NCBI RefSeq assembly: GCF_022879595.1
Contig: NZ_CP084267.1
Span: forward strand, 496,001 to 560,000
DNA: 64,000 bases
Direction of reading: 5' to 3'
Source: Caballeronia sp. Lep1P3
GTDB taxonomy: Bacteria; Pseudomonadota; Gammaproteobacteria; Burkholderiales; Burkholderiaceae
Made by a program: the position numbers and the translations under genes
Part shown: positions 1-64,000 of the stretch, one piece after another
Numbering within the stretch: the first letter of the stretch is position 1
Layout of the letters: every line of letters begins with the position of its first letter
Notes under the pieces: generated by a model
What the model saw: the letters and a program-made list of their open reading frames with translations, nothing else
What the model was told of the DNA's origin: nothing
Databases searched by the model: none

Positions 1-146
1 TCATGAAGGAAGAACTGGGACGCGAATGGCTCGAAGCGGACCTGTTTCGCATCGGCGCCTCGAGTCTGCTCGCCGATATCGAGCGGCAGCTCGAACACCA
101 CGTAAGCGGACGTTATTCGGCGTTCAATCGTCATCCGGTCGCATAA
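1..146 (+). CDS. deoC: Deoxyribose-phosphate aldolase, C-terminal end (partial)
   Basis: The window opens inside this gene; only about the last 47 codons are seen, with the stop at 144-146. The segment GREWL..DLFRIGASSLL.DIERQLEHH matches the C-terminal end of the DeoC family, which splits 2-deoxyribose 5-phosphate into acetaldehyde and glyceraldehyde 3-phosphate in the cytoplasm. It lies 24 bases before an aldehyde dehydrogenase and heads an operon with a sugar kinase and a ribose-type transporter, which fits uptake, phosphorylation and aldol cleavage of deoxyribose. The catalytic lysine region is outside the window, so the call rests on the tail plus context. Confidence 0.85.
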   Translation, partial: MKEELGREWLEADLFRIGASSLLADIERQLEHHVSGRYSAFNRHPVA

Positions 147-170
147 CCCAGCATTCGCACATAAAGCCTC

Positions 171-2561
171 ATGAGCGTAGCCGAATACTTTTCTTCGATG
201 GAATACGGACCCGCACCGGAAGACGATCGCGCCGTGCGTGCGTGGCTCGAACAGCACGCTGGCCGCTTCGGTCACTTCATCAACGGTGCCTGGCGGGATA
301 GCGCGCAAGAAGAACGCTTCGATTCCCGCGAGCCCGCGAGCGGCCGCGTGCTTGCATCGATCGCACAAGGTTCCGGAGCCGATGTCGATGCCGCCGTGCA
401 AGCCGCGCACGACGCGCTCGAATCCTGGCAAGGCATCGGCGGCGCGGGGCGCGCGCGGCATCTCTATGCGCTGTCCCGCACGGTTCAAAGGCATAGCCGT
501 CTCTTTGCGGTGCTCGAATCGCTGGATAACGGCAAGCCGATTCGCGAGTCGCGCGATATCGATATCCCCCTTGTTTCAAGGCACTTTCTGCATCATGCCG
601 GTTGGGCGCAACTGCAGGACCGAGAGTTCGCGGAATGGGCGCCGCTCGGCGTCATTGGGCAAATCGTTCCGTGGAATTTTCCGCTATTGATGCTCGCGTG
701 GAAAATCGCGCCCGCGCTTGCGCTTGGCAATTGCGTCGTGCTCAAGCCCGCCGAATATACGTCGCTCACGGCGCTGCTCTTTGCGGAACTTGCGCATCGC
801 GCAGGCCTGCCAAAGGGCGTTCTGAATGTCGTTACCGGCGACGGACGCACGGGCGCGGCGATCGTCGAGCATCCGCGCGTTGCCAAGATTGCTTTCACTG
901 GTTCGACTGAAGTGGGCCGCCAGATTCGCGCGACGACTGCCGGCTCTGGCAAATCGCTAACGCTCGAACTGGGCGGCAAGTCGCCGTTCATCGTATTCGA
1001 CGACGCCGATATCGATTCCGCGGTCGAAGGCGTGGTCGATGCTATCTGGTTCAATCAAGGTCAAGTGTGCTGCGCGGGCTCCCGTCTGCTCGTGCAGGAA
1101 GGCATCGAGGCGCGTTTCATCGAGAAGCTCAAGCGGCGCATGGAGACACTGCGCATTGGGCCGTCGCTGGACAAGGGCGTCGATATGAGCGCAATCGTCG
1201 ATGACGTCCAGCTCGAACGCATCCGTGCGCTCGTCGCCAAAGGCGAAAGCGAGGGCTGCGCGATTCATCAGCCTTCGCGTGTTTCCTTGCCCGAAGGCGG
1301 CGCGTTCTTCGCGCCCACGCTGGTGACGAACGTCGCGCCGGCATCTACGCTCGCGCAAGAGGAAATCTTCGGTCCCGTGCTGGTTGCAATGAGCTTTCGC
1401 ACGCCAGAGGAGGCCGTCGCGCTTGCCAACAATACGCGTTACGGCCTCGCGGCGAGTGTGTGGAGCGAGAACATCAGCCGCGCGCTCGATGTCGCGCCGC
1501 GCCTGCAATGCGGAGTCGTATGGATCAATGCGACCAATCTCTTCGATGCGGCCGTGGGCTTTGGCGGCTATCGCGAATCCGGCTTTGGACGCGAAGGCGG
1601 ACGCGAGGGCATTTACGAATATCTGAAGCCGCGTGCTTGGGCCAAGCTTCCGGTGCTTGCGCAAGCAAGAGCGCAGCCGCCCGAGCCGGATACGCTCGTC
1701 GATGTTGGCAATGTCAGCGCCATCGACCGAACCGCCAAACTCTTTATCGGCGGCAAGCAGGCGCGTCCGGATAGCGGCTATTCGCGGCTCGTGCGCACGC
1801 CATCGGGCGAAATTGTCGGCGAAGTGGCCGAGGGCAACCGCAAGGACATTCGAAACGCTGTGGCCGCTGCGCGCGGCATGACGAAATGGGCTGCGGCGAG
1901 CGCACACAATCGCGCACAGGTGTTGTATTACCTTGCAGAGAATTTGAGTGCCCGCGCCGATGAATTCGCGCGGCATCTCGTGGCTAGGGCGGGTTCGAAC
2001 GAGCGCGATGCAAAGCGCGAAGTCGATGCGTCGATTGCGCGCTTCTTCACCTATGCTGCGTGGGCCGACAAGTTCGATGGCGCGGTGCATGCGCCGCCGC
2101 TGCACGGCGTTGCGCTCGCGATGCATGAGCCGCTTGGCGTGATCGGTATCGTGTGTCCTGACGAAGCGCCGTTGCTTGGCTTCGTGTCCTTGATCGCACC
2201 TGCGCTTGCGCTTGGCAATCGCGTGGTGGCCGTGCCGAGCGAAACTTGTCCGCTGATGGCGACGGATTTCTATCAGGTCGCGGAAACCTCGGATGTGCCG
2301 GGCGGCGCATTGAATATCGTGACGGGCGATGCACGCGCGCTCGCTCAGACGCTTGCACGACACGACGACGTCGACGCGCTCTGGTGCTTTCATGGCGCGG
2401 CGCTGTCGGCCATGGCGGAGCGCGAGTCGATCGGCAATCTCAAGCGCACGTTCGTCGATCAGGGCCGCGCGTTCGACTGGCACGATGCATCGAGCGAAGG
2501 CGTGCCGTTCTTGCGGCAAGCGGTGCAAGTCAAGAATATCTGGGTGCCGTATGGAGACTGA
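171..2561 (+). CDS. Two-domain aldehyde dehydrogenase, ALDH16-like
   Basis: The protein has 796 residues, far longer than a single-domain aldehyde dehydrogenase (about 480-500). The first domain has the full catalytic set: PWNF near 167, FTGSTEVGR near 242-250, the general base Glu266 in LELGGK and the nucleophile Cys300 in GQVC. The second domain (about 520-796) repeats the fold (APALALGN, LNIVTGD) but has no equivalent cysteine or glutamate. An active first and degenerate second domain is the known ALDH16 pattern. Placed directly after deoC, it may oxidise the acetaldehyde released by the aldolase; that substrate is an inference. The start is ATG 171, 24 bases after the deoC stop. Confidence 0.88.
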   Translation: MSVAEYFSSMEYGPAPEDDRAVRAWLEQHAGRFGHFINGAWRDSAQEERFDSREPASGRVLASIAQGSGADVDAAVQAAHDALESWQGIGGAGRARHLYALSRTVQRHSRLFAVLESLDNGKPIRESRDIDIPLVSRHFLHHAGWAQLQDREFAEWAPLGVIGQIVPWNFPLLMLAWKIAPALALGNCVVLKPAEYTSLTALLFAELAHRAGLPKGVLNVVTGDGRTGAAIVEHPRVAKIAFTGSTEVGRQIRATTAGSGKSLTLELGGKSPFIVFDDADIDSAVEGVVDAIWFNQGQVCCAGSRLLVQEGIEARFIEKLKRRMETLRIGPSLDKGVDMSAIVDDVQLERIRALVAKGESEGCAIHQPSRVSLPEGGAFFAPTLVTNVAPASTLAQEEIFGPVLVAMSFRTPEEAVALANNTRYGLAASVWSENISRALDVAPRLQCGVVWINATNLFDAAVGFGGYRESGFGREGGREGIYEYLKPRAWAKLPVLAQARAQPPEPDTLVDVGNVSAIDRTAKLFIGGKQARPDSGYSRLVRTPSGEIVGEVAEGNRKDIRNAVAAARGMTKWAAASAHNRAQVLYYLAENLSARADEFARHLVARAGSNERDAKREVDASIARFFTYAAWADKFDGAVHAPPLHGVALAMHEPLGVIGIVCPDEAPLLGFVSLIAPALALGNRVVAVPSETCPLMATDFYQVAETSDVPGGALNIVTGDARALAQTLARHDDVDALWCFHGAALSAMAERESIGNLKRTFVDQGRAFDWHDASSEGVPFLRQAVQVKNIWVPYGD

Positions 2562-2635
2562 TCGGCAACGCTCGCTTAAATAAAGTTCAAGGCGCAGATT
2601 TCGAATGAAACGCGCCTATGCATGGAGGAGACGCT

Positions 2636-3106
2636 GTGCTCAAGAACATCGATCCGCTGTTGAACGCCGATATCCTTTACGCGCTTGCCGCAATGGGTCA
2701 CGGCGACGAAGTGGTGATTTGCGATGCCAATTTCCCTGGCGATTCCGTCGCGCGCCAGACGGTGCTAGGCAAACTGTTGCGCATCGATGGCGCAAGCGCG
2801 CCGCGCGTCGTGCGCGCCGTGCTTTCGGTGATGCCGCTCGATAGCTTCGTCGACGATCCCGCCGGCCGCATGGAAGTGGTCGGCGATGCTGCCGCCTTGC
2901 CCGCGGTGCAACGCGAAGCGCAAAGCGAAGTGGATCGCGCAGAAGGCCGCACGTTGCCCTTTGCACCCATCGAGCGCTTTGAATTCTATGAGCGCGCCAA
3001 GAAAGCGTATTGCGTCATCCGCACAGGCGAAGCGCGCGGCTATGGCTGCTTCATCTTCAAGAAGGGCGTGCAGCTCGCGCCCGATGCACCGCAAGGGGAC
3101 GCATGA
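2636..3106 (+). CDS. RbsD/FucU-family sugar mutarotase
   Basis: Translated from GTG 2636 this is 156 residues. That start is chosen because a strong GGAGGAG ribosome-binding site lies at 2624-2630; the upstream ATG at 2618 would put this site inside the gene. The N-terminal stretch has the family residues GHGDEVVICDANFP, with the catalytic-type histidine in GHGD. The C-terminal AYCVIRTGE..GYGCFIFKKG resembles FucU more than RbsD. These proteins speed anomer interconversion of pentoses or deoxy-sugars so that the kinase receives the right form. The stop codon overlaps the start of the next gene (ATGA), so the two are probably translationally coupled. Confidence 0.9.
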   Translation: MLKNIDPLLNADILYALAAMGHGDEVVICDANFPGDSVARQTVLGKLLRIDGASAPRVVRAVLSVMPLDSFVDDPAGRMEVVGDAAALPAVQREAQSEVDRAEGRTLPFAPIERFEFYERAKKAYCVIRTGEARGYGCFIFKKGVQLAPDAPQGDA

Positions 3107-4041
3107 TGAAGGGCAGCGTCGTCATTCTCGGCATCTATGTGACCGACCTCGCGTTTCGTGCGCAACGCATGCCGCTGCTTGGCGAGACTGTCGCAGGATC
3201 GGCATTCGCAATGGGGCCGGGCGGCAAGGGCTCGAATCAGGCGGTGGCCGCGGCGCGCGCCGGCGCGGACGTGATCCTTTGCACGCGCATCGGCAACGAT
3301 GCGTTCGGCAATATCGCGCAAGCGACGTGGGCCGCTGAAGGGATCACATCGCGCGCGAGCATCATGGATAACGTGGCGACGGGCGCCGCGCATATCTATG
3401 TCGACGAGAACACGGGCGGCAACGCGATCATCGTTGCATCGGGCGCGGCAGGCACGCTTGGACCGCAGGACGTCGATGCAATCGAAGCGGACATCGCGCG
3501 TGCAGCCGTATTCGTCACGCAACTGGAGCAGCCTGTGCCTGCAGCCAGGCGCGGCCTCGAACTCGCGAGGAAGCATGGCGTGACGACGGTGCTCAATCCC
3601 GCGCCAGCCTTGCCGCTAGACGATGACATCTATCCGCTGTGCGATTACATCACGCCGAATGAAACGGAAGCGACCGCATTGACCGGCATCGCGGTCGCAT
3701 CCGTCGATGATGCGCGCCGCGCCGCCGACGCGCTCCTGAATAAAGGTGCGCGCGCCGCGATCATCACGCTGGGCGAAGCGGGCGCGTTGCTGCATACGAA
3801 GGATGAATCCATTCTCGTGCCCGCGTTCCAATGCGGTCGCGTGGTCGAGACGGCCGGCGCCGGCGATGGCTTCACGGGCGGCTTTGCGGCGGCGCTCGCG
3901 CGTGGTGAAGGCCCGCTCGATGCCGTGCGCTTCGGCTGTGCGCTCGCGAGCATTTCGGTCACGCGGCCCGGCACTGCGCCGTCGATGCCACGCCTCGATG
4001 AAATCAATGCGCTGCTAAGCGAACGGAGCGTGATGCAATGA
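3103..4041 (+). CDS. PfkB-family carbohydrate kinase, ribokinase-like
   Basis: The 312-residue protein has the ribokinase substrate motif GPGGKGSNQA at about 38-47 and the C-terminal AGAGDGFTGG motif, with the catalytic base near Asp255. Family members phosphorylate ribose or deoxyribose with ATP in the cytoplasm. In this operon the likely product is deoxyribose 5-phosphate for DeoC, so deoxyribokinase is an equally good name. ATG 3103 overlaps the preceding stop; ATG 3106 is also in frame. AGGGGA sits just upstream. The end overlaps the next gene by four bases. Confidence 0.9.
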   Translation: MMKGSVVILGIYVTDLAFRAQRMPLLGETVAGSAFAMGPGGKGSNQAVAAARAGADVILCTRIGNDAFGNIAQATWAAEGITSRASIMDNVATGAAHIYVDENTGGNAIIVASGAAGTLGPQDVDAIEADIARAAVFVTQLEQPVPAARRGLELARKHGVTTVLNPAPALPLDDDIYPLCDYITPNETEATALTGIAVASVDDARRAADALLNKGARAAIITLGEAGALLHTKDESILVPAFQCGRVVETAGAGDGFTGGFAAALARGEGPLDAVRFGCALASISVTRPGTAPSMPRLDEINALLSERSVMQ

Positions 4042-5081
4042 GAGCGTCCAAGTGGCTCGCTGACAGGCAATTCAATTTTCTAGTCGGCGTGAACTTGCTC
4101 GTGGTCATCGTGGCAACGTGGCTATCGCACGGCCAGTTCCTCGATATCGACAACCTTCAGTCGATGGGCGGGCAATTGCCCGAACTGGGTTTGCTTGCGC
4201 TCGGCATCATGCTTTCGATGGTCTCCGGCAATGGCGGCATCGACCTTTCGGGCGTTGGCCTTGCGAACCTTTCCGGAATGGTCGCGGCAATGGTTCTGCC
4301 GCATCTCGTATCCGGCGACGATTCCCCCGCGCTCTATACCGCGGTGTTCATTTGCATCGTCGTGGCAATGGGCCTGATCGGCGGGCTGCTCAACGGCGTT
4401 GTCATTGCAAAGCTCAGGCTTACGCCGATTCTTTGCACGCTCGGCACGCAGTTGCTCTTCACGGGCATTGCGGTGGTCTTGAGCAACGGCGCGTCGGTGC
4501 GCGTGGAATATGTCGATCCGTTGTCGAACATCGGCAACGGCACCTTCCTTCAAGTCCCCATTTCGCTCTGGATTTTTATCGCAGCCGTGTTGGTTCTTGG
4601 CTGGGTACTCAAGCGCACGCCGTTCGGCTTGCGGCTTTATCTCATGGGCACGAATCCGAAGGCCGCCTTTTATGCGGGCATTCCGCGCGCGCGCATGCTC
4701 GTTGTGACATATGGCATGTGCGGCGTGCTCGCATCGCTGGCCGGTCTCATTAGCGCGACGCATACGTCCAGCGCCAAATGGGACTATGGCAATTCCTATC
4801 TGCTTATCGCAATTCTGATTGCGGTGATGGGCGGCGTGAATCCGGCGGGGGGCTATGGCCGCATCGTGTGTGTGTTTCTTGCCGCGACCGTACTGCAATT
4901 TCTGTCGAGCCTTTTCAATCTGCTTGGCGTGTCTCAGTTCTTCGGCGATTGCGCGTGGGGCTTTTTGCTGCTTGCATCGCTCGCATTCGCGGGTGGCGAG
5001 CGCGTGCGCGCCATCTTCGGCATCGGCGGAGCCCGGCCGACCACGAAGATTCCCCCGCCGCCCGCATCGACGGGACGTTGA
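4038..5081 (+). CDS. Ribose-type ABC transporter permease (first of two)
   Basis: This is a 347-residue, very hydrophobic protein of the RbsC/BPD_transp_2 type with roughly nine to ten membrane segments. It contains the family loop GLLNGVVIAKLRLTPILCTLGT, of which the part up to LRLTP is most typical, and a C-terminal GGVNPAGGYGRI. It would form half of the membrane channel for sugar import. Its ATG lies inside the kinase stop (ATGA). A second, different permease is encoded at 7734-8789, so the transporter is probably a heterodimeric channel, as in LsrCD-like and rhamnose systems. Confidence 0.9.
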   Translation: MRASKWLADRQFNFLVGVNLLVVIVATWLSHGQFLDIDNLQSMGGQLPELGLLALGIMLSMVSGNGGIDLSGVGLANLSGMVAAMVLPHLVSGDDSPALYTAVFICIVVAMGLIGGLLNGVVIAKLRLTPILCTLGTQLLFTGIAVVLSNGASVRVEYVDPLSNIGNGTFLQVPISLWIFIAAVLVLGWVLKRTPFGLRLYLMGTNPKAAFYAGIPRARMLVVTYGMCGVLASLAGLISATHTSSAKWDYGNSYLLIAILIAVMGGVNPAGGYGRIVCVFLAATVLQFLSSLFNLLGVSQFFGDCAWGFLLLASLAFAGGERVRAIFGIGGARPTTKIPPPPASTGR

Positions 5082-5147
5082 TTTCTGCCGTGTGATTCTC
5101 AAGAAAGACCCATCGCATTACATTCGAAACATAAAGGAGACAGCGCA

Positions 5148-6152
5148 ATGAAGGTCAGAAAACTCGGCACCGCACTGACGGCGATCGCGCTCGCCGCAGG
5201 CGCAATCGCAGCGGCTCAGGCCGCGACCAACGAGACGATCGTTACCGTCGTCAAGGTAACGGGCATCAACTGGTTCAATCGCATGGACGATGGCGTGAAA
5301 GAGTTCGGCAAGGAAAACCCGAACATCACCGTCTATCAGACCGGCCCTGGCCGCGCCGACGCCGCGCAGCAACTCAAGATTATCGAGGACCTGATCGCCA
5401 AGAAAGTGACGGCGATTGCGGTCGTGCCCTACGATCCGCCGACGCTCGAACCCGCGCTCAAGAAAGCGATGGATCGCGGCATCAAAGTGGTCACGCATGA
5501 AGCGGACAACGCCAAGAACACGATGGTCGATATCGAGGCGTTCGACAACACGGCGTATGGCGCCGGTCTCAACGAACGCCTTGCAAAGTGCATGGGGCAG
5601 CAGGGCAAGTGGGCGGTTCTCGTCGGCTCTTTAGGCAGCCGCTCGCAGGTGCAATGGGCCGATGGCGGCATTGGCAATGCAAAAGCCAAGTATCCGAAGA
5701 TGGACCTCGTGGAGCCCAAGCTCGAAACGAATAACGATGGCGAGCGCGCCTATCAGGTCGCCAAGGAAGTGCTGCGCAAGCATCCGGATCTGACGGGCTT
5801 TCAGGGTTCGTCGTCGCTCGACGTGATCGGCATTGGCCGCGCGGTGGAAGAGGCTGGCAAGGTCGGCAAGATTTGTGTGTACGGCACGGGCTTGCCGACA
5901 GAGGCCGGTAAGTTCCTCGAGAGCGGCGCCATCAATGGCATCGCTTTCTGGGATCCCAAACTCGCGGGTATCGCCATGAACAAGGTTGCGCAGATGCTTA
6001 TCGATGGCAAGACCGTGCAGAATGGCGCCGACCTCGGCATTACCGGCTATAACAAGGTGACGGTGAGCAAAGGGCCGGGCAAGGGCGTGATCGTGCGCGG
6101 CACCGGCTGGGTCGATGTCGACAAGACGAATTACAAGCAATATCCGTTCTGA
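5148..6152 (+). CDS. Periplasmic sugar-binding protein of ABC transporter
   Basis: The 334-residue protein has a clear Sec signal peptide: a basic start (MKVRK), a hydrophobic Ala/Leu core and a likely cut after AQA near residue 25. The mature part is a PBP1-type periplasmic binding protein (Peripla_BP_4), resembling the LsrB/RhaS group: MDDGVKEFGKENP, IEDLIAKKVTAIAVVPYDP and GIKVVTHEAD. An AAAGGAGA ribosome-binding site precedes ATG 5148. It should capture the sugar and deliver it to the two permeases. The real ligand cannot be read from sequence; deoxyribose or a deoxynucleoside sugar is inferred from the neighbours. Confidence 0.9.
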   Translation: MKVRKLGTALTAIALAAGAIAAAQAATNETIVTVVKVTGINWFNRMDDGVKEFGKENPNITVYQTGPGRADAAQQLKIIEDLIAKKVTAIAVVPYDPPTLEPALKKAMDRGIKVVTHEADNAKNTMVDIEAFDNTAYGAGLNERLAKCMGQQGKWAVLVGSLGSRSQVQWADGGIGNAKAKYPKMDLVEPKLETNNDGERAYQVAKEVLRKHPDLTGFQGSSSLDVIGIGRAVEEAGKVGKICVYGTGLPTEAGKFLESGAINGIAFWDPKLAGIAMNKVAQMLIDGKTVQNGADLGITGYNKVTVSKGPGKGVIVRGTGWVDVDKTNYKQYPF

Positions 6153-6207
6153 TGCGACGTTAGCGGTGCGCGCGGCACGAGGCGCGCGCCGCCCGGATCC
6201 ATACGCC

Positions 6208-7737
6208 ATGACCCAAGACACACCGCTTCTGGAAGTCGTCGATATTCATAAGCGCTTTACCGGCGTCTATGCGCTGCGCGGCGTGAGCCTCGCGTTCGAG
6301 CGCGGGCAGATTTATCACCTGCTTGGCGAGAACGGCTGCGGCAAGAGCACGCTCATCAAGATCATCTCGGGCGCGCAGCCGCCCGACCAGGGCGAACTCG
6401 TGATCGAAGGCGCGCGGCATGCGCGGCTCTCGCCGCTGGAAGCGCTTTCGGCGGGCATCGAAACGGTCTATCAGGACTTGTCGTTGCTGCCCAACATGAG
6501 CGTGGCAGAGAACGTGGCGCTCACGTCCGAGCTCGCGGAACACGCGGGCAAGCTCGCTCGCACCTTCGACCGGCGCGCGCTTGCGCAAACCGCCGCGCGT
6601 GCGCTAGAAGCCGTTGGCTTGCCGGGCGACGCGGATTTTCAGAAGACCCTGGTCGAGCAATTGCCGCTTGCGACGCGTCAACTCGTTGCCATTGCACGCG
6701 CCATCGCAAGCGAGGCGAAATTCGTCATCATGGATGAGCCCACGACTTCGCTGACGCAGAAGGAAGTGGATAACCTCATCGCGGTGCTCGGCAAGCTGCG
6801 CGCGGAAGGCGTCGCGGTGCTGTTCGTCAGTCATAAGTTGGACGAGTGCTATGCGATTGGCGGGGAAGTCATCGTGCTGCGCGATGGCCAGAAGATGGCG
6901 CAAGGTCCGATCGAAAATTATACGAAGGCACAGATCAGCGAACTCATGACGGGCAAGCATCTTTCGACGGAACGCTATCGCGCAGAGGACGAGGCGAATG
7001 CATCGAAAATCGTGCTGGACGTTAAGGAATTAGGACGTAAAGGCCAGTTCACCGACGTGAGTTTTGCCTTGCATGAAGGCGAGATACTGGGCGTCACCGG
7101 GCTGCTCGATTCCGGTCGAAATGAACTCGCGCGCGCGCTCGCGGGCGTGGCGCCTGCGGATACCGGCTCGGTCACGCTCGACGGCATGCGCGTGCGCCTT
7201 CAATCGCCCGCGGATGCGAAAGCGCAGCGCATCGGCTATGTGCCCGAAGATCGCCTTAACGAAGGGCTATTCCTCGACAAGCCTATTCGCGATAACGTCG
7301 TTACGGCGATGATCGCGAGTCTGCGCGACCGCTTTGGTCAGATCGATCGCAAGCGCGCCCAGGAACTCGCCGAGCGCACCGTCAAGGACCTTCAGATCGC
7401 GACGCCCGATATCGACAAACCCGTACAGTCTCTCTCGGGCGGTAATCAACAACGCGTGTTGATCGGTCGCTGGCTTGCGATCAATCCACGCGTGTTGATC
7501 CTGCATGGGCCTACGGTGGGCGTCGACGTGGGATCGAAGGACATCATTTACCGCATCATGCAGCGGCTCTCGAAGGAGGGTATCGGCATCATTCTCATCA
7601 GCGACGACTTGCCGGAACTGCTGCAAAACTGCGACCGCATTCTCATGATGAAGAAAGGCCGCGTGGCGAGCGAGTATCGCGCGGATGGCCTGAGCGAGGC
7701 CGATCTCTATCACGCGCTACTTTCAGAGGCAGCATGA
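6208..7737 (+). CDS. Sugar ABC transporter ATPase, two nucleotide-binding domains
   Basis: Starting at ATG 6208 the protein is 509 residues, the usual RbsA/MglA length. Domain one has Walker A GENGCGKS at about 40-47 and Walker B FVIMDEPTT. Its signature region is degenerate (LPLATRQLVAIARAI). Domain two has a degenerate Walker A (GLLDSGRNELA) but a canonical LSGGNQQRVLIGRWL signature. One intact and one weak site is normal in this family. A longer reading frame back to 6115 overlaps the end of the binding-protein gene and is not preferred. The stop overlaps the next permease start. Confidence 0.93.
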   Translation: MTQDTPLLEVVDIHKRFTGVYALRGVSLAFERGQIYHLLGENGCGKSTLIKIISGAQPPDQGELVIEGARHARLSPLEALSAGIETVYQDLSLLPNMSVAENVALTSELAEHAGKLARTFDRRALAQTAARALEAVGLPGDADFQKTLVEQLPLATRQLVAIARAIASEAKFVIMDEPTTSLTQKEVDNLIAVLGKLRAEGVAVLFVSHKLDECYAIGGEVIVLRDGQKMAQGPIENYTKAQISELMTGKHLSTERYRAEDEANASKIVLDVKELGRKGQFTDVSFALHEGEILGVTGLLDSGRNELARALAGVAPADTGSVTLDGMRVRLQSPADAKAQRIGYVPEDRLNEGLFLDKPIRDNVVTAMIASLRDRFGQIDRKRAQELAERTVKDLQIATPDIDKPVQSLSGGNQQRVLIGRWLAINPRVLILHGPTVGVDVGSKDIIYRIMQRLSKEGIGIILISDDLPELLQNCDRILMMKKGRVASEYRADGLSEADLYHALLSEAA

Positions 7738-8789
7738 CCATGAGCGAATCCATTCGCCGAAGCGGGACGATGCCGCAAGCCGTAACCGAAGTCGCGCCGC
7801 GCGTGCGCAAAGGCACTCTGTACGCGCAATTGATGCGCAATCCGGAATGGTTCACGGTCGGACTCATCGTCGTGACGTGTCTGATCGTGGGGAGTCTCAA
7901 CCCGCGCTTCTTTCAGTTCGCGACGCTGTTCGACATGCTGCATTCGGCGACAACCGTATCGCTCTTTGCGCTCGGTACGCTCGTCGTGCTGGCTTCAGGC
8001 GGCATCGACGTTTCATTCACGGCCATTGCCGCCTTGACGATGTACTCCATCACCAAGGCCGTCTTTGCGTGGTGGCCCGAGTGTCCCTTTGCGCTGATCC
8101 TGCTTGCGGGCGCGCTAGGCGGCGTGGTCCTGGGCGTAATCAACGGCATGCTGGTGCATCGTCTCAAGGCGCCTTCGCTGATCGTCACCATCGGCACGCA
8201 ATACCTTTTTCGCGGCTTGCTGCTGACGTTCGTCGGCACGCAGTTCTTCATGAACATTCCGCACAGCATGGATGACTTCGGCCGCTTGCCGCTGTTTTTC
8301 TATCACACCGCAGACGGTCTGCGCGCGGTATTGCCGGTATCGGTACTGGCGCTCGTAATAGCGGCAATCGTCACCTGGTGGCTTCTCAATCGCACGATGA
8401 TGGGACGCGGCGTCTATGCGATGGGCGGCAGTCTCGCGATTGCGGAACGTCTCGGCTATAACCTCCGCACGATTCACCTTTTCGTGTTCGGTTATACGGG
8501 GCTGCTCGCGGGCGTCGCCGGCATATTGCACGTTTCCACCAACCGCCTTGCTAATCCGTTCGATCTCGTCGGCACGGAACTCGATGTGATCGCCGCCGTG
8601 ATCCTCGGAGGCGCGCGCATCACAGGTGGTACGGGAACGGTGATCGGCACACTGCTCGGAGTCGTGCTTGTGACGCTCATTAATAGCGTGCTGATTCTGG
8701 TCGGCGTGCCGAGCACCTGGCAAAAGGTCATCATAGGCGCGTTCATTCTGGTTGCCGGAACGCTTTTCGCATTGGGACGCCGGCAGTGA
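7734..8789 (+). CDS. Ribose-type ABC transporter permease (second)
   Basis: This is a 351-residue membrane protein of the RbsC type and the partner of the permease at 4038-5081. Typical blocks are LVVLASGGIDVSFTAIA, GVINGMLVHRLKAPSLIVT and the C-terminal AVILGGARITGGTGT. ATG 7734 sits in the ATGA overlap with the ATPase gene; ATG 7740 is also in frame. The first 40 residues form a hydrophilic cytoplasmic arm. The operon ends here, and a putative terminator follows at 8826-8852. Confidence 0.9.
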   Translation: MTMSESIRRSGTMPQAVTEVAPRVRKGTLYAQLMRNPEWFTVGLIVVTCLIVGSLNPRFFQFATLFDMLHSATTVSLFALGTLVVLASGGIDVSFTAIAALTMYSITKAVFAWWPECPFALILLAGALGGVVLGVINGMLVHRLKAPSLIVTIGTQYLFRGLLLTFVGTQFFMNIPHSMDDFGRLPLFFYHTADGLRAVLPVSVLALVIAAIVTWWLLNRTMMGRGVYAMGGSLAIAERLGYNLRTIHLFVFGYTGLLAGVAGILHVSTNRLANPFDLVGTELDVIAAVILGGARITGGTGTVIGTLLGVVLVTLINSVLILVGVPSTWQKVIIGAFILVAGTLFALGRRQ

Positions 8790-8825
8790 ACAAGCGCGAG
8801 CCGAATTCCGCTTAGATGCGTCGAA

Positions 8826-8852
8826 GGCCCGCTCGCTTAACCGCGGGTCTTT
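8826..8852. terminator. Putative bidirectional terminator
   Basis: GGCCCGC (8826-8832) and GCGGGTC (8843-8849) form a seven-pair stem with one G-T pair and a ten-base loop, followed by TTT on the plus strand. It lies between the convergent transporter operon and the DeoR-family gene. The T run is short, so its strength is uncertain. Confidence 0.45.
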
Positions 8853-8855
8853 GAA

Positions 8856-9581
8856 TCATGCGCGTTTCTGCTGCCTTTGCCCTTCTTCGGTAATGATCGA
8901 ATCGAACTCGCAAAGCTGCGAGAATCGCACCGCCTTGACCTTGCCGAATTTGCTCGCATCGACGACCAGATGCCGCTCCACGGCGCTTGCCATGGCCGCC
9001 TGCTTGATGGCGACTTCATGAAAATTCCAGCACGTCACGCCGCGCGCTTCGTCCACTCCGCCTGCCGACATGAACGCCTTGTTGATTCCCATGCGCCGCA
9101 GCGTCTCAACGCTGTCATCGCTGGCGAAGGATTCGGACGAAGGCACATAAACGCCGCCTAGCAGAATCAGGCGCACGTTCGGCTTGTGCTTGAGAATCTC
9201 CGCGACGTTGAGGGAATAGCACACGACAGTCAAATGCATTGCATCGGGGATCTGACGCGCGAGCGTGGTCAAAGTCGTTCCGCAGTCGATGAAGATCGTT
9301 TCGCTGTCCGCGAGCAAGCGCGCGGCATGGCCTGACGCAATCGCTTTGGCTTGCGCGAAGTGATCCTTTTCCTCTTCGATCGTGTAGCCCGCGACATTGG
9401 GCAAATCCGCCGCATTGACGATGTAGCCGCCGAGATAAGTGAACTGCCCCGGACTCGCCGCAATATCGCGGCGAACAGTCATTTCGGAAACGCCAAGCAG
9501 TGCGGCGGCATCGCGCAGACGCATGACGTTTTGTTTCCCGAGCGCGCTGGAAAGCGTGCGAAGGCGGTCGGTCTTGGCCAT
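8856..9581 (-). CDS. DeoR/GlpR-family transcriptional regulator
   Basis: Read from ATG 9581 the protein is 241 residues, normal for the family. An N-terminal DeoR HTH (RLRDAAALLGVSEMTVRRDI, about 21-40) is followed by a sugar-phosphate-sensing domain with SETIFIDCGTT. Family members repress sugar operons and release DNA on binding a phosphorylated sugar. It converges on the deoxyribose operon and is probably its repressor, with a sugar phosphate as likely inducer; that is inference. The frame is open to 9656, but that region holds a TATAAT-like -10 box on the minus strand (9642-9647), so the shorter start is preferred. Confidence 0.88.
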   Translation of the reverse strand: MAKTDRLRTLSSALGKQNVMRLRDAAALLGVSEMTVRRDIAASPGQFTYLGGYIVNAADLPNVAGYTIEEEKDHFAQAKAIASGHAARLLADSETIFIDCGTTLTTLARQIPDAMHLTVVCYSLNVAEILKHKPNVRLILLGGVYVPSSESFASDDSVETLRRMGINKAFMSAGGVDEARGVTCWNFHEVAIKQAAMASAVERHLVVDASKFGKVKAVRFSQLCEFDSIITEEGQRQQKRA

Positions 9582-9641
9582 CGTTTTGCACTGCTGGCAA
9601 CGCGTCGCCGGAGTGTTAGTTTTTAGTCGTGGAGTGAAAGG

Positions 9642-9647
9642 ATTATA
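9642..9647 (-). promoter_or_regulatory. Possible -10 box of the DeoR-family gene
   Basis: On the minus strand this reads TATAAT, 60 bases before the chosen start codon at 9581. No convincing -35 hexamer is seen at the right distance, so this is tentative. Confidence 0.35.
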
Positions 9648-9707
9648 ACAATGCAAGGCGCGCGCGAATACGACATGTCTGCGCGTCGCGGGTAAATACG
9701 GAGCGCT

Positions 9708-10133
9708 TTAAGTCTCGCTTTTGCCGATCTCTTCGAGCATGACCGAAAGGGTGCCGGCCTGGCTTTGCACGCCGGCGTCGAGGTCGATTTCGTTGGGCGT
9801 CATCGTTGCGATTGCGCGCAACAAGCGCGGCGAGAACGTCGCACCGAATAGCGCGATCGCCGCATTGCGTTCTCTTTCGTCGGCATGAGCGAGAGCACGG
9901 AGTTCCGCCAGAGGCAAGCCGACGAACAGGTTGAGCGCGTAGGGCGGGTCGTCGGGACTGGCCGTCGTCGTGGCGGATTCGGGCGCACGCACGCGCAGTC
10001 CAGGCTGAAGATGCTCCGCCAGTTCCATCACGATTTCATAATCCGCCTCTGCCTCGAGCGACGTGCGCGCCTCGCTTTGCAAAAACGGCGCAACGGTTTG
10101 AAGGCGGGCCAGTTCTTCATCGGTAAGCAGCAT
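9708..10133 (-). CDS. Hypothetical protein, 141 residues
   Basis: The start ATG 10133 is chosen because AGGAG lies seven bases upstream; the open frame extends eight codons further to 10157. The protein is soluble and acidic and begins MLLTDEELARLQ. A central stretch, DDPPYALNLFVGLPLAELRALAHADE, is followed by a helical C-terminal half. No signal peptide, membrane segment or metal-binding motif is visible, and the family was not recognised. It stands alone between the DeoR-family gene and an alpha/beta hydrolase on the same strand. Confidence 0.7.
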   Translation of the reverse strand: MLLTDEELARLQTVAPFLQSEARTSLEAEADYEIVMELAEHLQPGLRVRAPESATTTASPDDPPYALNLFVGLPLAELRALAHADERERNAAIALFGATFSPRLLRAIATMTPNEIDLDAGVQSQAGTLSVMLEEIGKSET

Positions 10134-10244
10134 GGCAATTCTCCTGAAGACGTTCAAACACGGATCGATCGAGCGTTAGCTCATTAGCCAATTGCTTGCC
10201 CGGTAGACGAACGATTGCATGGCACACCGACAGGAAAAAATGAC

Positions 10245-11093
10245 CTACGAAGCGCAGTGTGTTTTGACGAAACTCGCAATGGCTTCGTTGACTGCATTAG
10301 CCGCATCGCGGTGTGGCGAATGGCGGCAATGAGGCAGTTTGACCAGTTCGGCGTGCCGAACCGACGCTTTGATCTCATCGATCTGCTGCATGGACGCATA
10401 TTCGTCGTCAACGCCCTGAATTGCGATGAGCGGCCGACGAATTGCCTCGAGCGTCGCCGTGATATTCCAATGGCGGAACGCGGGATCGAGCCATACGTCG
10501 TTCCATCCATAAAACGCGGAATCGACATTGGCGTGATACGGAGACAACCTCGACTTCAAATCTCCGCTTTCGTAGGCGATTCGCGCTTGTCGGATAGCGT
10601 CGACCGTCATCGGCTCGACGAACACGTGCGGTGCAAGCACCACCACACCGGCGAGCGCTTCGGGGAACGCGCTCGCATACAGCAGGGCGATAGAGCCGCC
10701 GTCGCTATGTCCGACCACCCACATGCGCGAGCGCTCCACGCTATCGACGCCGATTGCATCGAGAAGCGCGGGAAGCACTTCCTGCGCTTGCCGATGCAGG
10801 AAGTCTACGGGCCACTTCTCTCCTGCACGGCGCGGCGTGGAGCGCCCGTAACCGGGGCGCGAATAAAGAAGTCCACGGCAGTTCAAACGCATGCACAAAG
10901 ATCGGGGCCAGTCTTTCCATAGCGCAATGGAGCCCAGGCCTTCGTGAAGAAAGACAGCAATAGGAGCGTCTCTAAGCTCCGCGTTGATCCATTGATATTC
11001 GATGCTTAGCGGATAAGGCCCGCAATCGAGCTGGGCGTGTTGCAAAGGCTCGAGGCGCGTTACGAGGTCGTTCATGAGATTGACGTATTGCAT
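10245..11093 (-). CDS. Alpha/beta-fold hydrolase
   Basis: The 282-residue protein has an alpha/beta-hydrolase catalytic set: an oxyanion-loop motif FLHEGLGSI near 48-56, the nucleophile elbow GHSDGG with Ser130, an acidic residue in QGVDDEY and a late histidine in LPHCRHSPHRD. Family members cleave esters, lactones or C-C bonds in the cytoplasm; the substrate is not readable. ATG 11093 and ATG 11075 are both in frame and neither has a strong ribosome-binding site. There is no signal peptide. Confidence 0.85.
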   Translation of the reverse strand: MQYVNLMNDLVTRLEPLQHAQLDCGPYPLSIEYQWINAELRDAPIAVFLHEGLGSIALWKDWPRSLCMRLNCRGLLYSRPGYGRSTPRRAGEKWPVDFLHRQAQEVLPALLDAIGVDSVERSRMWVVGHSDGGSIALLYASAFPEALAGVVVLAPHVFVEPMTVDAIRQARIAYESGDLKSRLSPYHANVDSAFYGWNDVWLDPAFRHWNITATLEAIRRPLIAIQGVDDEYASMQQIDEIKASVRHAELVKLPHCRHSPHRDAANAVNEAIASFVKTHCAS

Positions 11094-11170
11094 TCACTGC
11101 GCTCAAGCGTAACAGACGGCGCACTCAAGACCGCTCGAAGACGGCCTTGGCATGTGCGCTCGTCTCTGGC

Positions 11171-11839
11171 TCACTCGGATACGATGCTTAGCGAAAATCC
11201 GTCCCAGCCTTTGCTTCCGACCGTTTGAATGGCAGTCGACGATAGCTGCTTTTCCGAGGCAAGCATGTCGAAGAACCTGTGGAGCCCGATGACGTCGGGA
11301 TCTTTGCTGTGCGCATCGGCGAGACGTCCACCCCGAATCACGTTGTCAGCGACAAGGAGGGTACCGGGCCGGCTCAAGCGAAGCGAAAGCCGCAAGTAAT
11401 CCGGATAGCTCTTCTTGTCCGCATCGATGAAGACGAAGTCGAACGGCGGCTCGTTGTCGCGAATGAAATGCTCTAGCGTTTGCGCGGCTTGCCCGACTGC
11501 GATCGATACCACGCGCGAGAGCCCCGCGCGCTCGACATTCCTTCGCGCGACTTCGGCATAGTCCGCGTTGGCTTCGAGCGAGACGAGCTTGCCGTTGGCG
11601 GGCAATGCGCGTGCGAGCCATATGGAGCTATATCCGCCCAGCGTGCCGATCTCCAGAATGCGTTGCGCACCGTGCAGGCGCGCGAGCAACTGCAGCAGCT
11701 TGCCCTGATTCGGCGCGACGTTGATCGAAGGCAAGCCCGCGTGTGCGCTCGCGCTTAGAGCGGCATCGAGAGCGTCGTCGGCCGCGTGCGTCTTGGCGCA
11801 AAGGTACTCGTCCATTGCATCCCATTTCTGCTGATCCAT
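11171..11839 (-). CDS. SAM-dependent O-methyltransferase (CCoAOMT-like)
   Basis: From ATG 11839, preceded by AAGGAG, the protein is 222 residues. The SAM-binding motif ILEIGTLGGYSSIWLA and the metal/active-site block FVFIDADKKSYPDYL identify the cation-dependent O-methyltransferase family 3, which methylates catechol-type hydroxyls. The open frame runs 17 codons further upstream, but without a ribosome-binding site. It is transcribed from the same strand as, and just downstream of, the double-HTH LysR gene; the two are separated by about 40 bases. Confidence 0.88.
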   Translation of the reverse strand: MDQQKWDAMDEYLCAKTHAADDALDAALSASAHAGLPSINVAPNQGKLLQLLARLHGAQRILEIGTLGGYSSIWLARALPANGKLVSLEANADYAEVARRNVERAGLSRVVSIAVGQAAQTLEHFIRDNEPPFDFVFIDADKKSYPDYLRLSLRLSRPGTLLVADNVIRGGRLADAHSKDPDVIGLHRFFDMLASEKQLSSTAIQTVGSKGWDGFSLSIVSE

Positions 11840-11882
11840 GCGAACTCCTTGCAATGACGTGTTAGTGGCAATGACTGGGACA

Positions 11883-13145
11883 TCATGCAACGTGCGTCGT
11901 CAGTCTGGCGGCACCCAATGCATGCCCGAGTTCGTCGACCGTCAGGCGAATCGCGTCGATGAGGGCGCGAGCTGCGGGCGACGGCGTACTGCCCGCGCGC
12001 AAAGTCAGTCCGATGTCGCGCCGCGCGTTTTGCATCGCGATGTCAAGCACCGCCAGTTGACCCGACTCGCACTCGTAATGCAATTGCTGCGCCGATACGG
12101 CCGCGAGCATATCGGTGTGCGTCAGCAGGCCGCGAATCACTGCAAGGTCGGCCGTTTCGACCGTCGGCATGGGCGGTCTCAGTTTCGCGCGCTTGAATTG
12201 GGCTTCGAACATGCCCCGCGCGGGCGCATGGCTGCGTGGCAAGATCCATTGAGCCGCGAGCAATTCCTTGAGCGTCAGCCCGCTTGCCCGCGCTAACGGA
12301 TGATCGCTGCGCGCGATGACGACGAGGTCCTCCGACATCAGGCGTTCGTTCGTCAATCCGCTCGATGCGTCGTTAGGCCTCAGCGCGCCGAGAACGAAGT
12401 CGATATCGCCAGCGCGCAATCCGGCTACAAGCGGCTCATACGCGCTTTCGTCCGTTGCAACGCGCACGCCGGGATATCTCGCCGCTACGCGTGCGATCGC
12501 GCCGGGAAGAATCAAGGTTCTGCCAAGCGGCAATGCGCCGACTGTCACATAGCCTTGAATGGTGCCGCGCAACGCGGCGATGTCGTCGGGAATATGGCGG
12601 AGTTCATTGAGTGCGCGGCGCACATGAAGGACGAACGTTTCACCTTCGCTCGTAAGCAATAAGCCGCGCGGACTGCGATAAAACAACTGCATGCCCGCGC
12701 CTGTTTCCATGATGCGAATTGCGCTGCTTACCGCAGGCTGGCTCAAGCCGAGCGTTTGCGCGGCGCTTGGCATATGGCGGTGACGTGCCAAGGCGGAAAA
12801 CAACTGCAGCCGCCGCGTGTTGAGCAAAAACGCCGGCAATGCGTTGCCGCTTGCCGAGCGGCGCCGCGACTGCCGCGCCGCGCACCACTGCGCCAGTGCT
12901 TCCAGTTCGGCGAAGATGCGTTCGCAGCGCAGTAGCACGGCTCGCCCGGATGGCGTCGGCAGCATGCCGGACGGACGGCGCTCGAGCAGCGTCTCGCCGA
13001 CCGCGGCCTCGAGCTCCTGAAGCGACCGCGTGACGGCAGATTGGGCACGGAAAAGCGCGGCAGCCGCGCGCGTGGCGCTGCCGGTTTGCGCGACGAGCCG
13101 GAATGCGCGCAGATAGGCGAGATTGAGGAGTTCGCGGTTGTCCAT
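11883..13145 (-). CDS. LysR-family regulator with two N-terminal HTH domains
   Basis: At 420 residues this is about 110 longer than a normal LysR protein. The first winged HTH is at about 8-67 (AAAALFRAQSAVTRSLQELE). After a linker rich in Arg and Ser (about 88-105), a second LysR-type HTH occurs at about 110-170 (AAQTLGLSQPAVSSAIRIME). An ordinary LysR effector domain fills the rest, with VTVGALPLGRTLILP and DLVVIARSDHPLA. Double-HTH LysR proteins are known but uncommon. It precedes the O-methyltransferase gene on the same strand, so it may control that gene or the hydrolase beyond it. Confidence 0.88.
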   Translation of the reverse strand: MDNRELLNLAYLRAFRLVAQTGSATRAAAALFRAQSAVTRSLQELEAAVGETLLERRPSGMLPTPSGRAVLLRCERIFAELEALAQWCAARQSRRRSASGNALPAFLLNTRRLQLFSALARHRHMPSAAQTLGLSQPAVSSAIRIMETGAGMQLFYRSPRGLLLTSEGETFVLHVRRALNELRHIPDDIAALRGTIQGYVTVGALPLGRTLILPGAIARVAARYPGVRVATDESAYEPLVAGLRAGDIDFVLGALRPNDASSGLTNERLMSEDLVVIARSDHPLARASGLTLKELLAAQWILPRSHAPARGMFEAQFKRAKLRPPMPTVETADLAVIRGLLTHTDMLAAVSAQQLHYECESGQLAVLDIAMQNARRDIGLTLRAGSTPSPAARALIDAIRLTVDELGHALGAARLTTHVA

Positions 13146-13244
13146 GTGTGGCGAGGTAGAGGCGCCATCAGTTTAATTTATCGGCAGCCCCAATTGCGAG
13201 TGGCGTCTGCGGGATTTTCTGTCCCACTCCCTCAAGCCGCCGCA

Positions 13245-13949
13245 TCAGACATCGAGAATCTTGTACCGTTGCAAAGCCTCGATCCGGCTTTTAAGAATGA
13301 GGCCTCGATGTTCGCGGCAGAGTGCTTCGGCAGCCGCACCATCGGCGCGCTTCAAAGCGTCGACGACGGCCCGCAGCAATTGCGCATGAGAAGCGTCGAG
13401 GTCGATGAGTCTTAACGTGAGTTCCCGTACTCGGCGCAGTTGCTCGTTGCACTCATTGACGATTTGCAATAGCCGGGCATTCCCACTCATCTCGACAAGA
13501 CGCTGATAGAAGCCTTCGCACGCGATCCCCCAAGCGTCGCGATCGCCTTTAGCGAATGCACGTTCGATTTCATCGCAGTCCTTGTCCAGAGCTTTTAGCT
13601 CCCTTGCGCCCGGCTTGCGGTCCGCGAGCGCTTCGGCAGCCGTCGCTTCGAGGCTTGTCTGAATTGCGAACACTTCCTGAAGGTCCGCCATCGACACATT
13701 ACGCACGCGCATGCCGTGACGAGGGACGATCTGAACGAGGTGCTCATTCTGCAGGCGGATGAGCGCCTCGCGAATGGGCGTGCGACTGACGCCGAACATT
13801 GCGACGAGGTCCTGTTCAAGTAACTGCATGCCCGGCCTGAATTCGTTACACAGGATCTTGCCGCGAATCTTCTGGTAGACCGCGTTGGTCGATTTTTCGC
13901 GCGGCTTGCCGAGCGCTTCGGCATTTCTGGCATCTGCCATGGCGGGCAT
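13245..13949 (-). CDS. GntR-family regulator, FadR/FCD subfamily
   Basis: The 234-residue protein has an N-terminal GntR winged HTH (LVAMFGVSRTPIREALIRLQ, about 49-68) and a C-terminal all-helical FCD ligand domain of about 130 residues. FCD regulators sense organic acids and usually repress a neighbouring catabolic operon. It shares strand with the LysR gene downstream of it. A perfect CGTATACG palindrome lies about 100 bases before its start and may be its own operator. Its target is not evident. Confidence 0.88.
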   Translation of the reverse strand: MPAMADARNAEALGKPREKSTNAVYQKIRGKILCNEFRPGMQLLEQDLVAMFGVSRTPIREALIRLQNEHLVQIVPRHGMRVRNVSMADLQEVFAIQTSLEATAAEALADRKPGARELKALDKDCDEIERAFAKGDRDAWGIACEGFYQRLVEMSGNARLLQIVNECNEQLRRVRELTLRLIDLDASHAQLLRAVVDALKRADGAAAEALCREHRGLILKSRIEALQRYKILDV

Positions 13950-14049
13950 TCCGAAACGTTAGCGTCGGTGCACGGACGCATGTCCGCCAGTCGTCTGGCG
14001 GATGGAATGCCTCGATTATATGAGAGTAGAGCGCCAGCGCATTTCTCAG

Positions 14050-14057
14050 CGTATACG
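14050..14057. promoter_or_regulatory. CGTATACG palindrome, possible GntR operator
   Basis: A perfect eight-base palindrome centred on GTATAC sits between the GntR gene (start 13949) and the glutaredoxin-DinB gene. Many FCD-type GntR operators are centred on a GTATAC-like core, so self-control is plausible. An eight-base palindrome alone can arise by chance. Confidence 0.4.
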
Positions 14058-14077
14058 TTAGCGCCGGCTTCAATGTC

Positions 14078-14863
14078 TTACTTATCCCAGACTTCTTCCG
14101 GCAACGGCAGGCCTGCGAGATCGTCGGCGGTAAGCGGCCGATCCACGCTCACGCCTTCGCTTTCGAGCATCAGCATGACTTGGCGTGTGTGTTGCGCGCT
14201 GTGCCACGCGGTGCGTTCGAGGACTTCGTGCATCGCGCGGCGCCCGTAGTAGGTCGGTACATCGTAAAGCAGCGTTCTGTCGGTTTCGTGCTCCCACCAC
14301 GCGAGGAGCTTCTCGCGCACGCTTTCGCCCCAGCGCGCAATGTCTTCGGCCTGCCACTCGTCAGGAGGCACGTCATCGAATCCCTCGAAACGGAGTTCCG
14401 TTTGATGAGCCGCCTGCACGCCCATTTCCGCGACGCGAAATACGTGGAAAGTCAGGCCCGCAGGCGTGCGGTTGCGGTTCCGAAATGGCTCCCGAAAGTG
14501 CTGCTCGCCGAATTGCCGGGTGTAGCGCGCGTTCGCCTCCAGCACATGCGCGAGCTTTGCCACGAGCATAGCGGGCGGCAGCGGCGGCGTGGGTGCGGTC
14601 TTTAAGTCGAGAAAGCGAATGACATCGTTTATCGACTGGCAGAGCGTGTAATTCTTTCCCAGAGCGACAACGGGAACGCTTCGCGCGCCTAGCGCTGCAA
14701 GCGCAGCGCGGCCTTCGGGGTCGTTATGTACATCAATGGATTCGAACTCTATGCCTTGGCGCGTCAAGAACTCTTTCGTGCGCAAGCATGACGAACAACC
14801 CGGCTGCCAGAACACGCGAATGCGCGCGGCAGGACTCGCTTCATTGGCAATCGGTGCATTCAT
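14078..14863 (-). CDS. Glutaredoxin-DinB fusion protein
   Basis: From ATG 14863, preceded by GAGAGGAAAG, the protein is 261 residues. Residues about 13-90 are a glutaredoxin-like domain with the redox motif CSSC (Cys23, Cys26) and a SVPVVALG cis-proline loop. Residues about 110-255 look like a DinB/DUF664-type four-helix bundle, with histidines (TFHVFRVAEM, WHSAQHTRQVM) that could bind a metal or a low-molecular-weight thiol. The pairing suggests thiol-linked redox or transferase chemistry in the cytoplasm. It stands divergent from the LysR gene at 15015. Its exact reaction is unknown. Confidence 0.85.
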   Translation of the reverse strand: MNAPIANEASPAARIRVFWQPGCSSCLRTKEFLTRQGIEFESIDVHNDPEGRAALAALGARSVPVVALGKNYTLCQSINDVIRFLDLKTAPTPPLPPAMLVAKLAHVLEANARYTRQFGEQHFREPFRNRNRTPAGLTFHVFRVAEMGVQAAHQTELRFEGFDDVPPDEWQAEDIARWGESVREKLLAWWEHETDRTLLYDVPTYYGRRAMHEVLERTAWHSAQHTRQVMLMLESEGVSVDRPLTADDLAGLPLPEEVWDK

Positions 14864-15014
14864 CGTCTTTCCTCTCTGGCGGCGGCGCGTTTGAGCAGAT
14901 AGTGAGTCAACTGCCAGCGAGTGCAAAGAAATGCCTTGTCATGCCGTCATCGCAAAGCACGATGGCTGCGCGAGTTTAAGTACACTCGAGTCGAAGCCTC
15001 TTACAAAGCACGCT

Positions 15015-15911
15015 ATGCCGCCACTCGATCCTTTGTCTCTGAGACTCTTTATTGCGGTTGCCGACGCAGGCACCATCGCGGCCGCCGCGGAGCGCGAACA
15101 CATTGCCGCAGCAGCCGTTAGCCGACGCGTCAGCGAAATGGAGGCGCTTTTCGGCGTGCCGCTCTTGCATCGCACCAACAAAGGCGTCGCGCCGACGGAA
15201 GCGGGGCAGCGTCTTGCAGCGCTCGGGCTGAGAGCCTTGCATGAACTCGATGACATCGCCGTGCAAATGCGCGACTTCGGGAGTGGAACGAGCGGCATGG
15301 TTCGCATTGCCGCGAACATCTCGTCCATCGTTCAATTTCTGCCGCGAGACATTCAGGCGTTCGCCAAAGCTCATCCACTCGTACGTATAGAACTGAACGA
15401 GCGGCCTAGCGCCCAGGTCGTGCGCGCTGTCGCGGACAACGCGGCGGACATTGGCGTATTCACGTCGATACCGCATGGCTATTCGATCCAGACCATGCCG
15501 TATCGCACCGATAATCTCGTTCTGGTTACGCCTGAAGGCCATGCACTCGCGCAGCGGCAATCCATTTCACTTGCCGACGCACTCAATGATGAATTCGTCG
15601 CCTTGCCCACCAGCACGGCGATTAGCCAGTGCCTCACGCGCGCCGCGAATGAGCTCGCGCGGGCAGTGCGCGTGCGAATTCAGGTGTCGGGCTATGACGC
15701 GCAATGTCTGATGATCGAAGCGGGGTTAGGCGTGGGCGTCATGCCGCAAGCGGTTGCGCAACAACATGCGCGGTCGTCGCGACTGGGCATCGTTGCATTG
15801 ACCGATGCCTGGGCTGCGCGCGAGTTGCTCATCGGCGTGCGTTCGCTTGCTGCGCTTCCCGAAGCGTGCAAGAGACTTGTCGAGCATCTCGCTAGCGTGC
15901 CTCCGGCATAG
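15015..15911 (+). CDS. LysR-family transcriptional regulator
   Basis: From ATG 15015 the protein is 298 residues, the usual LysR size. The HTH (TIAAAAEREHIAAAAVSRRVSEME) is near 16-39 and the effector domain follows with GMVRIAANISSIVQFLP and DNLVLVTPEGHALA. The open frame extends to 14931, but the extra residues precede the conserved start of the fold. It is divergent from the glutaredoxin-DinB gene and is followed by a GntR gene and then the transporter/hydratase operon. It could control either side. Confidence 0.88.
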   Translation: MPPLDPLSLRLFIAVADAGTIAAAAEREHIAAAAVSRRVSEMEALFGVPLLHRTNKGVAPTEAGQRLAALGLRALHELDDIAVQMRDFGSGTSGMVRIAANISSIVQFLPRDIQAFAKAHPLVRIELNERPSAQVVRAVADNAADIGVFTSIPHGYSIQTMPYRTDNLVLVTPEGHALAQRQSISLADALNDEFVALPTSTAISQCLTRAANELARAVRVRIQVSGYDAQCLMIEAGLGVGVMPQAVAQQHARSSRLGIVALTDAWAARELLIGVRSLAALPEACKRLVEHLASVPPA

Positions 15912-15959
15912 GCACGGTGCTAACATCGCCGCAAGAGGCACGCATGGAGACTTCCGATC

Positions 15960-16709
15960 ATGAGCCGCAAGCAGATCGCCGTGAAAGGCCCTCGCGTAAA
16001 GATCGTACCGAACGCGGCATCGCCCCTTGAAAAGCATGCGGCGAGGCCGGCAAAACGGCACACCGCCGAGCTGGCCTATGCGGAACTGCGCCGCCGCATC
16101 ATCGAAAGCGAATTGACGCCGGGCTCTTATCTGCTCGAACAGGAAGTCGCCCTCATGCTCGGCTTTAGCCGCACGCCGATTCGCGAGGCTGCGATTCGCC
16201 TCCAGGGCGAGGGCCTCGTGCAGATCGTGCCCCGTCACGGCATACGCATCGTGCCGACGTCTCTTTCGGACATCGAGAACATCTATCAAGTGCTGATCAG
16301 TCTGGAATCGACGGCGGCGGGGCTTGTCGCTTCTCGCAAGGACGTCGATCTGACTCCGCTCGTCGAAGCATGCGAGACGATGACTGCTGCGCTGGAGCGC
16401 GCAGACTTGCTTGCCTGGACCGCGGCCGACGAAGTCTTCCACGAGACGCTCATTGCCCTAAGCGCAAACGCGCGACTCAAGAGCGTGGTGATGAATTGCC
16501 GTGACCAGGTGCATCGCGTCAGGCGCTTTACGCAGATGGTGAAGGCGCATCCTCAGCCGCGTGCATCCATTCAGGAGCATTACGCAATCATCGATGCCAT
16601 TCGCCGCGGCGACGCTTCGAAGGCAAGCGCGTTGTACCGCGCGCACCGTGAACGCGGCTGGCGCGATCAGACCAAAGTGCTCGAGCAATTCGGCATACAA
16701 CAGGCCTGA
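15960..16709 (+). CDS. GntR-family regulator, FadR/FCD subfamily
   Basis: The 249-residue protein opens with a basic tail, then a GntR HTH (EVALMLGFSRTPIREAAIRL, about 62-81) and an FCD effector domain. The HTH is similar to that of the GntR protein at 13245-13949, sharing SRTPIREA and the following V-P-R-H-G motif, so the two are paralogues. It stands directly upstream of the transporter/hydratase operon with a TTAATG-CATA-CATTAA palindrome in between. It is the best candidate for that operon's local regulator, sensing an organic acid; this is an inference. Confidence 0.88.
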   Translation: MSRKQIAVKGPRVKIVPNAASPLEKHAARPAKRHTAELAYAELRRRIIESELTPGSYLLEQEVALMLGFSRTPIREAAIRLQGEGLVQIVPRHGIRIVPTSLSDIENIYQVLISLESTAAGLVASRKDVDLTPLVEACETMTAALERADLLAWTAADEVFHETLIALSANARLKSVVMNCRDQVHRVRRFTQMVKAHPQPRASIQEHYAIIDAIRRGDASKASALYRAHRERGWRDQTKVLEQFGIQQA

Positions 16710-16795
16710 GAAGCGCAATAAGAAGGCCGCGACAAAACCCGGGCCAGCGCATACGCGGGTATGCCCGCCCCAAGCAAGCCTTGTCTTTAACGAAT

Positions 16796-16811
16796 TTAAT
16801 GCATACATTAA
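16796..16811. promoter_or_regulatory. Candidate GntR operator upstream of the ABC/hydratase operon
   Basis: TTAATG (16796-16801) and CATTAA (16806-16811) are perfect inverted arms around a CATA centre. The site lies in the 242-base gap between the FCD-type GntR gene and the binding-protein gene, where an operator is expected. The arm length and four-base centre match another palindrome in this window upstream of an unrelated GntR-linked operon (57249-57264). Confidence 0.55.
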
Positions 16812-16951
16812 CTCGCACAGTTATTCGAACTACAGCGTGTCGCTGCAGCGTGCGATTACCGGCGTCTAGCTAGAGACAGGCACACAATCAAGTGCGGCCG
16901 CATACGCCTCGGCACCGTGCGAGACCGCCGATCATGGATGGAGACGCCTAC

Positions 16952-17950
16952 ATGTTTAGTGAACGAAGCCTGAGGAGCGTGGCACGCGGAATCGGTGCAA
17001 TGTCGTTGATCGCGGCATTCGCTTGCGGCACGGTCGCGCGTGCGGCGCCGCTGACCGTCACCCATTGGGGCGACGGCATGTATGGCGTACCTTTCGCGGT
17101 GGCTCAGGAAAAGGGCTTCTTCAAGGAAGCGGGTGTGAACGTGACGGGTTTCATCACGTCGGAAGGCGGGGGCACGACCGTGCGCAACGCGATGGCTTCC
17201 GAAATTCCCTACGGCGAAGTGGCGCTTCCCGCCGCAATATCGGCGGTGAAGCAAGGCGTGGATCTGACGATCGTGCATGGCGGGGTACAAAGCCTTGCCG
17301 ACTTAGTCTGGGTCGAACTGAAAAACGGCACGATCACGAACATTCAACAAATGAAGGGCAAGACGATCGGCTACAGCAGTCCGAAGTCGACGACCGACAC
17401 CATCGTCACCATTGCGCTCGATCGCGCGGGTCTGGCAGGTCAGGTGCAGCGCAAGCCAGTGGGCAGTTCGAGCGGCATGCTGACATCGCTGCAACAAGGC
17501 GCAGTGGATGTCGCCTACATGAACGAGCCCGCCTATAGCACGAAGAAAGACCAATTGCGCATTGCGTTCCGCTCGCTCGATATCGTTCCGAACGAAACGC
17601 AGACTGTCGGTATCGTGCGCACCGACTATCTCAAAGCACATCGTGAAGTGATTCGCGGCATCATCAATGCGCGACGCAAGGCGGTCCAGTACATCGCGGC
17701 GCATCGCGAGGAGTCCGCCCAAATACTTGCGAAGCAGTACAAGCTGGACCCGGCAGTCACTGCGTCCGCGATCAACAACGTGCTCGATGCGGACCCGAAA
17801 TACTGGAGCGAAGGAAGCTTCGACCGCAAAGGCATGGACGAGGTGCTGAAGGGCTTGATTCTCGTGAAGGCCATTCCGGACGGACCGTTCGAGTGGTCGA
17901 AGATAATCGATGAGTCACTGCTGCCCGCCGATTTGCAAACCAGGAAGTGA
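16952..17950 (+). CDS. ABC substrate-binding protein, NitT/TauT type
   Basis: From ATG 16952, with GGAG eight bases before, the protein is 332 residues. An N-terminal signal peptide (about 1-30, ending ARA) is followed by an NMT1/SsuA-type fold: THWGDGMYGVPFAVAQEKGFF, SEGGGTTVRNAM and MKGKTIGYSSPKSTTDTI. This family carries small acids, sulfonates or pyrimidine-type compounds into gamma/betaproteobacteria. Here the cargo is probably the carboxylate handled by the hydratase and lyase genes at the operon's end. An alternative in-frame ATG is at 16934. Confidence 0.9.
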   Translation: MFSERSLRSVARGIGAMSLIAAFACGTVARAAPLTVTHWGDGMYGVPFAVAQEKGFFKEAGVNVTGFITSEGGGTTVRNAMASEIPYGEVALPAAISAVKQGVDLTIVHGGVQSLADLVWVELKNGTITNIQQMKGKTIGYSSPKSTTDTIVTIALDRAGLAGQVQRKPVGSSSGMLTSLQQGAVDVAYMNEPAYSTKKDQLRIAFRSLDIVPNETQTVGIVRTDYLKAHREVIRGIINARRKAVQYIAAHREESAQILAKQYKLDPAVTASAINNVLDADPKYWSEGSFDRKGMDEVLKGLILVKAIPDGPFEWSKIIDESLLPADLQTRK

Positions 17951-17957
17951 GGCCGCG

Positions 17958-18818
17958 ATGAGCGTCTTGCCACGTCGCACCAAGATATCCGTCGTATCCC
18001 GCGACGATGCATCGCAAGGCGCGGATCGCGTGCAGGCACGCTTGACCGACGTGACGCGCATTTATCCCGGCAGCGCCGGCAAGCCGCCGTTTCACGCACT
18101 AGGGCCTGTTAGCCTCGACCTTCGTGCAGGCGAGTTCTTTTCGGTAGTCGGTCCTTCCGGATGCGGCAAATCCACTTTGCTCGACGTTCTGGCCGGCCTG
18201 AATCCGGCTAGCGGGGGCACGGTTGAATTCGAGGGCCAGCGCGTCGGGCGCGAAGTGCCCGATGGTGTTGCCGTCGTCTTTCAGGAAGACGCCAGCTTCC
18301 CCTGGCTGAATGTCTTCGACAATGCAGCGTTTGCGGCGCGGCGTGCGGGCGTGCCGGAGAATGAAGTGCGCGCGCGCGTGGACCATGCGTTGTCGTTCAT
18401 GGGACTTAAATCGTTTGCGCGGGCTTATCCGGCGCAATTGTCTGGCGGCATGCGTCAACGCGTATGCATTGCACGAGCGATGGTCGTGCGGCCACGTCTG
18501 ATGCTGCTGGACGAGCCTTTCGGCGCACTGGATCAGCAGACGCGTCTTCTGATGGGCGACGAAACGCTCAAGCTCTGGCGCGACACCGGCGCGACCATCA
18601 TGCTGATCACGCACTCGATCGACGAAGCCGTGCTTCTGTCCGATCGCATTGGCGTGATGTCGGCGTGTCCCGGCCGGTTCATCGCGACGATAGAAACAGG
18701 CTGGTCGCGCGTGCGCGACAGCAAGATCGCACTAGACCCGCGCTTTGGCGAACTGACTGCGCAAGTGTGGGGCCTTCTCAGGGATGAAGCGCTCAAGGCG
18801 CTCGGGAGTCATCCATGA
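17958..18818 (+). CDS. ABC transporter ATPase, NitT/TauT type
   Basis: The 286-residue protein has Walker A VGPSGCGKSTLLDVL, Q-loop VFQEDASFPWL, signature LSGGMRQRVCIARAM and Walker B LMLLDEPFGALD. These are the features of SsuB/TauB-like ATPases, which power two-permease importers from the cytoplasmic side. ATG 17958 follows the binding-protein stop by seven bases with GAGG in the gap. Its end overlaps the next permease gene by four bases, typical of a tight operon. Confidence 0.93.
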   Translation: MSVLPRRTKISVVSRDDASQGADRVQARLTDVTRIYPGSAGKPPFHALGPVSLDLRAGEFFSVVGPSGCGKSTLLDVLAGLNPASGGTVEFEGQRVGREVPDGVAVVFQEDASFPWLNVFDNAAFAARRAGVPENEVRARVDHALSFMGLKSFARAYPAQLSGGMRQRVCIARAMVVRPRLMLLDEPFGALDQQTRLLMGDETLKLWRDTGATIMLITHSIDEAVLLSDRIGVMSACPGRFIATIETGWSRVRDSKIALDPRFGELTAQVWGLLRDEALKALGSHP

Positions 18819-19573
18819 GCACGGCCGCGCGCTGGCGCGTGGGTGTCGTCATCGCATTCCTCGCATTGCTCGAGATTGCGACGCGGCTTGCATGGATCAA
18901 CCCTGTCTCGTTCATTCCGCCATCGCGTATGGCGTTAAGCGCGTGGGACATTTTGATCTCGGGCCAATTCACGGTCGATATCGTACAGACGCTGAGCAGC
19001 GCGTTGCTCGCCGTGGCGCTTGCGGTCGTGGTCGGCTTTATCGGCGGCGTGCTGCTTTTCAGGCTTCCACGCTTGAGGCGCGTGCTCGATCCCTTGCTGC
19101 TCTCGTATTACGCGGTGCCCGTGTTCGTCCTTTATCCGATATTGATCGTGATCTTCGGGCTCAATCGCTGGCCGCTCATCGGCATCGGCTTCCTGTTCGC
19201 CGTCGTGGCAATGGCCGTGAATACGCTCAACGGGCTCGAACGCGTCCCGCGCGTGCTGCTAAGAACGGCTCGCGTCTGTCGTCTTGGCGCATTCGACGAG
19301 ATTCGGCTCATCACGCTTCCCGCCAGCTTGCCGTTCGTATTCACAGGCATCAAGCTGACGGTGGTGTATGCGTTCATCGCGGTCGTCGCGGGGGAGTTCG
19401 TGCTTTCCGGATCGGGCTTCGGATATCAAATCGCATTCGCTTACAACGCCTTCGATAATCCAACGATGTATGGCCTCATGCTTCTCATGCTCGTCTTCGT
19501 CGCGACGCTAAACGCTTTGCTTCGCTGGGCGGAGACGCGTCTATACCGGCGCATCAGAAGGGAGGCGGCATGA
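18815..19573 (+). CDS. ABC transporter permease, NitT/TauT type (first)
   Basis: A 252-residue membrane protein with about six segments and a BPD_transp_1 fold. The EAA-type cytoplasmic loop is seen around FDEIRLITLPASLPFVFTGI. It overlaps both neighbours by ATGA junctions, so ATPase and the two permeases are translationally coupled. With the permease at 19570 it forms the membrane channel. Confidence 0.9.
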   Translation: MSTAARWRVGVVIAFLALLEIATRLAWINPVSFIPPSRMALSAWDILISGQFTVDIVQTLSSALLAVALAVVVGFIGGVLLFRLPRLRRVLDPLLLSYYAVPVFVLYPILIVIFGLNRWPLIGIGFLFAVVAMAVNTLNGLERVPRVLLRTARVCRLGAFDEIRLITLPASLPFVFTGIKLTVVYAFIAVVAGEFVLSGSGFGYQIAFAYNAFDNPTMYGLMLLMLVFVATLNALLRWAETRLYRRIRREAA

Positions 19574-20346
19574 GCACCGTCGCTGTCACGCACGCCGCTA
19601 AACCGCGTCATGCACGGCGATGGATGGATGCGCTCGTGCTGATCGTTGTGCTTGCCGCGCTATGGCAAGGCTTGAGCGAGATGCTCGGACCGGATGTATT
19701 GACTACGCCCGCGCGCACGGTGCAGCGGGCATTCCACATCGTCAGCGACCCGGATTTTCCGGCGAGTCTATACGTGACTTCGCTTGCGTTCGCATCCGCG
19801 TTTGTTATCTCCGCTATCGCGGGCGTTTGTCTGGGCCTTGTATTAGGCGTGCGCCGCCTGGCGGGCGACGTCATGGAACCCCTGATGATGGGCTTCTATT
19901 CCATTCCCAAAGTCACGCTCTATCCCGTCGTGCTCCTCGCTTGCGGCCTCGGCCTCTGGGCGAAGATCGTCTTCGGCGTGATTCACGGCATCGTTCCGAT
20001 CACGCTCTTCACGATGAACGCGGTGCGCAACATGCCGCCCATTTATGAAAGAGCCGCGCGAACGTATCGCATGAATCCGGTCGCGTTTGCGCGTCATGTT
20101 CTCTTTCCGGCTTGTACGCCGGAAGTGGTGGCGGGCTTGCGAATCGGCTTCTCGCTGACGCTGCTCGGCACCCTGATTGGCGAGATGTTCGCATCGCAAA
20201 GCGGCATCGGACGCATGTTGATGATCGCGATGAACCGTAACGAGACCAGCACCATCATGGCGCTCGCGCTGATGCTTTTCGTCTTCGCAACGCTCGTGAA
20301 TCTGCTTTTTCTAAAGTGGCAACGGTACCTCACGCATAGCGAGTGA
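19570..20346 (+). CDS. ABC transporter permease, NitT/TauT type (second)
   Basis: A 258-residue membrane protein with about six segments. The conserved coupling loop appears as NPVAFARHVLFPACTPEVVA, followed by GLRIGFSLTLLGTLIGEM. It is homologous in layout to the first permease but clearly a different protein, so the channel is a heterodimer. It ends three bases before the aconitase-like gene, which ties uptake to the downstream enzymes. Confidence 0.9.
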   Translation: MSTVAVTHAAKPRHARRWMDALVLIVVLAALWQGLSEMLGPDVLTTPARTVQRAFHIVSDPDFPASLYVTSLAFASAFVISAIAGVCLGLVLGVRRLAGDVMEPLMMGFYSIPKVTLYPVVLLACGLGLWAKIVFGVIHGIVPITLFTMNAVRNMPPIYERAARTYRMNPVAFARHVLFPACTPEVVAGLRIGFSLTLLGTLIGEMFASQSGIGRMLMIAMNRNETSTIMALALMLFVFATLVNLLFLKWQRYLTHSE

Positions 20347-20349
20347 TTC

Positions 20350-21771
20350 ATGCGAACGCTTTTCGACAAGCTGTGGGATAGCCATACCATCGCGCATCTC
20401 GCGGGCGGCATCGACCTTCTTCACGTCGACCGCCATCTGCTGCACGAGCTAACGGCTGTCGAAGCCATGCGCGTGCTCGAACGCCGCGGTCTTGCCGTGG
20501 AAAGTCCTTCGCTTACCTTTGCGACCGTCGATCACGTCATTTCGACTGCGCCTGGAAGACGAGCGGGAGATGCGGAGTGGAGCACGCAAATGGTCGATGC
20601 CATGCGCGCGAAGACGGCGCATCACGCGATTCCAATCTTCGACATCGGTAACGCGGGACAACAGGGCATCGTGCATGTCATCGGGCCGGAGCTTGGGCTT
20701 TCGTTGCCGGGCGCGTCCATCGTATGCGCGGACAGCCACACATGCACGCATGGCGCGATGGGTGCGCTCGCCTTTGGCATCGGATCGACGGAAGTCGTGC
20801 ATGTGCTTGCCACGCAGACTATCCGGCAGAAGCGTCCAAAGACCCTGCGCGTGCATTTCGATAATCCCTTGCGCGAAGGGGTAAGCGCCAAGGACATGAT
20901 TCTTTATCTGATCGGCAAGCTCGGCGCGGCGGGCGGAACCGGCTATGCAATCGAATACGCTGGCGAAGCGGTCAAGGCATTATCGATGGAAGGGCGTCTC
21001 ACGCTCTGCAATCTGAGCATCGAGCTAGGCGCGAAATTCGGCATGGTCGCGCCGGACGAAACGACGTTCGCTTATCTCGACGGCAAGCCGTATGCTCCTA
21101 AAGGGCACGAATTCTCTAAGGCGGTCGAGGACTGGAAGACCCTTGCAAGCGATGCGCACGCATGCTTCGACAGAGAAGAGCATGTCGATGCAAGCCGCAT
21201 TGGCATTCAGGTCACCTGGGGCACGAGTCCCGAACACGTCATCGCGTTGGAAGATGCCATTCCCGATCCCGCCGAGCTTGCCGAGGAGTCGCGTCGCAAT
21301 GCGGCGCAAAACGCAATGGACTATATGGGCGTTCACGCGGGCGAACGCCTCGATAGCCTGAGCGTCGATCGCGTTTTCATCGGCTCGTGCACGAATAGCC
21401 GCATCGAGGACTTGCGCACGGCTGCGCGAATCGTCGAAGGCAATCATGTGGCGCGCAACGTGAAAGCGTGGGTGGTGCCGGGCTCGCTGACGGTTGCGCG
21501 CGCGGCGCAGCGTGAAGGGCTCGACGATATCTTTCGCGCGGCCGGATTCGAATGGCGCGAGCCGGGCTGTTCCATGTGTGTCGGAGCGAATGGCGATGTC
21601 GTTGGCCCCGGCGAGCGCTGTGTCTCCACGTCGAATCGCAATTTCATCGGCAGGCAAGGGCCGGGCGCACGTACGCACCTTGCAAGTCCCGCGGTCGCGG
21701 CGGCAAGCGCGCTCGCGGGCCATATAGCGGCGCCCCTAAGTGGTGCGCTCGATGCGCAAACCATGCTATGA
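20350..21771 (+). CDS. LeuC-type hydratase/isomerase, large subunit
   Basis: The 473-residue protein is a LeuC-like aconitase-family large subunit. Three iron-sulfur ligands are visible: Cys347 in IGSCTNSR, and Cys407 and Cys410 in GCSMCVG. The substrate block DSHTCTHGAMGALAFGIGST is intact. In leucine synthesis it would be isopropylmalate isomerase. Here it sits in a catabolic operon with a transporter and a lyase, and leuA and leuB are absent, so a branched dicarboxylate hydratase (for example dimethylmaleate hydratase-like) is more likely. It overlaps the small-subunit gene by ATGA. Confidence 0.88.
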   Translation: MRTLFDKLWDSHTIAHLAGGIDLLHVDRHLLHELTAVEAMRVLERRGLAVESPSLTFATVDHVISTAPGRRAGDAEWSTQMVDAMRAKTAHHAIPIFDIGNAGQQGIVHVIGPELGLSLPGASIVCADSHTCTHGAMGALAFGIGSTEVVHVLATQTIRQKRPKTLRVHFDNPLREGVSAKDMILYLIGKLGAAGGTGYAIEYAGEAVKALSMEGRLTLCNLSIELGAKFGMVAPDETTFAYLDGKPYAPKGHEFSKAVEDWKTLASDAHACFDREEHVDASRIGIQVTWGTSPEHVIALEDAIPDPAELAEESRRNAAQNAMDYMGVHAGERLDSLSVDRVFIGSCTNSRIEDLRTAARIVEGNHVARNVKAWVVPGSLTVARAAQREGLDDIFRAAGFEWREPGCSMCVGANGDVVGPGERCVSTSNRNFIGRQGPGARTHLASPAVAAASALAGHIAAPLSGALDAQTML

Positions 21772-22385
21772 AAGCCATTACGACCATCGTCGGCCCGGCC
21801 GCGCCACTCTTGCGCGATAACGTCGATACCGATCTCATCATCCGCATCGAACGCATTTCGCAGCTCGTGCGCGGGCAGCTTGGGCTCTATCTGCTCGAAA
21901 CGCTCCGCTATCGCGGCGATGGTCCCTCAAGCGGCGAACGCGATGACTTCGTGCTCAATCAGCCGCGCTTCCGTCATGCGTGCACGCTGCTCGGCGGACA
22001 GAATTTCGGCTGCGGCAGTTCGCGCGAGATGGCGGTATGGGCGCTGGAAGAAGCGGGTATTCGTTGTGTGATCGCGCCTTCCTTTGGAGACATCTTCTAC
22101 AACAACTGTCTGCAGAACGGCTTGCTTCCGGTGCGCCTGAATGCGGGTGATATTCGATGCATCGCCGATGCAGCGCGCGATGGCGCGAACGTCGAAGTCG
22201 ATCTGCGTGCACTCGAAATTCGTGCGCCCGGCCTCGAGACGATCGCGTTCGAATTCGATCGCGCGCGGCAACAGGCCTTGCTCCAGGGGCTCGACGAAAT
22301 CGACGAGACGCGGCGCATGTCCGCAGAAATCGCGCGCTTCAGGCATGCCGACAAGCAAGCGCGCGGCTGGGCTTACTTCGATTGA
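21768..22385 (+). CDS. LeuD-type hydratase/isomerase, small subunit
   Basis: From ATG 21768 the protein is 205 residues, the usual LeuD length. It starts with the family segment DNVDTDLIIR and contains NFGCGSSREMAVWAL, the swivel-domain loop that completes the active site. The frame is open back to 21552 inside leuC, which is an artefact. Being coupled to the large subunit by ATGA, it should form the heterodimeric Fe-S enzyme with it. Confidence 0.9.
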   Translation: MKAITTIVGPAAPLLRDNVDTDLIIRIERISQLVRGQLGLYLLETLRYRGDGPSSGERDDFVLNQPRFRHACTLLGGQNFGCGSSREMAVWALEEAGIRCVIAPSFGDIFYNNCLQNGLLPVRLNAGDIRCIADAARDGANVEVDLRALEIRAPGLETIAFEFDRARQQALLQGLDEIDETRRMSAEIARFRHADKQARGWAYFD

Positions 22386-22426
22386 CGATTCGCTTTTCTT
22401 GTCGCATCGTTTTCGGGAGAATCATC

Positions 22427-23308
22427 TTGAGCCGTTCCACACGCTTTCGCGAGTTGTTCAAGGAAGGACCGTTCGTTTGCATGGGCGCGCACGATGCGCT
22501 TACCGCCAGAATCGCCGAAGAGGCCGGTGCAAAGGCGCTCTATGTCAGCGGCTTTGTCGCGTCGGGTGTCATCGCGGGACAGCCGGATGTGGGCGTCCTC
22601 TCGCAAACGGAAATGTTCGAGCATATCCGGCGAATCTGTCGGGTCACGTCGGTGCCGGTCTTTGCCGATGCGGACACCGGTTATGGCGGCATCCTCGATG
22701 TGCAGCGCACGGTACGCCTTTGGGAAGAGGCGGGCGCATCCGTGCTGCATCTCGAAGATCAGGCGCTGCCTAAAAAATGCGGTCACTATGCCGGCAAGCA
22801 GCTCGTCTCTAAGGAAGAGATGGTGCAGAAGCTGCGCGCAATGATCGCGGCGCGCAGCGATCCCGATTTCTTTATCGTTGCGCGCACGGATGCGATCGCG
22901 GTGACAGGAATAGAAGACGCCATCGCACGCCTTGAAGCCTATGCGCAAGCGGGCGCGGATGGTCTTTATGCCGATGCGCCCGAAAGCATCGAGCATATGC
23001 GCGAACTGACTCGAAGGCTCAAGCCGCTTGGCAAGCCGATTCTTTTCAATCAGGCGCGCACGGGAAAGAGTCCTTATGTGTCAATGCGCGAAGCCTATGA
23101 GTTGGGCTTCGACTATACGCTTGCGCCCATCGAGTCGATGCTCGCCATGCACAAGGCAGTCAAGGACATCATGACGATTTTCATGCGCGAAGGAACGACG
23201 GATGCCATTGCCGACCGCATGACACCATTCGACGAATACAACCGCTTCGTTGGACTAGGCGAGGCGGTCGCCATCGAGAAGCGCTTTACGCTCGCCGCTC
23301 AAGAGTGA
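22427..23308 (+). CDS. Isocitrate lyase/PEP mutase superfamily lyase
   Basis: The start is TTG 22427 with GGGAGA upstream; the open frame back to 22157 overlaps leuD. The 293-residue protein has FADADTGYGG for metal binding and KKCGH with Cys118, the motif that marks C-C lyases (methylisocitrate lyase, 2,3-dimethylmalate lyase) and not the phosphonate mutases. It would split a 2-hydroxydicarboxylate made by the LeuCD-type hydratase, releasing pyruvate or a related oxo-acid. The assignment to dimethylmalate or another substrate is inference from the gene pairing. Confidence 0.88.
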   Translation: MSRSTRFRELFKEGPFVCMGAHDALTARIAEEAGAKALYVSGFVASGVIAGQPDVGVLSQTEMFEHIRRICRVTSVPVFADADTGYGGILDVQRTVRLWEEAGASVLHLEDQALPKKCGHYAGKQLVSKEEMVQKLRAMIAARSDPDFFIVARTDAIAVTGIEDAIARLEAYAQAGADGLYADAPESIEHMRELTRRLKPLGKPILFNQARTGKSPYVSMREAYELGFDYTLAPIESMLAMHKAVKDIMTIFMREGTTDAIADRMTPFDEYNRFVGLGEAVAIEKRFTLAAQE

Positions 23309-23327
23309 AAGCGTCGCGACGAGGCGC

Positions 23328-24167
23328 TCATTCTTCAATCGTTCCGTGCACGCCCTGTTCGCCGCGCTTCCAGTATGCCGATGCGCGAATGCGCCGCTTG
23401 TCGATGCCGCGCTCGTTGCATAGCAACTGGCGCACGGCGCGCATGAGGGTGGCTTCGCCGGCAGCCCATACGAATCCCTCGCCGTCGGGCAGGAACGTGC
23501 CGCGCAGCGCCAGCAGCAGCGCGCCGCCGGGATGCGCGGTCTCGTCGCGATAGCACCACTGCGCGTACAGATCGGCACGCGTGTCGAATTCGATGCGAGC
23601 CGAGCGATCCGCGACTTCCACGAGCGTCGCGACGCGTGTGCCTTGCGGCAGTTCTTCCAGCCGACGCGCGATGGCTGGCAGCGCCGTTTCATCGCCGATG
23701 AGCAGGTGCCAGTCGAACTGCGCCGGAATCACGAACGATCCGCGCGGGCCGCCGATGCCGAGGTACTGGCCGGGCGCGGCTTGTGTTGCCCACGCCGTCG
23801 CCGGGCCGGCATCGTGAATCGCGAATTCAATATCCAATTCCAGCGCGCCGCGATCAAAACGCCTCGGCGTGAAATCGCGCGCAATGGGCCGGGGTCTCGC
23901 GGGATCGAACACGGGACCGTCCGGGCCCGCTTGCGGCAGCATGGGCATCGACTCGCCGGGCAGCGGGAAGAACACTTTGACGTGGTCGTCGAAAGACGCG
24001 CTTTCGAAGTCGGCGAGCGCATCGCCGCCAAGCGTCACACGCACGAAACGCGGGTTCAGCGCATGCACGCGCTTCACCTGCAGCATGCGGAACTTGAGCG
24101 GGTGGCGAACCCGCGTGACTTCGAGGTCCGCGCGGTCCTGGCGTTCTTTGAGGAGGGAATCGTTCAT
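23328..24167 (-). CDS. Siderophore-interacting protein / ferric-chelate reductase
   Basis: The 279-residue protein is of the YqjH/ViuB flavoprotein family. Residues about 25-140 form the FAD-binding part (FVRVTLGGDALADF, PIARDFTPRRFD) and the rest the SIP domain, with HLLIGDETALPAI and FVWAAGEATLMRA. These enzymes reduce iron bound to siderophores in the cytoplasm. An AAGGA site precedes ATG 24167. It is 20 bases downstream of a PadR regulator gene on the same strand, so the pair is an operon, as also suggested by the YqjI-YqjH pairing in E. coli. Confidence 0.9.
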   Translation of the reverse strand: MNDSLLKERQDRADLEVTRVRHPLKFRMLQVKRVHALNPRFVRVTLGGDALADFESASFDDHVKVFFPLPGESMPMLPQAGPDGPVFDPARPRPIARDFTPRRFDRGALELDIEFAIHDAGPATAWATQAAPGQYLGIGGPRGSFVIPAQFDWHLLIGDETALPAIARRLEELPQGTRVATLVEVADRSARIEFDTRADLYAQWCYRDETAHPGGALLLALRGTFLPDGEGFVWAAGEATLMRAVRQLLCNERGIDKRRIRASAYWKRGEQGVHGTIEE

Positions 24168-24187
24168 CGTTACGTTCCTTTCGTTGT

Positions 24188-24922
24188 TCAGGCTTGACCG
24201 GGCGCATCGCCCTTTTCTATTTCCGCGGTCGCGCGCGCAAGAATGGCCGCGATGCGGCGCTGCTCGTCGGGCGATGCATCGGTGCGCAAGAGCAAGGCGC
24301 GCTTCAACGCATGACGGGCGGCGATCAGTTCGGGCACCCAGCCGCCATCCGTCGCGCTCTGTTCGATGTCCTCGCCGGCGTAGGCGCGGCGCACGAGATC
24401 CATCTTGCGTGCAAAATGCAAAAGCTTCGCGAGCATCAGATCGACGCGTTCGCGATTCGCGGCCAGATGCGCGCGGCCCGCGTCGGAAAGCGCATAGCGC
24501 TTGCGGTTGCCGTCCATTTCGACGGTCGCATGGCCGATTTCTTCCAGATACGTCAGCGCCGGATACACCATGCCGGGACTCGGCGCATAGAAGCCGTTCG
24601 AGCGGTCCGCCAGCGCCTTGATGAGTTCGTAGCCGTGGCGCGGGGCCTCGGCGAGCATCGCGAGGAGCAGCAATTGCAGATCGTCGGACGAAAACTTGCG
24701 GCCGCGCGGCATGCCACCGATGTCATCGGGACCGCCGAAGCCGCCCATGCCACCCATGCCACCTATGCCACCCGGACCGCCGCCGTGCCGGTGACGCCCG
24801 GCCAGGCTCCATCGCTCGAACGCGAAAGGATTCAATCGCGCGAGCGCGTCGAAGGGAAAGTCGAAACCGAACGCGCGGCGGCCGGCGCGCTGAGTTCCGT
24901 CTTGAAAGCAACGAGACCTCAT
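24188..24922 (-). CDS. PadR-family regulator, YqjI-like
   Basis: From ATG 24922 (AGGAG eight bases upstream) the protein is 244 residues. Residues about 30-70 are rich in Gly, His and Met (RHRHGGG, GGMGGMGG), which in YqjI-like proteins is a candidate metal-binding tail. The PadR winged HTH follows: LLLLAMLAEAPRHGYELIK and SPGMVYPALTYLEEIG. The C-terminal half contains the helical PadR dimer domain. In E. coli YqjI represses the ferric reductase gene yqjH and responds to nickel; the same role is inferred here because the ferric reductase gene is directly downstream. Confidence 0.9.
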   Translation of the reverse strand: MRSRCFQDGTQRAGRRAFGFDFPFDALARLNPFAFERWSLAGRHRHGGGPGGIGGMGGMGGFGGPDDIGGMPRGRKFSSDDLQLLLLAMLAEAPRHGYELIKALADRSNGFYAPSPGMVYPALTYLEEIGHATVEMDGNRKRYALSDAGRAHLAANRERVDLMLAKLLHFARKMDLVRRAYAGEDIEQSATDGGWVPELIAARHALKRALLLRTDASPDEQRRIAAILARATAEIEKGDAPGQA

Positions 24923-24934
24923 GAGATAACTCCT

Positions 24935-24972
24935 GATATATCGTAAAACATATCTAAAGATATATATCGTAA
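24935..24972. promoter_or_regulatory. Palindromic AT-rich operator, likely PadR/YqjI site
   Basis: Just upstream of the padR start lies ATATCT-AA-AGATAT (24950-24963), a perfect six-base inverted repeat. It is flanked by two copies of a GATAT(AT)ATCGTAA direct repeat (24935-24946 and 24959-24972). The block is strongly AT-rich in GC-rich DNA and overlaps where the promoter should be. PadR proteins bind such palindromes, and self-repression is usual. Confidence 0.7.
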
Positions 24973-24985
24973 GAGCGTCTGTCAA

Positions 24986-25204
24986 GGCGTTTTGCGCCAG
25001 GCTTACGACGGCTGCGAAACCGGCCGAACTTCGCGGCGATCAGATATCGGCTCCGTCTACGCTCGAATTCATGGATCTCAGACAAGAATTGGGCGCGTCA
25101 ACGGGTGCAAACACGCCAAGAGAACGACCGTCTTTGCGGACCTCCGGCCAAAGGCTTGATGTTTTCCGCCAAGACTTTGTTTCTGGAGCGAGGGAGACAC
25201 TAGA
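24986..25204. other. Intergenic region before the exopolysaccharide locus
   Basis: This 219-base gap separates the minus-strand padR operator from the first exopolysaccharide gene. Apart from the 21-bp-spaced repeat at 25146-25174 no gene or hairpin is evident. The likely promoter of the methyltransferase gene is in its right half. Confidence 0.6.
25146..25174 (+). promoter_or_regulatory. 21-bp-spaced GCCAA direct repeat, site 1
   Basis: GGCCAAAGG (from 25146) and CCGCCAAGA (from 25166) carry GCCAA cores at 25147 and 25168, exactly 21 bases apart, with TTGATG and TTTT between them. The same arrangement recurs at 29027 and 42660, always on the plus strand and upstream of a plus-strand gene of the locus. 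Two half-sites two helical turns apart suggest binding by a dimeric regulator. Confidence 0.6.
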
Positions 25205-26140
25205 TTGAAGCCGTCGATGAATGTCCAACGCATTCATCGCGACTCTTCGGACGGCCAACACGCGAGGTCGGAGTCGGGTAAGACCTCTTGCCCGACCCGT
25301 TATCGAGTCAGCTCAGGCGGGCATCGGATGCATACTGTTCCGACCGGTAATTTCGGCAAGCGGCTCAAGCGCCGTATCAAGTGGCCGCTGATCTCCTTCG
25401 TCGCGTCTCTGCCCGACCCGGTGCAGACGATGCTCTTCATTCCGCGCATTCGGAAGTTTGGGCAACGTGTGCCGGTGCTCAAGGTGGTCTACACCGGTTG
25501 CTATCGCACTCATCCGATCGACCGGGCACTCGGAACGGATACCGGCGGAATCGAGCCGCCCGAAGCCATCTATGGCGATGGCATCGAGGCCGGCAGCTTT
25601 CCTTATATGGGCGCTCAGCCGAGCGTGGTCCGCCGCGCGCTGCAACGGCTCGGCGATGTGCGCGACCATTCATTTATCGACATCGGTTGCGGCAAGGGAC
25701 GCCCGATGATCGTCGCGACTGAGTTTCCGTTCCGGCAAGTCATCGGATATGACCTGTCCGTGCGTCTGGTGAATGTGGCGAATCGGAATGCGCAGCTCGT
25801 AGCACGGCAATACCCTGAGCGTGTCCCGATGCGCGCTTTCGCGGCCGATGCGCTGCAATTGGATTTCCCGCCCGGCAAGCTCGTCATCTATTTGTTCAAT
25901 CCCTTCGGCGCGCCGATCATGACGCGGCTCCTTTCTCAACTCGCCGCGGCCTATGAGCGGGGGACAATCGAGGCCTTCTGGATCGTCTATCTGCATCCGC
26001 TCTGCGAAGCCGTGTTCGATTCGTCGCCGCTGCTGGAGCGCCACTACGCGGGCGCCGAGTTTTACGCGGACGAGGAGATCGGATATGACGCGGCGGATAG
26101 GCAAGAATTGCGCATCTGGAAGACGAAGCCGCGTGCGTAG
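25205..26140 (+). CDS. Class I SAM-dependent methyltransferase
   Basis: The frame gives 311 residues from TTG 25205, with GAGGGAGA upstream; ATG 25217 and ATG 25328 are in-frame alternatives and the true start is unsure. The SAM-binding motif FIDIGCGKGRPMIVA is near residue 158, followed by VIGYDLS and a late YLFNPFG motif. It opens the exopolysaccharide locus and may methylate a sugar or a lipid-linked intermediate. The substrate is unknown. A GCCAA direct repeat lies 30-60 bases before it. Confidence 0.78.
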   Translation: MKPSMNVQRIHRDSSDGQHARSESGKTSCPTRYRVSSGGHRMHTVPTGNFGKRLKRRIKWPLISFVASLPDPVQTMLFIPRIRKFGQRVPVLKVVYTGCYRTHPIDRALGTDTGGIEPPEAIYGDGIEAGSFPYMGAQPSVVRRALQRLGDVRDHSFIDIGCGKGRPMIVATEFPFRQVIGYDLSVRLVNVANRNAQLVARQYPERVPMRAFAADALQLDFPPGKLVIYLFNPFGAPIMTRLLSQLAAAYERGTIEAFWIVYLHPLCEAVFDSSPLLERHYAGAEFYADEEIGYDAADRQELRIWKTKPRA

Positions 26141-26193
26141 GTTCCGCGTTCGAAGCCTTCCACTCGTCTTTCGCAAGGCACACCGGAATCCAA

Positions 26194-27336
26194 ATGAATG
26201 AAATCGATATAGTTAGAAATCAGAATGAGTTCCAAGCGTTGCGGGCCGAATGGACGGCGCTGTGGAATGACGTGAGCGGAACACATGGCGAATCGTTCAT
26301 AGCGTGCTGGCTGGTCTGGAATTGCATCCTCAGGCAGACCGGGTCATCTCTCTGTATCGTCACCGCGCGCCGGCAAAGGCGACTGATCGCGGTATGGCCG
26401 CTTGTGCGAATGCGCAATCGTCTGTGGACAGTGCTCCGTCCGTTGAGTCCCGAATCGGCCGACTATACGACCTTGCTATGCGATCCTGCTCACGCGTCGG
26501 TCCAGTTGATGCAATCGATGTGGCGCACGGCGTGCGAGAAGAGTGGGGTGGACATCGTCACGTTGCCTTACGTGGCTCAGGACAGCGCGTTGTATCAGGT
26601 CGCGATGTCACATGAGGGATTGATTGCGGCAACGCAAGCGCCTTATACCATCGCAAGACTGTCGTGCGAAAAAGATTGGGCTCAATTCGCAGGATCGCTC
26701 GGCACACTGTCGGGTAAAAAGCCGGGCGCATTGCGACGACGTCTGGAGCGGCAAGGCACGGTCGCGATACGCGTACTCGGTCCCGACGACGCCGATGAGA
26801 ACGCGCGCATCATCGACTGGATGCTGGCCTGCAAGCGCGACTGGGCGGAACGTGTCGACAAGAAGGGACAGTGGCTCTATTCGATGCCTTACCGCGATTT
26901 TCTGGTAGCGCTCGCGAATCATCGCGACAGCGAGGGTGACAACGCGTGCGCGAGAGTGATGATCGTCGAATTGAACGGCGTGCCGGTCGCGGCGAATATG
27001 GTGGGACTCGGCAAGGCAAGCGTCATCGGGGCCATCGCCGGATTTGACCGTCAGTATGCGAAGTTTGCCCCGGGTTCCATTGCGACCGAGGAATGGGTGC
27101 GTTGGGCGCTGGAAAACAGGCGTGATTTCGATCTTGGAATTGGTTCTGAATCGTTCAAAGCATACTGGAGCAAGGGGAATACGGGAGTGGCCTGTAGCTT
27201 TCAGATTGCGCAGTCCAGGTGGGGACGCGTCGCGTTCGCCATGCGTCGCGCCGCCACCAAGATATCGGCGGCGCGCGCCGAAACACAGCGCGGGCAAGAA
27301 GTCGCGACGTCGGCCGAAACCGGCAGCAGCGGCTGA
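26194..27336 (+). CDS. GNAT-type acyltransferase, BcsL/CelD-like
   Basis: The 380-residue protein belongs to the CelD/BcsL group of GNAT-fold enzymes linked to polysaccharide synthesis. Visible features are a long N-terminal half with WTALWNDVSG, and a C-terminal acetyltransferase half with LACKRDWAERVDKKGQWLYS and FDLGIGSESFKAYWSKG. It probably acylates an exopolysaccharide building block in the cytoplasm. It follows the methyltransferase by 53 bases on the same strand and converges with the GT4 gene. Confidence 0.82.
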   Translation: MNEIDIVRNQNEFQALRAEWTALWNDVSGTHGESFIACWLVWNCILRQTGSSLCIVTARRQRRLIAVWPLVRMRNRLWTVLRPLSPESADYTTLLCDPAHASVQLMQSMWRTACEKSGVDIVTLPYVAQDSALYQVAMSHEGLIAATQAPYTIARLSCEKDWAQFAGSLGTLSGKKPGALRRRLERQGTVAIRVLGPDDADENARIIDWMLACKRDWAERVDKKGQWLYSMPYRDFLVALANHRDSEGDNACARVMIVELNGVPVAANMVGLGKASVIGAIAGFDRQYAKFAPGSIATEEWVRWALENRRDFDLGIGSESFKAYWSKGNTGVACSFQIAQSRWGRVAFAMRRAATKISAARAETQRGQEVATSAETGSSG

Positions 27337-27349
27337 TCGACGACGCGCG

Positions 27350-28750
27350 CTACTTTGCGTCGGACCTCAACGGCGTGCGTGCCGCGGTGTTGATCGGCTC
27401 GTCGTGCCTGACATCCACGTTCGCCGGCCGACCCGTCACGGGCCGAGTCGCTTTCGGATCGCGCGGCGTCCACGGGTTGTCGCCCCAGCAGAGCCGCCTC
27501 GCCCGAAACTTTTCGAGCGCCATGCGGAGCGGTTCCAGCCGCTGAGCGTCCGTCAGCGACATGAGGCGGTGTTTGCCGCAGCCGACGAGCGTGGGTGCGA
27601 GCGCGGGTTCGGTGACGAGCCGGTAGAGGTTCTCGGCCATGCTCTCGGGCCGCGTCAGATCCATCAGCAGGCCGGCGTCGCCGATCTGGTCCCGAAGACT
27701 ATCGGGGTCGGAATAGAGAACGGGTACGCCGAGCGTGAACGCTTCCAGCGGCGGCAGGTTCGTCGGCCCGAAGTAAGTCGGCATGACCAGCGCGATGGAC
27801 TGACGATAGAGATACGCGACTTCGCTATCGGGCACGAAGCCGGCGAAGCGCACGCGCTGCATCAGGCCGAGTTCCTCGGACACGGCCTGTACGTGCGCCA
27901 TATTGCCGAAATCGCGTCCTGAGAAAATCGCACCGACACGCATGCCGTAGCGGTCTTCCAAGGCACGCAACCCTCTCAAGAGATAGACGTGGTTCTTGTG
28001 CGGCCAGAATTGAGCGGGGTAATAGACGTAATCGAACGGCATGTCATATCTGGCTCGTATATCGACATAGTTTCGCTGGTATTCGTTGTCCGATAGTTGG
28101 GTGCCGACCGCCGGAGAAAACGGCACCACATGCACCTTTTCGAAGTCCACGCCGTATCGTCTGATCGCGTTGTCGCGGCCGGCTTGCGAATCGACCACGA
28201 TGCCGGTCGCTTTCTTCAATGCAGCCGTATAAAGATTCTCGCGGCGCTCGAATTCGCCTCTTACGCGGACCTCTGGAAAATCCACTTCGTCGCGGTGGCT
28301 CAAATCCCACAGCGTGAAGAGAAAACTGTAGTTCTCCGTCACGAGCGAAAGATGCGAGGGATAAGTGAAGTAGACGAGGTCTGCCTCGATCTCACTCAGG
28401 AACCGGTCGAGGTAGTTGATCGAGAACCGCGCAGGCAGAACGGGCGGTATATTGAGTTGGCGCCAACTGATACGAAGTCGCACGAAAAGCCGTTGCCACC
28501 GCTGAATCGGGAAGTATCGGGCCTCGATCCCGCGCTGCTGCAGGTCTTCAATCGATGAACTGCATGTCGTGACAAAGGTGACGTTGCAAAGATCGGATGG
28601 CAGGCCCTTCAGAAGGAGCGCGGCGTTGATCGCCTGCTGATATCCGCCTCCGGTCGAATTATCCTGCTCGAGAAGCACGACGAGCCGAATGGGTCGGGAT
28701 GAACGGGAATATGCGCTGGTCTGCATTGATCTGTATGGTTTGGAATCCAT
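27350..28750 (-). CDS. GT4-type glycosyltransferase
   Basis: The 466-residue protein is a GT-B fold enzyme. The C-terminal nucleotide-sugar half has YYPAQFWPHKNHVYLLRGL, VRFAGFVPDSEVAYLY and the family E-x7-E block in PTYFGPTNLPPLEAFTLGVP. The N-terminal half has the GGGYQQAINA loop for acceptor binding. The last 45 residues are a basic disordered tail. It is on the opposite strand to its neighbours, so it has its own promoter. The start is uncertain (ATG 28750 or 28726, neither with a strong ribosome-binding site). Confidence 0.88.
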   Translation of the reverse strand: MDSKPYRSMQTSAYSRSSRPIRLVVLLEQDNSTGGGYQQAINAALLLKGLPSDLCNVTFVTTCSSSIEDLQQRGIEARYFPIQRWQRLFVRLRISWRQLNIPPVLPARFSINYLDRFLSEIEADLVYFTYPSHLSLVTENYSFLFTLWDLSHRDEVDFPEVRVRGEFERRENLYTAALKKATGIVVDSQAGRDNAIRRYGVDFEKVHVVPFSPAVGTQLSDNEYQRNYVDIRARYDMPFDYVYYPAQFWPHKNHVYLLRGLRALEDRYGMRVGAIFSGRDFGNMAHVQAVSEELGLMQRVRFAGFVPDSEVAYLYRQSIALVMPTYFGPTNLPPLEAFTLGVPVLYSDPDSLRDQIGDAGLLMDLTRPESMAENLYRLVTEPALAPTLVGCGKHRLMSLTDAQRLEPLRMALEKFRARRLCWGDNPWTPRDPKATRPVTGRPANVDVRHDEPINTAARTPLRSDAK

Positions 28751-29184
28751 TCGGTCATCGACCTTTATGGGGTCTGCTTCAACCGCCCAGGACTCGTTGT
28801 AGACGGGGTAATGAGTCGTTGGGGCATGTCGGTCTTTTTATCCGCCGGACGAATAAGGACAAGAAGGGGAACACTCTCCACAGCGCAGGCATGTGTTCCC
28901 GTTGGGCGTCCTGCCCAGGCATGAATGGTTGAAAGGTAATGGCGATCGGAACCGAGCGCAGCGTTTGACGGATGCCGGCAAGACCTTGTCCGACGGTGAT
29001 GAATGTTCCGGCTGCGCGCCTTCCCCGCCAAAAGCCTGAGACTTTCCGCCAAACGGTTCAAGTGGAGAGGCGGCATCTTACGCTTATGCCCAGACTATCC
29101 GAATTCAGCCCGGCGCAGCCGCGCGTCGCGTGAATCGCCGGAATCTCCATTTGCGGCCAATGAAAACTCATCCGGGGTCAGTCA
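28751..29184. other. Divergent intergenic region with 21-bp-spaced repeat
   Basis: This 434-base gap lies between the minus-strand GT4 gene and the plus-strand acetyltransferase gene, so it should hold both promoters. The only clear structure is the GCCAA direct repeat at 29025-29054. No open frame with a plausible start and ribosome-binding site was recognised. Confidence 0.6.
29025..29054 (+). promoter_or_regulatory. 21-bp-spaced GCCAA direct repeat, site 2
   Basis: CCGCCAAAAG (GCCAA at 29027) and CCGCCAAACG (GCCAA at 29048) are 21 bases apart, with CCTGAGACTTT between them. This is the most regular of the three copies: both halves read CCGCCAAA. It lies 130 bases before the acetyltransferase gene. 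Confidence 0.65.
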
Positions 29185-29748
29185 ATGATTTTGAAGGGCG
29201 TGAATTCACGTGTCGGACCTTCGTTCTCGCTGTCGGACAGACTGGCCAGGGTCGTCTGGACGGTCGTGTATTACCTGCTGTTCGTACCGACGCCGCGTGT
29301 CGCGCACAAGTGGCGTCGCGTATTGCTGAGACTGTTCGGCGCCACAGTGGGGCGCGAGGCGCACGTCTATCCGCGCGTGAAAATCTGGGCGCCGTGGAAT
29401 CTCTCCATCGGCGATTTTGCGGCCGTCGCCAATGGCGTCACGCTGTATTCGATCGAGCGCATCCGCCTCGGGGAGCGATGCGTGGTATCGCAAGGCGCGC
29501 AACTGTGCACGGGTAGTCATGACTTCAATAGTCCATCGTTCCAGTTGACGGCGAAGGCTATCGACATCGGTGCGGATGTATGGGTTTGTTCGGAGGTCTT
29601 CGTTTGTCCGGGTGTCGAGATTGCGCCCGGTGCCGTGGTGGGCGTGCGCTCGGTCGTCACGAGAAGTCTCAAAGATGACTGGACGGTGTATGCCGGAACG
29701 CCCGCGCGCAAGATCGCGATTCGGACCCGGCCTGACGAGTCGGAATGA
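29185..29748 (+). CDS. Left-handed beta-helix acetyltransferase, WcaF-like
   Basis: The 187-residue protein is a hexapeptide-repeat acetyltransferase. The repeat region runs from about 65 to 175 (VYPRVKIWAPWNLSIGDFAAV, IDIGADVWVCSEVFVCPGV, IAPGAVVGVRSVVTRSL), with the catalytic-type histidine in TGSHDFNS. The N-terminal 45 residues include one hydrophobic stretch (VVWTVVYYLLFVP). It resembles colanic-acid acetyltransferase WcaF and would O-acetylate a sugar of the exopolysaccharide. It is the last plus-strand gene before the nested insertion elements. Confidence 0.88.
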   Translation: MILKGVNSRVGPSFSLSDRLARVVWTVVYYLLFVPTPRVAHKWRRVLLRLFGATVGREAHVYPRVKIWAPWNLSIGDFAAVANGVTLYSIERIRLGERCVVSQGAQLCTGSHDFNSPSFQLTAKAIDIGADVWVCSEVFVCPGVEIAPGAVVGVRSVVTRSLKDDWTVYAGTPARKIAIRTRPDESE

Positions 29749-30146
29749 TTCACGCCCCCGTGTTCGCTTTCGCGCAGGACAATGAACGACGCGAATTCGC
29801 TGCGTCGCTCGCGGCGAGTGATGAAACAACGCCGCACGGACGAGCATTGAAAAGAAATAAAAGGCCGCTCATACGTGCATCAGTCTCCCCTCTGATGTCG
29901 ACGTCTAGTAACCGAAAGAGCTTACGTCCTGTTTCAGTTACTTACTGACAGTTACGTCATATCGTAGTTTCATCGGCGGTTGGAAATCATCCAACGCAGA
30001 GACGAACGTGCGTTAGCGTTTCGCTCTCCCCGCGAATGCATGTTCGTTCCTCATTGCCCCGTGACCTGTCAACAACGCAGGCACTAGCCATCGTGTGATG
30101 GCCGGCCGTTCGCGTGCATTTTCATTCAGGGCCTTTGCACTATGTC
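29749..30146. other. Intergenic region left of the outer IS66 element
   Basis: This 398-base stretch has no gene that I can support. It contains short repeats: CAGTTAC at 29935-29941 and 29949-29955 (period 14), and TTACGTC at 29922-29928 and 29952-29958. It also has a CATCAG/CTGATG inverted repeat near 29879-29898. The GDP-mannose dehydratase gene that should start to its right has lost its 5' part, so this may be the remains of that gene's upstream region. Confidence 0.5.
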
Positions 30147-30230
30147 GTAAGCGACTCGGCACGACCGTATCTCAGTGCTGAATATTTCGACGCATGATAG
30201 GCGCGTTCAGCTTGACGGAGACAGTCAGCC

Positions 30231-30650
30231 ATGTCGAACGCAGCGGGCCGTACGCATCCCCATCGCACGTATGCGCAAGAATTTAAGCAGCAGGTGATCA
30301 GGGAGACATTGGAACCCGGCATGTCGGTGTCGATCGTTGCGCGACGGCACGACATCAACGCCAATGTGGTGTTCGCATGGCGCAAGCAATACCGTGAAGG
30401 CAAGCTGGTCATTCCTGCACTCGAAGCTGCGCCGAGCGTGCCCAGCACGAAGCTGCTGAGCGTCGACGTGATCGACTCGGCATTGGTACTTCGACCGCCT
30501 GAGTCGTCAATGGCGTCGCAAGCGACGAGCGGCGTACCGATGCCGGCGCCCGTGTGCGAAATCGAGGTGGAAATCGGCAAACGGCGTGTGAGGATTCGCG
30601 GCCTGTCTGCCGAGCGCGCTGAAGCGTTTCTGCAGGAATGCCTGAAGTGA
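30231..30650 (+). CDS. tnpA: IS66 accessory protein TnpA (outer copy)
   Basis: The 139-residue protein has the N-terminal HTH of IS66 OrfA proteins: YAQEFKQQVIRETLEPGMSVSIVAR, with the stretch after VIRETL most typical, and NANVVFAWRKQYREG. A C-terminal EIEVEIGKRRVRIRGLS follows. It is needed together with TnpB and TnpC for transposition of the IS66 family. It overlaps tnpB by 13 bases. Confidence 0.9.
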   Translation: MSNAAGRTHPHRTYAQEFKQQVIRETLEPGMSVSIVARRHDINANVVFAWRKQYREGKLVIPALEAAPSVPSTKLLSVDVIDSALVLRPPESSMASQATSGVPMPAPVCEIEVEIGKRRVRIRGLSAERAEAFLQECLK

Positions 30651-30991
30651 TCGCGCTGCCGGCAGGTACGCGCGTTTGGCTCGTGGCCGGCGTGACAGAT
30701 ATGCGCTGCGGCTTCCAGGGGCTGGCCGCGAAAGTGCAGACGGCGCTCGAAGAGAATCCGCTGGGCGGCAACGTATTTATCTTCCGCGGCCGCCGCGGCG
30801 ATCTCGTGAAGCTGCTTTGGGCGACCGACGATGGGCTCTGGCTGCTCGCAAAACGATTGGAGCGAGGCCGGTTTATCTGGCCCCAGGCCGACGGTGGAAA
30901 AATCCATCTGTCGAGCGCACAGCTGTCGATGCTCCTCGAAGGCATCGACTGGCGACACCCGCAACGCACCGCTGCTCTGTCGATGTTGTAA
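30638..30991 (+). CDS. tnpB: IS66 accessory protein TnpB (outer copy)
   Basis: The 117-residue protein is the conserved IS66 Orf2: TDMRCGFQGLAAKVQ, FIFRGRRGDLVKLLWATDDGLWLL and a C-terminal LSMLLEGIDWR. Its biochemical role is unknown, but it is required for IS66 transposition. The start overlaps tnpA; tnpC follows after 30 bases. Confidence 0.92.
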   Translation: MPEVIALPAGTRVWLVAGVTDMRCGFQGLAAKVQTALEENPLGGNVFIFRGRRGDLVKLLWATDDGLWLLAKRLERGRFIWPQADGGKIHLSSAQLSMLLEGIDWRHPQRTAALSML

Positions 30992-31021
30992 ACCACATCG
31001 AAGGCTCGTAAACTGCGACGC

Positions 31022-32557
31022 ATGTCCCAATCTGCGCCGCTTCCCACCACCGTCGCGGAGCTCCAGGCTCTGGTGCTCGAGCAGCAGGCGTCGATCGAGA
31101 ACATGGTGCGGGAGATCGCCGCACGGGACGACCAAATCGAACGCCTGAAGGCGCAGATCGACAAGCTCAGGCGGATGTACTTCGGGAGCAAGTCCGAGAA
31201 ACTGGCCCGGCAGATCGATAAACTCGAGGCGCAGTTGGAAGACCTGACGGCCGGTCAGGGCGCTGTCGAGACGCGAAAGCACCAACAGAAGACATCGACG
31301 GCGCCGCCCGGTCGAGCGCCCACGCGAGAGCCGCTGCCGCCGCACTTGCCACGCGATGAAATCGAACTCACGCCGAATCCGGCTTGCCCCAAGTGTGCGA
31401 CAACGATGCAGCGACTCGGCGAGGATGTCTCCGAGCAGCTCGCGCGCGTGGCGGCTGCGTTTAAAGTGATCCGCACGATCCGTCACAAGCTGTGCTGTCC
31501 TGACTGCGGCCACATCGAACAGCCCGCGATGCCCAGCCTGCCCATCGAGCACAGCATCGCGCATCCGAGCCTGCTGGCCGACATTGCGGTATCGAAGTTC
31601 GCAGATCACCAACCGCTGTACCGCCAATCGGAGATTGCGGCACGCGACGGCGTCACGTTGGATCGGGCCAGTATGGGCCGCTGGATCGGGCAGATCGCCG
31701 AGCTCTGCGGACCGCTTGTTGAAGCAATCCAGCGCTACGTGCTGGTCCCCGGCAAGGTACACGTCGACGACACACCGGTTGCGGTGCTCGCGCCAGGCAA
31801 CGGAAAGACGGTGACCGGTCGCTTCTGGGTCTATGTGCGTGACGATCACCGCTCGGGCTCGACTGAGCCGGCTGCGGTATGGTTCGACTTCTCCTCAAAT
31901 CGCAAAGGCGTCCATCCTCAGACCCGACTCGCCGCATTCCGCGGCATCCTGCAGGCCGATGCATACGCCGGTTTCGATCAACTGTATGCGAGCGGCGAGA
32001 TCCACGAAGCGGCATGCTGGGATCACGCGAGGCGGTACATTTACGATGTTCACGCGCGCACACCGACTTCAGATACCCAGCAACTGCTCGAGATGATCGG
32101 CGAACTCTACAACATCGAAGCCGACATCCGCGGCAAGGCGCCTGACGAGCGTCTGCGCTTCAGGCAGGAAAAGAGCAAGCCGTTGCTCGCGAAGCTCGAA
32201 GAGACGATCAGGGTGAAACTCGCGACGCTATCGACGAAGTCCGCGCTCGCAAAAGCAATCAACTACTCGCTGAACCATTGGGCGGCGCTCGTGTTCTACT
32301 GCGAGGACGGTCGAGTCGAGATCAGCAACGTGCTTGCCGAGAATGCGCTGCGCTGTGTCGCGCTCGGACGCAAGAACTATCTGTTCGTCGGCTCCGACAG
32401 CGGGGGCGAGCGAGCCGCCGCGATGTATAGCTTAATCGGGTCGGCAAAGCTCAACGGGATCAACCCGCGTGCCTATCTGGAATACGTCCTGACCCATATC
32501 GCTGATCACAAGATCTCACGCATCGACGAATTGCTGCCTTGGAACGTGGCAGACTGA
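31022..32557 (+). CDS. tnpC: IS66 transposase TnpC, 3' end cut by an IS3 insertion
   Basis: The 511-residue DDE transposase has an N-terminal coiled coil ([20 protein letters not shown]), a zinc-type C..C..C..C block ([22 protein letters not shown]) and the catalytic segment beginning [11 protein letters not shown]. The stop TGA at 32555-32557 belongs to the inserted IS3 element, whose first bases are TGA. Removing that element and one GAC target copy joins codon 511 to AAACTGAAG at 33928. The frame then runs 13 more codons to TAG 33967-33969, giving 524 residues. Whether the shortened protein still works is unknown. Confidence 0.9.
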
Positions 32558-32607
32558 GATTGACCCGCCAAAACGGACACCTATCCTTTGGAAAAGGGGG
32601 TGCCAAA

Positions 32608-32922
32608 ATGGGCAAGCATCGAGCACCGTACCCGGCGGAGTTCCGGGCTCACATAGTCGAGCTGGTGAAGGCGGGGCGAACACCCGAGGAGCTTGCGCGA
32701 GAGTTCGAGCCTAGTGTGCAGACGATAATCAACTGGGTGGCGCAGGCGGATATTGACGCCGGCGTGCGTCAGGAGGGGTTGACCACGGCTGAGCGCCAAG
32801 AGCTCTCCCGTTTGCGCCGCGAGAATCGGCAATTAAAGACGGAGCGCGACATTCTCTCTCACGCCGCAGCCTGGTTCGCCCGCGAGACAGGAGCCGTGTC
32901 CTCGAAGGATACGGATTCATGA
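32608..32922 (+). CDS. IS3-family OrfA, HTH protein
   Basis: From ATG 32608, with AAAAGGGGG upstream, the protein is 104 residues. It has the transposase HTH PAEFRAHIVELVKAGRTPEE and a C-terminal leucine-zipper-like helix (LRRENRQLKTERDIL). In IS3 elements it fuses to OrfB by a -1 frameshift to form the active transposase. Its end overlaps orfB by four bases. Confidence 0.92.
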   Translation: MGKHRAPYPAEFRAHIVELVKAGRTPEELAREFEPSVQTIINWVAQADIDAGVRQEGLTTAERQELSRLRRENRQLKTERDILSHAAAWFARETGAVSSKDTDS

Positions 32923-33890
32923 GAGCAAACCAGGCCCGTTGGCCCATTGCTACGATGGCGCGGCTGCTGGGAGTCTCGACCAGCGGTTACTACGCGTGGC
33001 TGGTGCGGGAGCCATCAAGGCGGTCACGTAGCGATGCTCAGCTACTGACGCGCATTCGTACGCTGTATGCGAGTTCGCGAGGTACGTATGGGGCGCCGCG
33101 CATCCATGCGCAACTTGCGCGCGAGGGAGTGCACGTGGGACGCAAGCGAGTCGCGCGCCTGATGCGCATCGCGGACCTACGGGGAGCAAGCCGACGGCGC
33201 TGGCCCCGTACAACGCGCCAGCGTGCGGGGGCACGGCGTGCGCCGGACCTCGTGCGCCGGCACTTCAATGCTGAAGGGCCCAACATACTGTGGGTCGCAG
33301 ATGCCACCTACATTCCGACGACAGAAGGCTTTCTCTATCTGGCCGTGGTGCTTGATGTCTTCAGCCGGCGCATCGTCGGCTGGGCAATGTCGAACCACTT
33401 GTACACCGAACTGATGTTGCGCGCGCTCGACATGGCCCTCCAGCAGCGACGTCATGAGGGTGTGATTTTGCATTCCGACCAGGGGGCCCAATACACATCC
33501 ATTGCCTTTGGAAAACGCTGCCGCGAAGCCGGCGTGCAACCGTCGATGGGTACAGCCGGCGACGCGTACGACAATGCGATGTGCGAATCCTTCTTTGGGA
33601 CGCTTGAAGCAGAGCTCCTGGCGCGCGAACACTTCGCGACCCATGAACAAGCACGGAGGCGCATCTTCTCCTTCTTGGAAGGCTGGTACAACGTACGCCG
33701 CCTGCATAGCAGCATCGGCTATTGTTCACCGCTCGAATTCGAAAACCTGAGCGCGAAGACAAAAACCGCATCACCCTGCGAGTTGCCCACCGACGGGCAG
33801 CGTCGCGGTCGTGAGAAGCGACCCGCTGCCCATCCGTGGACAACCCGCAACTCAACGCTTAACGGAGGCCGGGCCACGACAAATCTTTAA
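32919..33890 (+). CDS. IS3-family OrfB, DDE transposase
   Basis: The 323-residue protein has an N-terminal HTH_21 region (RIRTLYASSRGTYGAPRIHA) and an rve integrase core. The DDE residues are in WVADATYIP, LHSDQGAQY and NAMCESFFGTLEAELL. All are present and the frame is intact, so this element may still be active. The stop is followed by 34 bases to the right inverted repeat. Confidence 0.93.
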   Translation: MRANQARWPIATMARLLGVSTSGYYAWLVREPSRRSRSDAQLLTRIRTLYASSRGTYGAPRIHAQLAREGVHVGRKRVARLMRIADLRGASRRRWPRTTRQRAGARRAPDLVRRHFNAEGPNILWVADATYIPTTEGFLYLAVVLDVFSRRIVGWAMSNHLYTELMLRALDMALQQRRHEGVILHSDQGAQYTSIAFGKRCREAGVQPSMGTAGDAYDNAMCESFFGTLEAELLAREHFATHEQARRRIFSFLEGWYNVRRLHSSIGYCSPLEFENLSAKTKTASPCELPTDGQRRGREKRPAAHPWTTRNSTLNGGRATTNL

Positions 33891-34071
33891 CTGCAAATCT
33901 GTCCGTCGGAGCGGGTCAATCTCAGACAAACTGAAGCCGGCCACTCCGCCTACACCCTTAACCGGGTAGATCTGGACAGATTTGCGTGGATCGTGTCCAC
34001 GATTGCCCCCGGCGTCACACTAGTTGTCGCCTCTGAATTTTCATCATTTGAAGAGAACTCAGAGGTGCAGG

Positions 34072-34569
34072 TTGAAGACGAAACAGACGTATTCTGTAGA
34101 CTTCAGAGAGCAGGCGCTGGCGAAGGCCCTGCAACGCGGCAACCGCTCCGTAGGAGCGGTTGCCGCGGAACTGAACATGAATGTATTAACCTTGAGGAAA
34201 TGGATCCGGGTGTCTAACGCCGCAAGCCGCAATCCGGGCCCGAGCGATGCACGGCGCCCACAAGACTGGTCTCTGGAAGAGCGCCTGCTGGCCTTGCAAC
34301 AGAGCCATGGACTGGATGAGGAAGCACTGAACGCGTGGTGTCGCGAACGGGGCCTGTTTGTCCATCATCTGGCCCAGTGGCGTGCGCAGTTCTGCTCTGG
34401 CGACACCGTGAGCCCACGCGCCAACGCGCCGGAAGTGCGCGATCTCAAACAGGCCAATGCGCAATTGCAGCGCGAACTCAAGCGTAAGGACAAGGCTCTG
34501 GCGGAAGCGGCTGCGTTGCTGGTGCTCTCAAAAAAGTATCAGGCGCTGTTCGGGGACGAGGACGAATGA
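34072..34569 (+). CDS. IS3-type OrfA, copy 1
   Basis: TTG 34072 is the likely start because AGAGG lies just before it; this gives 165 residues. It has two HTH-like halves: YSVDFREQALAKALQRGNRS and EEALNAWCRERGLFVHHLAQW. The last third is a basic coiled coil (DLKQANAQLQRELKRKDKAL). Copy 2 at 46102 has the same layout but clearly diverged residues. It overlaps orfB by four bases. Confidence 0.85.
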   Translation: MKTKQTYSVDFREQALAKALQRGNRSVGAVAAELNMNVLTLRKWIRVSNAASRNPGPSDARRPQDWSLEERLLALQQSHGLDEEALNAWCRERGLFVHHLAQWRAQFCSGDTVSPRANAPEVRDLKQANAQLQRELKRKDKALAEAAALLVLSKKYQALFGDEDE

Positions 34570-35039
34570 CTTCTGCCGAACAGCGCGCGACATTGAAGGC
34601 TCTGATCGACGAGGCCATCGCAGCCGGGGCTCGCCAGGCACGTGCGTGCGCGATGCTGGGGCTGAGCGCGCGCACCGTGCAGCGCTGGCAAGGCGCCGGT
34701 CCTGAAGCGGTGGACGGGCGCACCTTGCGCCGCCATGAGCCTGCCCACAAGCTGTCGGCCGATGAACGCGCCGAACTGCTGGCGGTGGCCAACTCTGCTG
34801 AATTCGCTCATCTGCCACCGAGCCAGATCGTGCCACGACTGGCCGACCAGCAACGCTACATTGCCTCGGAATCGACGTTTTACCGGGTGCTGCGCGAAGC
34901 GAACCAGCTCGCCCACCGGCGCAGCGAACGGCCGACCCGCGCACGCAGCAAACCGCGCGCAGTCTGCGCCGACGCGCCGAACCAGCTGTATTCCTGGGAC
35001 ATTACTTACCTGCCGGCGACGATTCGTGGACAGTTTTTT
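34566..35039 (+). pseudogene. IS3-type OrfB copy 1, 5' part (split by IS66)
   Basis: The first 158 codons of the transposase, with an HTH (QARACAMLGLSARTVQRWQ) and the first catalytic Asp in SWDITYLP. The frame then enters the inner IS66 at 35040 and stops at 35100-35102 after 20 foreign residues. The rest lies at 37671-38276. Joining them after removing the IS66 and one target copy restores 359 residues, exactly the length of the intact homologue at 45026-46105, so the insertion caused no other damage. Confidence 0.92.
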
Positions 35040-35120
35040 GTAAGCGCGAATTTATGCGCACATAGCGTCTGGGTTCGGAGCAAGGCAAGCTGCGTCCACT
35101 GATATTCTGTGGACACACCC

Positions 35121-35609
35121 ATGACTCAAACAGGTCCAGATACGGCGCTTCTCGCCGTTACCCTAGTCGGGCGCGACGGCAAGCGTCGCTACGACTCCCA
35201 ATCCAAACTTAGGCTCATCGAGGCCTGCCTGCAACCTGGTGTTTCAGTGGCCGGATTGGCGCTCAAAGCCGGCGTCAACGCGAATCTGCTGCGCCGATGG
35301 ATCAAGCTGCATGAGCAACGCCGCCGCGCCGCGGGGGCGCCGGATATTGTCGATGATGCGACGACACTCGCCGTGCCGTCGGCATTTGTGATGGTCCGCG
35401 AGGCTGGCCGCAGTGGGGTCGTTGAGCGGACCAGCATCTCAAAGCCCGACTCCGAGCCTGTGGGCACAAATCCGGCCTTGCGCTCGCAACTGACGGTGGA
35501 GATGCCCAACGGAGTGACGCTGCGGCTGGACTGCACAGCCGGCGATGCGTCGCTGGTATCGGCCATGATCGAGAGTCTGGGACGCTGCGATGTTCAGACT
35601 CGACGCTAG
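35121..35609 (+). CDS. tnpA: IS66 accessory protein TnpA (inner copy)
   Basis: From ATG 35121 it is 162 residues; GTG 35109 is an alternative start. It has the OrfA-type HTH (YDSQSKLRLIEACLQPGVSV, NANLLRRWIKLHEQRR) and a C-terminal VEMPNGVTLRLDCTAGD. It is longer than the outer-element TnpA and its middle part differs. The end overlaps tnpB by 20 bases. Confidence 0.88.
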   Translation: MTQTGPDTALLAVTLVGRDGKRRYDSQSKLRLIEACLQPGVSVAGLALKAGVNANLLRRWIKLHEQRRRAAGAPDIVDDATTLAVPSAFVMVREAGRSGVVERTSISKPDSEPVGTNPALRSQLTVEMPNGVTLRLDCTAGDASLVSAMIESLGRCDVQTRR

Positions 35610-35940
35610 ACTCAAGGTGTATGTTCATCGCGAAGCCGTCGATTTCAGGAAGTCGATCAACGGACTCGCCGCCCTGGTAGAACAGGCAGGGCTGGACCCG
35701 TTTGCGCCAGCGCTATTCGCGTTCAGCAACCAGCGCCACAATCGCATTAAGTTGCTTGGCTGGGACGGCAACGGCTTCTGGCTGATGATGAAGCGTCTCG
35801 AAGAAGACCGCTTCGCCTGGCCACGCCGGCAGCAGGCCGTGATGGAATTGACCGCCGAGCAACTGCACTGGTTGCTTGAGGGGATTGATATCGACGCAGT
35901 ACGTCGTCATCCTGCGCGACAGTATCGACACACGGGTTGA
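35590..35940 (+). CDS. tnpB: IS66 accessory protein TnpB (inner copy)
   Basis: The 116-residue protein has the conserved IS66 Orf2 sequence: DFRKSINGLAALVEQ, FAFSNQRHNRIKLLGWDGNGFWLMMKRL (the RIKLLGWDGNGFWL core is typical) and LHWLLEGIDI at the end. It starts within the last 20 bases of tnpA. A gap of 82 bases separates it from tnpC. Confidence 0.93.
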   Translation: MFRLDARLKVYVHREAVDFRKSINGLAALVEQAGLDPFAPALFAFSNQRHNRIKLLGWDGNGFWLMMKRLEEDRFAWPRRQQAVMELTAEQLHWLLEGIDIDAVRRHPARQYRHTG

Positions 35941-36022
35941 CGCATCCGTGACCCTTGAACTGGCCTCGTCGTTACAACTTCCGTAAACCCACGCGCCCGG
36001 CGATTTCGCTAAGGTAAGGGTC

Positions 36023-37609
36023 ATGTCAGCCCCCGATTCCACCGCCGGTCTGCCGCCCGAAGTGCTCGCCTACATCCGCGAGCTCGAGGCAAGCAACCGG
36101 GACTTGAAGGCACGCGTCGAGCAACTCGAGGAGCTGTTTCGCCTCGCGCAACTCAAGCGCTTCGCGCCGAGCAGCGAGAAGCTCAAGGATCGCGTGTTCG
36201 ACGAAGCCGAGCAGGTCGCCGCGGTGGAACCTGTCGAAGACGATCCGGACGGTGTCTTCGCGTTGCCCGCCACCAGCCTGCCTGCCGTGGATGCTCCACC
36301 CCATCAGAAGCGCGGTCGCAAACCACTGCCCGCCGATCTGCCCCGCACCCGTATCGAATACGACCTGCCCGAAGACCAAAAGGTCTGCCCGTGCTGCAAG
36401 GGCGCGATGCACCGGATGGGCGAGCAGACCTGTGAGCAGTTGCATATCGAGCTCAAGGCATCGGTATTGCAACACGTGCGCTTCAAATATGCGTGTCGCC
36501 ATTGCGAGCGCCACGCCGAACATACGCCGGTTGTGATCGCTTCCATGCCGACGCAGCCGCTGCCAGGAAGCAACGCGAGCCCGGCAATGATCGCTACGGT
36601 GATGACGGCCAAATACGCGGACGGCACACCGCTGTATCGCATGGAAGAGGCGCTGACTCGCTCGAACATTGCGGTCAGTCGCGGTACGCTGGCACACTGG
36701 ATTATCCGTCCCGCCGAGCTGCACCTGTCCCGTCTGTATGAAGCGATGCGCAGAACACTGCTTGCGCAGTCCCTGCTTCATGGCGACGAGACGACAGTGC
36801 AGGTGCTCAAGGAAGACGGCAAGACAGCGCAGAGCAAGTCGTACATGTGGGTGTATCGCAGCGCCAAAGACAGTACCGAACCGGTCGTGCTGTTCGAATA
36901 TCAGCCAGGACGCGGGCAGCAATATCCGCAGGCCTTTCTGGGCGGCTACGCCGGAACGCTGATGACCGACGGGTACAGTGCGTGGCGCACGCTGGAAGGT
37001 GTGACCCATCTCGGATGCATGGCTCACGCGCGCCGCGGGTTTGATGAGGCGTACAAGGCTCACAGGAAACCCGACGGCCGCGCACGCAAGGCGCTCGAAT
37101 ACTTCAAGGCGCTTTACCAGGTTGAGACCCTCGCACGCGGCGTACTGCCCGAAGGTCGAAGCCGTGCCGAGCACACGTATGAGTTGCGCCAGGCGCACAG
37201 CGTGCCTCTGCTGGAGGCGTTCAAAATCTGGCTCGATGAACAGGCGTCGCAAGTGCTGCCTGAAAGTCTGACCGGCAAGGCTATCAGCTACACACGCAAT
37301 CAGTGGGCATACCTGCGACGCTATGTCGATGATGGGGTCTCACCCATCGACAACAATCTGCTCGAGCGCGACATCCGCCCATTTACGACCGGAAGAAAGG
37401 CATGGCTGTTCAGCGACACAGTCGCTGGCGCGAAGGCCAGTGCGATCATCTACAGCTTGATGCTGACGTGCCGTGCATGCGGAGTCGAGCCGTATGCCTA
37501 TCTGCTGCGCGTGCTGACCGAGCTGCCGCAGCGCTCAGCGGATGCCGATATCCGGGACCTGCTCCCATTCAACTTCACGAAGCGGAACGACGAATCCGCG
37601 TCAACGTGA
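36023..37609 (+). CDS. tnpC: IS66 transposase TnpC (inner copy)
   Basis: The 528-residue protein is a full-length IS66 DDE transposase. It has an N-terminal coiled coil (IRELEASNRDLKARVEQLEE), a zinc-type block (KVCPCCKGAMHRMG, YACRHCERHAEH), the catalytic start LLHGDETTVQVL and a late SPIDNNLLERDIRPFTTGRK containing the final acidic residue. All motifs are intact. GTAAGGG before the start serves as a weak ribosome-binding site. Confidence 0.95.
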   Translation: MSAPDSTAGLPPEVLAYIRELEASNRDLKARVEQLEELFRLAQLKRFAPSSEKLKDRVFDEAEQVAAVEPVEDDPDGVFALPATSLPAVDAPPHQKRGRKPLPADLPRTRIEYDLPEDQKVCPCCKGAMHRMGEQTCEQLHIELKASVLQHVRFKYACRHCERHAEHTPVVIASMPTQPLPGSNASPAMIATVMTAKYADGTPLYRMEEALTRSNIAVSRGTLAHWIIRPAELHLSRLYEAMRRTLLAQSLLHGDETTVQVLKEDGKTAQSKSYMWVYRSAKDSTEPVVLFEYQPGRGQQYPQAFLGGYAGTLMTDGYSAWRTLEGVTHLGCMAHARRGFDEAYKAHRKPDGRARKALEYFKALYQVETLARGVLPEGRSRAEHTYELRQAHSVPLLEAFKIWLDEQASQVLPESLTGKAISYTRNQWAYLRRYVDDGVSPIDNNLLERDIRPFTTGRKAWLFSDTVAGAKASAIIYSLMLTCRACGVEPYAYLLRVLTELPQRSADADIRDLLPFNFTKRNDESAST

Positions 37610-37670
37610 TCGAGCGCAGATTATTCAGTGGTCCGCCGTGGTGCGTGTTAATTCGCGCTTACAGTTTTTT

Positions 37671-38276
37671 TATCTGTATCTGTTTCTCGATGTCTTCAGC
37701 CGAAAGATTGTCGGCTGGCAGGTCTATGCCGAGGAAAGCAGCGCGCTGGCCAGCGAAGTCCTCAGAGACCTTTGCGCACGCGAATCGATACAGCCCGAAC
37801 AGGTGATCCTGCACTCCGATAACGGCGGCCCGATGAAAGGCGCGACGATGCTCGCTACCCTCCAGGCGCTGGGCGTCATGCCGTCGCTCAGTCGCCCCGG
37901 CGTGAGCAACGACAACCCCTATTCCGAGTCGCTTTTCAAGACCCTGAAGTACCGGCCTGCCTATCCTCTCAAGGCGTTCGATACCCTGTTCGCCGCGCGC
38001 ACCTGGGTGGGCGCGCTGGTGCGCTGGTACAACGAGGAGCATCGACACAGCGCGATCCGGTTCGTGACGCCGGCGCAGCGTCATGCCAACCTCGATCAGG
38101 ACATTTTGCTTCGACGCACTGCGCTTTACCAGGCGGCAAGGCAGCGCAATCCGCTCCGATGGAAAGGCCCCACCCGCAACTGGCAGCGCGTTGACACCGT
38201 GCATCTGAATCCCGATCGCATCGATAACCCGGGCGTCACACTACAACGTCGCAAGCAGGAGAGAAAAGCCGCCTGA
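37671..38276 (+). pseudogene. IS3-type OrfB copy 1, 3' part
   Basis: These 201 codons plus stop continue the transposase begun at 34566: YLYLFLDVFSRKIVGWQV, the second catalytic Asp in LHSDNGGP and the final Glu in NPYSESLFKTLKY. An open frame from 37542 reads in from the inner IS66 and does not represent a native start. Alone, this part lacks the first catalytic Asp and the DNA-binding region, so it cannot be active. Confidence 0.92.
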
Positions 38277-38426
38277 TATTTATTCGTTGAGGCGACAACT
38301 AGCTTGAAAATTTCCGATTGCCGATCATGGGCACGATCCCCGTGATCTATACGAATTCCACCACGACAGCACCATCATGCCTCACGCGCGCGCGAATGAG
38401 GAACTGGCCCAGCCGAGTCGCTTACT

Positions 38427-38819
38427 CAGCAGGAGAAACCCGAAGACTTCGTCATTGCGACCGGCGTCCAATACAGCGTGCGGGAGTTCGTTCAGCGCGC
38501 CGCGATCGAACTGGGCATCGAAGTGCGCTTCGAAGGCAGCGGCGCGAACGAGGTCGGGATCGTGCATCGTGTTCATGACAGTCAGCACCGCATCGCGCCG
38601 GGAACGGTCATCGTGCGGGTCGATCCGCGCTATTACCGTCCGACCGAAGTGGAGACGTTGCTGGGCGATCCGTCCAAGGCGCATGTCAAGCTCGGCTGGA
38701 CACCGTCGATCAGCTTCAACGCACTAGTCAGGGAAATGGTGCTGGCGGATTATCAGCTTGCCAAACGGGATGCGCTTGTGACGCTGGCCGGATATCGCGC
38801 GCTGCAACACCATGAATAG
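38427..38819 (+). pseudogene. gmd: GDP-mannose 4,6-dehydratase, 3' remnant
   Basis: The fragment starts two bases after the outer IS66 end and continues in one frame to TGA near 38817-38819. [20 protein letters not shown] and [20 protein letters not shown] are hallmark C-terminal motifs of GMD, which makes GDP-4-keto-6-deoxymannose. About 130 residues remain of a family length near 345, so the Rossmann part with TGxxGxxG and the catalytic YxxxK is gone. No 5' part was found left of the IS66 or elsewhere in the window. The gene is therefore deleted, not merely interrupted. Confidence 0.92.
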
Positions 38820-38875
38820 TGCGAGCGAAGGGGAGTTCAGATCAAAGGCGGTACAGACTCTTTCGAGGAGCCGGC

Positions 38876-40111
38876 ATGATCGTGTTCATTGCACCGTACA
38901 GCGCCGCGAGGCGCGGGAGCAATCGGAACCTCGGCGCCACGCGCAAGATCGAGTTCTTTCTGGCGATGGCCGCGCGCATGACGAGCAACGTCGTGCTCGT
39001 GAACACGCTGCATGAGAGTACGAAGTGGGTGCCGCGTGAAGTTCGCAAATGCACGGTCGGCAATGTACGAATTCGCGAAATTGCACTCCGTCGCTATCCC
39101 GTGCGCATCCTCGGTAAGTTTCTGAACCTGCTCGAAGTCGATGCAGTGAGTCGTGAAGTAGCGCAGTTTGGCCGGCCAGACGCAGTATGGATCTATAACG
39201 CTTACGCGTTCGAGGTGATGCTTGCGCGCGCACTGACGCGCGATTTCGGCGCGCGACTCATCTTCCAGTTCGATGACTGGATGCTAGCGCGTCGTTCCTT
39301 GCATCCAAAACCGCTGATCGACTTTCTCGCCTGGCGTTATCTGCTTCCGCCGCCTTCGGTGTGCCTGGCGGTGAACGATCATGTCGCGGCTCGCGAGCAT
39401 GAGCGTAGCGGCCGTCCAGTGTTGCCGTGCCCGGGCGTGGTCTCCAATGAACTGGTCGCCGCCTGCGCGGGACGTCAGCCATTCCAGAAGCCCGATTCCG
39501 GGCGAACGGTCGTAGGCTATTTCGGCGGCTTGTGGCCTGAGAAAGGCGCTGATCTCGTGCTCGAACTCGTGAAACGATCGAGCGGACGCTTTCTCTTCCA
39601 CGTCTGCGGCAACGGCCCGCTCGCCGATGCATTCGCAGAAGTCAGTCGATTATCCGGCGATGTGCGCTTTCATGGACAGGTGGACGATGCGACGCTGTTC
39701 GATCTGATCGCGGAGTGCGACGTTCTTGTCAATGTGCACGCGTCCATCGAAAAGATGGGCAACGGGGTCTTTCCGTTCAAGGTCGTTGAGTATGTCGCGT
39801 CAGGCCGGCTCGTGATATCCACCGATCTCCCGCCGATGAGCTTGCACGATGTGATAGAAGCGGTGCACTTCGTTGCGCCTCGCGTCGAATCGATTCAGGA
39901 TGCGCTGTCCGACGCACCACACCTTTACGCGGTCAAGCGACAGAAGATCGAGAAGGCGATGGCCGTGACGCGCGATATGCTGTCCGCGAACGCGCTCGAA
40001 CATGCCATCACCTCTATGCTCTTCGGTCCGCAACCATCGCCGGATGAACGCGCCGACGACGCCGATGCTGTCAAGCCAAACTCCAATCGCGAGGAACATC
40101 GACATGCCTGA
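38876..40111 (+). CDS. GT4-type glycosyltransferase
   Basis: From ATG 38876, with GAGGAG just before, the protein is 411 residues. N-terminal FIAPYSAARRGSNRNLGATRK with the GSNRNLG loop suits the acceptor side. The C-terminal GT-B half shows VGYFGGLWPEKGADLVLELV, VRFHGQVDDATLFDLIAECD and the sugar-nucleotide block VFPFKVVEYVASGR. It transfers a sugar in the cytoplasm during repeat-unit assembly. The frame is open to 38819, but the ribosome-binding site favours 38876. Confidence 0.88.
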   Translation: MIVFIAPYSAARRGSNRNLGATRKIEFFLAMAARMTSNVVLVNTLHESTKWVPREVRKCTVGNVRIREIALRRYPVRILGKFLNLLEVDAVSREVAQFGRPDAVWIYNAYAFEVMLARALTRDFGARLIFQFDDWMLARRSLHPKPLIDFLAWRYLLPPPSVCLAVNDHVAAREHERSGRPVLPCPGVVSNELVAACAGRQPFQKPDSGRTVVGYFGGLWPEKGADLVLELVKRSSGRFLFHVCGNGPLADAFAEVSRLSGDVRFHGQVDDATLFDLIAECDVLVNVHASIEKMGNGVFPFKVVEYVASGRLVISTDLPPMSLHDVIEAVHFVAPRVESIQDALSDAPHLYAVKRQKIEKAMAVTRDMLSANALEHAITSMLFGPQPSPDERADDADAVKPNSNREEHRHA

Positions 40112-40304
40112 AAGGACGAGTCGGCAATATGATTCTAATGAGGCGTTCGAACGCGTGAGGATGCTCGTCGAACGCGCCGACATGCTGCGCATGCAATCCG
40201 CTGCGGTGCCGCTGAAGGATTTGAAGGCGATACTCGAGTCATACGAGACGGTGTGCATGCACTCGAACGGATCTGGCGCACGGCCGCGCGTCGTGAACCT
40301 CTAG
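40104..40304 (+). CDS. Small hypothetical protein, 66 residues
   Basis: ATG 40104 lies inside the end of the glycosyltransferase gene with GAGGAAC six bases upstream, a good ribosome-binding site. The product (MPERTSRQ..) is hydrophilic and mostly helical, with FERVRMLVERADMLRMQ and LKDLKAILESYE, and no membrane segment. It fits neatly between two operon genes, ending 12 bases before the aldo/keto reductase start. The family is not recognised. Confidence 0.6.
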   Translation: MPERTSRQYDSNEAFERVRMLVERADMLRMQSAAVPLKDLKAILESYETVCMHSNGSGARPRVVNL

Positions 40305-40316
40305 CGAGAGCTTGCC

Positions 40317-41132
40317 GTGCGCACCGTCCTACTGACCGGAACGCCAGTCGTGGTCTCGCGATTTGTCTTCGGTACCGCCGGGCTGTTCAACAGCGGCTCC
40401 GAGAAAACGAGGCGGCGGCTGCTGTTTTCTGCCGCCGATGCCGGCTTCACTCATTTCGATACCGCACCTTACTATGGCTTCGGCCTCGCCGAGCGCGACC
40501 TGAGCTGCGTGCTGAAACAGCGCCCGGACGTCACGGTGACGACCAAGGTAGGCCTTTACTCGCCCGGCGGCGAAGAGCAAAGCGCCGCCGCCGATTTCAT
40601 GCGCAAGGCAAGCGGTCGATTGCTGCGAGCGGTCTCCCGGCCTCAGGTGGACTTCTCGCTGAGCCGCGCGCAACGAACCTTCGAAGGCAGCCTGCGCCGT
40701 CTCGGTCGCGATGTCATCGACATCTATACGCTGCATGATCCGGACCTTAAGCTGATCGACACCGACGAGTGGTTGCGATGGCTGGAAAGCCTTATTCACG
40801 CGGGCAAAGTGCGCACGTTCGGACTCGCGCTCACTCGCGAGAAGGCGGAGCCGTTTCTCGCGGCCGGCTCCCAACTCACTCGCTTTATTCAGGTTCACGA
40901 CAGCCTGGACACGCGTGAAGCCGACATCCTTACGCGTTATCGAAAGCCGTTTCAAATCACTTACGGTTATGTTTCCGCGTCCCGCAGGGCAGGGTCGCCG
41001 CTGCCGGTGTCGGAAGTGCTGCGCCAGGCGCTCGAGCGCAATGCCGATGGCGCCATCATCGTCAGCACGACACAGCCATCGCGCTTATCCCAATACGCAC
41101 GCCTTGTCGATGAGCGCACTCATGCTTCGTGA
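40317..41132 (+). CDS. Aldo/keto reductase
   Basis: The 271-residue protein starts at GTG 40317, preceded by GAGAG. It has an AKR barrel: catalytic-type Asp and Tyr in FTHFDTAPYYGFGLAE, Lys in VTVTTKVGLYSP, and His in DIYTLHDPDL. It is shorter than most AKRs at the C terminus. In the exopolysaccharide locus it may reduce or oxidise a nucleotide-linked sugar; the substrate is not known. It overlaps the GMC gene. Confidence 0.85.
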   Translation: MRTVLLTGTPVVVSRFVFGTAGLFNSGSEKTRRRLLFSAADAGFTHFDTAPYYGFGLAERDLSCVLKQRPDVTVTTKVGLYSPGGEEQSAAADFMRKASGRLLRAVSRPQVDFSLSRAQRTFEGSLRRLGRDVIDIYTLHDPDLKLIDTDEWLRWLESLIHAGKVRTFGLALTREKAEPFLAAGSQLTRFIQVHDSLDTREADILTRYRKPFQITYGYVSASRRAGSPLPVSEVLRQALERNADGAIIVSTTQPSRLSQYARLVDERTHAS

Positions 41133-42672
41133 TCTGAACGGTAAAGGAAAGGTGTCGCTCGAGGCGGATTTCATCGTGATAGGCGCGGGTACAGTCGGGT
41201 TGCCCACGAGCGTGCTGCTTGCGCGCAAGACCGGAAAGACCGTCATCTGCCTCGAAACGGGCGGGCTGCGCCAGCAGCAGGACACGCATCCGCTCAACGA
41301 AGTCGTGCAACTCGGCATGGCGTACAAAGGCGCGTCGCATGGGCGCTTCCGATGCCTGGGTGGCACCTCGATGCGCTGGGGCGGCGCGCTGATTCCGTTC
41401 CAGCATTCGGACCTCAGCAATGCAAGATGGCCCATCGAACTCGATGAACTGACGCCGTTCATCTCCGATGTCGAGCGTCTTTTTTCCCTCGACTCCGGCC
41501 CGTATTCGGATCAGTCTTTTCCGTTCGATCTCGGCGAGACGCATGTGAATCGTCTCGCGAAATGGCCGAGATTCACAAAGCGCAATGTCGCCGCGCTGCT
41601 GAGCGCCGAACTTGCCGCGGCGGGCAACCTACACGTATGGCTCAACGCCCATGTCGTGCAAATCAGGACTGATGCCGCGCGCGTTCATCTGGAAGCCGTT
41701 TCGCCAAACGGCGACCGCTTGACAGTCGAAGGCGGGAGACTCATCGTCGCGGCGGGGGCGATCGAAACGACGCGGCTGGCGTTACTGATCGACCGGCAAA
41801 ACGGCGGTGCGGTTTCGGCCGTGACGCCGGCGCTTGGCCGTTACTTCGCGGATCATATCTCTGCGGAAGTGGCGGAGATCGTTCCTTCCAGGCATGACGT
41901 GCTGAACAAGATCGTCGGCTTTCGATTCAGCGCGGCGGGTTCGATGCGCAACATCCGCTTCGAACTGGCGCCGCAGTCGCCTGCGCGCCAAGCGGTTCCT
42001 CCGGGCTTCTGTCATATCGGCTTCAAGATAGAGAAGCCGGGTGGTTTCGATGTCGTGCGCGCCGTGCTCCAGAGTGTGCAAAAGCGCCGCCTGCCGCAAC
42101 CGCGCGTGGTCTGCGACCTGATCGCCAATGCGCCGTGGCTCACGCGCGCAGTCTGGTGGCGTCTCATCAACAAACGTCTGCTTTTCCCGGCTCATTCGCG
42201 GCTCATCGTACATGCAGTCGTCGAACAAGTTTCGACTTGCGATAACCGCATCGAACTCAGTCAGACACGGTGCGACCGGTTCGGGCTGCCGCTTGCGGAA
42301 ATCACATGGTCGGTGACCGAGACGGACAAGCGGAACGTCGTTCAGACTTCGGACCTCTTCAGGAAGACATGGGAGACGACCTCCTTCGCGCGGATGGGCG
42401 CGTGGAAGCCTCTCGAACGTGAGCGCATCTGGAACAGCCTCGATGACTCGGAAGGAATCTTTCATCCGACCGGATCGACCCGCATGGGCGCGACCCCGGC
42501 GGAGGGCGTGGTCGATAAAGATCTCAATCTCTTTGGTGTTGCCAACGTGCAATTGCTCGCCACGTCCGTTCTGCCGACGGGAGGCGGTGCGAATCCCACA
42601 ATGATGCTGCTCCTGCTCGCCATGCGCTGTGTCAATCGACACGCGAACGAATGTGTTCGGCCAGAAGCTTGA
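41110..42672 (+). CDS. GMC-type FAD-dependent oxidoreductase
   Basis: From ATG 41110 (ATG 41122 possible) the protein is 520 residues. It has an N-terminal FAD dinucleotide motif (DFIVIGAGTVGLPTS) and a middle AGAIETTRLALL block. The typical C-terminal GMC_oxred_C segment is GSTRMGATPAEGVVDKDL with PTGGGANPTMMLLLLAMR. Such enzymes oxidise sugar or alcohol hydroxyls. It overlaps the aldo/keto reductase gene by about 23 bases. AKR plus GMC side by side suggests an oxidised or epimerised sugar in the polymer, which is an inference. Confidence 0.88.
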   Translation: MSALMLRDLNGKGKVSLEADFIVIGAGTVGLPTSVLLARKTGKTVICLETGGLRQQQDTHPLNEVVQLGMAYKGASHGRFRCLGGTSMRWGGALIPFQHSDLSNARWPIELDELTPFISDVERLFSLDSGPYSDQSFPFDLGETHVNRLAKWPRFTKRNVAALLSAELAAAGNLHVWLNAHVVQIRTDAARVHLEAVSPNGDRLTVEGGRLIVAAGAIETTRLALLIDRQNGGAVSAVTPALGRYFADHISAEVAEIVPSRHDVLNKIVGFRFSAAGSMRNIRFELAPQSPARQAVPPGFCHIGFKIEKPGGFDVVRAVLQSVQKRRLPQPRVVCDLIANAPWLTRAVWWRLINKRLLFPAHSRLIVHAVVEQVSTCDNRIELSQTRCDRFGLPLAEITWSVTETDKRNVVQTSDLFRKTWETTSFARMGAWKPLERERIWNSLDDSEGIFHPTGSTRMGATPAEGVVDKDLNLFGVANVQLLATSVLPTGGGANPTMMLLLLAMRCVNRHANECVRPEA

Positions 42673-42688
42673 TGCTTTCCGCCAACCG
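42659..42688 (+). promoter_or_regulatory. 21-bp-spaced GCCA direct repeat, site 3
   Basis: GGCCAGAAG (GCCA at 42660) and CCGCCAACC (GCCAA at 42681) are 21 bases apart, with CTTGATGCTTT between. The left half overlaps the end of the GMC gene and the pair lies about 100 bases before the interrupted GT4 gene. The centre matches site 1 (TTGATG-TTT) almost base for base. Confidence 0.6.
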
Positions 42689-42778
42689 CATGTAAGCGCG
42701 TGAAGCGAACACTATCGTGGCTTTTACAGATGAGAGAAGGATAACGAAGCATTCAGGCGAAGCAGGGAGAACGTTCGA

Positions 42779-43240
42779 TTGAGAACACTTCACATCATTT
42801 CATCGGTTCAGAGACAATACGGCGGACCGCCGGAAGTCCTCAAGCGACTCGCGGGAGAACTGCGCAACGCTGGCCATGTCATCGATGTGGTGTGTCTGGA
42901 CGATCCCGCAGATGTCGATGAAGACGACGCGGCCTTTGCGCGAGTGATCCGGCTCGGACACCGTCTGGGCAGGTACCGATTCAACCTCGAACTCGTGCGA
43001 TGGCTCAAGCATCACGTCAGCGAATACGACGCGATCGTCCTTGATGGACTGTGGCAATTCCATAGCGCCGCCGTGTTGTTTGCCTTGCGCCTGCGCAACG
43101 TTCCGTACTACGTCGTGCCGCACGGGATGCTCGGTCCATGCAGCAATGATCCGCATGGATTCAGGCATGTGAAGAAGCTCGTGTACTGGGTGCTCATCGA
43201 GCGGCATATCGTCGGCGGCGCGAAGGCTGTGCTCTTCTCG
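42779..43240 (+). pseudogene. GT4-type glycosyltransferase, 5' part (split by IS21)
   Basis: The start is TTG 42779. The first 154 codons of a GT-B glycosyltransferase: IISSVQRQYGGPPEVLKRLA with the GGPP loop, then DAIVLDGLWQFHSAAVLFAL and YVVPHGMLGP. The frame is broken at 43241 by the IS21 element. It resumes at 47564 after the second CTTCTCG target copy. Joined, the two parts give 390 residues, a normal length, with no other mutation. Unless excised, the enzyme is lost. Confidence 0.92.
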
Positions 43241-43318
43241 CCCGGACGGGCAGTTCAAATTCCTCCACTTATGGGCGCCCAAATTCCCCCACCCCGTAAC
43301 GCAGGACGTCGTCGAGTT

Positions 43319-44089
43319 TTAGCCTTCTTTCGTTTTCTGCGCAAGCGCCTCGGCAGCTTCCTTGAGCCTGTAGCTGCGACCATTGAATTCGAGGAGGTGG
43401 CAATGATGCATAAGGCGGTCAAGGATCGTGGTGCTCATCGTGTTGTCGCCAAGATAGGCGCCCCAGTCCTGTACGACGCGATTGGAGGTGACCACCACGC
43501 TTCGACGCAACTTGTAGCGCTGATGGATCAGGGTCTGCAATAGTGCGCCGGCGTCGTCGGGGATCGTACGTGAGAGGAACAGGTCGTCGAGCACGAGCAG
43601 GTCGCAATCGAGAATGGCACGCAGCCGCGCCTGCCGTTGTTCCTGCGCACTCAGCGCATAACGGTTGAAGAAGTCATCGGTCTCGAGATACTGCACCTTG
43701 TGCCCGTGGAGGACGGCCTGATATGCGACGGCCTTCGCCACGTGCGACTTGCCGGTGCCAGGCTTGCCGACAATTAAACCGTTTTCGCCAGCGGCGATGA
43801 ACTTCAGTGCGTGTAGCTGGAAGCAGGCTTGGCGAGGCAGCTTTGGATTGAACGACCAGTCGAATTCCGTCAGGGTAAGCCTCTCCTCGAGACCCGATTG
43901 CTGGTAGCGACGCTCGATGAGGCGCGACTGTCGCCGGTCGAGTTCGTCCTGCAGAATCAGCGCGAAGGTCTCCAGAAATGGTTGCTGGCTCCCTTGGGCC
44001 TGCAGCACGCGTGTCTCGAGCGTGTCGCGTACGCCTGACAGACGCAATAGCCTTAGCGCGCGTTCGATGTCCGGTAAGGTGGTGGTCAT
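43319..44089 (-). CDS. istB: IS21 helper ATPase IstB
   Basis: The 256-residue protein is an AAA+ ATPase: Walker A GLIVGKPGTGKSHVAKAVAY and Walker B LLVLDDLFLS, followed by the sensor region RRSVVVTSNRV. IstB assembles on DNA and activates the IstA transposase. ATG 44089 overlaps the istA stop by four bases (ATGA), the usual arrangement. The gene itself is intact. Confidence 0.95.
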   Translation of the reverse strand: MTTTLPDIERALRLLRLSGVRDTLETRVLQAQGSQQPFLETFALILQDELDRRQSRLIERRYQQSGLEERLTLTEFDWSFNPKLPRQACFQLHALKFIAAGENGLIVGKPGTGKSHVAKAVAYQAVLHGHKVQYLETDDFFNRYALSAQEQRQARLRAILDCDLLVLDDLFLSRTIPDDAGALLQTLIHQRYKLRRSVVVTSNRVVQDWGAYLGDNTMSTTILDRLMHHCHLLEFNGRSYRLKEAAEALAQKTKEG

Positions 44090-44980
44090 ACGGTTTCTCC
44101 CGTCGTGGAGGATCGAGATGTGGCGCTGTGCTGCGCGCCGGCGTCGAAGAGCTCGCTGTATTCGGTTGCGGGCCGGATCAACGGGTGCTCCTGGGTGAGC
44201 GGCAAGGCGAGTTGGGGCGCCCGATCGAGGCGCTCAAGTGCCTGTTCGAACAGCCGTTCGACAACGGTGCGCACCTGCCGGTAGCGATACAGGTGATGAT
44301 GCAGCGCGTGGTCGCAGGCTTGCTCGACGAGCCAGGCGGGATACTTCTTCGCCAGCGCGACGATGCCCCACATGCCGCGATGTCCGACGCGTCCTTCGGC
44401 GTCGAACAGATGCTGGCAAAGTGCCTTCGTTTGTGGGCCGATGTCGCCGGCGCTAGCGAGCGCCAGGCTCGTCTGGCGCGACGGATTGAACGGTCGCTCG
44501 CTCTCGGGCAATTCGAGTGAACCGGGCTGCGTGTGGCGTGGATGGGTGCGCAGCAACTCCTGAGTGCGCCGGTCGCGGATCTCAATCGTGGTGTCGTAGA
44601 TGCGCACGCTGACGAGGCTGCCGATGGGCGCAGGGCGCGCCGCATAGTTGCTGCGCTCGATACTTACTGTGGTGTCGTCCCAGACGGTGCGTACGACTTC
44701 GGTGAAGTAGCGGAACGCGGTGGCCGGCAGCGGCCGCAGATGTGGCTTCTCCTCCTGGAACATCGCTTCGACCTGCCGCCGCGCTCTGCCGTGGATGCGC
44801 CTGGCTGCCCAGTTCTCCTCCCAATGCATAAGGAATTCGTTCTGAGCTTCGAGTGATTCGAAACGCCGGCCGGTGAGCGCGGTGTTCTGCGTGTGTTGGA
44901 TCGCGTTCTCTACGGTGCCCTTTCGATTCGGGTCTCGTACGCGAGCAGGGTCGGCCACGACGCCGTAATGCTCAAGCATC
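44086..44980 (-). pseudogene. istA: IS21 transposase IstA, 3' part
   Basis: This is the C-terminal 297 codons, beginning MLEHYGVVADPARVRDPNRK. It includes the final catalytic Glu region (NRKGTVENAIQHTQ) and the C-terminal DNA-binding part. It is separated from the first part by IS3-type copy 2. The join after removal restores the typical IstA sequence NRLYAA-MLEHYGVVAD and a total of 550 residues. An ATG at 44979 could start an isolated fragment, but this would lack the first catalytic residues. Confidence 0.92.
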
Positions 44981-45025
44981 GCCGCACGGAAATTTTCAAG
45001 CTAGTTGTCGCCTCAACGAATAATT

Positions 45026-46105
45026 TCAGGCTGCCTTTCTCTCCTGGTTAGGGCGTCGTGGGGTACCGCCCTGGTTATCGATTCGATCCGGGTTCAGGTG
45101 CACAGCATCGACGCGTTGCCAGTTGCGCGTTGGGCCTTTCCACCGAAGCGGATTGCGTTGCCGGGCGTACTCGTAGAGCGCCGCGCGTCGATCCAGAATG
45201 TCCTGATCGAGGTTGGCATGACGCTGCGCCGGCGTGACGAACCGGATCGCGCTGTGACGATGCTCCTCGTTGTACCAGCGCACCAGTGCGCCCACCCACG
45301 TGCGCGCGGCAAACAGGGTATCGAATGCCTTGAGCGGATAAGCAGGTCGATACTTTAGGGTCTTGAACAACGACTCGGAGTAAGGGTTGTCGTTGCTCAC
45401 GCCCGGGCGACTCAGCGACGGCATGACGCCCAGCGCCTGAAGGGTGGCAAGCATCGTCGCGCCTTTCATCGGGCCGCCGTTGTCCGAATGCAAAATCACC
45501 TGGGCGGGCTGTATCGCTTCGCGCGCGCAGAGGTCCTTGAGGACTTCGCTGGCCAGCACGCTGCTTTCCTCGGCATACACCTGCCAGCCGACAATTTTGC
45601 GACTGAACACGTCGAGAAACAGATACAAGTAGAAGTACTGCCCACGAACCGTGGTCGGCAGATACGTGATGTCCCAGCTATACAATTGGTTCGGTGCATC
45701 GGCGCAAACCGAACGGGGTTTGCTGCGTGCCTGTGCCGGCCGTTCGCTGCGCCGGTGTGCGAGTTGCTTCTCGGCCTTCAGGACCCGGTAGAACGTCGAT
45801 TCGGAGGCGATATAGCGTTGCTGGTCTGCCAGTCGAGGCACGATCTGGCTTGGCGGCAGATGACCGAATTCGGGCGAGTTCGCGATCGCCAGAAGCTCGG
45901 CGCGTTCGTCGGCAGAGAGCTTGTGACGCGGCGCGTGATGCCGTAACGAGCGCCCGTCCACCGCGTCAGGTTCGCCGCGCTGCCAGCGCTGAACCGTTCG
46001 AGCACTGAGCCCTAGAATGCTGCACGCACGCGCCTGGCGAGCCCCGGCCAGGGTCGCCTCGCTGATCAGGTCGATCAATGCCTTGCGCTCTTCAGGGACC
46101 GTCAT
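45026..46105 (-). CDS. IS3-type OrfB transposase, copy 2 (intact)
   Basis: The 359-residue protein has an N-terminal HTH (QARACSILGLSARTVQRWQ) and an integrase core with the DDE residues in SWDITYLP, LHSDNGGP and NPYSESLFKTLKY. It is the intact reference for the split copy at 34566-38276; many residues differ between the two, most in the first 120. It overlaps orfA by four bases. Confidence 0.94.
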   Translation of the reverse strand: MTVPEERKALIDLISEATLAGARQARACSILGLSARTVQRWQRGEPDAVDGRSLRHHAPRHKLSADERAELLAIANSPEFGHLPPSQIVPRLADQQRYIASESTFYRVLKAEKQLAHRRSERPAQARSKPRSVCADAPNQLYSWDITYLPTTVRGQYFYLYLFLDVFSRKIVGWQVYAEESSVLASEVLKDLCAREAIQPAQVILHSDNGGPMKGATMLATLQALGVMPSLSRPGVSNDNPYSESLFKTLKYRPAYPLKAFDTLFAARTWVGALVRWYNEEHRHSAIRFVTPAQRHANLDQDILDRRAALYEYARQRNPLRWKGPTRNWQRVDAVHLNPDRIDNQGGTPRRPNQERKAA

Positions 46106-46602
46106 TCGGCCTCGCCCCCGAACAGCGCACGGTGCTTTTTTTGCAGCACCAACAGCGCCGCAGCTTCAGCCAGCGCCTTCTCCTTGCGTTTGAGTTCGCG
46201 CTGCAGCTCGAAATTGGCCTGCTTCAGATCCCGGACTTCCGTGGCGCTCTCGCGCCGACTACCGGTTCCACCGACCGTGCAAAAATCCGCTCGCCACTGC
46301 GCGAGATGATGTGCGAACAGGCCGCGCTCGCGACACCAGCTGTTCAACGCTTCGTCGACCAACCCGTGGCTCTCCTGCAAGGCCATCAGCCGTTCTTCCA
46401 GCGACCAGTCTTCCGGACGTCTTGCGTGTTCGGAGCCCGAGCTCCGCTTCGCGGCGGCGGCGCCTCTCATCCACTTCCTTAACGTCAGTACGTTCACGTT
46501 CAATTCGTCGGCCACTGCTCCAACCGTTCGGGGGCCGCGCTGCAGGACCTTCGACAGCGCCTGTTCCTTAAATTCAACAGAATACGTTTGTTTCGCCTTC
46601 AC
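46102..46602 (-). CDS. IS3-type OrfA, copy 2
   Basis: From GTG 46602, with AGAGG upstream, the protein is 166 residues. It has the HTH YSVEFKEQALSKVLQRGPRT, a second helix-rich block (DEALNSWCRERGLFAHHLAQW) and the coiled-coil end DLKQANFELQRELKRKEKAL. The open frame continues to 46647. Compared with copy 1, substitutions are spread all along, most in the middle linker, so the copies diverged before they came to this locus. Confidence 0.9.
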   Translation of the reverse strand: MKAKQTYSVEFKEQALSKVLQRGPRTVGAVADELNVNVLTLRKWMRGAAAAKRSSGSEHARRPEDWSLEERLMALQESHGLVDEALNSWCRERGLFAHHLAQWRADFCTVGGTGSRRESATEVRDLKQANFELQRELKRKEKALAEAAALLVLQKKHRALFGGEAE

Positions 46603-46664
46603 CCTGTACCTCTGACTCTTCTCGATAAGAAAGTTCAGAGGCGACAACTAGTCTGACGCCGGGG

Positions 46665-47422
46665 GCCGCATAGAGCCGGTTCAGCTCCGGCTCATATAGG
46701 TCGGGGGTGATGACACCTTCCCGGAGGTTATCGAGGACGACGTAACTCACGCTGCCACCGAAGTACCGGAAGGCGTCCTCATGTAGTTGCGCCCAAACCT
46801 GCTTGCTCGACTTCCAGACCACTTGCCGGAAGCTGCGCCGCGAATAGCGTAGCGTCATGACGAACAAGCGCGGGCGCCGATACCGGCCCGTCCTCGGATC
46901 ACGCGTCGGCGCGCCCTCACCATAATCGACTTGAGCTTCCTCAGCCGGAGCAAACTCGAGGCGGTCAAACTGCTCGGGATCGACGTGCCGGAGGGCGCGC
47001 ACAAAGCGTTTGACGCTGTCGTAGCTCGCAGTAAAGCCGAACTGGTCGACCAGATCCTGGTAAATCGCTTGGGCATTGCGCTTCAAGCGTATCTGCTGCT
47101 CAATCCACTCGCGATAGGGTTCGCTGGCGGAACGGGCGAAATTGAACGGTTTGACCGGTGCGACGATCCGAGAAGCCGGCGGGCGCGAAAGTGAAGGAGT
47201 TTGCGGTGGAGGAATTTGCGCGCCCACCGGCTCCGCCATGCCGGCGGGCGCGGGGGTGGAGGAATTTGCGTCGCCCGTGACTCGCTGCGATTCAAAGATC
47301 GACTGATAGCGGCGGATCGTCTTGCGGTCGATCCCCGTGACCTCGTGGATCTTGCGCTGACTTGCCCCGCGTTCGAGCAGCGTGAATATCGTGGCTTGGA
47401 GATGCTGCTTCAAGACGTTCAC
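46665..47422 (-). pseudogene. istA: IS21 transposase IstA, 5' part
   Basis: The first 252 codons contain an HTH (LLERGASQRKIHEVTGIDRK) and the first half of the integrase core (EEAQVDYGEGAP with the first Asp, YVVLDNLREGVITPDLYEPE with the second). The frame then runs into IS3-type copy 2. A Pro/Ala/Ser-rich linker near residues 50-75 is encoded by extra copies of the IS21 terminal repeat (47191-47270). It joins the part at 44086-44980. Confidence 0.92.
47191..47270. repeat. Terminal-type IS21 repeats inside istA coding DNA
   Basis: GTGAAGGAGTTTGCG (47191-47205), GTGGAGGAATTTGCG (47206-47220) and GTGGAGGAATTTGCG again (47256-47270) match the repeat at the IS21 right end (47505 and 47531). 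Two are in tandem. They code for the IstA linker. Confidence 0.85.
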
Positions 47423-47563
47423 CTCTCGGTCTCCTTCATGCCTGAAGGAGAAGAAAATAAACGTCCTGCGATGTCGCTACCGGCTACTCAACCGGGGGCG
47501 CGGGGTGGAGGAATTTGAAGCGCCCATCCCCGGAGGAATTTGGGTGCCCGCCGGGGCTTCTCG

Positions 47564-48274
47564 GCCCAAAGCGAACGGGAACTGGCGCGTGTGACCTATC
47601 CGCTGTACCGGGCGGCCGAGGCGCTCGCGATTCCCGGCACGGCGCCCCCGCCACCCATACAGCACTTCGATGTCGAACAATGGCGCTCGGCGCGGACCGT
47701 CGAAAGCCGAAGGATCATTCTCTTTCTCGGCCGAATCCATGAAGTGAAAGGATGCGATCTGCTGATCCGCTCCTTCCGCGAACTGCGCGCGAGTGGGCAC
47801 GACTATCAGTTGGTAGTAGCGGGTCCGGACGACAACGGACTCGAGTCGAAACTGAGAAGCGAGGCGGCGGCGCTCGGCATCGCGGACGCGATCACTTGGG
47901 CCGGAATGGTCCGGGGCGCGGACAAGTGGTCGCTGCTCCGGGCGGCGGATGTGCTCATCCTCCCTTCACATCACGAGAACTTCGGGATGGTCGTCGCGGA
48001 AGCGCTCGCGTGCGGCGTTCCGACGCTTCTCTCGAACAAGGTGGGCGTGTGGCAGCAAGTCGTCGCGGATGGCGCCGGCCTCGCCGATGACGACACGCAA
48101 CCGGGCATCACCCGGCTCCTGCGCCGTTGGGCCGAGATGCCGGCCGCTGAACAGTCCGCCATGAGATGCGCGGCGGAGCGGTGCTTCAATGAGCGGTTCC
48201 ACGTCAGGCATGTCGCGCGGAATTATCTCGCGCTGCTAGGCGGACTCGACGAGGTGGCACTTCCGGCGGCATGA
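47564..48274 (+). pseudogene. GT4-type glycosyltransferase, 3' part
   Basis: These 236 codons plus stop complete the gene begun at 42779: SERELARVTYPLY, IILFLGRIHEVKGCDLLIRS, DAITWAGMVRGADKWSLLRA and the sugar-nucleotide block LPSHHENFGMVVAEALACGVP. The C-terminal GT-B domain is fully open. On its own it lacks the acceptor-binding half. An open frame from 47540 reads out of the IS21 end. Confidence 0.92.
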
Positions 48275-48324
48275 ACCCGCCGTCGTCATTCGTCTCGTTC
48301 CCGAACACACGATAGGTCGATGCC

Positions 48325-49260
48325 ATGTCCTGCAACGCATCTGTACTCGTCCTCACGAAGAACGAAGAAGCGGATTTGCCCGCCTGCCTGCAGAGTGTGG
48401 ACTGGTGCGACGACGTCTGGATTCTCGATTCCGGGAGTGAGGATCAGACGGTGCAGATCGCCATATCGATGGGAGCCCAGGTTTGCGTCAGACCATTCGA
48501 CGGGTTTGCATCGCAGAGAAACTTCGGGTTGCGAAATATACCGTTCAAATACGAATGGCTGCTTATTCTGGACGCGGACGAACGTCCGACCGAACGTCTG
48601 ACGTCGTCCATTTACCGGTTCATCGATGAGGCAAGCGAGGAGGTATCGGCCGGGCGGTTACGCAGGCGCGACTTCTATATGTCCCGCTGGCTCAGGCACG
48701 CGCAGATTTCTCCGTATTTCATCCGGCTTGTCAGGCATTCACGGGTCAGATACGAACGGGAAGTCAACGAGGTCATGATCGTCGACGGTGATATCGCGCC
48801 TGTCGAGGGATTCCTCGATCATTATCCCTTCTCTAAGGGCATGTCGCACTGGCTCACGAAGCACAATGTCTATTCGTCGATGGAGGCGGCGCAGATGAAA
48901 GGCACTGCCGATGCATCCTTCAGAACCGCGCTGTTTCATCCAGATTTCAATCTGCGGCGCAAGCATCAGAAAGTCTTCTTCTATAGGATGCCACTGCGTC
49001 CGCTGATCAAGTTTTGCTATATGTTTTTCGTAAGAAGGTCATTCCTCGACGGGCGCGCGGGCATCAACTACACCATGCTTCAGTGTTTCTACGAATACAT
49101 GATTTCACTGAAGGAGAGGGAGGCGGTGGAAAGCCAGTCGATGCACAATCGCATGGTCGCCACGGATGAGGCTTCCGCAATCGATGCATCGAGTGTCGAA
49201 GATGCGCGAATCGCCATGTCGTCCGGCCAGGACGCGCACGAAAGCCCGTTCACACGATAG
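48325..49260 (+). CDS. GT2-type glycosyltransferase, WaaE-like
   Basis: The 311-residue protein is a GT-A enzyme with N-terminal SVLVLTKNEEADLPACLQSV, the metal-binding DXD motif in LLILDADERPT, and DGFASQRNFGL. A hydrophobic patch near the C terminus (KFCYMFFVRRSFL) may touch the membrane. WaaE/KdtX-like enzymes add a first sugar to lipid-linked or core acceptors. The start ATG 48325 lacks a strong ribosome-binding site. It converges with the Wzy-like gene. Confidence 0.88.
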   Translation: MSCNASVLVLTKNEEADLPACLQSVDWCDDVWILDSGSEDQTVQIAISMGAQVCVRPFDGFASQRNFGLRNIPFKYEWLLILDADERPTERLTSSIYRFIDEASEEVSAGRLRRRDFYMSRWLRHAQISPYFIRLVRHSRVRYEREVNEVMIVDGDIAPVEGFLDHYPFSKGMSHWLTKHNVYSSMEAAQMKGTADASFRTALFHPDFNLRRKHQKVFFYRMPLRPLIKFCYMFFVRRSFLDGRAGINYTMLQCFYEYMISLKEREAVESQSMHNRMVATDEASAIDASSVEDARIAMSSGQDAHESPFTR

Positions 49261-49272
49261 CGCGCGTGAGTT

Positions 49273-50541
49273 TCATGAGTAGTGCGCCGTCGGCGGCGTC
49301 GGTCGCCGGTCTACTCTTCCGAACCGGGCCTTCGTCAGAATCAACGCGAGGGCGAGCAGGACCACTTTGTCGTACCAGAAGAAGGCACCGTTGAATTGCA
49401 TCGATAAAAGAAGGAGGCAGACCTCGGGGGCGCTACAGCGCAGAAGCAAAATCAATAGAACGATCGTGCCTCCTACTGCGCCATACTGCAGAAAGATGTT
49501 GATGAGCGCGTTGTCGCTTGCGCCGCGTTCGATCCGCGCGCCGGGAATGAGATCGGCCGGTACCACTTTACCCAGAGACTCCGACGGCAGGCCGAACACA
49601 TAACCTTGCGCGAGCGTCTCGCCTGCTGCGCTGAGCGGTTGTGTCAGCCGGGAGCGCGACGAACTGTCCGAACCGTCCGAGATGTCGTTCCACCTGTTGC
49701 TCATGAACACGAACGCCACACTCAGAAAGAGAAAAGTGACGAGGACCACCAGGAGTGTCCTCAACGGAGACTGCTTGTTCAGGACGAGAAACATGACCAC
49801 GAGAGCAAGAATGCCGCTAGCGGTCTGAGCCATCAGGACCGTCGCCATCGCGGCGCTCATGAACGCAATCATCTCGCGCCGGCTGTCCGCCAAAAGTTTG
49901 TGACCGACAAACACCAGACATACCACGACGAAGCCCAAATAGGACGGCTCCGCGAAGGTCGCGCACGGACGCATCACAATACGGATGCCGTGAAGTTTCT
50001 CGAAGTCCAGCCAACATGCCGACGACGTCCAGCAATCGGTCGAGTTGATGGTCGCGGGGTAGTACATCGATGGAACGAAGAACCGTCCGGTGCGATCGAG
50101 TTGCAGGTCGATCGTCTGCAATGTCGTCATGACGAGCAGCGCGATCATGAGCACCCAAAGTCCCCATTTGATCGCGGTCTTGTTGCCATCGGTAAAGTCG
50201 AACCTGACTCGTTTCAGACTCACTATCATGAAGAAACACGCCGCCTCCCGCAACGACCGATACAGGCCATCGAGATGAAACTCGTCAGGCATGAATAAAT
50301 GAGGGAGGATCATCACGCTCGCGCCGATGATCGCCAGCGCGAACCACAACGCATTCAGTTTTCGGATAGCGGTCAGGACCGCTAATACGAAACATGCTCC
50401 TGCCACCGAGAGGTGGGACGTGTAGCCGAATTGGATCGCGAGCACGCACGCGACCGTTGCAGTCACCACGATCAGACTGAGTGGCTTCACGCGGCGTTCC
50501 AGAGACGGCGCGGTTCCGACAGGTGCGGCCAGATGGCTCAT
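49273..50541 (-). CDS. O-antigen ligase / Wzy-like polymerase membrane protein
   Basis: The 422-residue protein has around ten to twelve membrane segments and a large periplasmic loop near the middle (FVPSMYYPATINSTDCW) rich in aromatic residues, the layout of Wzy_C/O-antigen ligase-family proteins. Late features are RIERGASDNALINIFLQYG and GAVGGTIVLLILLL; the RGASDNALIN part resembles the conserved loop of this family. It would polymerise or ligate exopolysaccharide repeat units in the inner membrane. It is on the minus strand, possibly led by its own promoter. Confidence 0.82.
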   Translation of the reverse strand: MSHLAAPVGTAPSLERRVKPLSLIVVTATVACVLAIQFGYTSHLSVAGACFVLAVLTAIRKLNALWFALAIIGASVMILPHLFMPDEFHLDGLYRSLREAACFFMIVSLKRVRFDFTDGNKTAIKWGLWVLMIALLVMTTLQTIDLQLDRTGRFFVPSMYYPATINSTDCWTSSACWLDFEKLHGIRIVMRPCATFAEPSYLGFVVVCLVFVGHKLLADSRREMIAFMSAAMATVLMAQTASGILALVVMFLVLNKQSPLRTLLVVLVTFLFLSVAFVFMSNRWNDISDGSDSSSRSRLTQPLSAAGETLAQGYVFGLPSESLGKVVPADLIPGARIERGASDNALINIFLQYGAVGGTIVLLILLLRCSAPEVCLLLLSMQFNGAFFWYDKVVLLALALILTKARFGRVDRRPTPPTAHYS

Positions 50542-50896
50542 AGGTCAGCAGAGGTTTGTGCTACCTGCGACGGTTCGATCTTCGGACAAGGTCATTCGAC
50601 TATTTTTTGTAGACCTTTGGTGAGGAGAGCGAGTTGGCCCGTCCGAAAATGCCATGAGCTTGTCCGGCGATACGCCTTGCGGAGGCAATCTTCAGGCAGG
50701 GGTCGCAACACGCAAGCCTACGCAACCAGCGTTGAGAAGCTCGAGGTCGTGCCGGATTCGCGAACATAACGGACGCCAATGATCGCGTAGTGTTCTCGTC
50801 CTCGAGGGCGACCGGTCAAGCGCACGCGATGTGGAACGCATCCGAGCTCGGTGAACTCGCCATGGAATACGGCCATGCAAAGCCCGCGTCGGCTCG
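50542..50896. other. Gap between polymerase and kinase genes
   Basis: This 355-base gap lies downstream of the kinase and upstream of the Wzy-like gene, both minus strand, so it should hold the promoter of the latter. A 52-codon minus-strand frame (50718-50876, start ATG) is open and encodes a basic peptide with HRVRLTGRPRGREHYAIIGV; there is no good ribosome-binding site and I do not call it a gene. No hairpin terminator was recognised. Confidence 0.5.
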
Positions 50897-53095
50897 TTAT
50901 GTGCGCATGCAATCCTTCACCAACGATTTCAGTTCGTTGATGTCGAACGGCTTTGCGAGGATGACGACACCGGCCATCGATGCACGCGTTAATTCCTGCG
51001 CGTATCCGGTCATTAAAGCGATTGTCTGATCTGGCCAACGGTGCCGGACACTCTCAGCCAGATCCAGTCCATCGAGCTTGCCAGGCATTTGAACGTCCGA
51101 TAACACGAGATCGAAGCGATGTCCGTTCTCAAACAGGGCGATCGCGCTGTCCGCCGTTAGTTCATGGCGGACGTTGCAACCGAAAACGTCGAGGACCGCA
51201 GCAATGCCGTCCGCGACGCTCTGGTTGTCCTCAACAAGCAATACGGTTATCCCTTGCGCGATGACATCGGTCGCCTGCTCCGGCACCGGTTCGACTGCTG
51301 GTTCTTCGCAACGCTCGCCATGTGCAAGACGTGGCAGATAGAGGCTGACTGTCGTGCCGCCGCCAGGCGTGCTCTCTATCCGCGCGGTGCCGCCTGCCTG
51401 CTCGCACGTTGTCATGACTTGAGCAAGGCCGAGCCCGGTGCCAGCCCCCTTCGCCTTCGTTGTGAAAAGCGGTTCGAATGCGCGTCGTGCGACTGCATCG
51501 GACATGCCGCTACCGGTGTCGGTAAAGCGGACGCGCGCGTACTCACCGGGAGCCAACGCGGACTCACTGTCTGGGAGGCTGATCACATCGCATCGTATCG
51601 TGAGCGTTCCTCCGTCCGGCATAGCGTCTTTTGCATTAACGGAAAGATTGATGACAGCAGCCTCCAACTCGACTGGGTCGACCATCACGCTGCCGGTCTC
51701 CTCGGCCATCTGAATATCGACCGTGACGTGCTCGCCCACCGAGGTCTCGATCATGTCATGCAATGAGTTGAGCCAGTCGCACACATCGACGCATTCCAGT
51801 TTCACGGGCTGCTTTCGCGCGACGCTCATTAAACGACGGGCGAGTCCTTGCGCACCTTTCGCAGCTTGCTGCACGGCCAGGACTTCTTTTTCGAGGTTCA
51901 TGTAGCGCTTGCGTCGCGCGAGTTCCATGTTCGCGTTCACGACCATCAGCAGGTTATTGAAATCATGCGCGACGTTGGCCACTAGATTGCCAAGCGCCCC
52001 CATGCGGCGCAGTTGCCGATTGGATGTTTCGGCCGACACGCGTCTGCTGACTTCGCTATGCCAGTTCTGCCAGGCACGTTCCTCTTCCTGCAGCCTGCGC
52101 AGTGACACCCACAGCAGTATCCATACAACGATGCATGGCACGAGCATGATCGCCGCAATCGCACCGAGATTGGCGCGCCAACTCGCTGCGAGAGACGACG
52201 TTTCGATACCCGCTATGACATACAGCGGATAGCCCGCGACGCGTCGGTAGGCGAGGACCCGCTTAAGCCCGTCGACCGGCGATAAGGAAAGCAGATGGCC
52301 AAAGCGCGGATTGTTACTTATCGCCTGCGGCACCCCCGATATACTCACTGGTGCGCTCTTGTCAGTGACCGTATCGGGGAATCGGACCAGCGTCTTTCCA
52401 TCCGCTCGATAGAGCCCGATGAGGACAGCCGGGTCATTACCTGTCAGCGCGTGATAGAACTCCAGGAAGTACTGCTGTCGCAATGAGATCGATAAGACAC
52501 CAAGGGACCGGCCTTCGGAGTCAACCCAGGACGTGCTGACGGCGAACACGTTTTCGGAATGGACTATCCCGGGCTGTGGTAAAGAAATATGAGGCTGTCT
52601 GCCAGGTTCCGAAGCAGCTTCGAGCGTCTCTGTACCGCTGATCGATGCCGCCGGAACTGGATAGAACCGGCTGTCGGCAAGCAGTGCCCCCGTTGCAGTG
52701 AATACCGAGGCGCTGGCAATCTGCGGGAAGTGCCCAACGATCGCGTTGAGCGATTGATGCATTGTCGGTTCGAGACGGCTAATCCACTCGGGCTTCTGTT
52801 CGCCCACGAGTTCCGCCATCCGCGCGAGAATCTCGGCATTGAGTTCTTGCACAGTGGCAGCCTGTTCCTCCGCAACTAACGTGAGGCGATCGACGTCATT
52901 GAAAGCATCCGTGAGGCGTCGGTGATAGTCGAACCAGGCGTACCCGCCAATGAAGAGTAGCGGCCCTAGTAAAGATATTATGGCGAGCAGAACGACAATC
53001 GAACGGGTCGCCGAGAAATCTCGATGCGGCGGGGGCAGCTCCAACGGAATGTCGTCTGTTTCGTCCATTGCGAGGTTCCGTTGTAAGGCCGCCAA
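50897..53095 (-). CDS. Hybrid sensor histidine kinase with cache domain and receiver
   Basis: The frame gives 732 residues (TTG 53095; ATG 53068 is an alternative). Membrane segments at about 32-52 and 309-331 enclose a periplasmic dCACHE-like sensor. The kinase core has the H box NVAHDFNNLL with His377, an N box near Asn487, G boxes DTGSGM near 526 and GTGLGLAQV near 552. A receiver domain fills about 616-732, with Asp667 as phosphate acceptor (LVLSDVQM), Thr696 and Lys715. HDFNNL is typical of the HisKA_4-like group. No output domain or separate response regulator is adjacent. It lies next to the exopolysaccharide polymerase gene and may regulate the locus. Confidence 0.9.
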   Translation of the reverse strand: MAALQRNLAMDETDDIPLELPPPHRDFSATRSIVVLLAIISLLGPLLFIGGYAWFDYHRRLTDAFNDVDRLTLVAEEQAATVQELNAEILARMAELVGEQKPEWISRLEPTMHQSLNAIVGHFPQIASASVFTATGALLADSRFYPVPAASISGTETLEAASEPGRQPHISLPQPGIVHSENVFAVSTSWVDSEGRSLGVLSISLRQQYFLEFYHALTGNDPAVLIGLYRADGKTLVRFPDTVTDKSAPVSISGVPQAISNNPRFGHLLSLSPVDGLKRVLAYRRVAGYPLYVIAGIETSSLAASWRANLGAIAAIMLVPCIVVWILLWVSLRRLQEEERAWQNWHSEVSRRVSAETSNRQLRRMGALGNLVANVAHDFNNLLMVVNANMELARRKRYMNLEKEVLAVQQAAKGAQGLARRLMSVARKQPVKLECVDVCDWLNSLHDMIETSVGEHVTVDIQMAEETGSVMVDPVELEAAVINLSVNAKDAMPDGGTLTIRCDVISLPDSESALAPGEYARVRFTDTGSGMSDAVARRAFEPLFTTKAKGAGTGLGLAQVMTTCEQAGGTARIESTPGGGTTVSLYLPRLAHGERCEEPAVEPVPEQATDVIAQGITVLLVEDNQSVADGIAAVLDVFGCNVRHELTADSAIALFENGHRFDLVLSDVQMPGKLDGLDLAESVRHRWPDQTIALMTGYAQELTRASMAGVVILAKPFDINELKSLVKDCMRT

Positions 53096-53421
53096 GTCCT
53101 GGCTGCTGTGGCGCGTTGGTGCGGCGTGAAAGTATGCGACCGCTATGCTAAGAATATAGAGCTATATCTAAGCTGTCGCCAAGAAAGGGCCGGAAAGTCG
53201 GAGGCGGCATTGCACTGCCCGATGCTCGGGGCGGGCATCGGCGCAAACGAGCGATCAGCGTGGAAGGGGAGCATTGTTTTCGCATAGCCGTGCTTGTGCG
53301 GTGATGCAGGCGCGGTGCGACGACACGCGGAAGACGCGACCGAAAGCAAGAGCACGGTGCGTAGTAAGGCTCAGATCGCCGATTGCATATCAAAGCTGCG
53401 TCCGGTTTCGACGCGTTATTT
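53096..53421. other. Intergenic region between kinase gene and IS5-type element
   Basis: This 326-base stretch has only short open frames, and I recognise no protein family in any frame. It contains the presumed promoter of the kinase gene and the left ATTT target copy (53418-53421) of the IS element. The transposase frame of that element continues into it by read-through. Confidence 0.5.
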
Positions 53422-54935
53422 AGTCTCACCTGCAAAATTCGATCTCGCTCGCGCGTGCTCCCGAGTGGTCGATCGGGGCGCAGTCCCACCTTTCCATCTC
53501 GGACGGTCGCGCGGGGCGCGAACAAGGCTTCGGGCGAGTCTTTGAACCAGCAGCGCAGCCACGCAAGAACAAAAAATATGGGCGCAAGCCCCAGGCGGAC
53601 GATGGCGCGCAACAGCCAGCGCAAGTTGTAGCCCGCCGCGCACAACACTGCGTGTAACGCGTCGCCGATTTGCCCTTTTAGCCAGCAACGCCGCATGCCG
53701 TGCTCCTGTTTTACGTGCCCGATGATCGGCTCGATCGCTTGGCGGCGCTTTAACCACTTTCGCTGCGTACTGCTTAGCGCCTTGTGTTTACCTCGATGAA
53801 TCAGCTGCACCGGCGCAACATCGGCATCCACACCGCGAAATCCGAGGTCGGCCAGCACGATCTTCGGCGTCGGCGTGCCCGGCAAATCCTGCAGCAAGAT
53901 GTTCGTTTGTTCAAGTTGCGCGGCCAGCGTGTGCCCGTCGTAAGGGTTGCCTGCAAACGAGCGCGCACCGACGATCAGACCCTGCTTCTCCGTGATCGCG
54001 AGACTGACTTTGACACCGAATTCGTAGGGCTGGCGGGCCTTGCCTTTGGATATGCATTCCACTTCTGGCGCGTGAAGCGCGTAGAGTTTGTGCTTGTCCT
54101 TCGCACGCTGACGGCAGATACGCCAGGCGCGCTCCAGCCAGATTCGCAAGGATGCCTGTTGCTCAGCGGATGCACCCGATAATTTGCGTTCGATGTCACG
54201 CAGCAATCGTCCGAGTATCGTGCGCTGACGCTTGAGCACCCGGCGCAGACGCTTGAACTGTTTGGCATGCGCATAGCCGCCTGCCCGGCGACGCAACTGT
54301 TTCCCCTCGCGCTGGTAGGTCTGCTTGAGCGTCAGTCCGGCGCGTTGGGCGAGCCTTGCGAGTTTTCCTCGTGCAACCTCCAGCAAGCGGCTGTCAGTCG
54401 GGTAGGCAATTGCTTTCTCCTGGACCGTCGTATCGACAATCACGCGCTCGAACTCGGCCGGCCTTACGGCTTTCATTTGCACGGCCGCCGCAATTGTTGT
54501 CGCGAGCATCTCCTCGACGCCGGCTTCGCCCAGCGCCTGCCGAAAGCGCACGAGGTTGGTCGGATCGCATGGCAGGCGCGGCTGGAAATAGTCCTCGCCG
54601 CAGAAGTACTGGAAGTACACGTCTTGTGCCCAGCGCTCGCAAACCGACTCATCACTTTCGTTGTATGCGTGCTTCAGGTAGAGCAGTCCGACCATCAGCC
54701 GGGTCGACAGGCGCGGACGTCCGGCAGCGCTATGGCCCGCGCCCGCCAGCTTGGGCGCCGTGCCGAACAGATCAACCTCTGCGCTCAGCCGGCCTTCGCG
54801 AGCACGCCGCTCGAAGATCGGTGTCAACGTCGCTTCTATCGACGTCCAGGGCATTCGGTTAGCCAGTACGGCCAGCGGGTGCCGCAAATCGATCATTGCA
54901 TCCAGGCGGCTGCGGAAGAAATCCGGTGTGCTCAT
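53422..54935 (-). CDS. IS5-type DDE transposase
   Basis: ATG 54935 opens a frame that continues to 53148 (595 residues), but only about 504 codons are inside the element; the family is usually about 440-500 long. The N-terminal DUF772-type part has RPRLSTRLMVGLLYLKHAYN and ESDESVCERWAQDVYFQYFCG. The catalytic region has VIVDTTVQEKAI (first Asp), KIVLADLGFRG (second) and RRQAIEPIIGHVKQEHGM (Glu). The frame has no stop before the left inverted repeat, so in this site the protein gains about 90 residues from flanking DNA. Confidence 0.88.
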
Positions 54936-55055
54936 CGGCGCTTCTCACTCCCAGAACATAGGCCAATTCCATATTGGAACTGGGAGTTCCGCAACCCTCT
55001 GTTTGCACCTATTACCACGCAGCGCCTGGCTTCACGGCATTCTGCAAGACCGACT
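53422..55055 (-). mobile_element. IS5-type insertion sequence
   Basis: Imperfect inverted repeats AGTCTCACCTGCAAAAT (from 53422) and its partner AGTCGGTCTTGCAGAAT (reversed, ending 55055) bound 1634 bases. Both sides have ATTT (53418-53421 and 55056-55059), a plausible four-base target duplication. One transposase gene is inside, on the minus strand. The repeat pairing is 14 of 17, so the borders are probable, not certain. Confidence 0.8.
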
Positions 55056-55304
55056 ATTTACACGGGTATCTGCGTAAGCCGTGGACAAATAGGCATGGCG
55101 TGGGATGCCGCCCGGATATGATCCCCGCGACTCCCGATCGCGCGCAATGGACTTCGCGAGGTTGCTTTGCCCGTTGAACGTTATGTTGGAGTTGAATCTC
55201 TTTCCTGCGACTGCCTGATTCGCGGCGCGCGACTTGCTTCGCGGGGTTGCCGTCGAGTACTAACCACAACCAGCGACAACGCGTGCGCACGTTGCGACAT
55301 GCTC
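55056..55304. other. Non-coding remnant right of the IS5-type element
   Basis: About 250 bases with no recognised gene. The lysR/SDR remnant starts to the right. The region probably belongs to the same decayed segment as the sequence left of the IS element, because the IS target duplication joins them. Confidence 0.45.
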
Positions 55305-55665
55305 TCAGGCGTTGGCACCGCCGTCGACGGTTAACGTCGCGCCCGTGATGCAATTCGCGCTGGCGCTCGCGAGGAAACCACAGCTTGCGCAATGTCCTCG
55401 CCTTTTTCATAGTCGCCGGTGGCCGTCAGTGCTTCCAGTGTCGGCCCGAATGGACCTTCGACAGGATTCATGTCCGTATCGATGGAGCCGGGCTGCAACA
55501 GATTCGCTGTGACGCCTTGCGTGCCGAGTTCTCTCGCCAGCCCTTCTGCGAACGCAACGAGCGCGGACTTGGATGCGCAGTGACACCTAGCATCGATGCG
55601 GGCACACGGTCGGCGAAACAGCTGCCGATCGAGACGATGCGTCCGCCACGGCGAAAGGTACGGGC
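55305..55665 (-). pseudogene. Short-chain dehydrogenase remnant, C-terminal half
   Basis: Pieces of an SDR are spread over different minus-strand frames. RRGGRIVSIGSCFADRVPAS and ASMLGVT lie in one frame; ASKSALVAFAEGLARELGTQG and TANLLQPGSIDTDMNPVEGP in a second; FLASASANCITGATLTVDGG with a stop at 55305-55307 in a third. The order is that of an SDR from the active-site serine region to the C terminus. The active-site Tyr (YAASK) is lost at one frameshift. At least two frameshifts and the missing N-terminal half make this a dead gene. Confidence 0.85.
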
Positions 55666-56244
55666 TATTGAAGACGACGCACGCATGCTTGACGAGATCG
55701 TCGGGCTTGGATGGCAGCGCAATGCCGGCGAGAAAGCGCGGACTCGCGCACACGATCAGGCGCAGCGAACCGCTGCGCGTGGCGATCAGATTGCTGTCCG
55801 GCAACTCGCCGATACGCACGGCGGGATCGGCGTGCGTATCGATGAGGTCGACGTTTGGGCCAGAGAGAAGCAGCCGCACTGTGATGTCCGGACATTGGGC
55901 CAGGAACTGATTGATGACCGCAAGACATGTAGACGGCCAAGCTGCACGGGCGCGGCGACGACCCGTTCGCCGCGCGCGGTGGCGAATTCACCGGTGGCTT
56001 CGTGCTCCTGTTCGCGCACCGTGGCGAGCATGCGCCTCGCCGCCGCGACATAGGCGGTACCGGTGTCGGTCAGCGTGAGCTTGCGGGTGGTTTGTATGAG
56101 CAGGCGAGTGCCGAGCAGCGCTTCAACATCGGCGACCTTGCGAGTCAGCGTGCTTACCGGCGTTTTGAGCTGCCGAGCTGGCGCCGACAAGCTGCCTTCG
56201 TCGACGGCGATCACCAGCATTTCCATGGCTTCGAGTCGGTCCAC
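55666..56244 (-). pseudogene. LysR-family regulator, broken and fused to SDR remnant
   Basis: From ATG 56244 a LysR HTH is intact (EGSLSAPARQLKTPVSTLTRKVADVE). Near 55920 the frame breaks: the expected effector-domain motif continues in another frame as RLLLSGPNVDLIDTHADPAV and RIGELPDSNLIATRSGSLRL. That frame then runs without a LysR C-terminal third straight into SDR sequence around 55665. A deletion has fused the middle of lysR to the second half of the dehydrogenase gene. LysR-SDR neighbours are common, which explains the origin. Confidence 0.85.
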
Positions 56245-56489
56245 CGCGTTGGCTCGCGTGAAAGGCGAGCCGTTATCGTAGGGAAAGTGCCCGGATCATC
56301 TCGTGACGCTCATAGCGCCACGCTGCAGGCACATTCTTCGCCGCTGAACGGCAAAGCGCCAACCAGTCGAAACGATGCAGACATCCCATTTGCGAAGCGC
56401 ATTCCACTCGCTCGACGACACAGCCTTACGATTAGGCAATAATATGGCATTCCAATTGCAATCCGTTGTCTCCAAGAGCGAACGCCTCG
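56245..56489. other. Region between the decayed lysR and the GntR gene
   Basis: A 245-base gap with no recognised gene. Its right part holds the ATGGCATTCCA half-palindrome at 56444-56454 and presumably the gntR promoter. Confidence 0.5.
56444..56454. promoter_or_regulatory. ATGGCATTCCA, candidate GntR site before its own gene
   Basis: The site matches ATGG-CAT(A/T)-CCA seen twice before the downstream operon (57249-57264 and 57292-57303). It lies 36 bases before the GntR start, where binding would give self-control. Confidence 0.6.
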
Positions 56490-57167
56490 ATGTCCGATCT
56501 CAAAGTCGATAGAAATGCCAAGACCCTTCGCGAATTGACGCTCGAAAAGCTCCGCGAAGCCATCGTCCAGGGATACTTCCGCCCCGGCGCGCGGCTCGTG
56601 GAGCGAACCTTGTGCGACGAACTGGGTGTAAGCCGCACGGTGGTGCGCGAAGTCCTGCGCCATCTGGAGACCGAAGGTCTCGTGGAGACCGTCGCGCGTC
56701 AGGGGCCGATCGTCGCGCGGCTCGACCCCGCGCAGGTCGCCGAGATTTACGAATTGCGCGGCCTGCTGGAAGCCAACGCCGCCCGCGCCTGTGCGCAGAA
56801 CGCGACGCCCGAGGTCATCGAGAATCTTCGTGGAATCCGGCGAAAGATTGAAACCGCATTCGAATCCGGCGACTTCGCTGCGGTTCTGGCGCAAACCGAA
56901 GCGTTCTACGACGCGCTCTTCGAAGGCGCCGGCAAATCCGTTTCGTTGTCCGTCGTGCGGACGTTGAACACGCGAATCAACCGGCTGCGGGCTTTGACGA
57001 TTTCATCGGCGGGGCGCGGCGTCGAATCCAATCAGGAGATGAACACGCTGCTGCGAGCCATCGAACGCGGGGACGGCGAAGCGGCCTATGACGCATCGAC
57101 CGCTCATATCCGGCGTGTGTCGGAGCTGGCGCAGGAAGCGCTCGGGAGACTCGCCGAACCGCACTAA
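56490..57167 (+). CDS. GntR-family regulator, FadR/FCD subfamily
   Basis: From ATG 56490 the protein is 225 residues; TTG 56466 is an alternative. The GntR HTH (LCDELGVSRTVVREVLRHLE) is near 42-61, followed by an FCD ligand domain with YELRGLLEANAARACA and ALLRAIERGDGEAAYDASTAHI. It is closely related to the GntR protein at 63474, sharing VSRTVVREVLRHLETEGL. It probably controls the operon starting at 57383 through the ATGG-N4-CCAT sites in between. Confidence 0.9.
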   Translation: MSDLKVDRNAKTLRELTLEKLREAIVQGYFRPGARLVERTLCDELGVSRTVVREVLRHLETEGLVETVARQGPIVARLDPAQVAEIYELRGLLEANAARACAQNATPEVIENLRGIRRKIETAFESGDFAAVLAQTEAFYDALFEGAGKSVSLSVVRTLNTRINRLRALTISSAGRGVESNQEMNTLLRAIERGDGEAAYDASTAHIRRVSELAQEALGRLAEPH

Positions 57168-57190
57168 TTGTCCCGCCAACGTTACGCAGA

Positions 57191-57214
57191 ACCGCCTTCG
57201 GGCGGTTTTTTTTT
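57191..57214 (+). terminator. Rho-independent terminator after gntR
   Basis: ACCGCC-TTCG-GGCGGT (57191-57206) is a perfect six-pair stem with a stable TTCG loop, followed directly by eight T residues. It is 24 bases after the gntR stop and separates gntR from the operon. Confidence 0.93.
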
Positions 57215-57248
57215 GGCCGTCGAAAGCCCAGCCCGTGCCTGTGCACGA

Positions 57249-57264
57249 TTATGGTATTCCATAA
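57249..57264. promoter_or_regulatory. TTATGG-TATT-CCATAA palindrome, GntR operator candidate
   Basis: Perfect six-base arms around a four-base centre, 119 bases before the first gene of the operon. A second site (57292-57303) follows 43 bases further on. Both have ATGG-N4-CCAT. Confidence 0.72.
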
Positions 57265-57291
57265 TACCGAGTCGATGGGCGTGTCCGTAAT

Positions 57292-57303
57292 ATGGCATAC
57301 CAT
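57292..57303. promoter_or_regulatory. ATGG-CATA-CCAT palindrome, second GntR operator candidate
   Basis: Same core as the site at 57249, with spacing of 43 bases, close to four helical turns. Two sites on the same face of DNA would allow cooperative binding. It lies about 80 bases before the hydrolase start. Confidence 0.7.
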
Positions 57304-57382
57304 CATCTCGTCGATTAGCCGTCGGAGCGTCCATGAAGGTAGCCGCGCGCAAGCAGGACCATTACAGGAAGGGGGCCGCCGT

Positions 57383-58255
57383 ATGAAGCCGGAAGCGAGC
57401 CACCTTTCGTCCGACGGTATGGCGGGAAGCACGCGCTACAGCCTTTATGAAGCGCGCGCCGGTCACCGCGCGTCGACCGTCGTGCTCGTTCATGGCGTCG
57501 GCATGAATCGCACCGTCTGGGCGCCTCAAATCGACGCGCTGACGGCCCGCTTTCAGGTACTGACCTACGACATGCTGGGCCACGGCGATAGCGCCATTCC
57601 GGGCGCCGATCCGATGCTCGCCGACTACGCGACGCAACTCGCGACGTTGCTGGATGCGTTGAACATCGCCCGCGCGCATGTCGTCGGGCATTCGATGGGC
57701 GCGCTCGTCGCACTCGAATTCGCGCTGACGTATCCGGCGCGCACGCTGAGCGTCGCGGCCCTTAACGCCGTCTATGACCGCACGCCCGAGCAGCGCGCGG
57801 CGGTGATGGATCGCGCCTCGACGCTCGATGCAAGCGCGACCGCTGCCGGCGTGGATGGGACCATCGCGCGATGGTTCGGCGAGCCGGTGCCGGCGCATCT
57901 CGAAGCCGCCGCGCGCGACCTGCGTGCGCTGCTCGTCGGCGTGAATCCGGTCGGCTACGCGCGGACGTATCGCCTGTTCGCCAGTTCCGACGACGCGCAT
58001 GTCGGCCGTCTCGAATCGCTCGACGTGCCCGCGCTCTTTTTGACCGGCGAAGCCGATCCGAACTCGACGCCGTCGATGTCCGAGGCAATGGCGTCGGCGA
58101 CGCCCAAGGGCCGCGCCGAGATCATCGCGGGCGCGCGCCACATGATGAACGTCACCGATCCCGACCGCGTCAACGAGCGGCTTCTCGCGTTCCTGACCGA
58201 GGCCATCGGCGAGCCATCCACTCAGCAAGCACGCACAGGAGCACGTCATGACTGA
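57383..58255 (+). CDS. Alpha/beta-fold hydrolase
   Basis: From ATG 57383, with GGAAGGGGG upstream, the protein is 290 residues. It has an oxyanion motif LVHGVGMNRTVW, the nucleophile elbow GHSMGA, an acidic residue in FLTGEADPNS and the late histidine in AGARHMMNV. The pattern resembles enol-lactone and C-C hydrolases of aromatic degradation. It leads an operon with a flavin reductase and a polyamine-type transporter. The frame is open to 57251 but those codons overlap the operators. Its stop overlaps the next gene by eight bases. Confidence 0.88.
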   Translation: MKPEASHLSSDGMAGSTRYSLYEARAGHRASTVVLVHGVGMNRTVWAPQIDALTARFQVLTYDMLGHGDSAIPGADPMLADYATQLATLLDALNIARAHVVGHSMGALVALEFALTYPARTLSVAALNAVYDRTPEQRAAVMDRASTLDASATAAGVDGTIARWFGEPVPAHLEAAARDLRALLVGVNPVGYARTYRLFASSDDAHVGRLESLDVPALFLTGEADPNSTPSMSEAMASATPKGRAEIIAGARHMMNVTDPDRVNERLLAFLTEAIGEPSTQQARTGARHD

Positions 58256-59204
58256 CACGATCAAAGAGCACGCGCTGGACGCCGCGGAATTTCGTCGCGC
58301 ACTCGGCGCATTCGTGACCGGCGTGACGGTCGTCACGACCATTCAGCCGGACGGCTCGCCGCGCGGCTTCACCGCAAACTCATTCACGTCGGTATCGCTT
58401 GATCCGCCGCTGATCCTCGTGTGCATCGCCAAGACGGCGTCGAGTCATGCGGTCTTTTCCACGACCGACCATTTCGCGGTGAGCGTGCTGGCAGAGAACC
58501 AGAAGGCGGTGTCCGGCGTGTTCGCATCGAAGATGGCCGACAAGTTCGCGCAGGTCGACTGGCATACGCGCGCCACCGGCGCACCGCTGATGAAGGGCGC
58601 CGCCGCGAGCTTCGACTGCAAGACGCACGATGTCGTCGATGCGGGCGACCACATCATCCTGATCGGCCGCGTCATCGACTTCACGCACACGACGTCGTCA
58701 CCGCTCGGCTACTGCCGTGGCGCCTACGTCAATTTCAGCTTGTCGCAGGAGGCGCTCGCGGCGACGGGTTCGCACGCGAAAGTCGGTGCGATCCTCGAAC
58801 TGGACGACGGCATCGTGCTGCTCGATACGCCGAACGGTCTCGAGCTACCAGCCGGTATTCGGCTGGAGCCGTCGAGCGATGCGAACAGTCTGCGCGGCGT
58901 GCTCGCTTCGCTCGGTCTCGATGCGCATCTCGACTTCCTCTTCGCCGTCTTCGAAGAAGGCACGCGGCACGCGCCGGGCGTTCACGTCTATTACCGCGGA
59001 CGCGTGAGCAGCGACGGCCTCGCGCCGCGCTCGGCCCGCGTGCGCGTCGTCCCCTTGAGCGGGATGCCGTGGGACCGCATCCGCGACGACGCCGTGCGCG
59101 CCATGTTGCAACGCTATGTGCGCGAGCGCAGCGAGGACGCCTTCGGCATCTACGTAGGCGATACCGCTTCGGGCAAGGTCCAGTCGCTCGCACCCTCTCA
59201 CTAA
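58248..59204 (+). CDS. Flavin reductase with a C-terminal NUDIX-like domain
   Basis: The 318-residue protein has an N-terminal HpaC-type flavin reductase (about 10-170): FRRALGAFVTGVTVVTT, GFTANSFTSVSLDPPLILVC and SHAVFSTTDHFAVSVLAEN. These enzymes supply reduced FMN/FAD to a partner monooxygenase. The C-terminal part (about 180-318) looks like a NUDIX-type fold (VGAILELDDGIVLLDTPNG, LFAVFEEG) but without a recognisable Nudix box. No flavin monooxygenase gene is in the window, so the partner may lie beyond the right end. Confidence 0.85.
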   Translation: MTDTIKEHALDAAEFRRALGAFVTGVTVVTTIQPDGSPRGFTANSFTSVSLDPPLILVCIAKTASSHAVFSTTDHFAVSVLAENQKAVSGVFASKMADKFAQVDWHTRATGAPLMKGAAASFDCKTHDVVDAGDHIILIGRVIDFTHTTSSPLGYCRGAYVNFSLSQEALAATGSHAKVGAILELDDGIVLLDTPNGLELPAGIRLEPSSDANSLRGVLASLGLDAHLDFLFAVFEEGTRHAPGVHVYYRGRVSSDGLAPRSARVRVVPLSGMPWDRIRDDAVRAMLQRYVRERSEDAFGIYVGDTASGKVQSLAPSH

Positions 59205-59221
59205 ATCACGAGACCTGACGC

Positions 59222-59536
59222 ATGTTCTACGAAATCCGTACTTATCGAATCAGGACGGGCGCGGTCCCGGCTTATCTCAAGCTCGTCGCGGAAGAAGGCA
59301 TCGAGTTGCAGAAGAAGTATCTGAAGGACCTCGTCGGCTACTTCTATTCGGAGATCGGCCCGCAGAACCAGATCGTGCATATCTGGGCGTATCCGTCGCT
59401 CGACGAACGTGACCGCCGACGCACCGCGCTCGCCAACGATCCCGCGTGGCAAGCCTTCGCGCCGAAGATTCAGGCGCTCATGGAAGAGATGGAAAACAAG
59501 ATCATGCGACCGACGAGCTTCTCGCCGCTCGCGTGA
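59222..59536 (+). CDS. NIPSNAP-family protein
   Basis: The 104-residue protein has the NIPSNAP pattern: a start MFYEIRTYRIRTGAVPAYLK, then LVGYFYSEIGPQNQIVHIWA and YPSLDERDRRRTAL. Members form small dimeric alpha/beta barrels of unclear function, often encoded next to degradation enzymes. It follows the flavin reductase by 17 bases and precedes the transporter by 68. Confidence 0.9.
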   Translation: MFYEIRTYRIRTGAVPAYLKLVAEEGIELQKKYLKDLVGYFYSEIGPQNQIVHIWAYPSLDERDRRRTALANDPAWQAFAPKIQALMEEMENKIMRPTSFSPLA

Positions 59537-59604
59537 CGACGCATAAACACGCACCAGACCGCTGACAACGGCGGCTTCACACACTCATCAGGCAGGAGAC
59601 AGCA

Positions 59605-60633
59605 ATGAATTCGACGAAGAGCCTTATCGCGGCTTCGATCATCGCGGCATGCGCTTACGGTTATGGCGCGGTGGCGCATGCGGCCGAGCCGATCGTCTTC
59701 ACGAGCTGGGGCGGCACGACGCAGTCTTCGCAGCAGAAGGACTGGGCGCAGCCGTTCTCGCAGGCCAACGGCATCAACGTGCTGATGGACGGCCCGACCG
59801 ACTACGGCAAGCTCAAGGCGATGGTGGAAAGCGGCAACGTCACATGGGACGTTGTGGATGTCGAAGGCGACTTCGCCTATGCGGCGCAGAAGGCGGGGCT
59901 TGTCGAGCCGATCGACTACAACGTGGTCAAGAAAGACGAACTCGATCCACGCTTTGCGACGCCCGCTTCGGTAGGGAGTTTCTATTACTCGTTTGTCCTC
60001 GGCTACAACAAGGGCAAGTACGCAAGCGCGCAGCCGCAAAACTGGAGCGATTTGTTCGACACGAAGAAGTACCCCGGCAAGCGCACGCTCTATAAATGGT
60101 CCGCGCCCGGCGTACTCGAAATTGCGTTGCTCGCGGATGGCGTGCCTGCCGACAAGCTCTATCCGCTCGACCTGGATCGCGCATTCAAGAAGCTCGACAC
60201 CATCAAGAGCGACATCGTGTGGTGGAGCGGCGGCGCGCAATCGCAGCAATTGCTCGCCTCGGGCGAAGCGCCGATGGGCGTGTTCTGGAATGGCCGCCTG
60301 CATGCGCTCGCGCAAACCGGCGTGCCGGTCGGCATCTCGTGGAATCAGAACCTGACCGCGGCGGACATGCTGGTCGTGCCGAAAGGCTCGAAGCACAAAG
60401 CCGAAGCGATGAAGTTCCTCGCTTACGCGACGAGTGCGCAAGCGCAGGCCAAGTTCGCCACGAACACCAACTACGCGCCGATCAACGTGAAGTCGCCCGC
60501 ATTGATGCCCGCGGATGTCGCAAAGCAATTGCCCGATCAATACAAGAGCTCGCAGATCAATCTGGACATGAAGTACTGGGCCGACAATCGCGACGCCATC
60601 GCGAAGCGCTGGTACGCGTGGCAGTCGAAGTAA
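59605..60633 (+). CDS. ABC substrate-binding protein, spermidine/putrescine (PotD) type
   Basis: The 342-residue protein has a signal peptide (MNSTKSLIAASIIAACAYG, cut probably after AHA near 27). The mature part is SBP_bac_8/PotD-like: IVFTSWGGTTQSSQQKDWAQ, NGINVLMDGPTDYGKLKAMV and NYAPINVKSPALMP. PotD-like binders take up polyamines or other small cations, but many have been recruited for other compounds. CAGGAGACAG gives a good ribosome-binding site. The ligand is presumably the compound degraded by the operon. Confidence 0.9.
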   Translation: MNSTKSLIAASIIAACAYGYGAVAHAAEPIVFTSWGGTTQSSQQKDWAQPFSQANGINVLMDGPTDYGKLKAMVESGNVTWDVVDVEGDFAYAAQKAGLVEPIDYNVVKKDELDPRFATPASVGSFYYSFVLGYNKGKYASAQPQNWSDLFDTKKYPGKRTLYKWSAPGVLEIALLADGVPADKLYPLDLDRAFKKLDTIKSDIVWWSGGAQSQQLLASGEAPMGVFWNGRLHALAQTGVPVGISWNQNLTAADMLVVPKGSKHKAEAMKFLAYATSAQAQAKFATNTNYAPINVKSPALMPADVAKQLPDQYKSSQINLDMKYWADNRDAIAKRWYAWQSK

Positions 60634-60684
60634 GCCGCCGCACTGACCGTTGAATCCCGGGGAACACAGCCTGTTGGAGTCATC

Positions 60685-61566
60685 ATGCCGAACGTCCTGA
60701 GTACCGTTGCACCTCCTGCCGCGAAAGCGCGGCGAAAGCCGGATTGGCGCAGCATGCGTCTTCTCGCGCCCGCGCTGCTGTTGCTCGCGATCTTCTTCGT
60801 TGTGCCCGTGCTGTCACTCCTTTTGCGCAGCATCATGGAGCCGACGCCGGGGCTGCAGAACTACGCGGAGCTGCTCGGCTCGACGACGTATCTCAAGGTC
60901 TTCGGCAACACGTTCCTCGTCGCGACGGTGGTGACGGCAGCGACCGTGCTGATCGGCTTTCCGACTGCGTGGCTGCTCGCCATCGCGCCGCGCAGGATCA
61001 GCTCGCTGCTGTTCTCCATCCTGCTTCTGTCGATGTGGACGAATCTGCTCGCACGCACTTTCGCGTGGATGGTGCTGTTGCAATCGACCGGGCCGATCAA
61101 TCGCGCGCTGATGGCGTTGCACATCATCAACGAGCCACTCGCGTTGGTGAACAACCTCGTCGGCGTGACCATCGGCATGACTTACATCATGCTGCCGTTT
61201 CTCGTGATGCCGCTGCACGCGACGTTGCGCAGCATCGATGCATCGACATTGCGCGCGGCCGCCGTGTGCGGTGCGAGCCGCTGGCAAGCGTTCTGGCGCG
61301 TGCTGGTGCCGCTCGCGGCGCCAGGCGTCGCATCGGGTGCGCTGATGGTCTTCGTGATGGCGCTCGGTTACTTCGTGACGCCCGCGCTGCTCGGCGGACC
61401 GTCATACATGATGCTCGCGGAACTCATCGCGCAGCTCGTGCAGGGAGTGCTCAACTGGGGTCTTGCAGGCGCGGCTGCGTTCGTTCTGCTCGCGGTCACG
61501 CTCGGACTGTTCACGCTGCAGTTGCGCTTTACCGGCGGCGCGCGTGCAAGCATGGGAGGACGCTGA
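60685..61566 (+). CDS. ABC permease, PotB type
   Basis: A 293-residue membrane protein with about six segments. The cytoplasmic coupling loop AAAVCGASRWQAFWRVLVPL and the following APGVASGALMVFVMA are characteristic. The N-terminal 25 residues are basic and cytoplasmic. It is one base from the second permease, so translation is coupled. Confidence 0.9.
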   Translation: MPNVLSTVAPPAAKARRKPDWRSMRLLAPALLLLAIFFVVPVLSLLLRSIMEPTPGLQNYAELLGSTTYLKVFGNTFLVATVVTAATVLIGFPTAWLLAIAPRRISSLLFSILLLSMWTNLLARTFAWMVLLQSTGPINRALMALHIINEPLALVNNLVGVTIGMTYIMLPFLVMPLHATLRSIDASTLRAAAVCGASRWQAFWRVLVPLAAPGVASGALMVFVMALGYFVTPALLGGPSYMMLAELIAQLVQGVLNWGLAGAAAFVLLAVTLGLFTLQLRFTGGARASMGGR

Positions 61567-61567
61567 C

Positions 61568-62371
61568 ATGTTGCTCGATTTCGATCGTCTAGGTTCGCTG
61601 AAGTGGATGCTGATCGCGATTGGCTGCGCCGTAGGGCTTTTTCTGCTGCTGCCGATTCTCTTTATCGTCGCGCTGTCGTTCGGCGACTCGCAATGGCTCA
61701 TCTTTCCCGCGCCTGGCTGGACGCTGGAGTGGTATCGCCAGTTGTTCACGGACTCCGGCTGGGTGGATTCGCTCCTCACGAGCGCCAAGCTCGCGGTGAT
61801 CGTCACCGTCTTGTCGGTGCTGCTCGGACTGTTCGCCTCGCTTGCGCTCACGCGCGGCAAGTTTCGCGGGCGCAACGCGGTGCAGGCGTTCTTTCTGACG
61901 CCGATGGTCCTGCCCGTGGTCGTGCTGGCGGTCGCACTGTATGCGTTCAGCTTGCGCGTGGGACTCAATGGCACGACGACCGGCTTCGTCATCGGCCATC
62001 TCATCATCGCGTTGCCGTTCTCGATCATCGCCATCAGCAATTCGCTCTCGACGTTCGATACGGCGCTCGAAGACGCGGCGATGATCTGCGGTGCATCGCC
62101 GCTGATGGTCAAGCTGCGCGTCACCTTGCCCGCGATTCATCACGGGCTGTTCGCGGCGGCGATCTTCTCCTTCCTCGCATCGTGGGACGAAGTCGTCGTG
62201 TCCATCTTCATGTCCAGCCCGACGTTGCAGACCTTGCCGGTGCGTATCTGGTCGACGCTGCGCCAGGACCTGACGCCCGTCGTCGCCGCGGCTTCGTCGC
62301 TGCTCGTCGCGCTGACGACGTTTTTGATGCTGGCAGCCGCCGTGCTGCGCCGTCCCCGTTCCGTGAATTGA
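61568..62371 (+). CDS. ABC permease, PotC type
   Basis: From ATG 61568 the protein is 267 residues with about six membrane segments. The coupling loop is DAAMICGASPLMVKLRVTLP, followed by FAAAIFSFLASWDEVVVSIF, typical of PotC. The open frame back to 61463 overlaps the first permease and is rejected. It pairs with the PotB-type permease to form the channel. Confidence 0.9.
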   Translation: MLLDFDRLGSLKWMLIAIGCAVGLFLLLPILFIVALSFGDSQWLIFPAPGWTLEWYRQLFTDSGWVDSLLTSAKLAVIVTVLSVLLGLFASLALTRGKFRGRNAVQAFFLTPMVLPVVVLAVALYAFSLRVGLNGTTTGFVIGHLIIALPFSIIAISNSLSTFDTALEDAAMICGASPLMVKLRVTLPAIHHGLFAAAIFSFLASWDEVVVSIFMSSPTLQTLPVRIWSTLRQDLTPVVAAASSLLVALTTFLMLAAAVLRRPRSVN

Positions 62372-62381
62372 GGTAGCCGTC

Positions 62382-63470
62382 ATGACATCCGCATTCCTGC
62401 AAATCCAGCGCCTGCGCAAGACCTACGATCAGGTCGTCGCCATCGACAATGTCTCGCTCGAAATCAAGCGAGGCGAGTTCATGACTTTTCTCGGGCCGTC
62501 GGGTTCCGGGAAGAGCACCACGTTGTATATCGTCGCGGGCTTTCAGGAGCCGACCGAAGGACGCGTGCTACTCGACGGCAAGCCGCTGCTGTCCGTTGCG
62601 CCCAACAAGCGCAACATCGGAATGGTGTTCCAGCGCTACACGCTGTTCCCGCATCTGACGGTGGGCGAAAACGTGGCGTTTCCGCTGCGTGTGCGTCGCA
62701 GGCCGGAGGCCGAAGTCAGGCAGAAGGTCGAGAAGATGCTCGCGCTCGTGCATCTGTCGGAGTTTCGCGACCGCATGCCCGCGCAGATGTCCGGTGGACA
62801 GCAGCAGCGCGTCGCGATCGCGCGCGCGCTCGCTTACGATCCACCGGTCTTGTTGATGGACGAACCGCTCTCCGCGCTCGACAAGAAGCTGCGCGAAGAG
62901 ATTCAGCTCGAATTGCGCCGTATTCATCAGGAGACGGGCGTGACGATTCTCTATGTCACGCACGATCAGGAAGAGGCACTGCGGTTGTCGGATCGCATCG
63001 CGGTGTTCAACAAGGGGCGCATCGAACAATGCGGCACGGGCGAGGAGTTGTATGCGAATCCGGCATCGAAGTTCGTGGCGAATTTCATCGGCAATTCCAA
63101 CTTCCTTCCGGTTCGCGTGACGACGAGCAACGCCGGGCAATCGACCGGTGTGTTTCCGAATGGCCATGCCGTCGCCACTACCGGCAGCTCCGCGCTCTGT
63201 GCAGGCGATGACGGCGCCTTGATGGTGCGTCCGGAACAGATGCGCATCCGCCCGCTCGGTGTATCGAACGGATCGGCCGGATTGCCGGTTACGGTGCGCG
63301 ACATCACGTATCTCGGCGACGCGATGCACTATGCGGTCCAGACGCCGTGGCAGCAGGAGATTTCGATTCGCATGCCCGCGGGCGATCATCGCGACAGCGG
63401 GCTTGCGATCGGAACCGAGGCGCTGGTCGATTGGGATGCACGCGATGTCAGACTCTTTGCACAGGCCTGA
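62382..63470 (+). CDS. ABC ATPase, PotA type
   Basis: The 362-residue protein has Walker A GPSGSGKSTTLYIV, Q-loop MVFQRYTLFPHLTV, signature MSGGQQQRVAIARAL, Walker B VLLMDEPLSALD and H-loop LYVTHDQEE. A C-terminal TOBE_2 domain (about 270-360) is present, with ALMVRPEQMRIRP. All catalytic motifs are intact. It completes a full importer with the three preceding genes. Confidence 0.94.
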   Translation: MTSAFLQIQRLRKTYDQVVAIDNVSLEIKRGEFMTFLGPSGSGKSTTLYIVAGFQEPTEGRVLLDGKPLLSVAPNKRNIGMVFQRYTLFPHLTVGENVAFPLRVRRRPEAEVRQKVEKMLALVHLSEFRDRMPAQMSGGQQQRVAIARALAYDPPVLLMDEPLSALDKKLREEIQLELRRIHQETGVTILYVTHDQEEALRLSDRIAVFNKGRIEQCGTGEELYANPASKFVANFIGNSNFLPVRVTTSNAGQSTGVFPNGHAVATTGSSALCAGDDGALMVRPEQMRIRPLGVSNGSAGLPVTVRDITYLGDAMHYAVQTPWQQEISIRMPAGDHRDSGLAIGTEALVDWDARDVRLFAQA

Positions 63471-63473
63471 TGT

Positions 63474-64000
63474 ATGCGCGAGACGTTGCCTTCCCTGAAA
63501 GTCGAACGCCCGACCGTCACGCTGCGCGAGCTTGCACTGCAGAAGATGCGCACTGCGATCCTCGATGCGCGCTTCTTGCCCGGCGATCGTCTCGTCGAGC
63601 GCGCGCTCTGCGAAGAACTCGGCGTGAGCCGTACCGTCGTGCGTGAGGTGTTGCGTCATCTGGAAACGGAAGGGCTCATTCAGTCTCTGCCGAACCAGGG
63701 TCCGATCGTCGCGATCCTCGACATGGAATCCGCCGCCGAAATCTACGATATCCGTGCGCTCCTCGAAGGAGAAGCGGCGATGGCGTGCGCGCGGCTCGCC
63801 GATGAGAGTGTGGTCGCGGCGCTCGCCGAGTGCATCGAGCAGATTCAGACCGCTTTCGACGCACGCGATCACCACGAAGTGCGCGACCTCACCACGGCGT
63901 TCTATGAGCGCATGTTTCGGGGCGGACAACGATGTGTCGCGTGGGAAGTGGTTCAGTCGCTGACCGCGCGTATCAATCGCCTGAGAGCGTTGACGATCGC
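63474..64000 (+). CDS. GntR-family regulator, FCD subfamily (partial, runs off window)
   Basis: ATG 63474 lies one base beyond the ATPase stop (TGATGT) and opens a frame to the end of the window, about 175 codons. It has the HTH LCEELGVSRTVVREVLRHLE at about 44-63 and the start of an FCD domain (YDIRALLEGEAAMACARLAD). It is a close paralogue of the protein at 56490-57167, so the operon is flanked by two related regulators. The C-terminal third is outside the window. Confidence 0.92.
   Translation, partial: MRETLPSLKVERPTVTLRELALQKMRTAILDARFLPGDRLVERALCEELGVSRTVVREVLRHLETEGLIQSLPNQGPIVAILDMESAAEIYDIRALLEGEAAMACARLADESVVAALAECIEQIQTAFDARDHHEVRDLTTAFYERMFRGGQRCVAWEVVQSLTARINRLRALTI

What the first reader, a model, noticed from the sequence alone, without database searches (positions are those of the whole stretch)
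30147..38425. Four insertion sequences nested up to three levels deep
Borders, target duplications and frames show the order. An outer IS66 took an IS3 element in its last tnpC codons (GAC duplication) and an unrelated IS3-type element in its tail (ATTGC duplication). That second element later took an inner IS66 (AGTTTTTT duplication). Each step removes cleanly and restores the host frame: tnpC to 524 codons and orfB to 359 codons. A complete readable history of three nested levels is uncommon.
Basis: seen in the sequence. Interest (0 to 1): 0.75.

Follow-up and report, generated by a model that had tools for sequence, protein, structure and literature searches.

The report
Transposons nested inside transposons, three deep
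Four ordinary bacterial jumping elements sit inside one another as described, but the same genome holds other such nests, so this is a clear piece of local history rather than a new kind of thing.

Summary
An IS66-type element (30147-38425) holds two separate IS3-type insertions; the second holds another IS66-type element: four elements, three levels. Natural uninterrupted relatives confirm the inner steps: a same-genus genome has the outer element whole (524-codon tnpC), a Caballeronia grimmiae plasmid has both IS3 sites empty, and Paraburkholderia PGU19 has the second IS3 element with an unbroken 359-codon orfB. No relative among 57 same-genus genomes showed the inner junctions tested (capped candidate lists).

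Corrections: (1) The outer edge is not readable. The outer element has no 8-bp duplication (ACTATGTC / TCAGCAGG) and abuts a gmd gene lacking about 240 codons, so sequence was lost or rearranged there. (2) Nesting does not order the two IS3 insertions. (3) The second duplication is 4 bp (ATTG) or 5 bp (ATTGC). (4) Nesting is not uncommon here: contig C6 of the same genome holds another IS66-IS3-IS66 nest, 6 of 23 mapped C6 insertions lie inside another element (17% expected, p=0.19), and this window holds another IS-in-IS pair. Ordinary and well documented; low interest.

The parts
30147..38425 (+). Outer IS66-family element (level 1), 8279 bp with its passengers; own sequence 30147-32554, 33925 to 34005/34006, and 38317-38425, apart from duplicated bases
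   Evidence: 14/14 bp terminal inverted repeats; 96% relative in G069 and 88% in a B. ubonensis plasmid
30231..30650 (+). outer tnpA
   Evidence: PF01527 E 1.8e-16
30638..30991 (+). outer tnpB
   Evidence: TnpB_IS66 E 3.3e-37; NF033819 114.9 bits against cut-off 50
31022..32557 (+). outer tnpC, 511 codons as it stands; the remaining codons of the natural 524-codon gene lie beyond IS3a
   Evidence: NF033517 429.2 bits against cut-off 180; 524-codon relative in L077
32555..33924 (+). IS3a, IS3-family element (level 2), target duplication GAC
   Evidence: four further copies at 100% over 1370 bp on C6 and one at 95.8% on C1
32608..32922 (+). IS3a orfA
   Evidence: PF01527 E 6.3e-10
32919..33890 (+). 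IS3a orfB transposase
   Evidence: NF033516 336.2 bits against cut-off 160
34006..38316 (+). IS3b, IS3-type element (level 2), target duplication ATTG (or start at 34007 with ATTGC)
   Evidence: Borders compared with 10 other copies; empty site in L048; PGU19 copy without the inner IS66
34024..34569 (+). IS3b orfA
   Evidence: PF01527 E 3.9e-12
34566..35039 (+). IS3b orfB, 5' part (interrupted by the inner IS66)
   Evidence: unbroken 359-codon orfB in L045
35040..37662 (+). Inner IS66-family element (level 3), 2623 bp, target duplication AGTTTTTT
   Evidence: three further full copies in the genome, each with its own 8-bp duplication
35109..35609 (+). inner tnpA
   Evidence: PF01527 E 1.1e-09
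35590..35940 (+). inner tnpB
   Evidence: NF033819 115.1 bits against cut-off 50
36023..37609 (+). inner tnpC, 528 codons
   Evidence: NF033517 432.1 bits against cut-off 180
37663..38276 (+). IS3b orfB, 3' part (begins with the second copy of AGTTTTTT)
   Evidence: NF033516 130.1 bits for the ORF 37542-38276 that contains it; matches L045
38426..38819 (+). gmd (GDP-mannose 4,6-dehydratase) remnant abutting the outer element; homology begins at about residue 241 of 372

Best explanation
This is a pile-up of ordinary insertion sequences. An IS66-type element landed in or near a polysaccharide gene cluster of a bacterium inferred to be a Caballeronia. Later two different IS3-type elements inserted into it, one in the last codons of tnpC and one in the tail behind tnpC. 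An IS66-type element of another subtype then inserted into orfB of the second IS3 element. Each inner insertion copied a short target stretch (3 bp, 4-5 bp, 8 bp). The outer element's own duplication is missing because DNA next to it was deleted or rearranged, and the first 240 or so codons of gmd are gone. Shown: borders, terminal repeats, inner duplications, natural empty sites, missing gmd part. Inferred: independent, untargeted landing on a dispensable target, and deletion or recombination at the outer edge.
For: Terminal repeats and duplications. Natural uninterrupted alleles of outer tnpC (524 codons) and IS3b orfB (359 codons); both IS3 sites empty in L048. Probes across the left border of each inner element matched whole only in the own genome among 58 (57 relatives; 11 best candidates per genome scored); the two rows that ran furthest past the IS3a border in relatives were read and are not the junction. 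IS3a has four 100% copies on C6 and the inner IS66 has one 100% full-length copy there, so both were active recently. A gmd search of the own genome found the remnant (residues 241-372 only), one full-length paralogue on C1 (73% identical to the remnant over 113 residues) and four distant matches at 28-31%, so the front part of this copy is not elsewhere. Nesting on C6 fits random landing: 6 of 23 insertions against a 17% target share, p=0.19.
Against: The outer element fails the 8-bp duplication test at its present flanks. No orthologous empty chromosomal site was found: the left flank matched none of 30 relatives, so the outer breakpoint is not reconstructed. The C6 test covers only the element types mapped here, and leaves out one truncated outer copy and four fragments. 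Independence and lack of targeting are inferred.
Confidence: 0.93

Rival explanations
1. The nest assembled elsewhere, for example on the IS-rich contig C6, and the outer element, which still has both ends and a TnpC with its recognised domains, carried the passengers here as one 8.3-kb unit, or the unit arrived by recombination.
For: Outer terminal repeats are perfect and the 511-residue TnpC keeps the DDE and C-terminal domains. C6 holds 99.4-99.5% fragments of the same outer element. IS3a and the inner IS66 have 100% copies on C6.
Against: No 8-bp duplication flanks the unit. No second place with the inner junctions was seen in this genome or 57 relatives, within the scored candidates. The C6 outer copy is broken by other elements at other places.
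Confidence: 0.1
2. Assembly misjoin between repeats.
For: IS3a and the inner IS66 have near-identical copies elsewhere, and the outer element and IS3b have fragments or relatives.
Against: Each inner insertion has a proper target duplication, and the interrupted sequences agree with natural uninterrupted alleles on both sides. IS3b has no near-identical partner in the genome (best 85%).
Confidence: 0.03
3. The nest reflects a preference of IS66 elements for landing in IS3 elements.
For: On C6 two IS66c copies and one inner-type IS66 sit in IS3c copies, and in the window the inner IS66 sits in IS3b.
Against: Nesting on C6 does not clearly exceed random expectation (p=0.19); the insertion points within the IS3 elements differ. 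With 23 insertions a modest preference would be missed.
Confidence: 0.07

Closest known systems
IS66-family element on Burkholderia ubonensis plasmid pMSMB2035 (NZ_CP013415)
   Same: Same tnpA-tnpB-tnpC layout; 88% identical to the first 2408 bases of the outer element; same type of ends
   Different: Uninterrupted, 2613 bp between ends, with a perfect 8-bp duplication GGCAACGC
Whole outer-type IS66 in unnamed same-genus genome G069 (L077)
   Same: 96% identical over 2407 of 2408 bases compared; tnpC of 524 codons
   Different: 2592 bp, no passengers, 8-bp duplication CGGCACCA; its letters at the two IS3 sites differ from the nest's by a base or so
IS3-family element on Paraburkholderia sp. 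PGU19 plasmid PPGU19_p3 (NZ_AP023183)
   Same: 98.8% and 97.7% identical to the left and right parts of IS3b
   Different: Not interrupted by an IS66 element; orfB is 359 codons; duplication CGAT
Second IS66-IS3-IS66 nest at C6:182194-187985 of the same genome
   Same: Pieces of the same outer IS66 (99.4-99.5%), an IS3b-type element in it (duplication TTGT) and an IS66-type element in that (duplication GTTTGTTT)
   Different: IS3c and IS66c are other subtypes; insertion points differ; only positions 506-2008 of the outer element are present
Nested IS in Lactobacillus delbrueckii ssp. lactis (PMC4082628, one passage read)
   Same: Reports 4 cases of nested IS, and hotspots with two or three IS close together or nested
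   Different: Other IS families; the cases named are one IS inside another

Membership tests
IS66 family (outer element) | tnpA, tnpB and tnpC of the IS66 type | tested here: met
   TnpB and TnpC above NCBIfam cut-offs, TnpA hits PF01527
IS66 family (outer element) | 8-bp target duplication (recalled as typical; the table row of PMC3281130 seen gives 8 for two IS66 elements in a column I take to be repeat length, header not seen) | tested here: not met
   ACTATGTC / TCAGCAGG. Two intact relatives have it and the right flank is truncated gmd, so I read this as later loss at the flank
IS66 family (inner element) | IS66-type tnpA-B-C, inverted ends, 8-bp duplication | tested here: met
IS3 family (IS3a) | orfA plus orfB with rve/DDE domain above the IS3 cut-off, inverted ends, short duplication | tested here: met
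   NF033516 336.2 against 160; TGAGATTGACCCG ends; GAC
IS3 family (IS3b) | orfB above the IS3 family cut-off | tested here: inconclusive
   The two pieces, taken apart, score 54.1 and 130.1 against 160; the uninterrupted IS3c relative in this window scores 194.8 and the PGU19 copy is annotated IS3 family
IS3 family (both) | Programmed frameshift joining orfA and orfB (recalled) | not testable with these tools
   orfA and orfB overlap by 4 bases in both elements; frameshifting needs an experiment

The most novel reading that the evidence does not exclude
The 8.3-kb nest is still a mobile unit: outer TnpA, TnpB and the 511-residue TnpC could act on the intact outer ends and carry three passenger insertion sequences, a 'transposon of transposons' grown by nesting behind tnpC.
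Probability: 0.08. Interest if true: 0.35.

Novelty: new member of a known kind. Interest (0 to 1): 0.15.

Why it matters
It gives a clean relative chronology for one locus (outer before IS3a; outer before IS3b before inner) and marks a breakpoint where gmd, a polysaccharide gene, lost its front part. Otherwise it is one well-documented example of insertion-sequence pile-up in an IS-rich multi-replicon genome; it opens no long-standing question.

Tried and rejected
Outer 8-bp duplication: looked for, absent. Front part of this gmd elsewhere in the genome, which would have shown a recombination partner: not found. Left flank in relatives: only the own genome among 31 searched. The tail of the outer element in L048 and at C6:130609 continues differently after ...GTCGCT; this did not help with the outer breakpoint. 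IS66-into-IS3 preference: not above chance on C6. Literature: 'nested insertion sequences' with IS66 gave 0 papers and a three-term search gave 0; six other searches gave listings from which I opened six papers for passages only. One passage on nested IS (PMC4082628) and one table row (PMC3281130) were used; PMC9208149, PMC2246112, PMC11677980 and PMC7392541 gave nothing used. No paper was read whole.

The names IS3a, IS3b, IS3c, IS66c and unkX are my own labels; no ISfinder comparison was possible. Rows dropped before counts: IS3b matches under 95% and inner-IS66 matches under 80%, matches under 90% identity or 60 bases, one truncated outer copy and four fragments were kept as targets but not counted as insertions.

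Full report
What is there. The stretch 30147-38425 is bounded by perfect 14-bp inverted repeats, GTAAGCGACTCGGC. It holds IS66-type tnpA, tnpB and tnpC. At 32555-33924 an IS3-family element (IS3a) interrupts the end of tnpC with a GAC duplication. At 34006/34007-38316 a second IS3-type element (IS3b) lies in the tail behind tnpC; the flanks share CGATTGCC. At 35040-37662 a second IS66-type element, of another subtype, lies in orfB of IS3b with an AGTTTTTT duplication.

Borders from other copies. Seven IS3a copies were lined up: the nest's, four on C6, one on C1 and one from Caballeronia sp. NK8. Five, the nest's included (with L006, L007, L010, L044), show 3-bp duplications; L008 shows 4 bp (GTTG) and L009 shows 8 bp (CCGTGGTC). 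For the IS3b type 11 copies were lined up, the nest's included. Five show a 4-5 bp duplication (window, L014, L015, L018, L045); six show none (L016, L017, L019, L020, L021, L022). Two further C6 copies, each carrying other insertions, show TTGT and ACTT. So the nest's duplication is best read as ATTG with a border at 34006; ATTGC with 34007 is equally possible. Five copies of the inner IS66 type were lined up, one of them an 82% relative from P. fungorum; all five have 8-bp duplications.

Natural empty sites. C. grimmiae plasmid p4 (L048) carries the end of tnpC and the tail without either IS3 element, with one GAC and one CGATTGCC; the match is 367 bp and starts late in tnpC. An unnamed same-genus genome (G069, L077) has the whole outer element at 96%, 2592 bp, with a 524-codon tnpC and the 8-bp duplication CGGCACCA. 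B. ubonensis has it at 88%, 2613 bp, with GGCAACGC. PGU19 has IS3b with a 359-codon orfB. The predicted frames thus exist in nature; nothing was spliced to show them.

Junctions in relatives. Probes of 401 bases were run on 58 same-genus genomes, the own one included; the 11 best candidates per genome were scored. IS3a right border and IS3b left border: 14 of 58 genomes had a match to some part; only the own genome matched the whole probe; 7 rows in 6 other genomes match the outer tail just between the two borders, that is, without these IS3 elements beside it. IS3b-inner: 9 of 58 had a match; only the own genome matched the whole. Outer-IS3a: 31 of 58 had a match; only the own genome matched the whole. 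Rows in two relatives that ran 13 bases (G041) and 7 bases (G018) past the IS3a border were read; what lies upstream is unrelated to outer tnpC. Several relatives are drafts of hundreds of contigs, where such repeats often fall at contig ends, so absence is weaker there.

The outer edge. The 8 bases before the outer element are ACTATGTC and after it TCAGCAGG; 1 of 8 positions agrees. The right flank is gmd from about residue 241 of 372. Of four relative loci found with the neighbouring glycosyltransferase, three (L049, L050, L051) have gmd about 1.4 kb upstream of it and one (L052) has no gmd match. In L050 a 472-aa ORF lies between them, absent here, where the two are about 60 bp apart. The front of this gmd copy is not elsewhere in the genome: the search gave the remnant, a full-length paralogue on C1 and four distant matches; the paralogue is 73% identical to the remnant over 113 residues. 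So at least one side of the outer element's original site is gone. An adjacent deletion and a recombination between copies both fit; I cannot choose. This is the main correction to 'a complete readable history'. Copies without duplications are common here (six of eleven IS3b-type copies).

Order. Nesting fixes outer before IS3a, and outer before IS3b before inner. IS3a against IS3b is not fixed. IS3a is 100% identical to four C6 copies and the inner IS66 to one, while IS3b's best in-genome relative is 85%; this hints at recent activity of IS3a and the inner element but proves nothing about order.

How unusual. On C6, of 23 two-ended insertions of the element types mapped, 6 lie inside another listed element; the target share is 17%, one-sided binomial p=0.19. 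One stack is IS66-IS3-IS66 again, C6:182194-187985, with TTGT and GTTTGTTT. In the window itself an IS3c copy at 44987-46665 with a CCGCA duplication splits an IS21 transposase gene. Nested IS are in print for Lactobacillus delbrueckii (PMC4082628, passage). The nest is what random landing in an IS-rich genome can give; I did not measure how often three-level nests occur across bacteria.

Host. Contigs of genome G011, placed by the tool in the same genus, match at the same coordinates as Caballeronia sp. NK8 plasmids NZ_AP024326 and NZ_AP024328, so I infer the genus Caballeronia. The genome itself is unnamed.

Noticed in passing
window 43319-47422: An IS3c copy (44987-46665, minus strand) with a CCGCA duplication splits the transposase gene of an IS21-family element; istB is at 43319-44089.
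   Followed up: partly
G000 C6:102294-103663 (L009): An IS3a copy inside IS3c is flanked by an 8-bp direct repeat CCGTGGTC, although five of the seven IS3a copies lined up have 3-bp duplications. Unexplained.
   Followed up: no
G000 C6:87412-94829: Fragments of the inner-type IS66 flank an IS3c copy that itself carries an IS66c and a whole inner-type IS66; the middle of the flanking IS66 is missing.
   Followed up: partly
L048:4001-4390 and G000 C6:130609-130671: In C. grimmiae p4 and on C6 the tail of the outer IS66 continues after ...GTCGCT into the same other sequence, GATATGACTTTCCGTGTCAA, which suggests a shared ancestral junction.
   Followed up: no
window 38426-40111: The gmd remnant and the glycosyltransferase are about 60 bp apart; in relative L050 a 472-aa ORF lies between the two genes.
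   Followed up: partly
G000 contig C6 (202 kb): 35% of the contig lies in repeats of at least 300 bp and 95% identity within the contig.
   Followed up: partly
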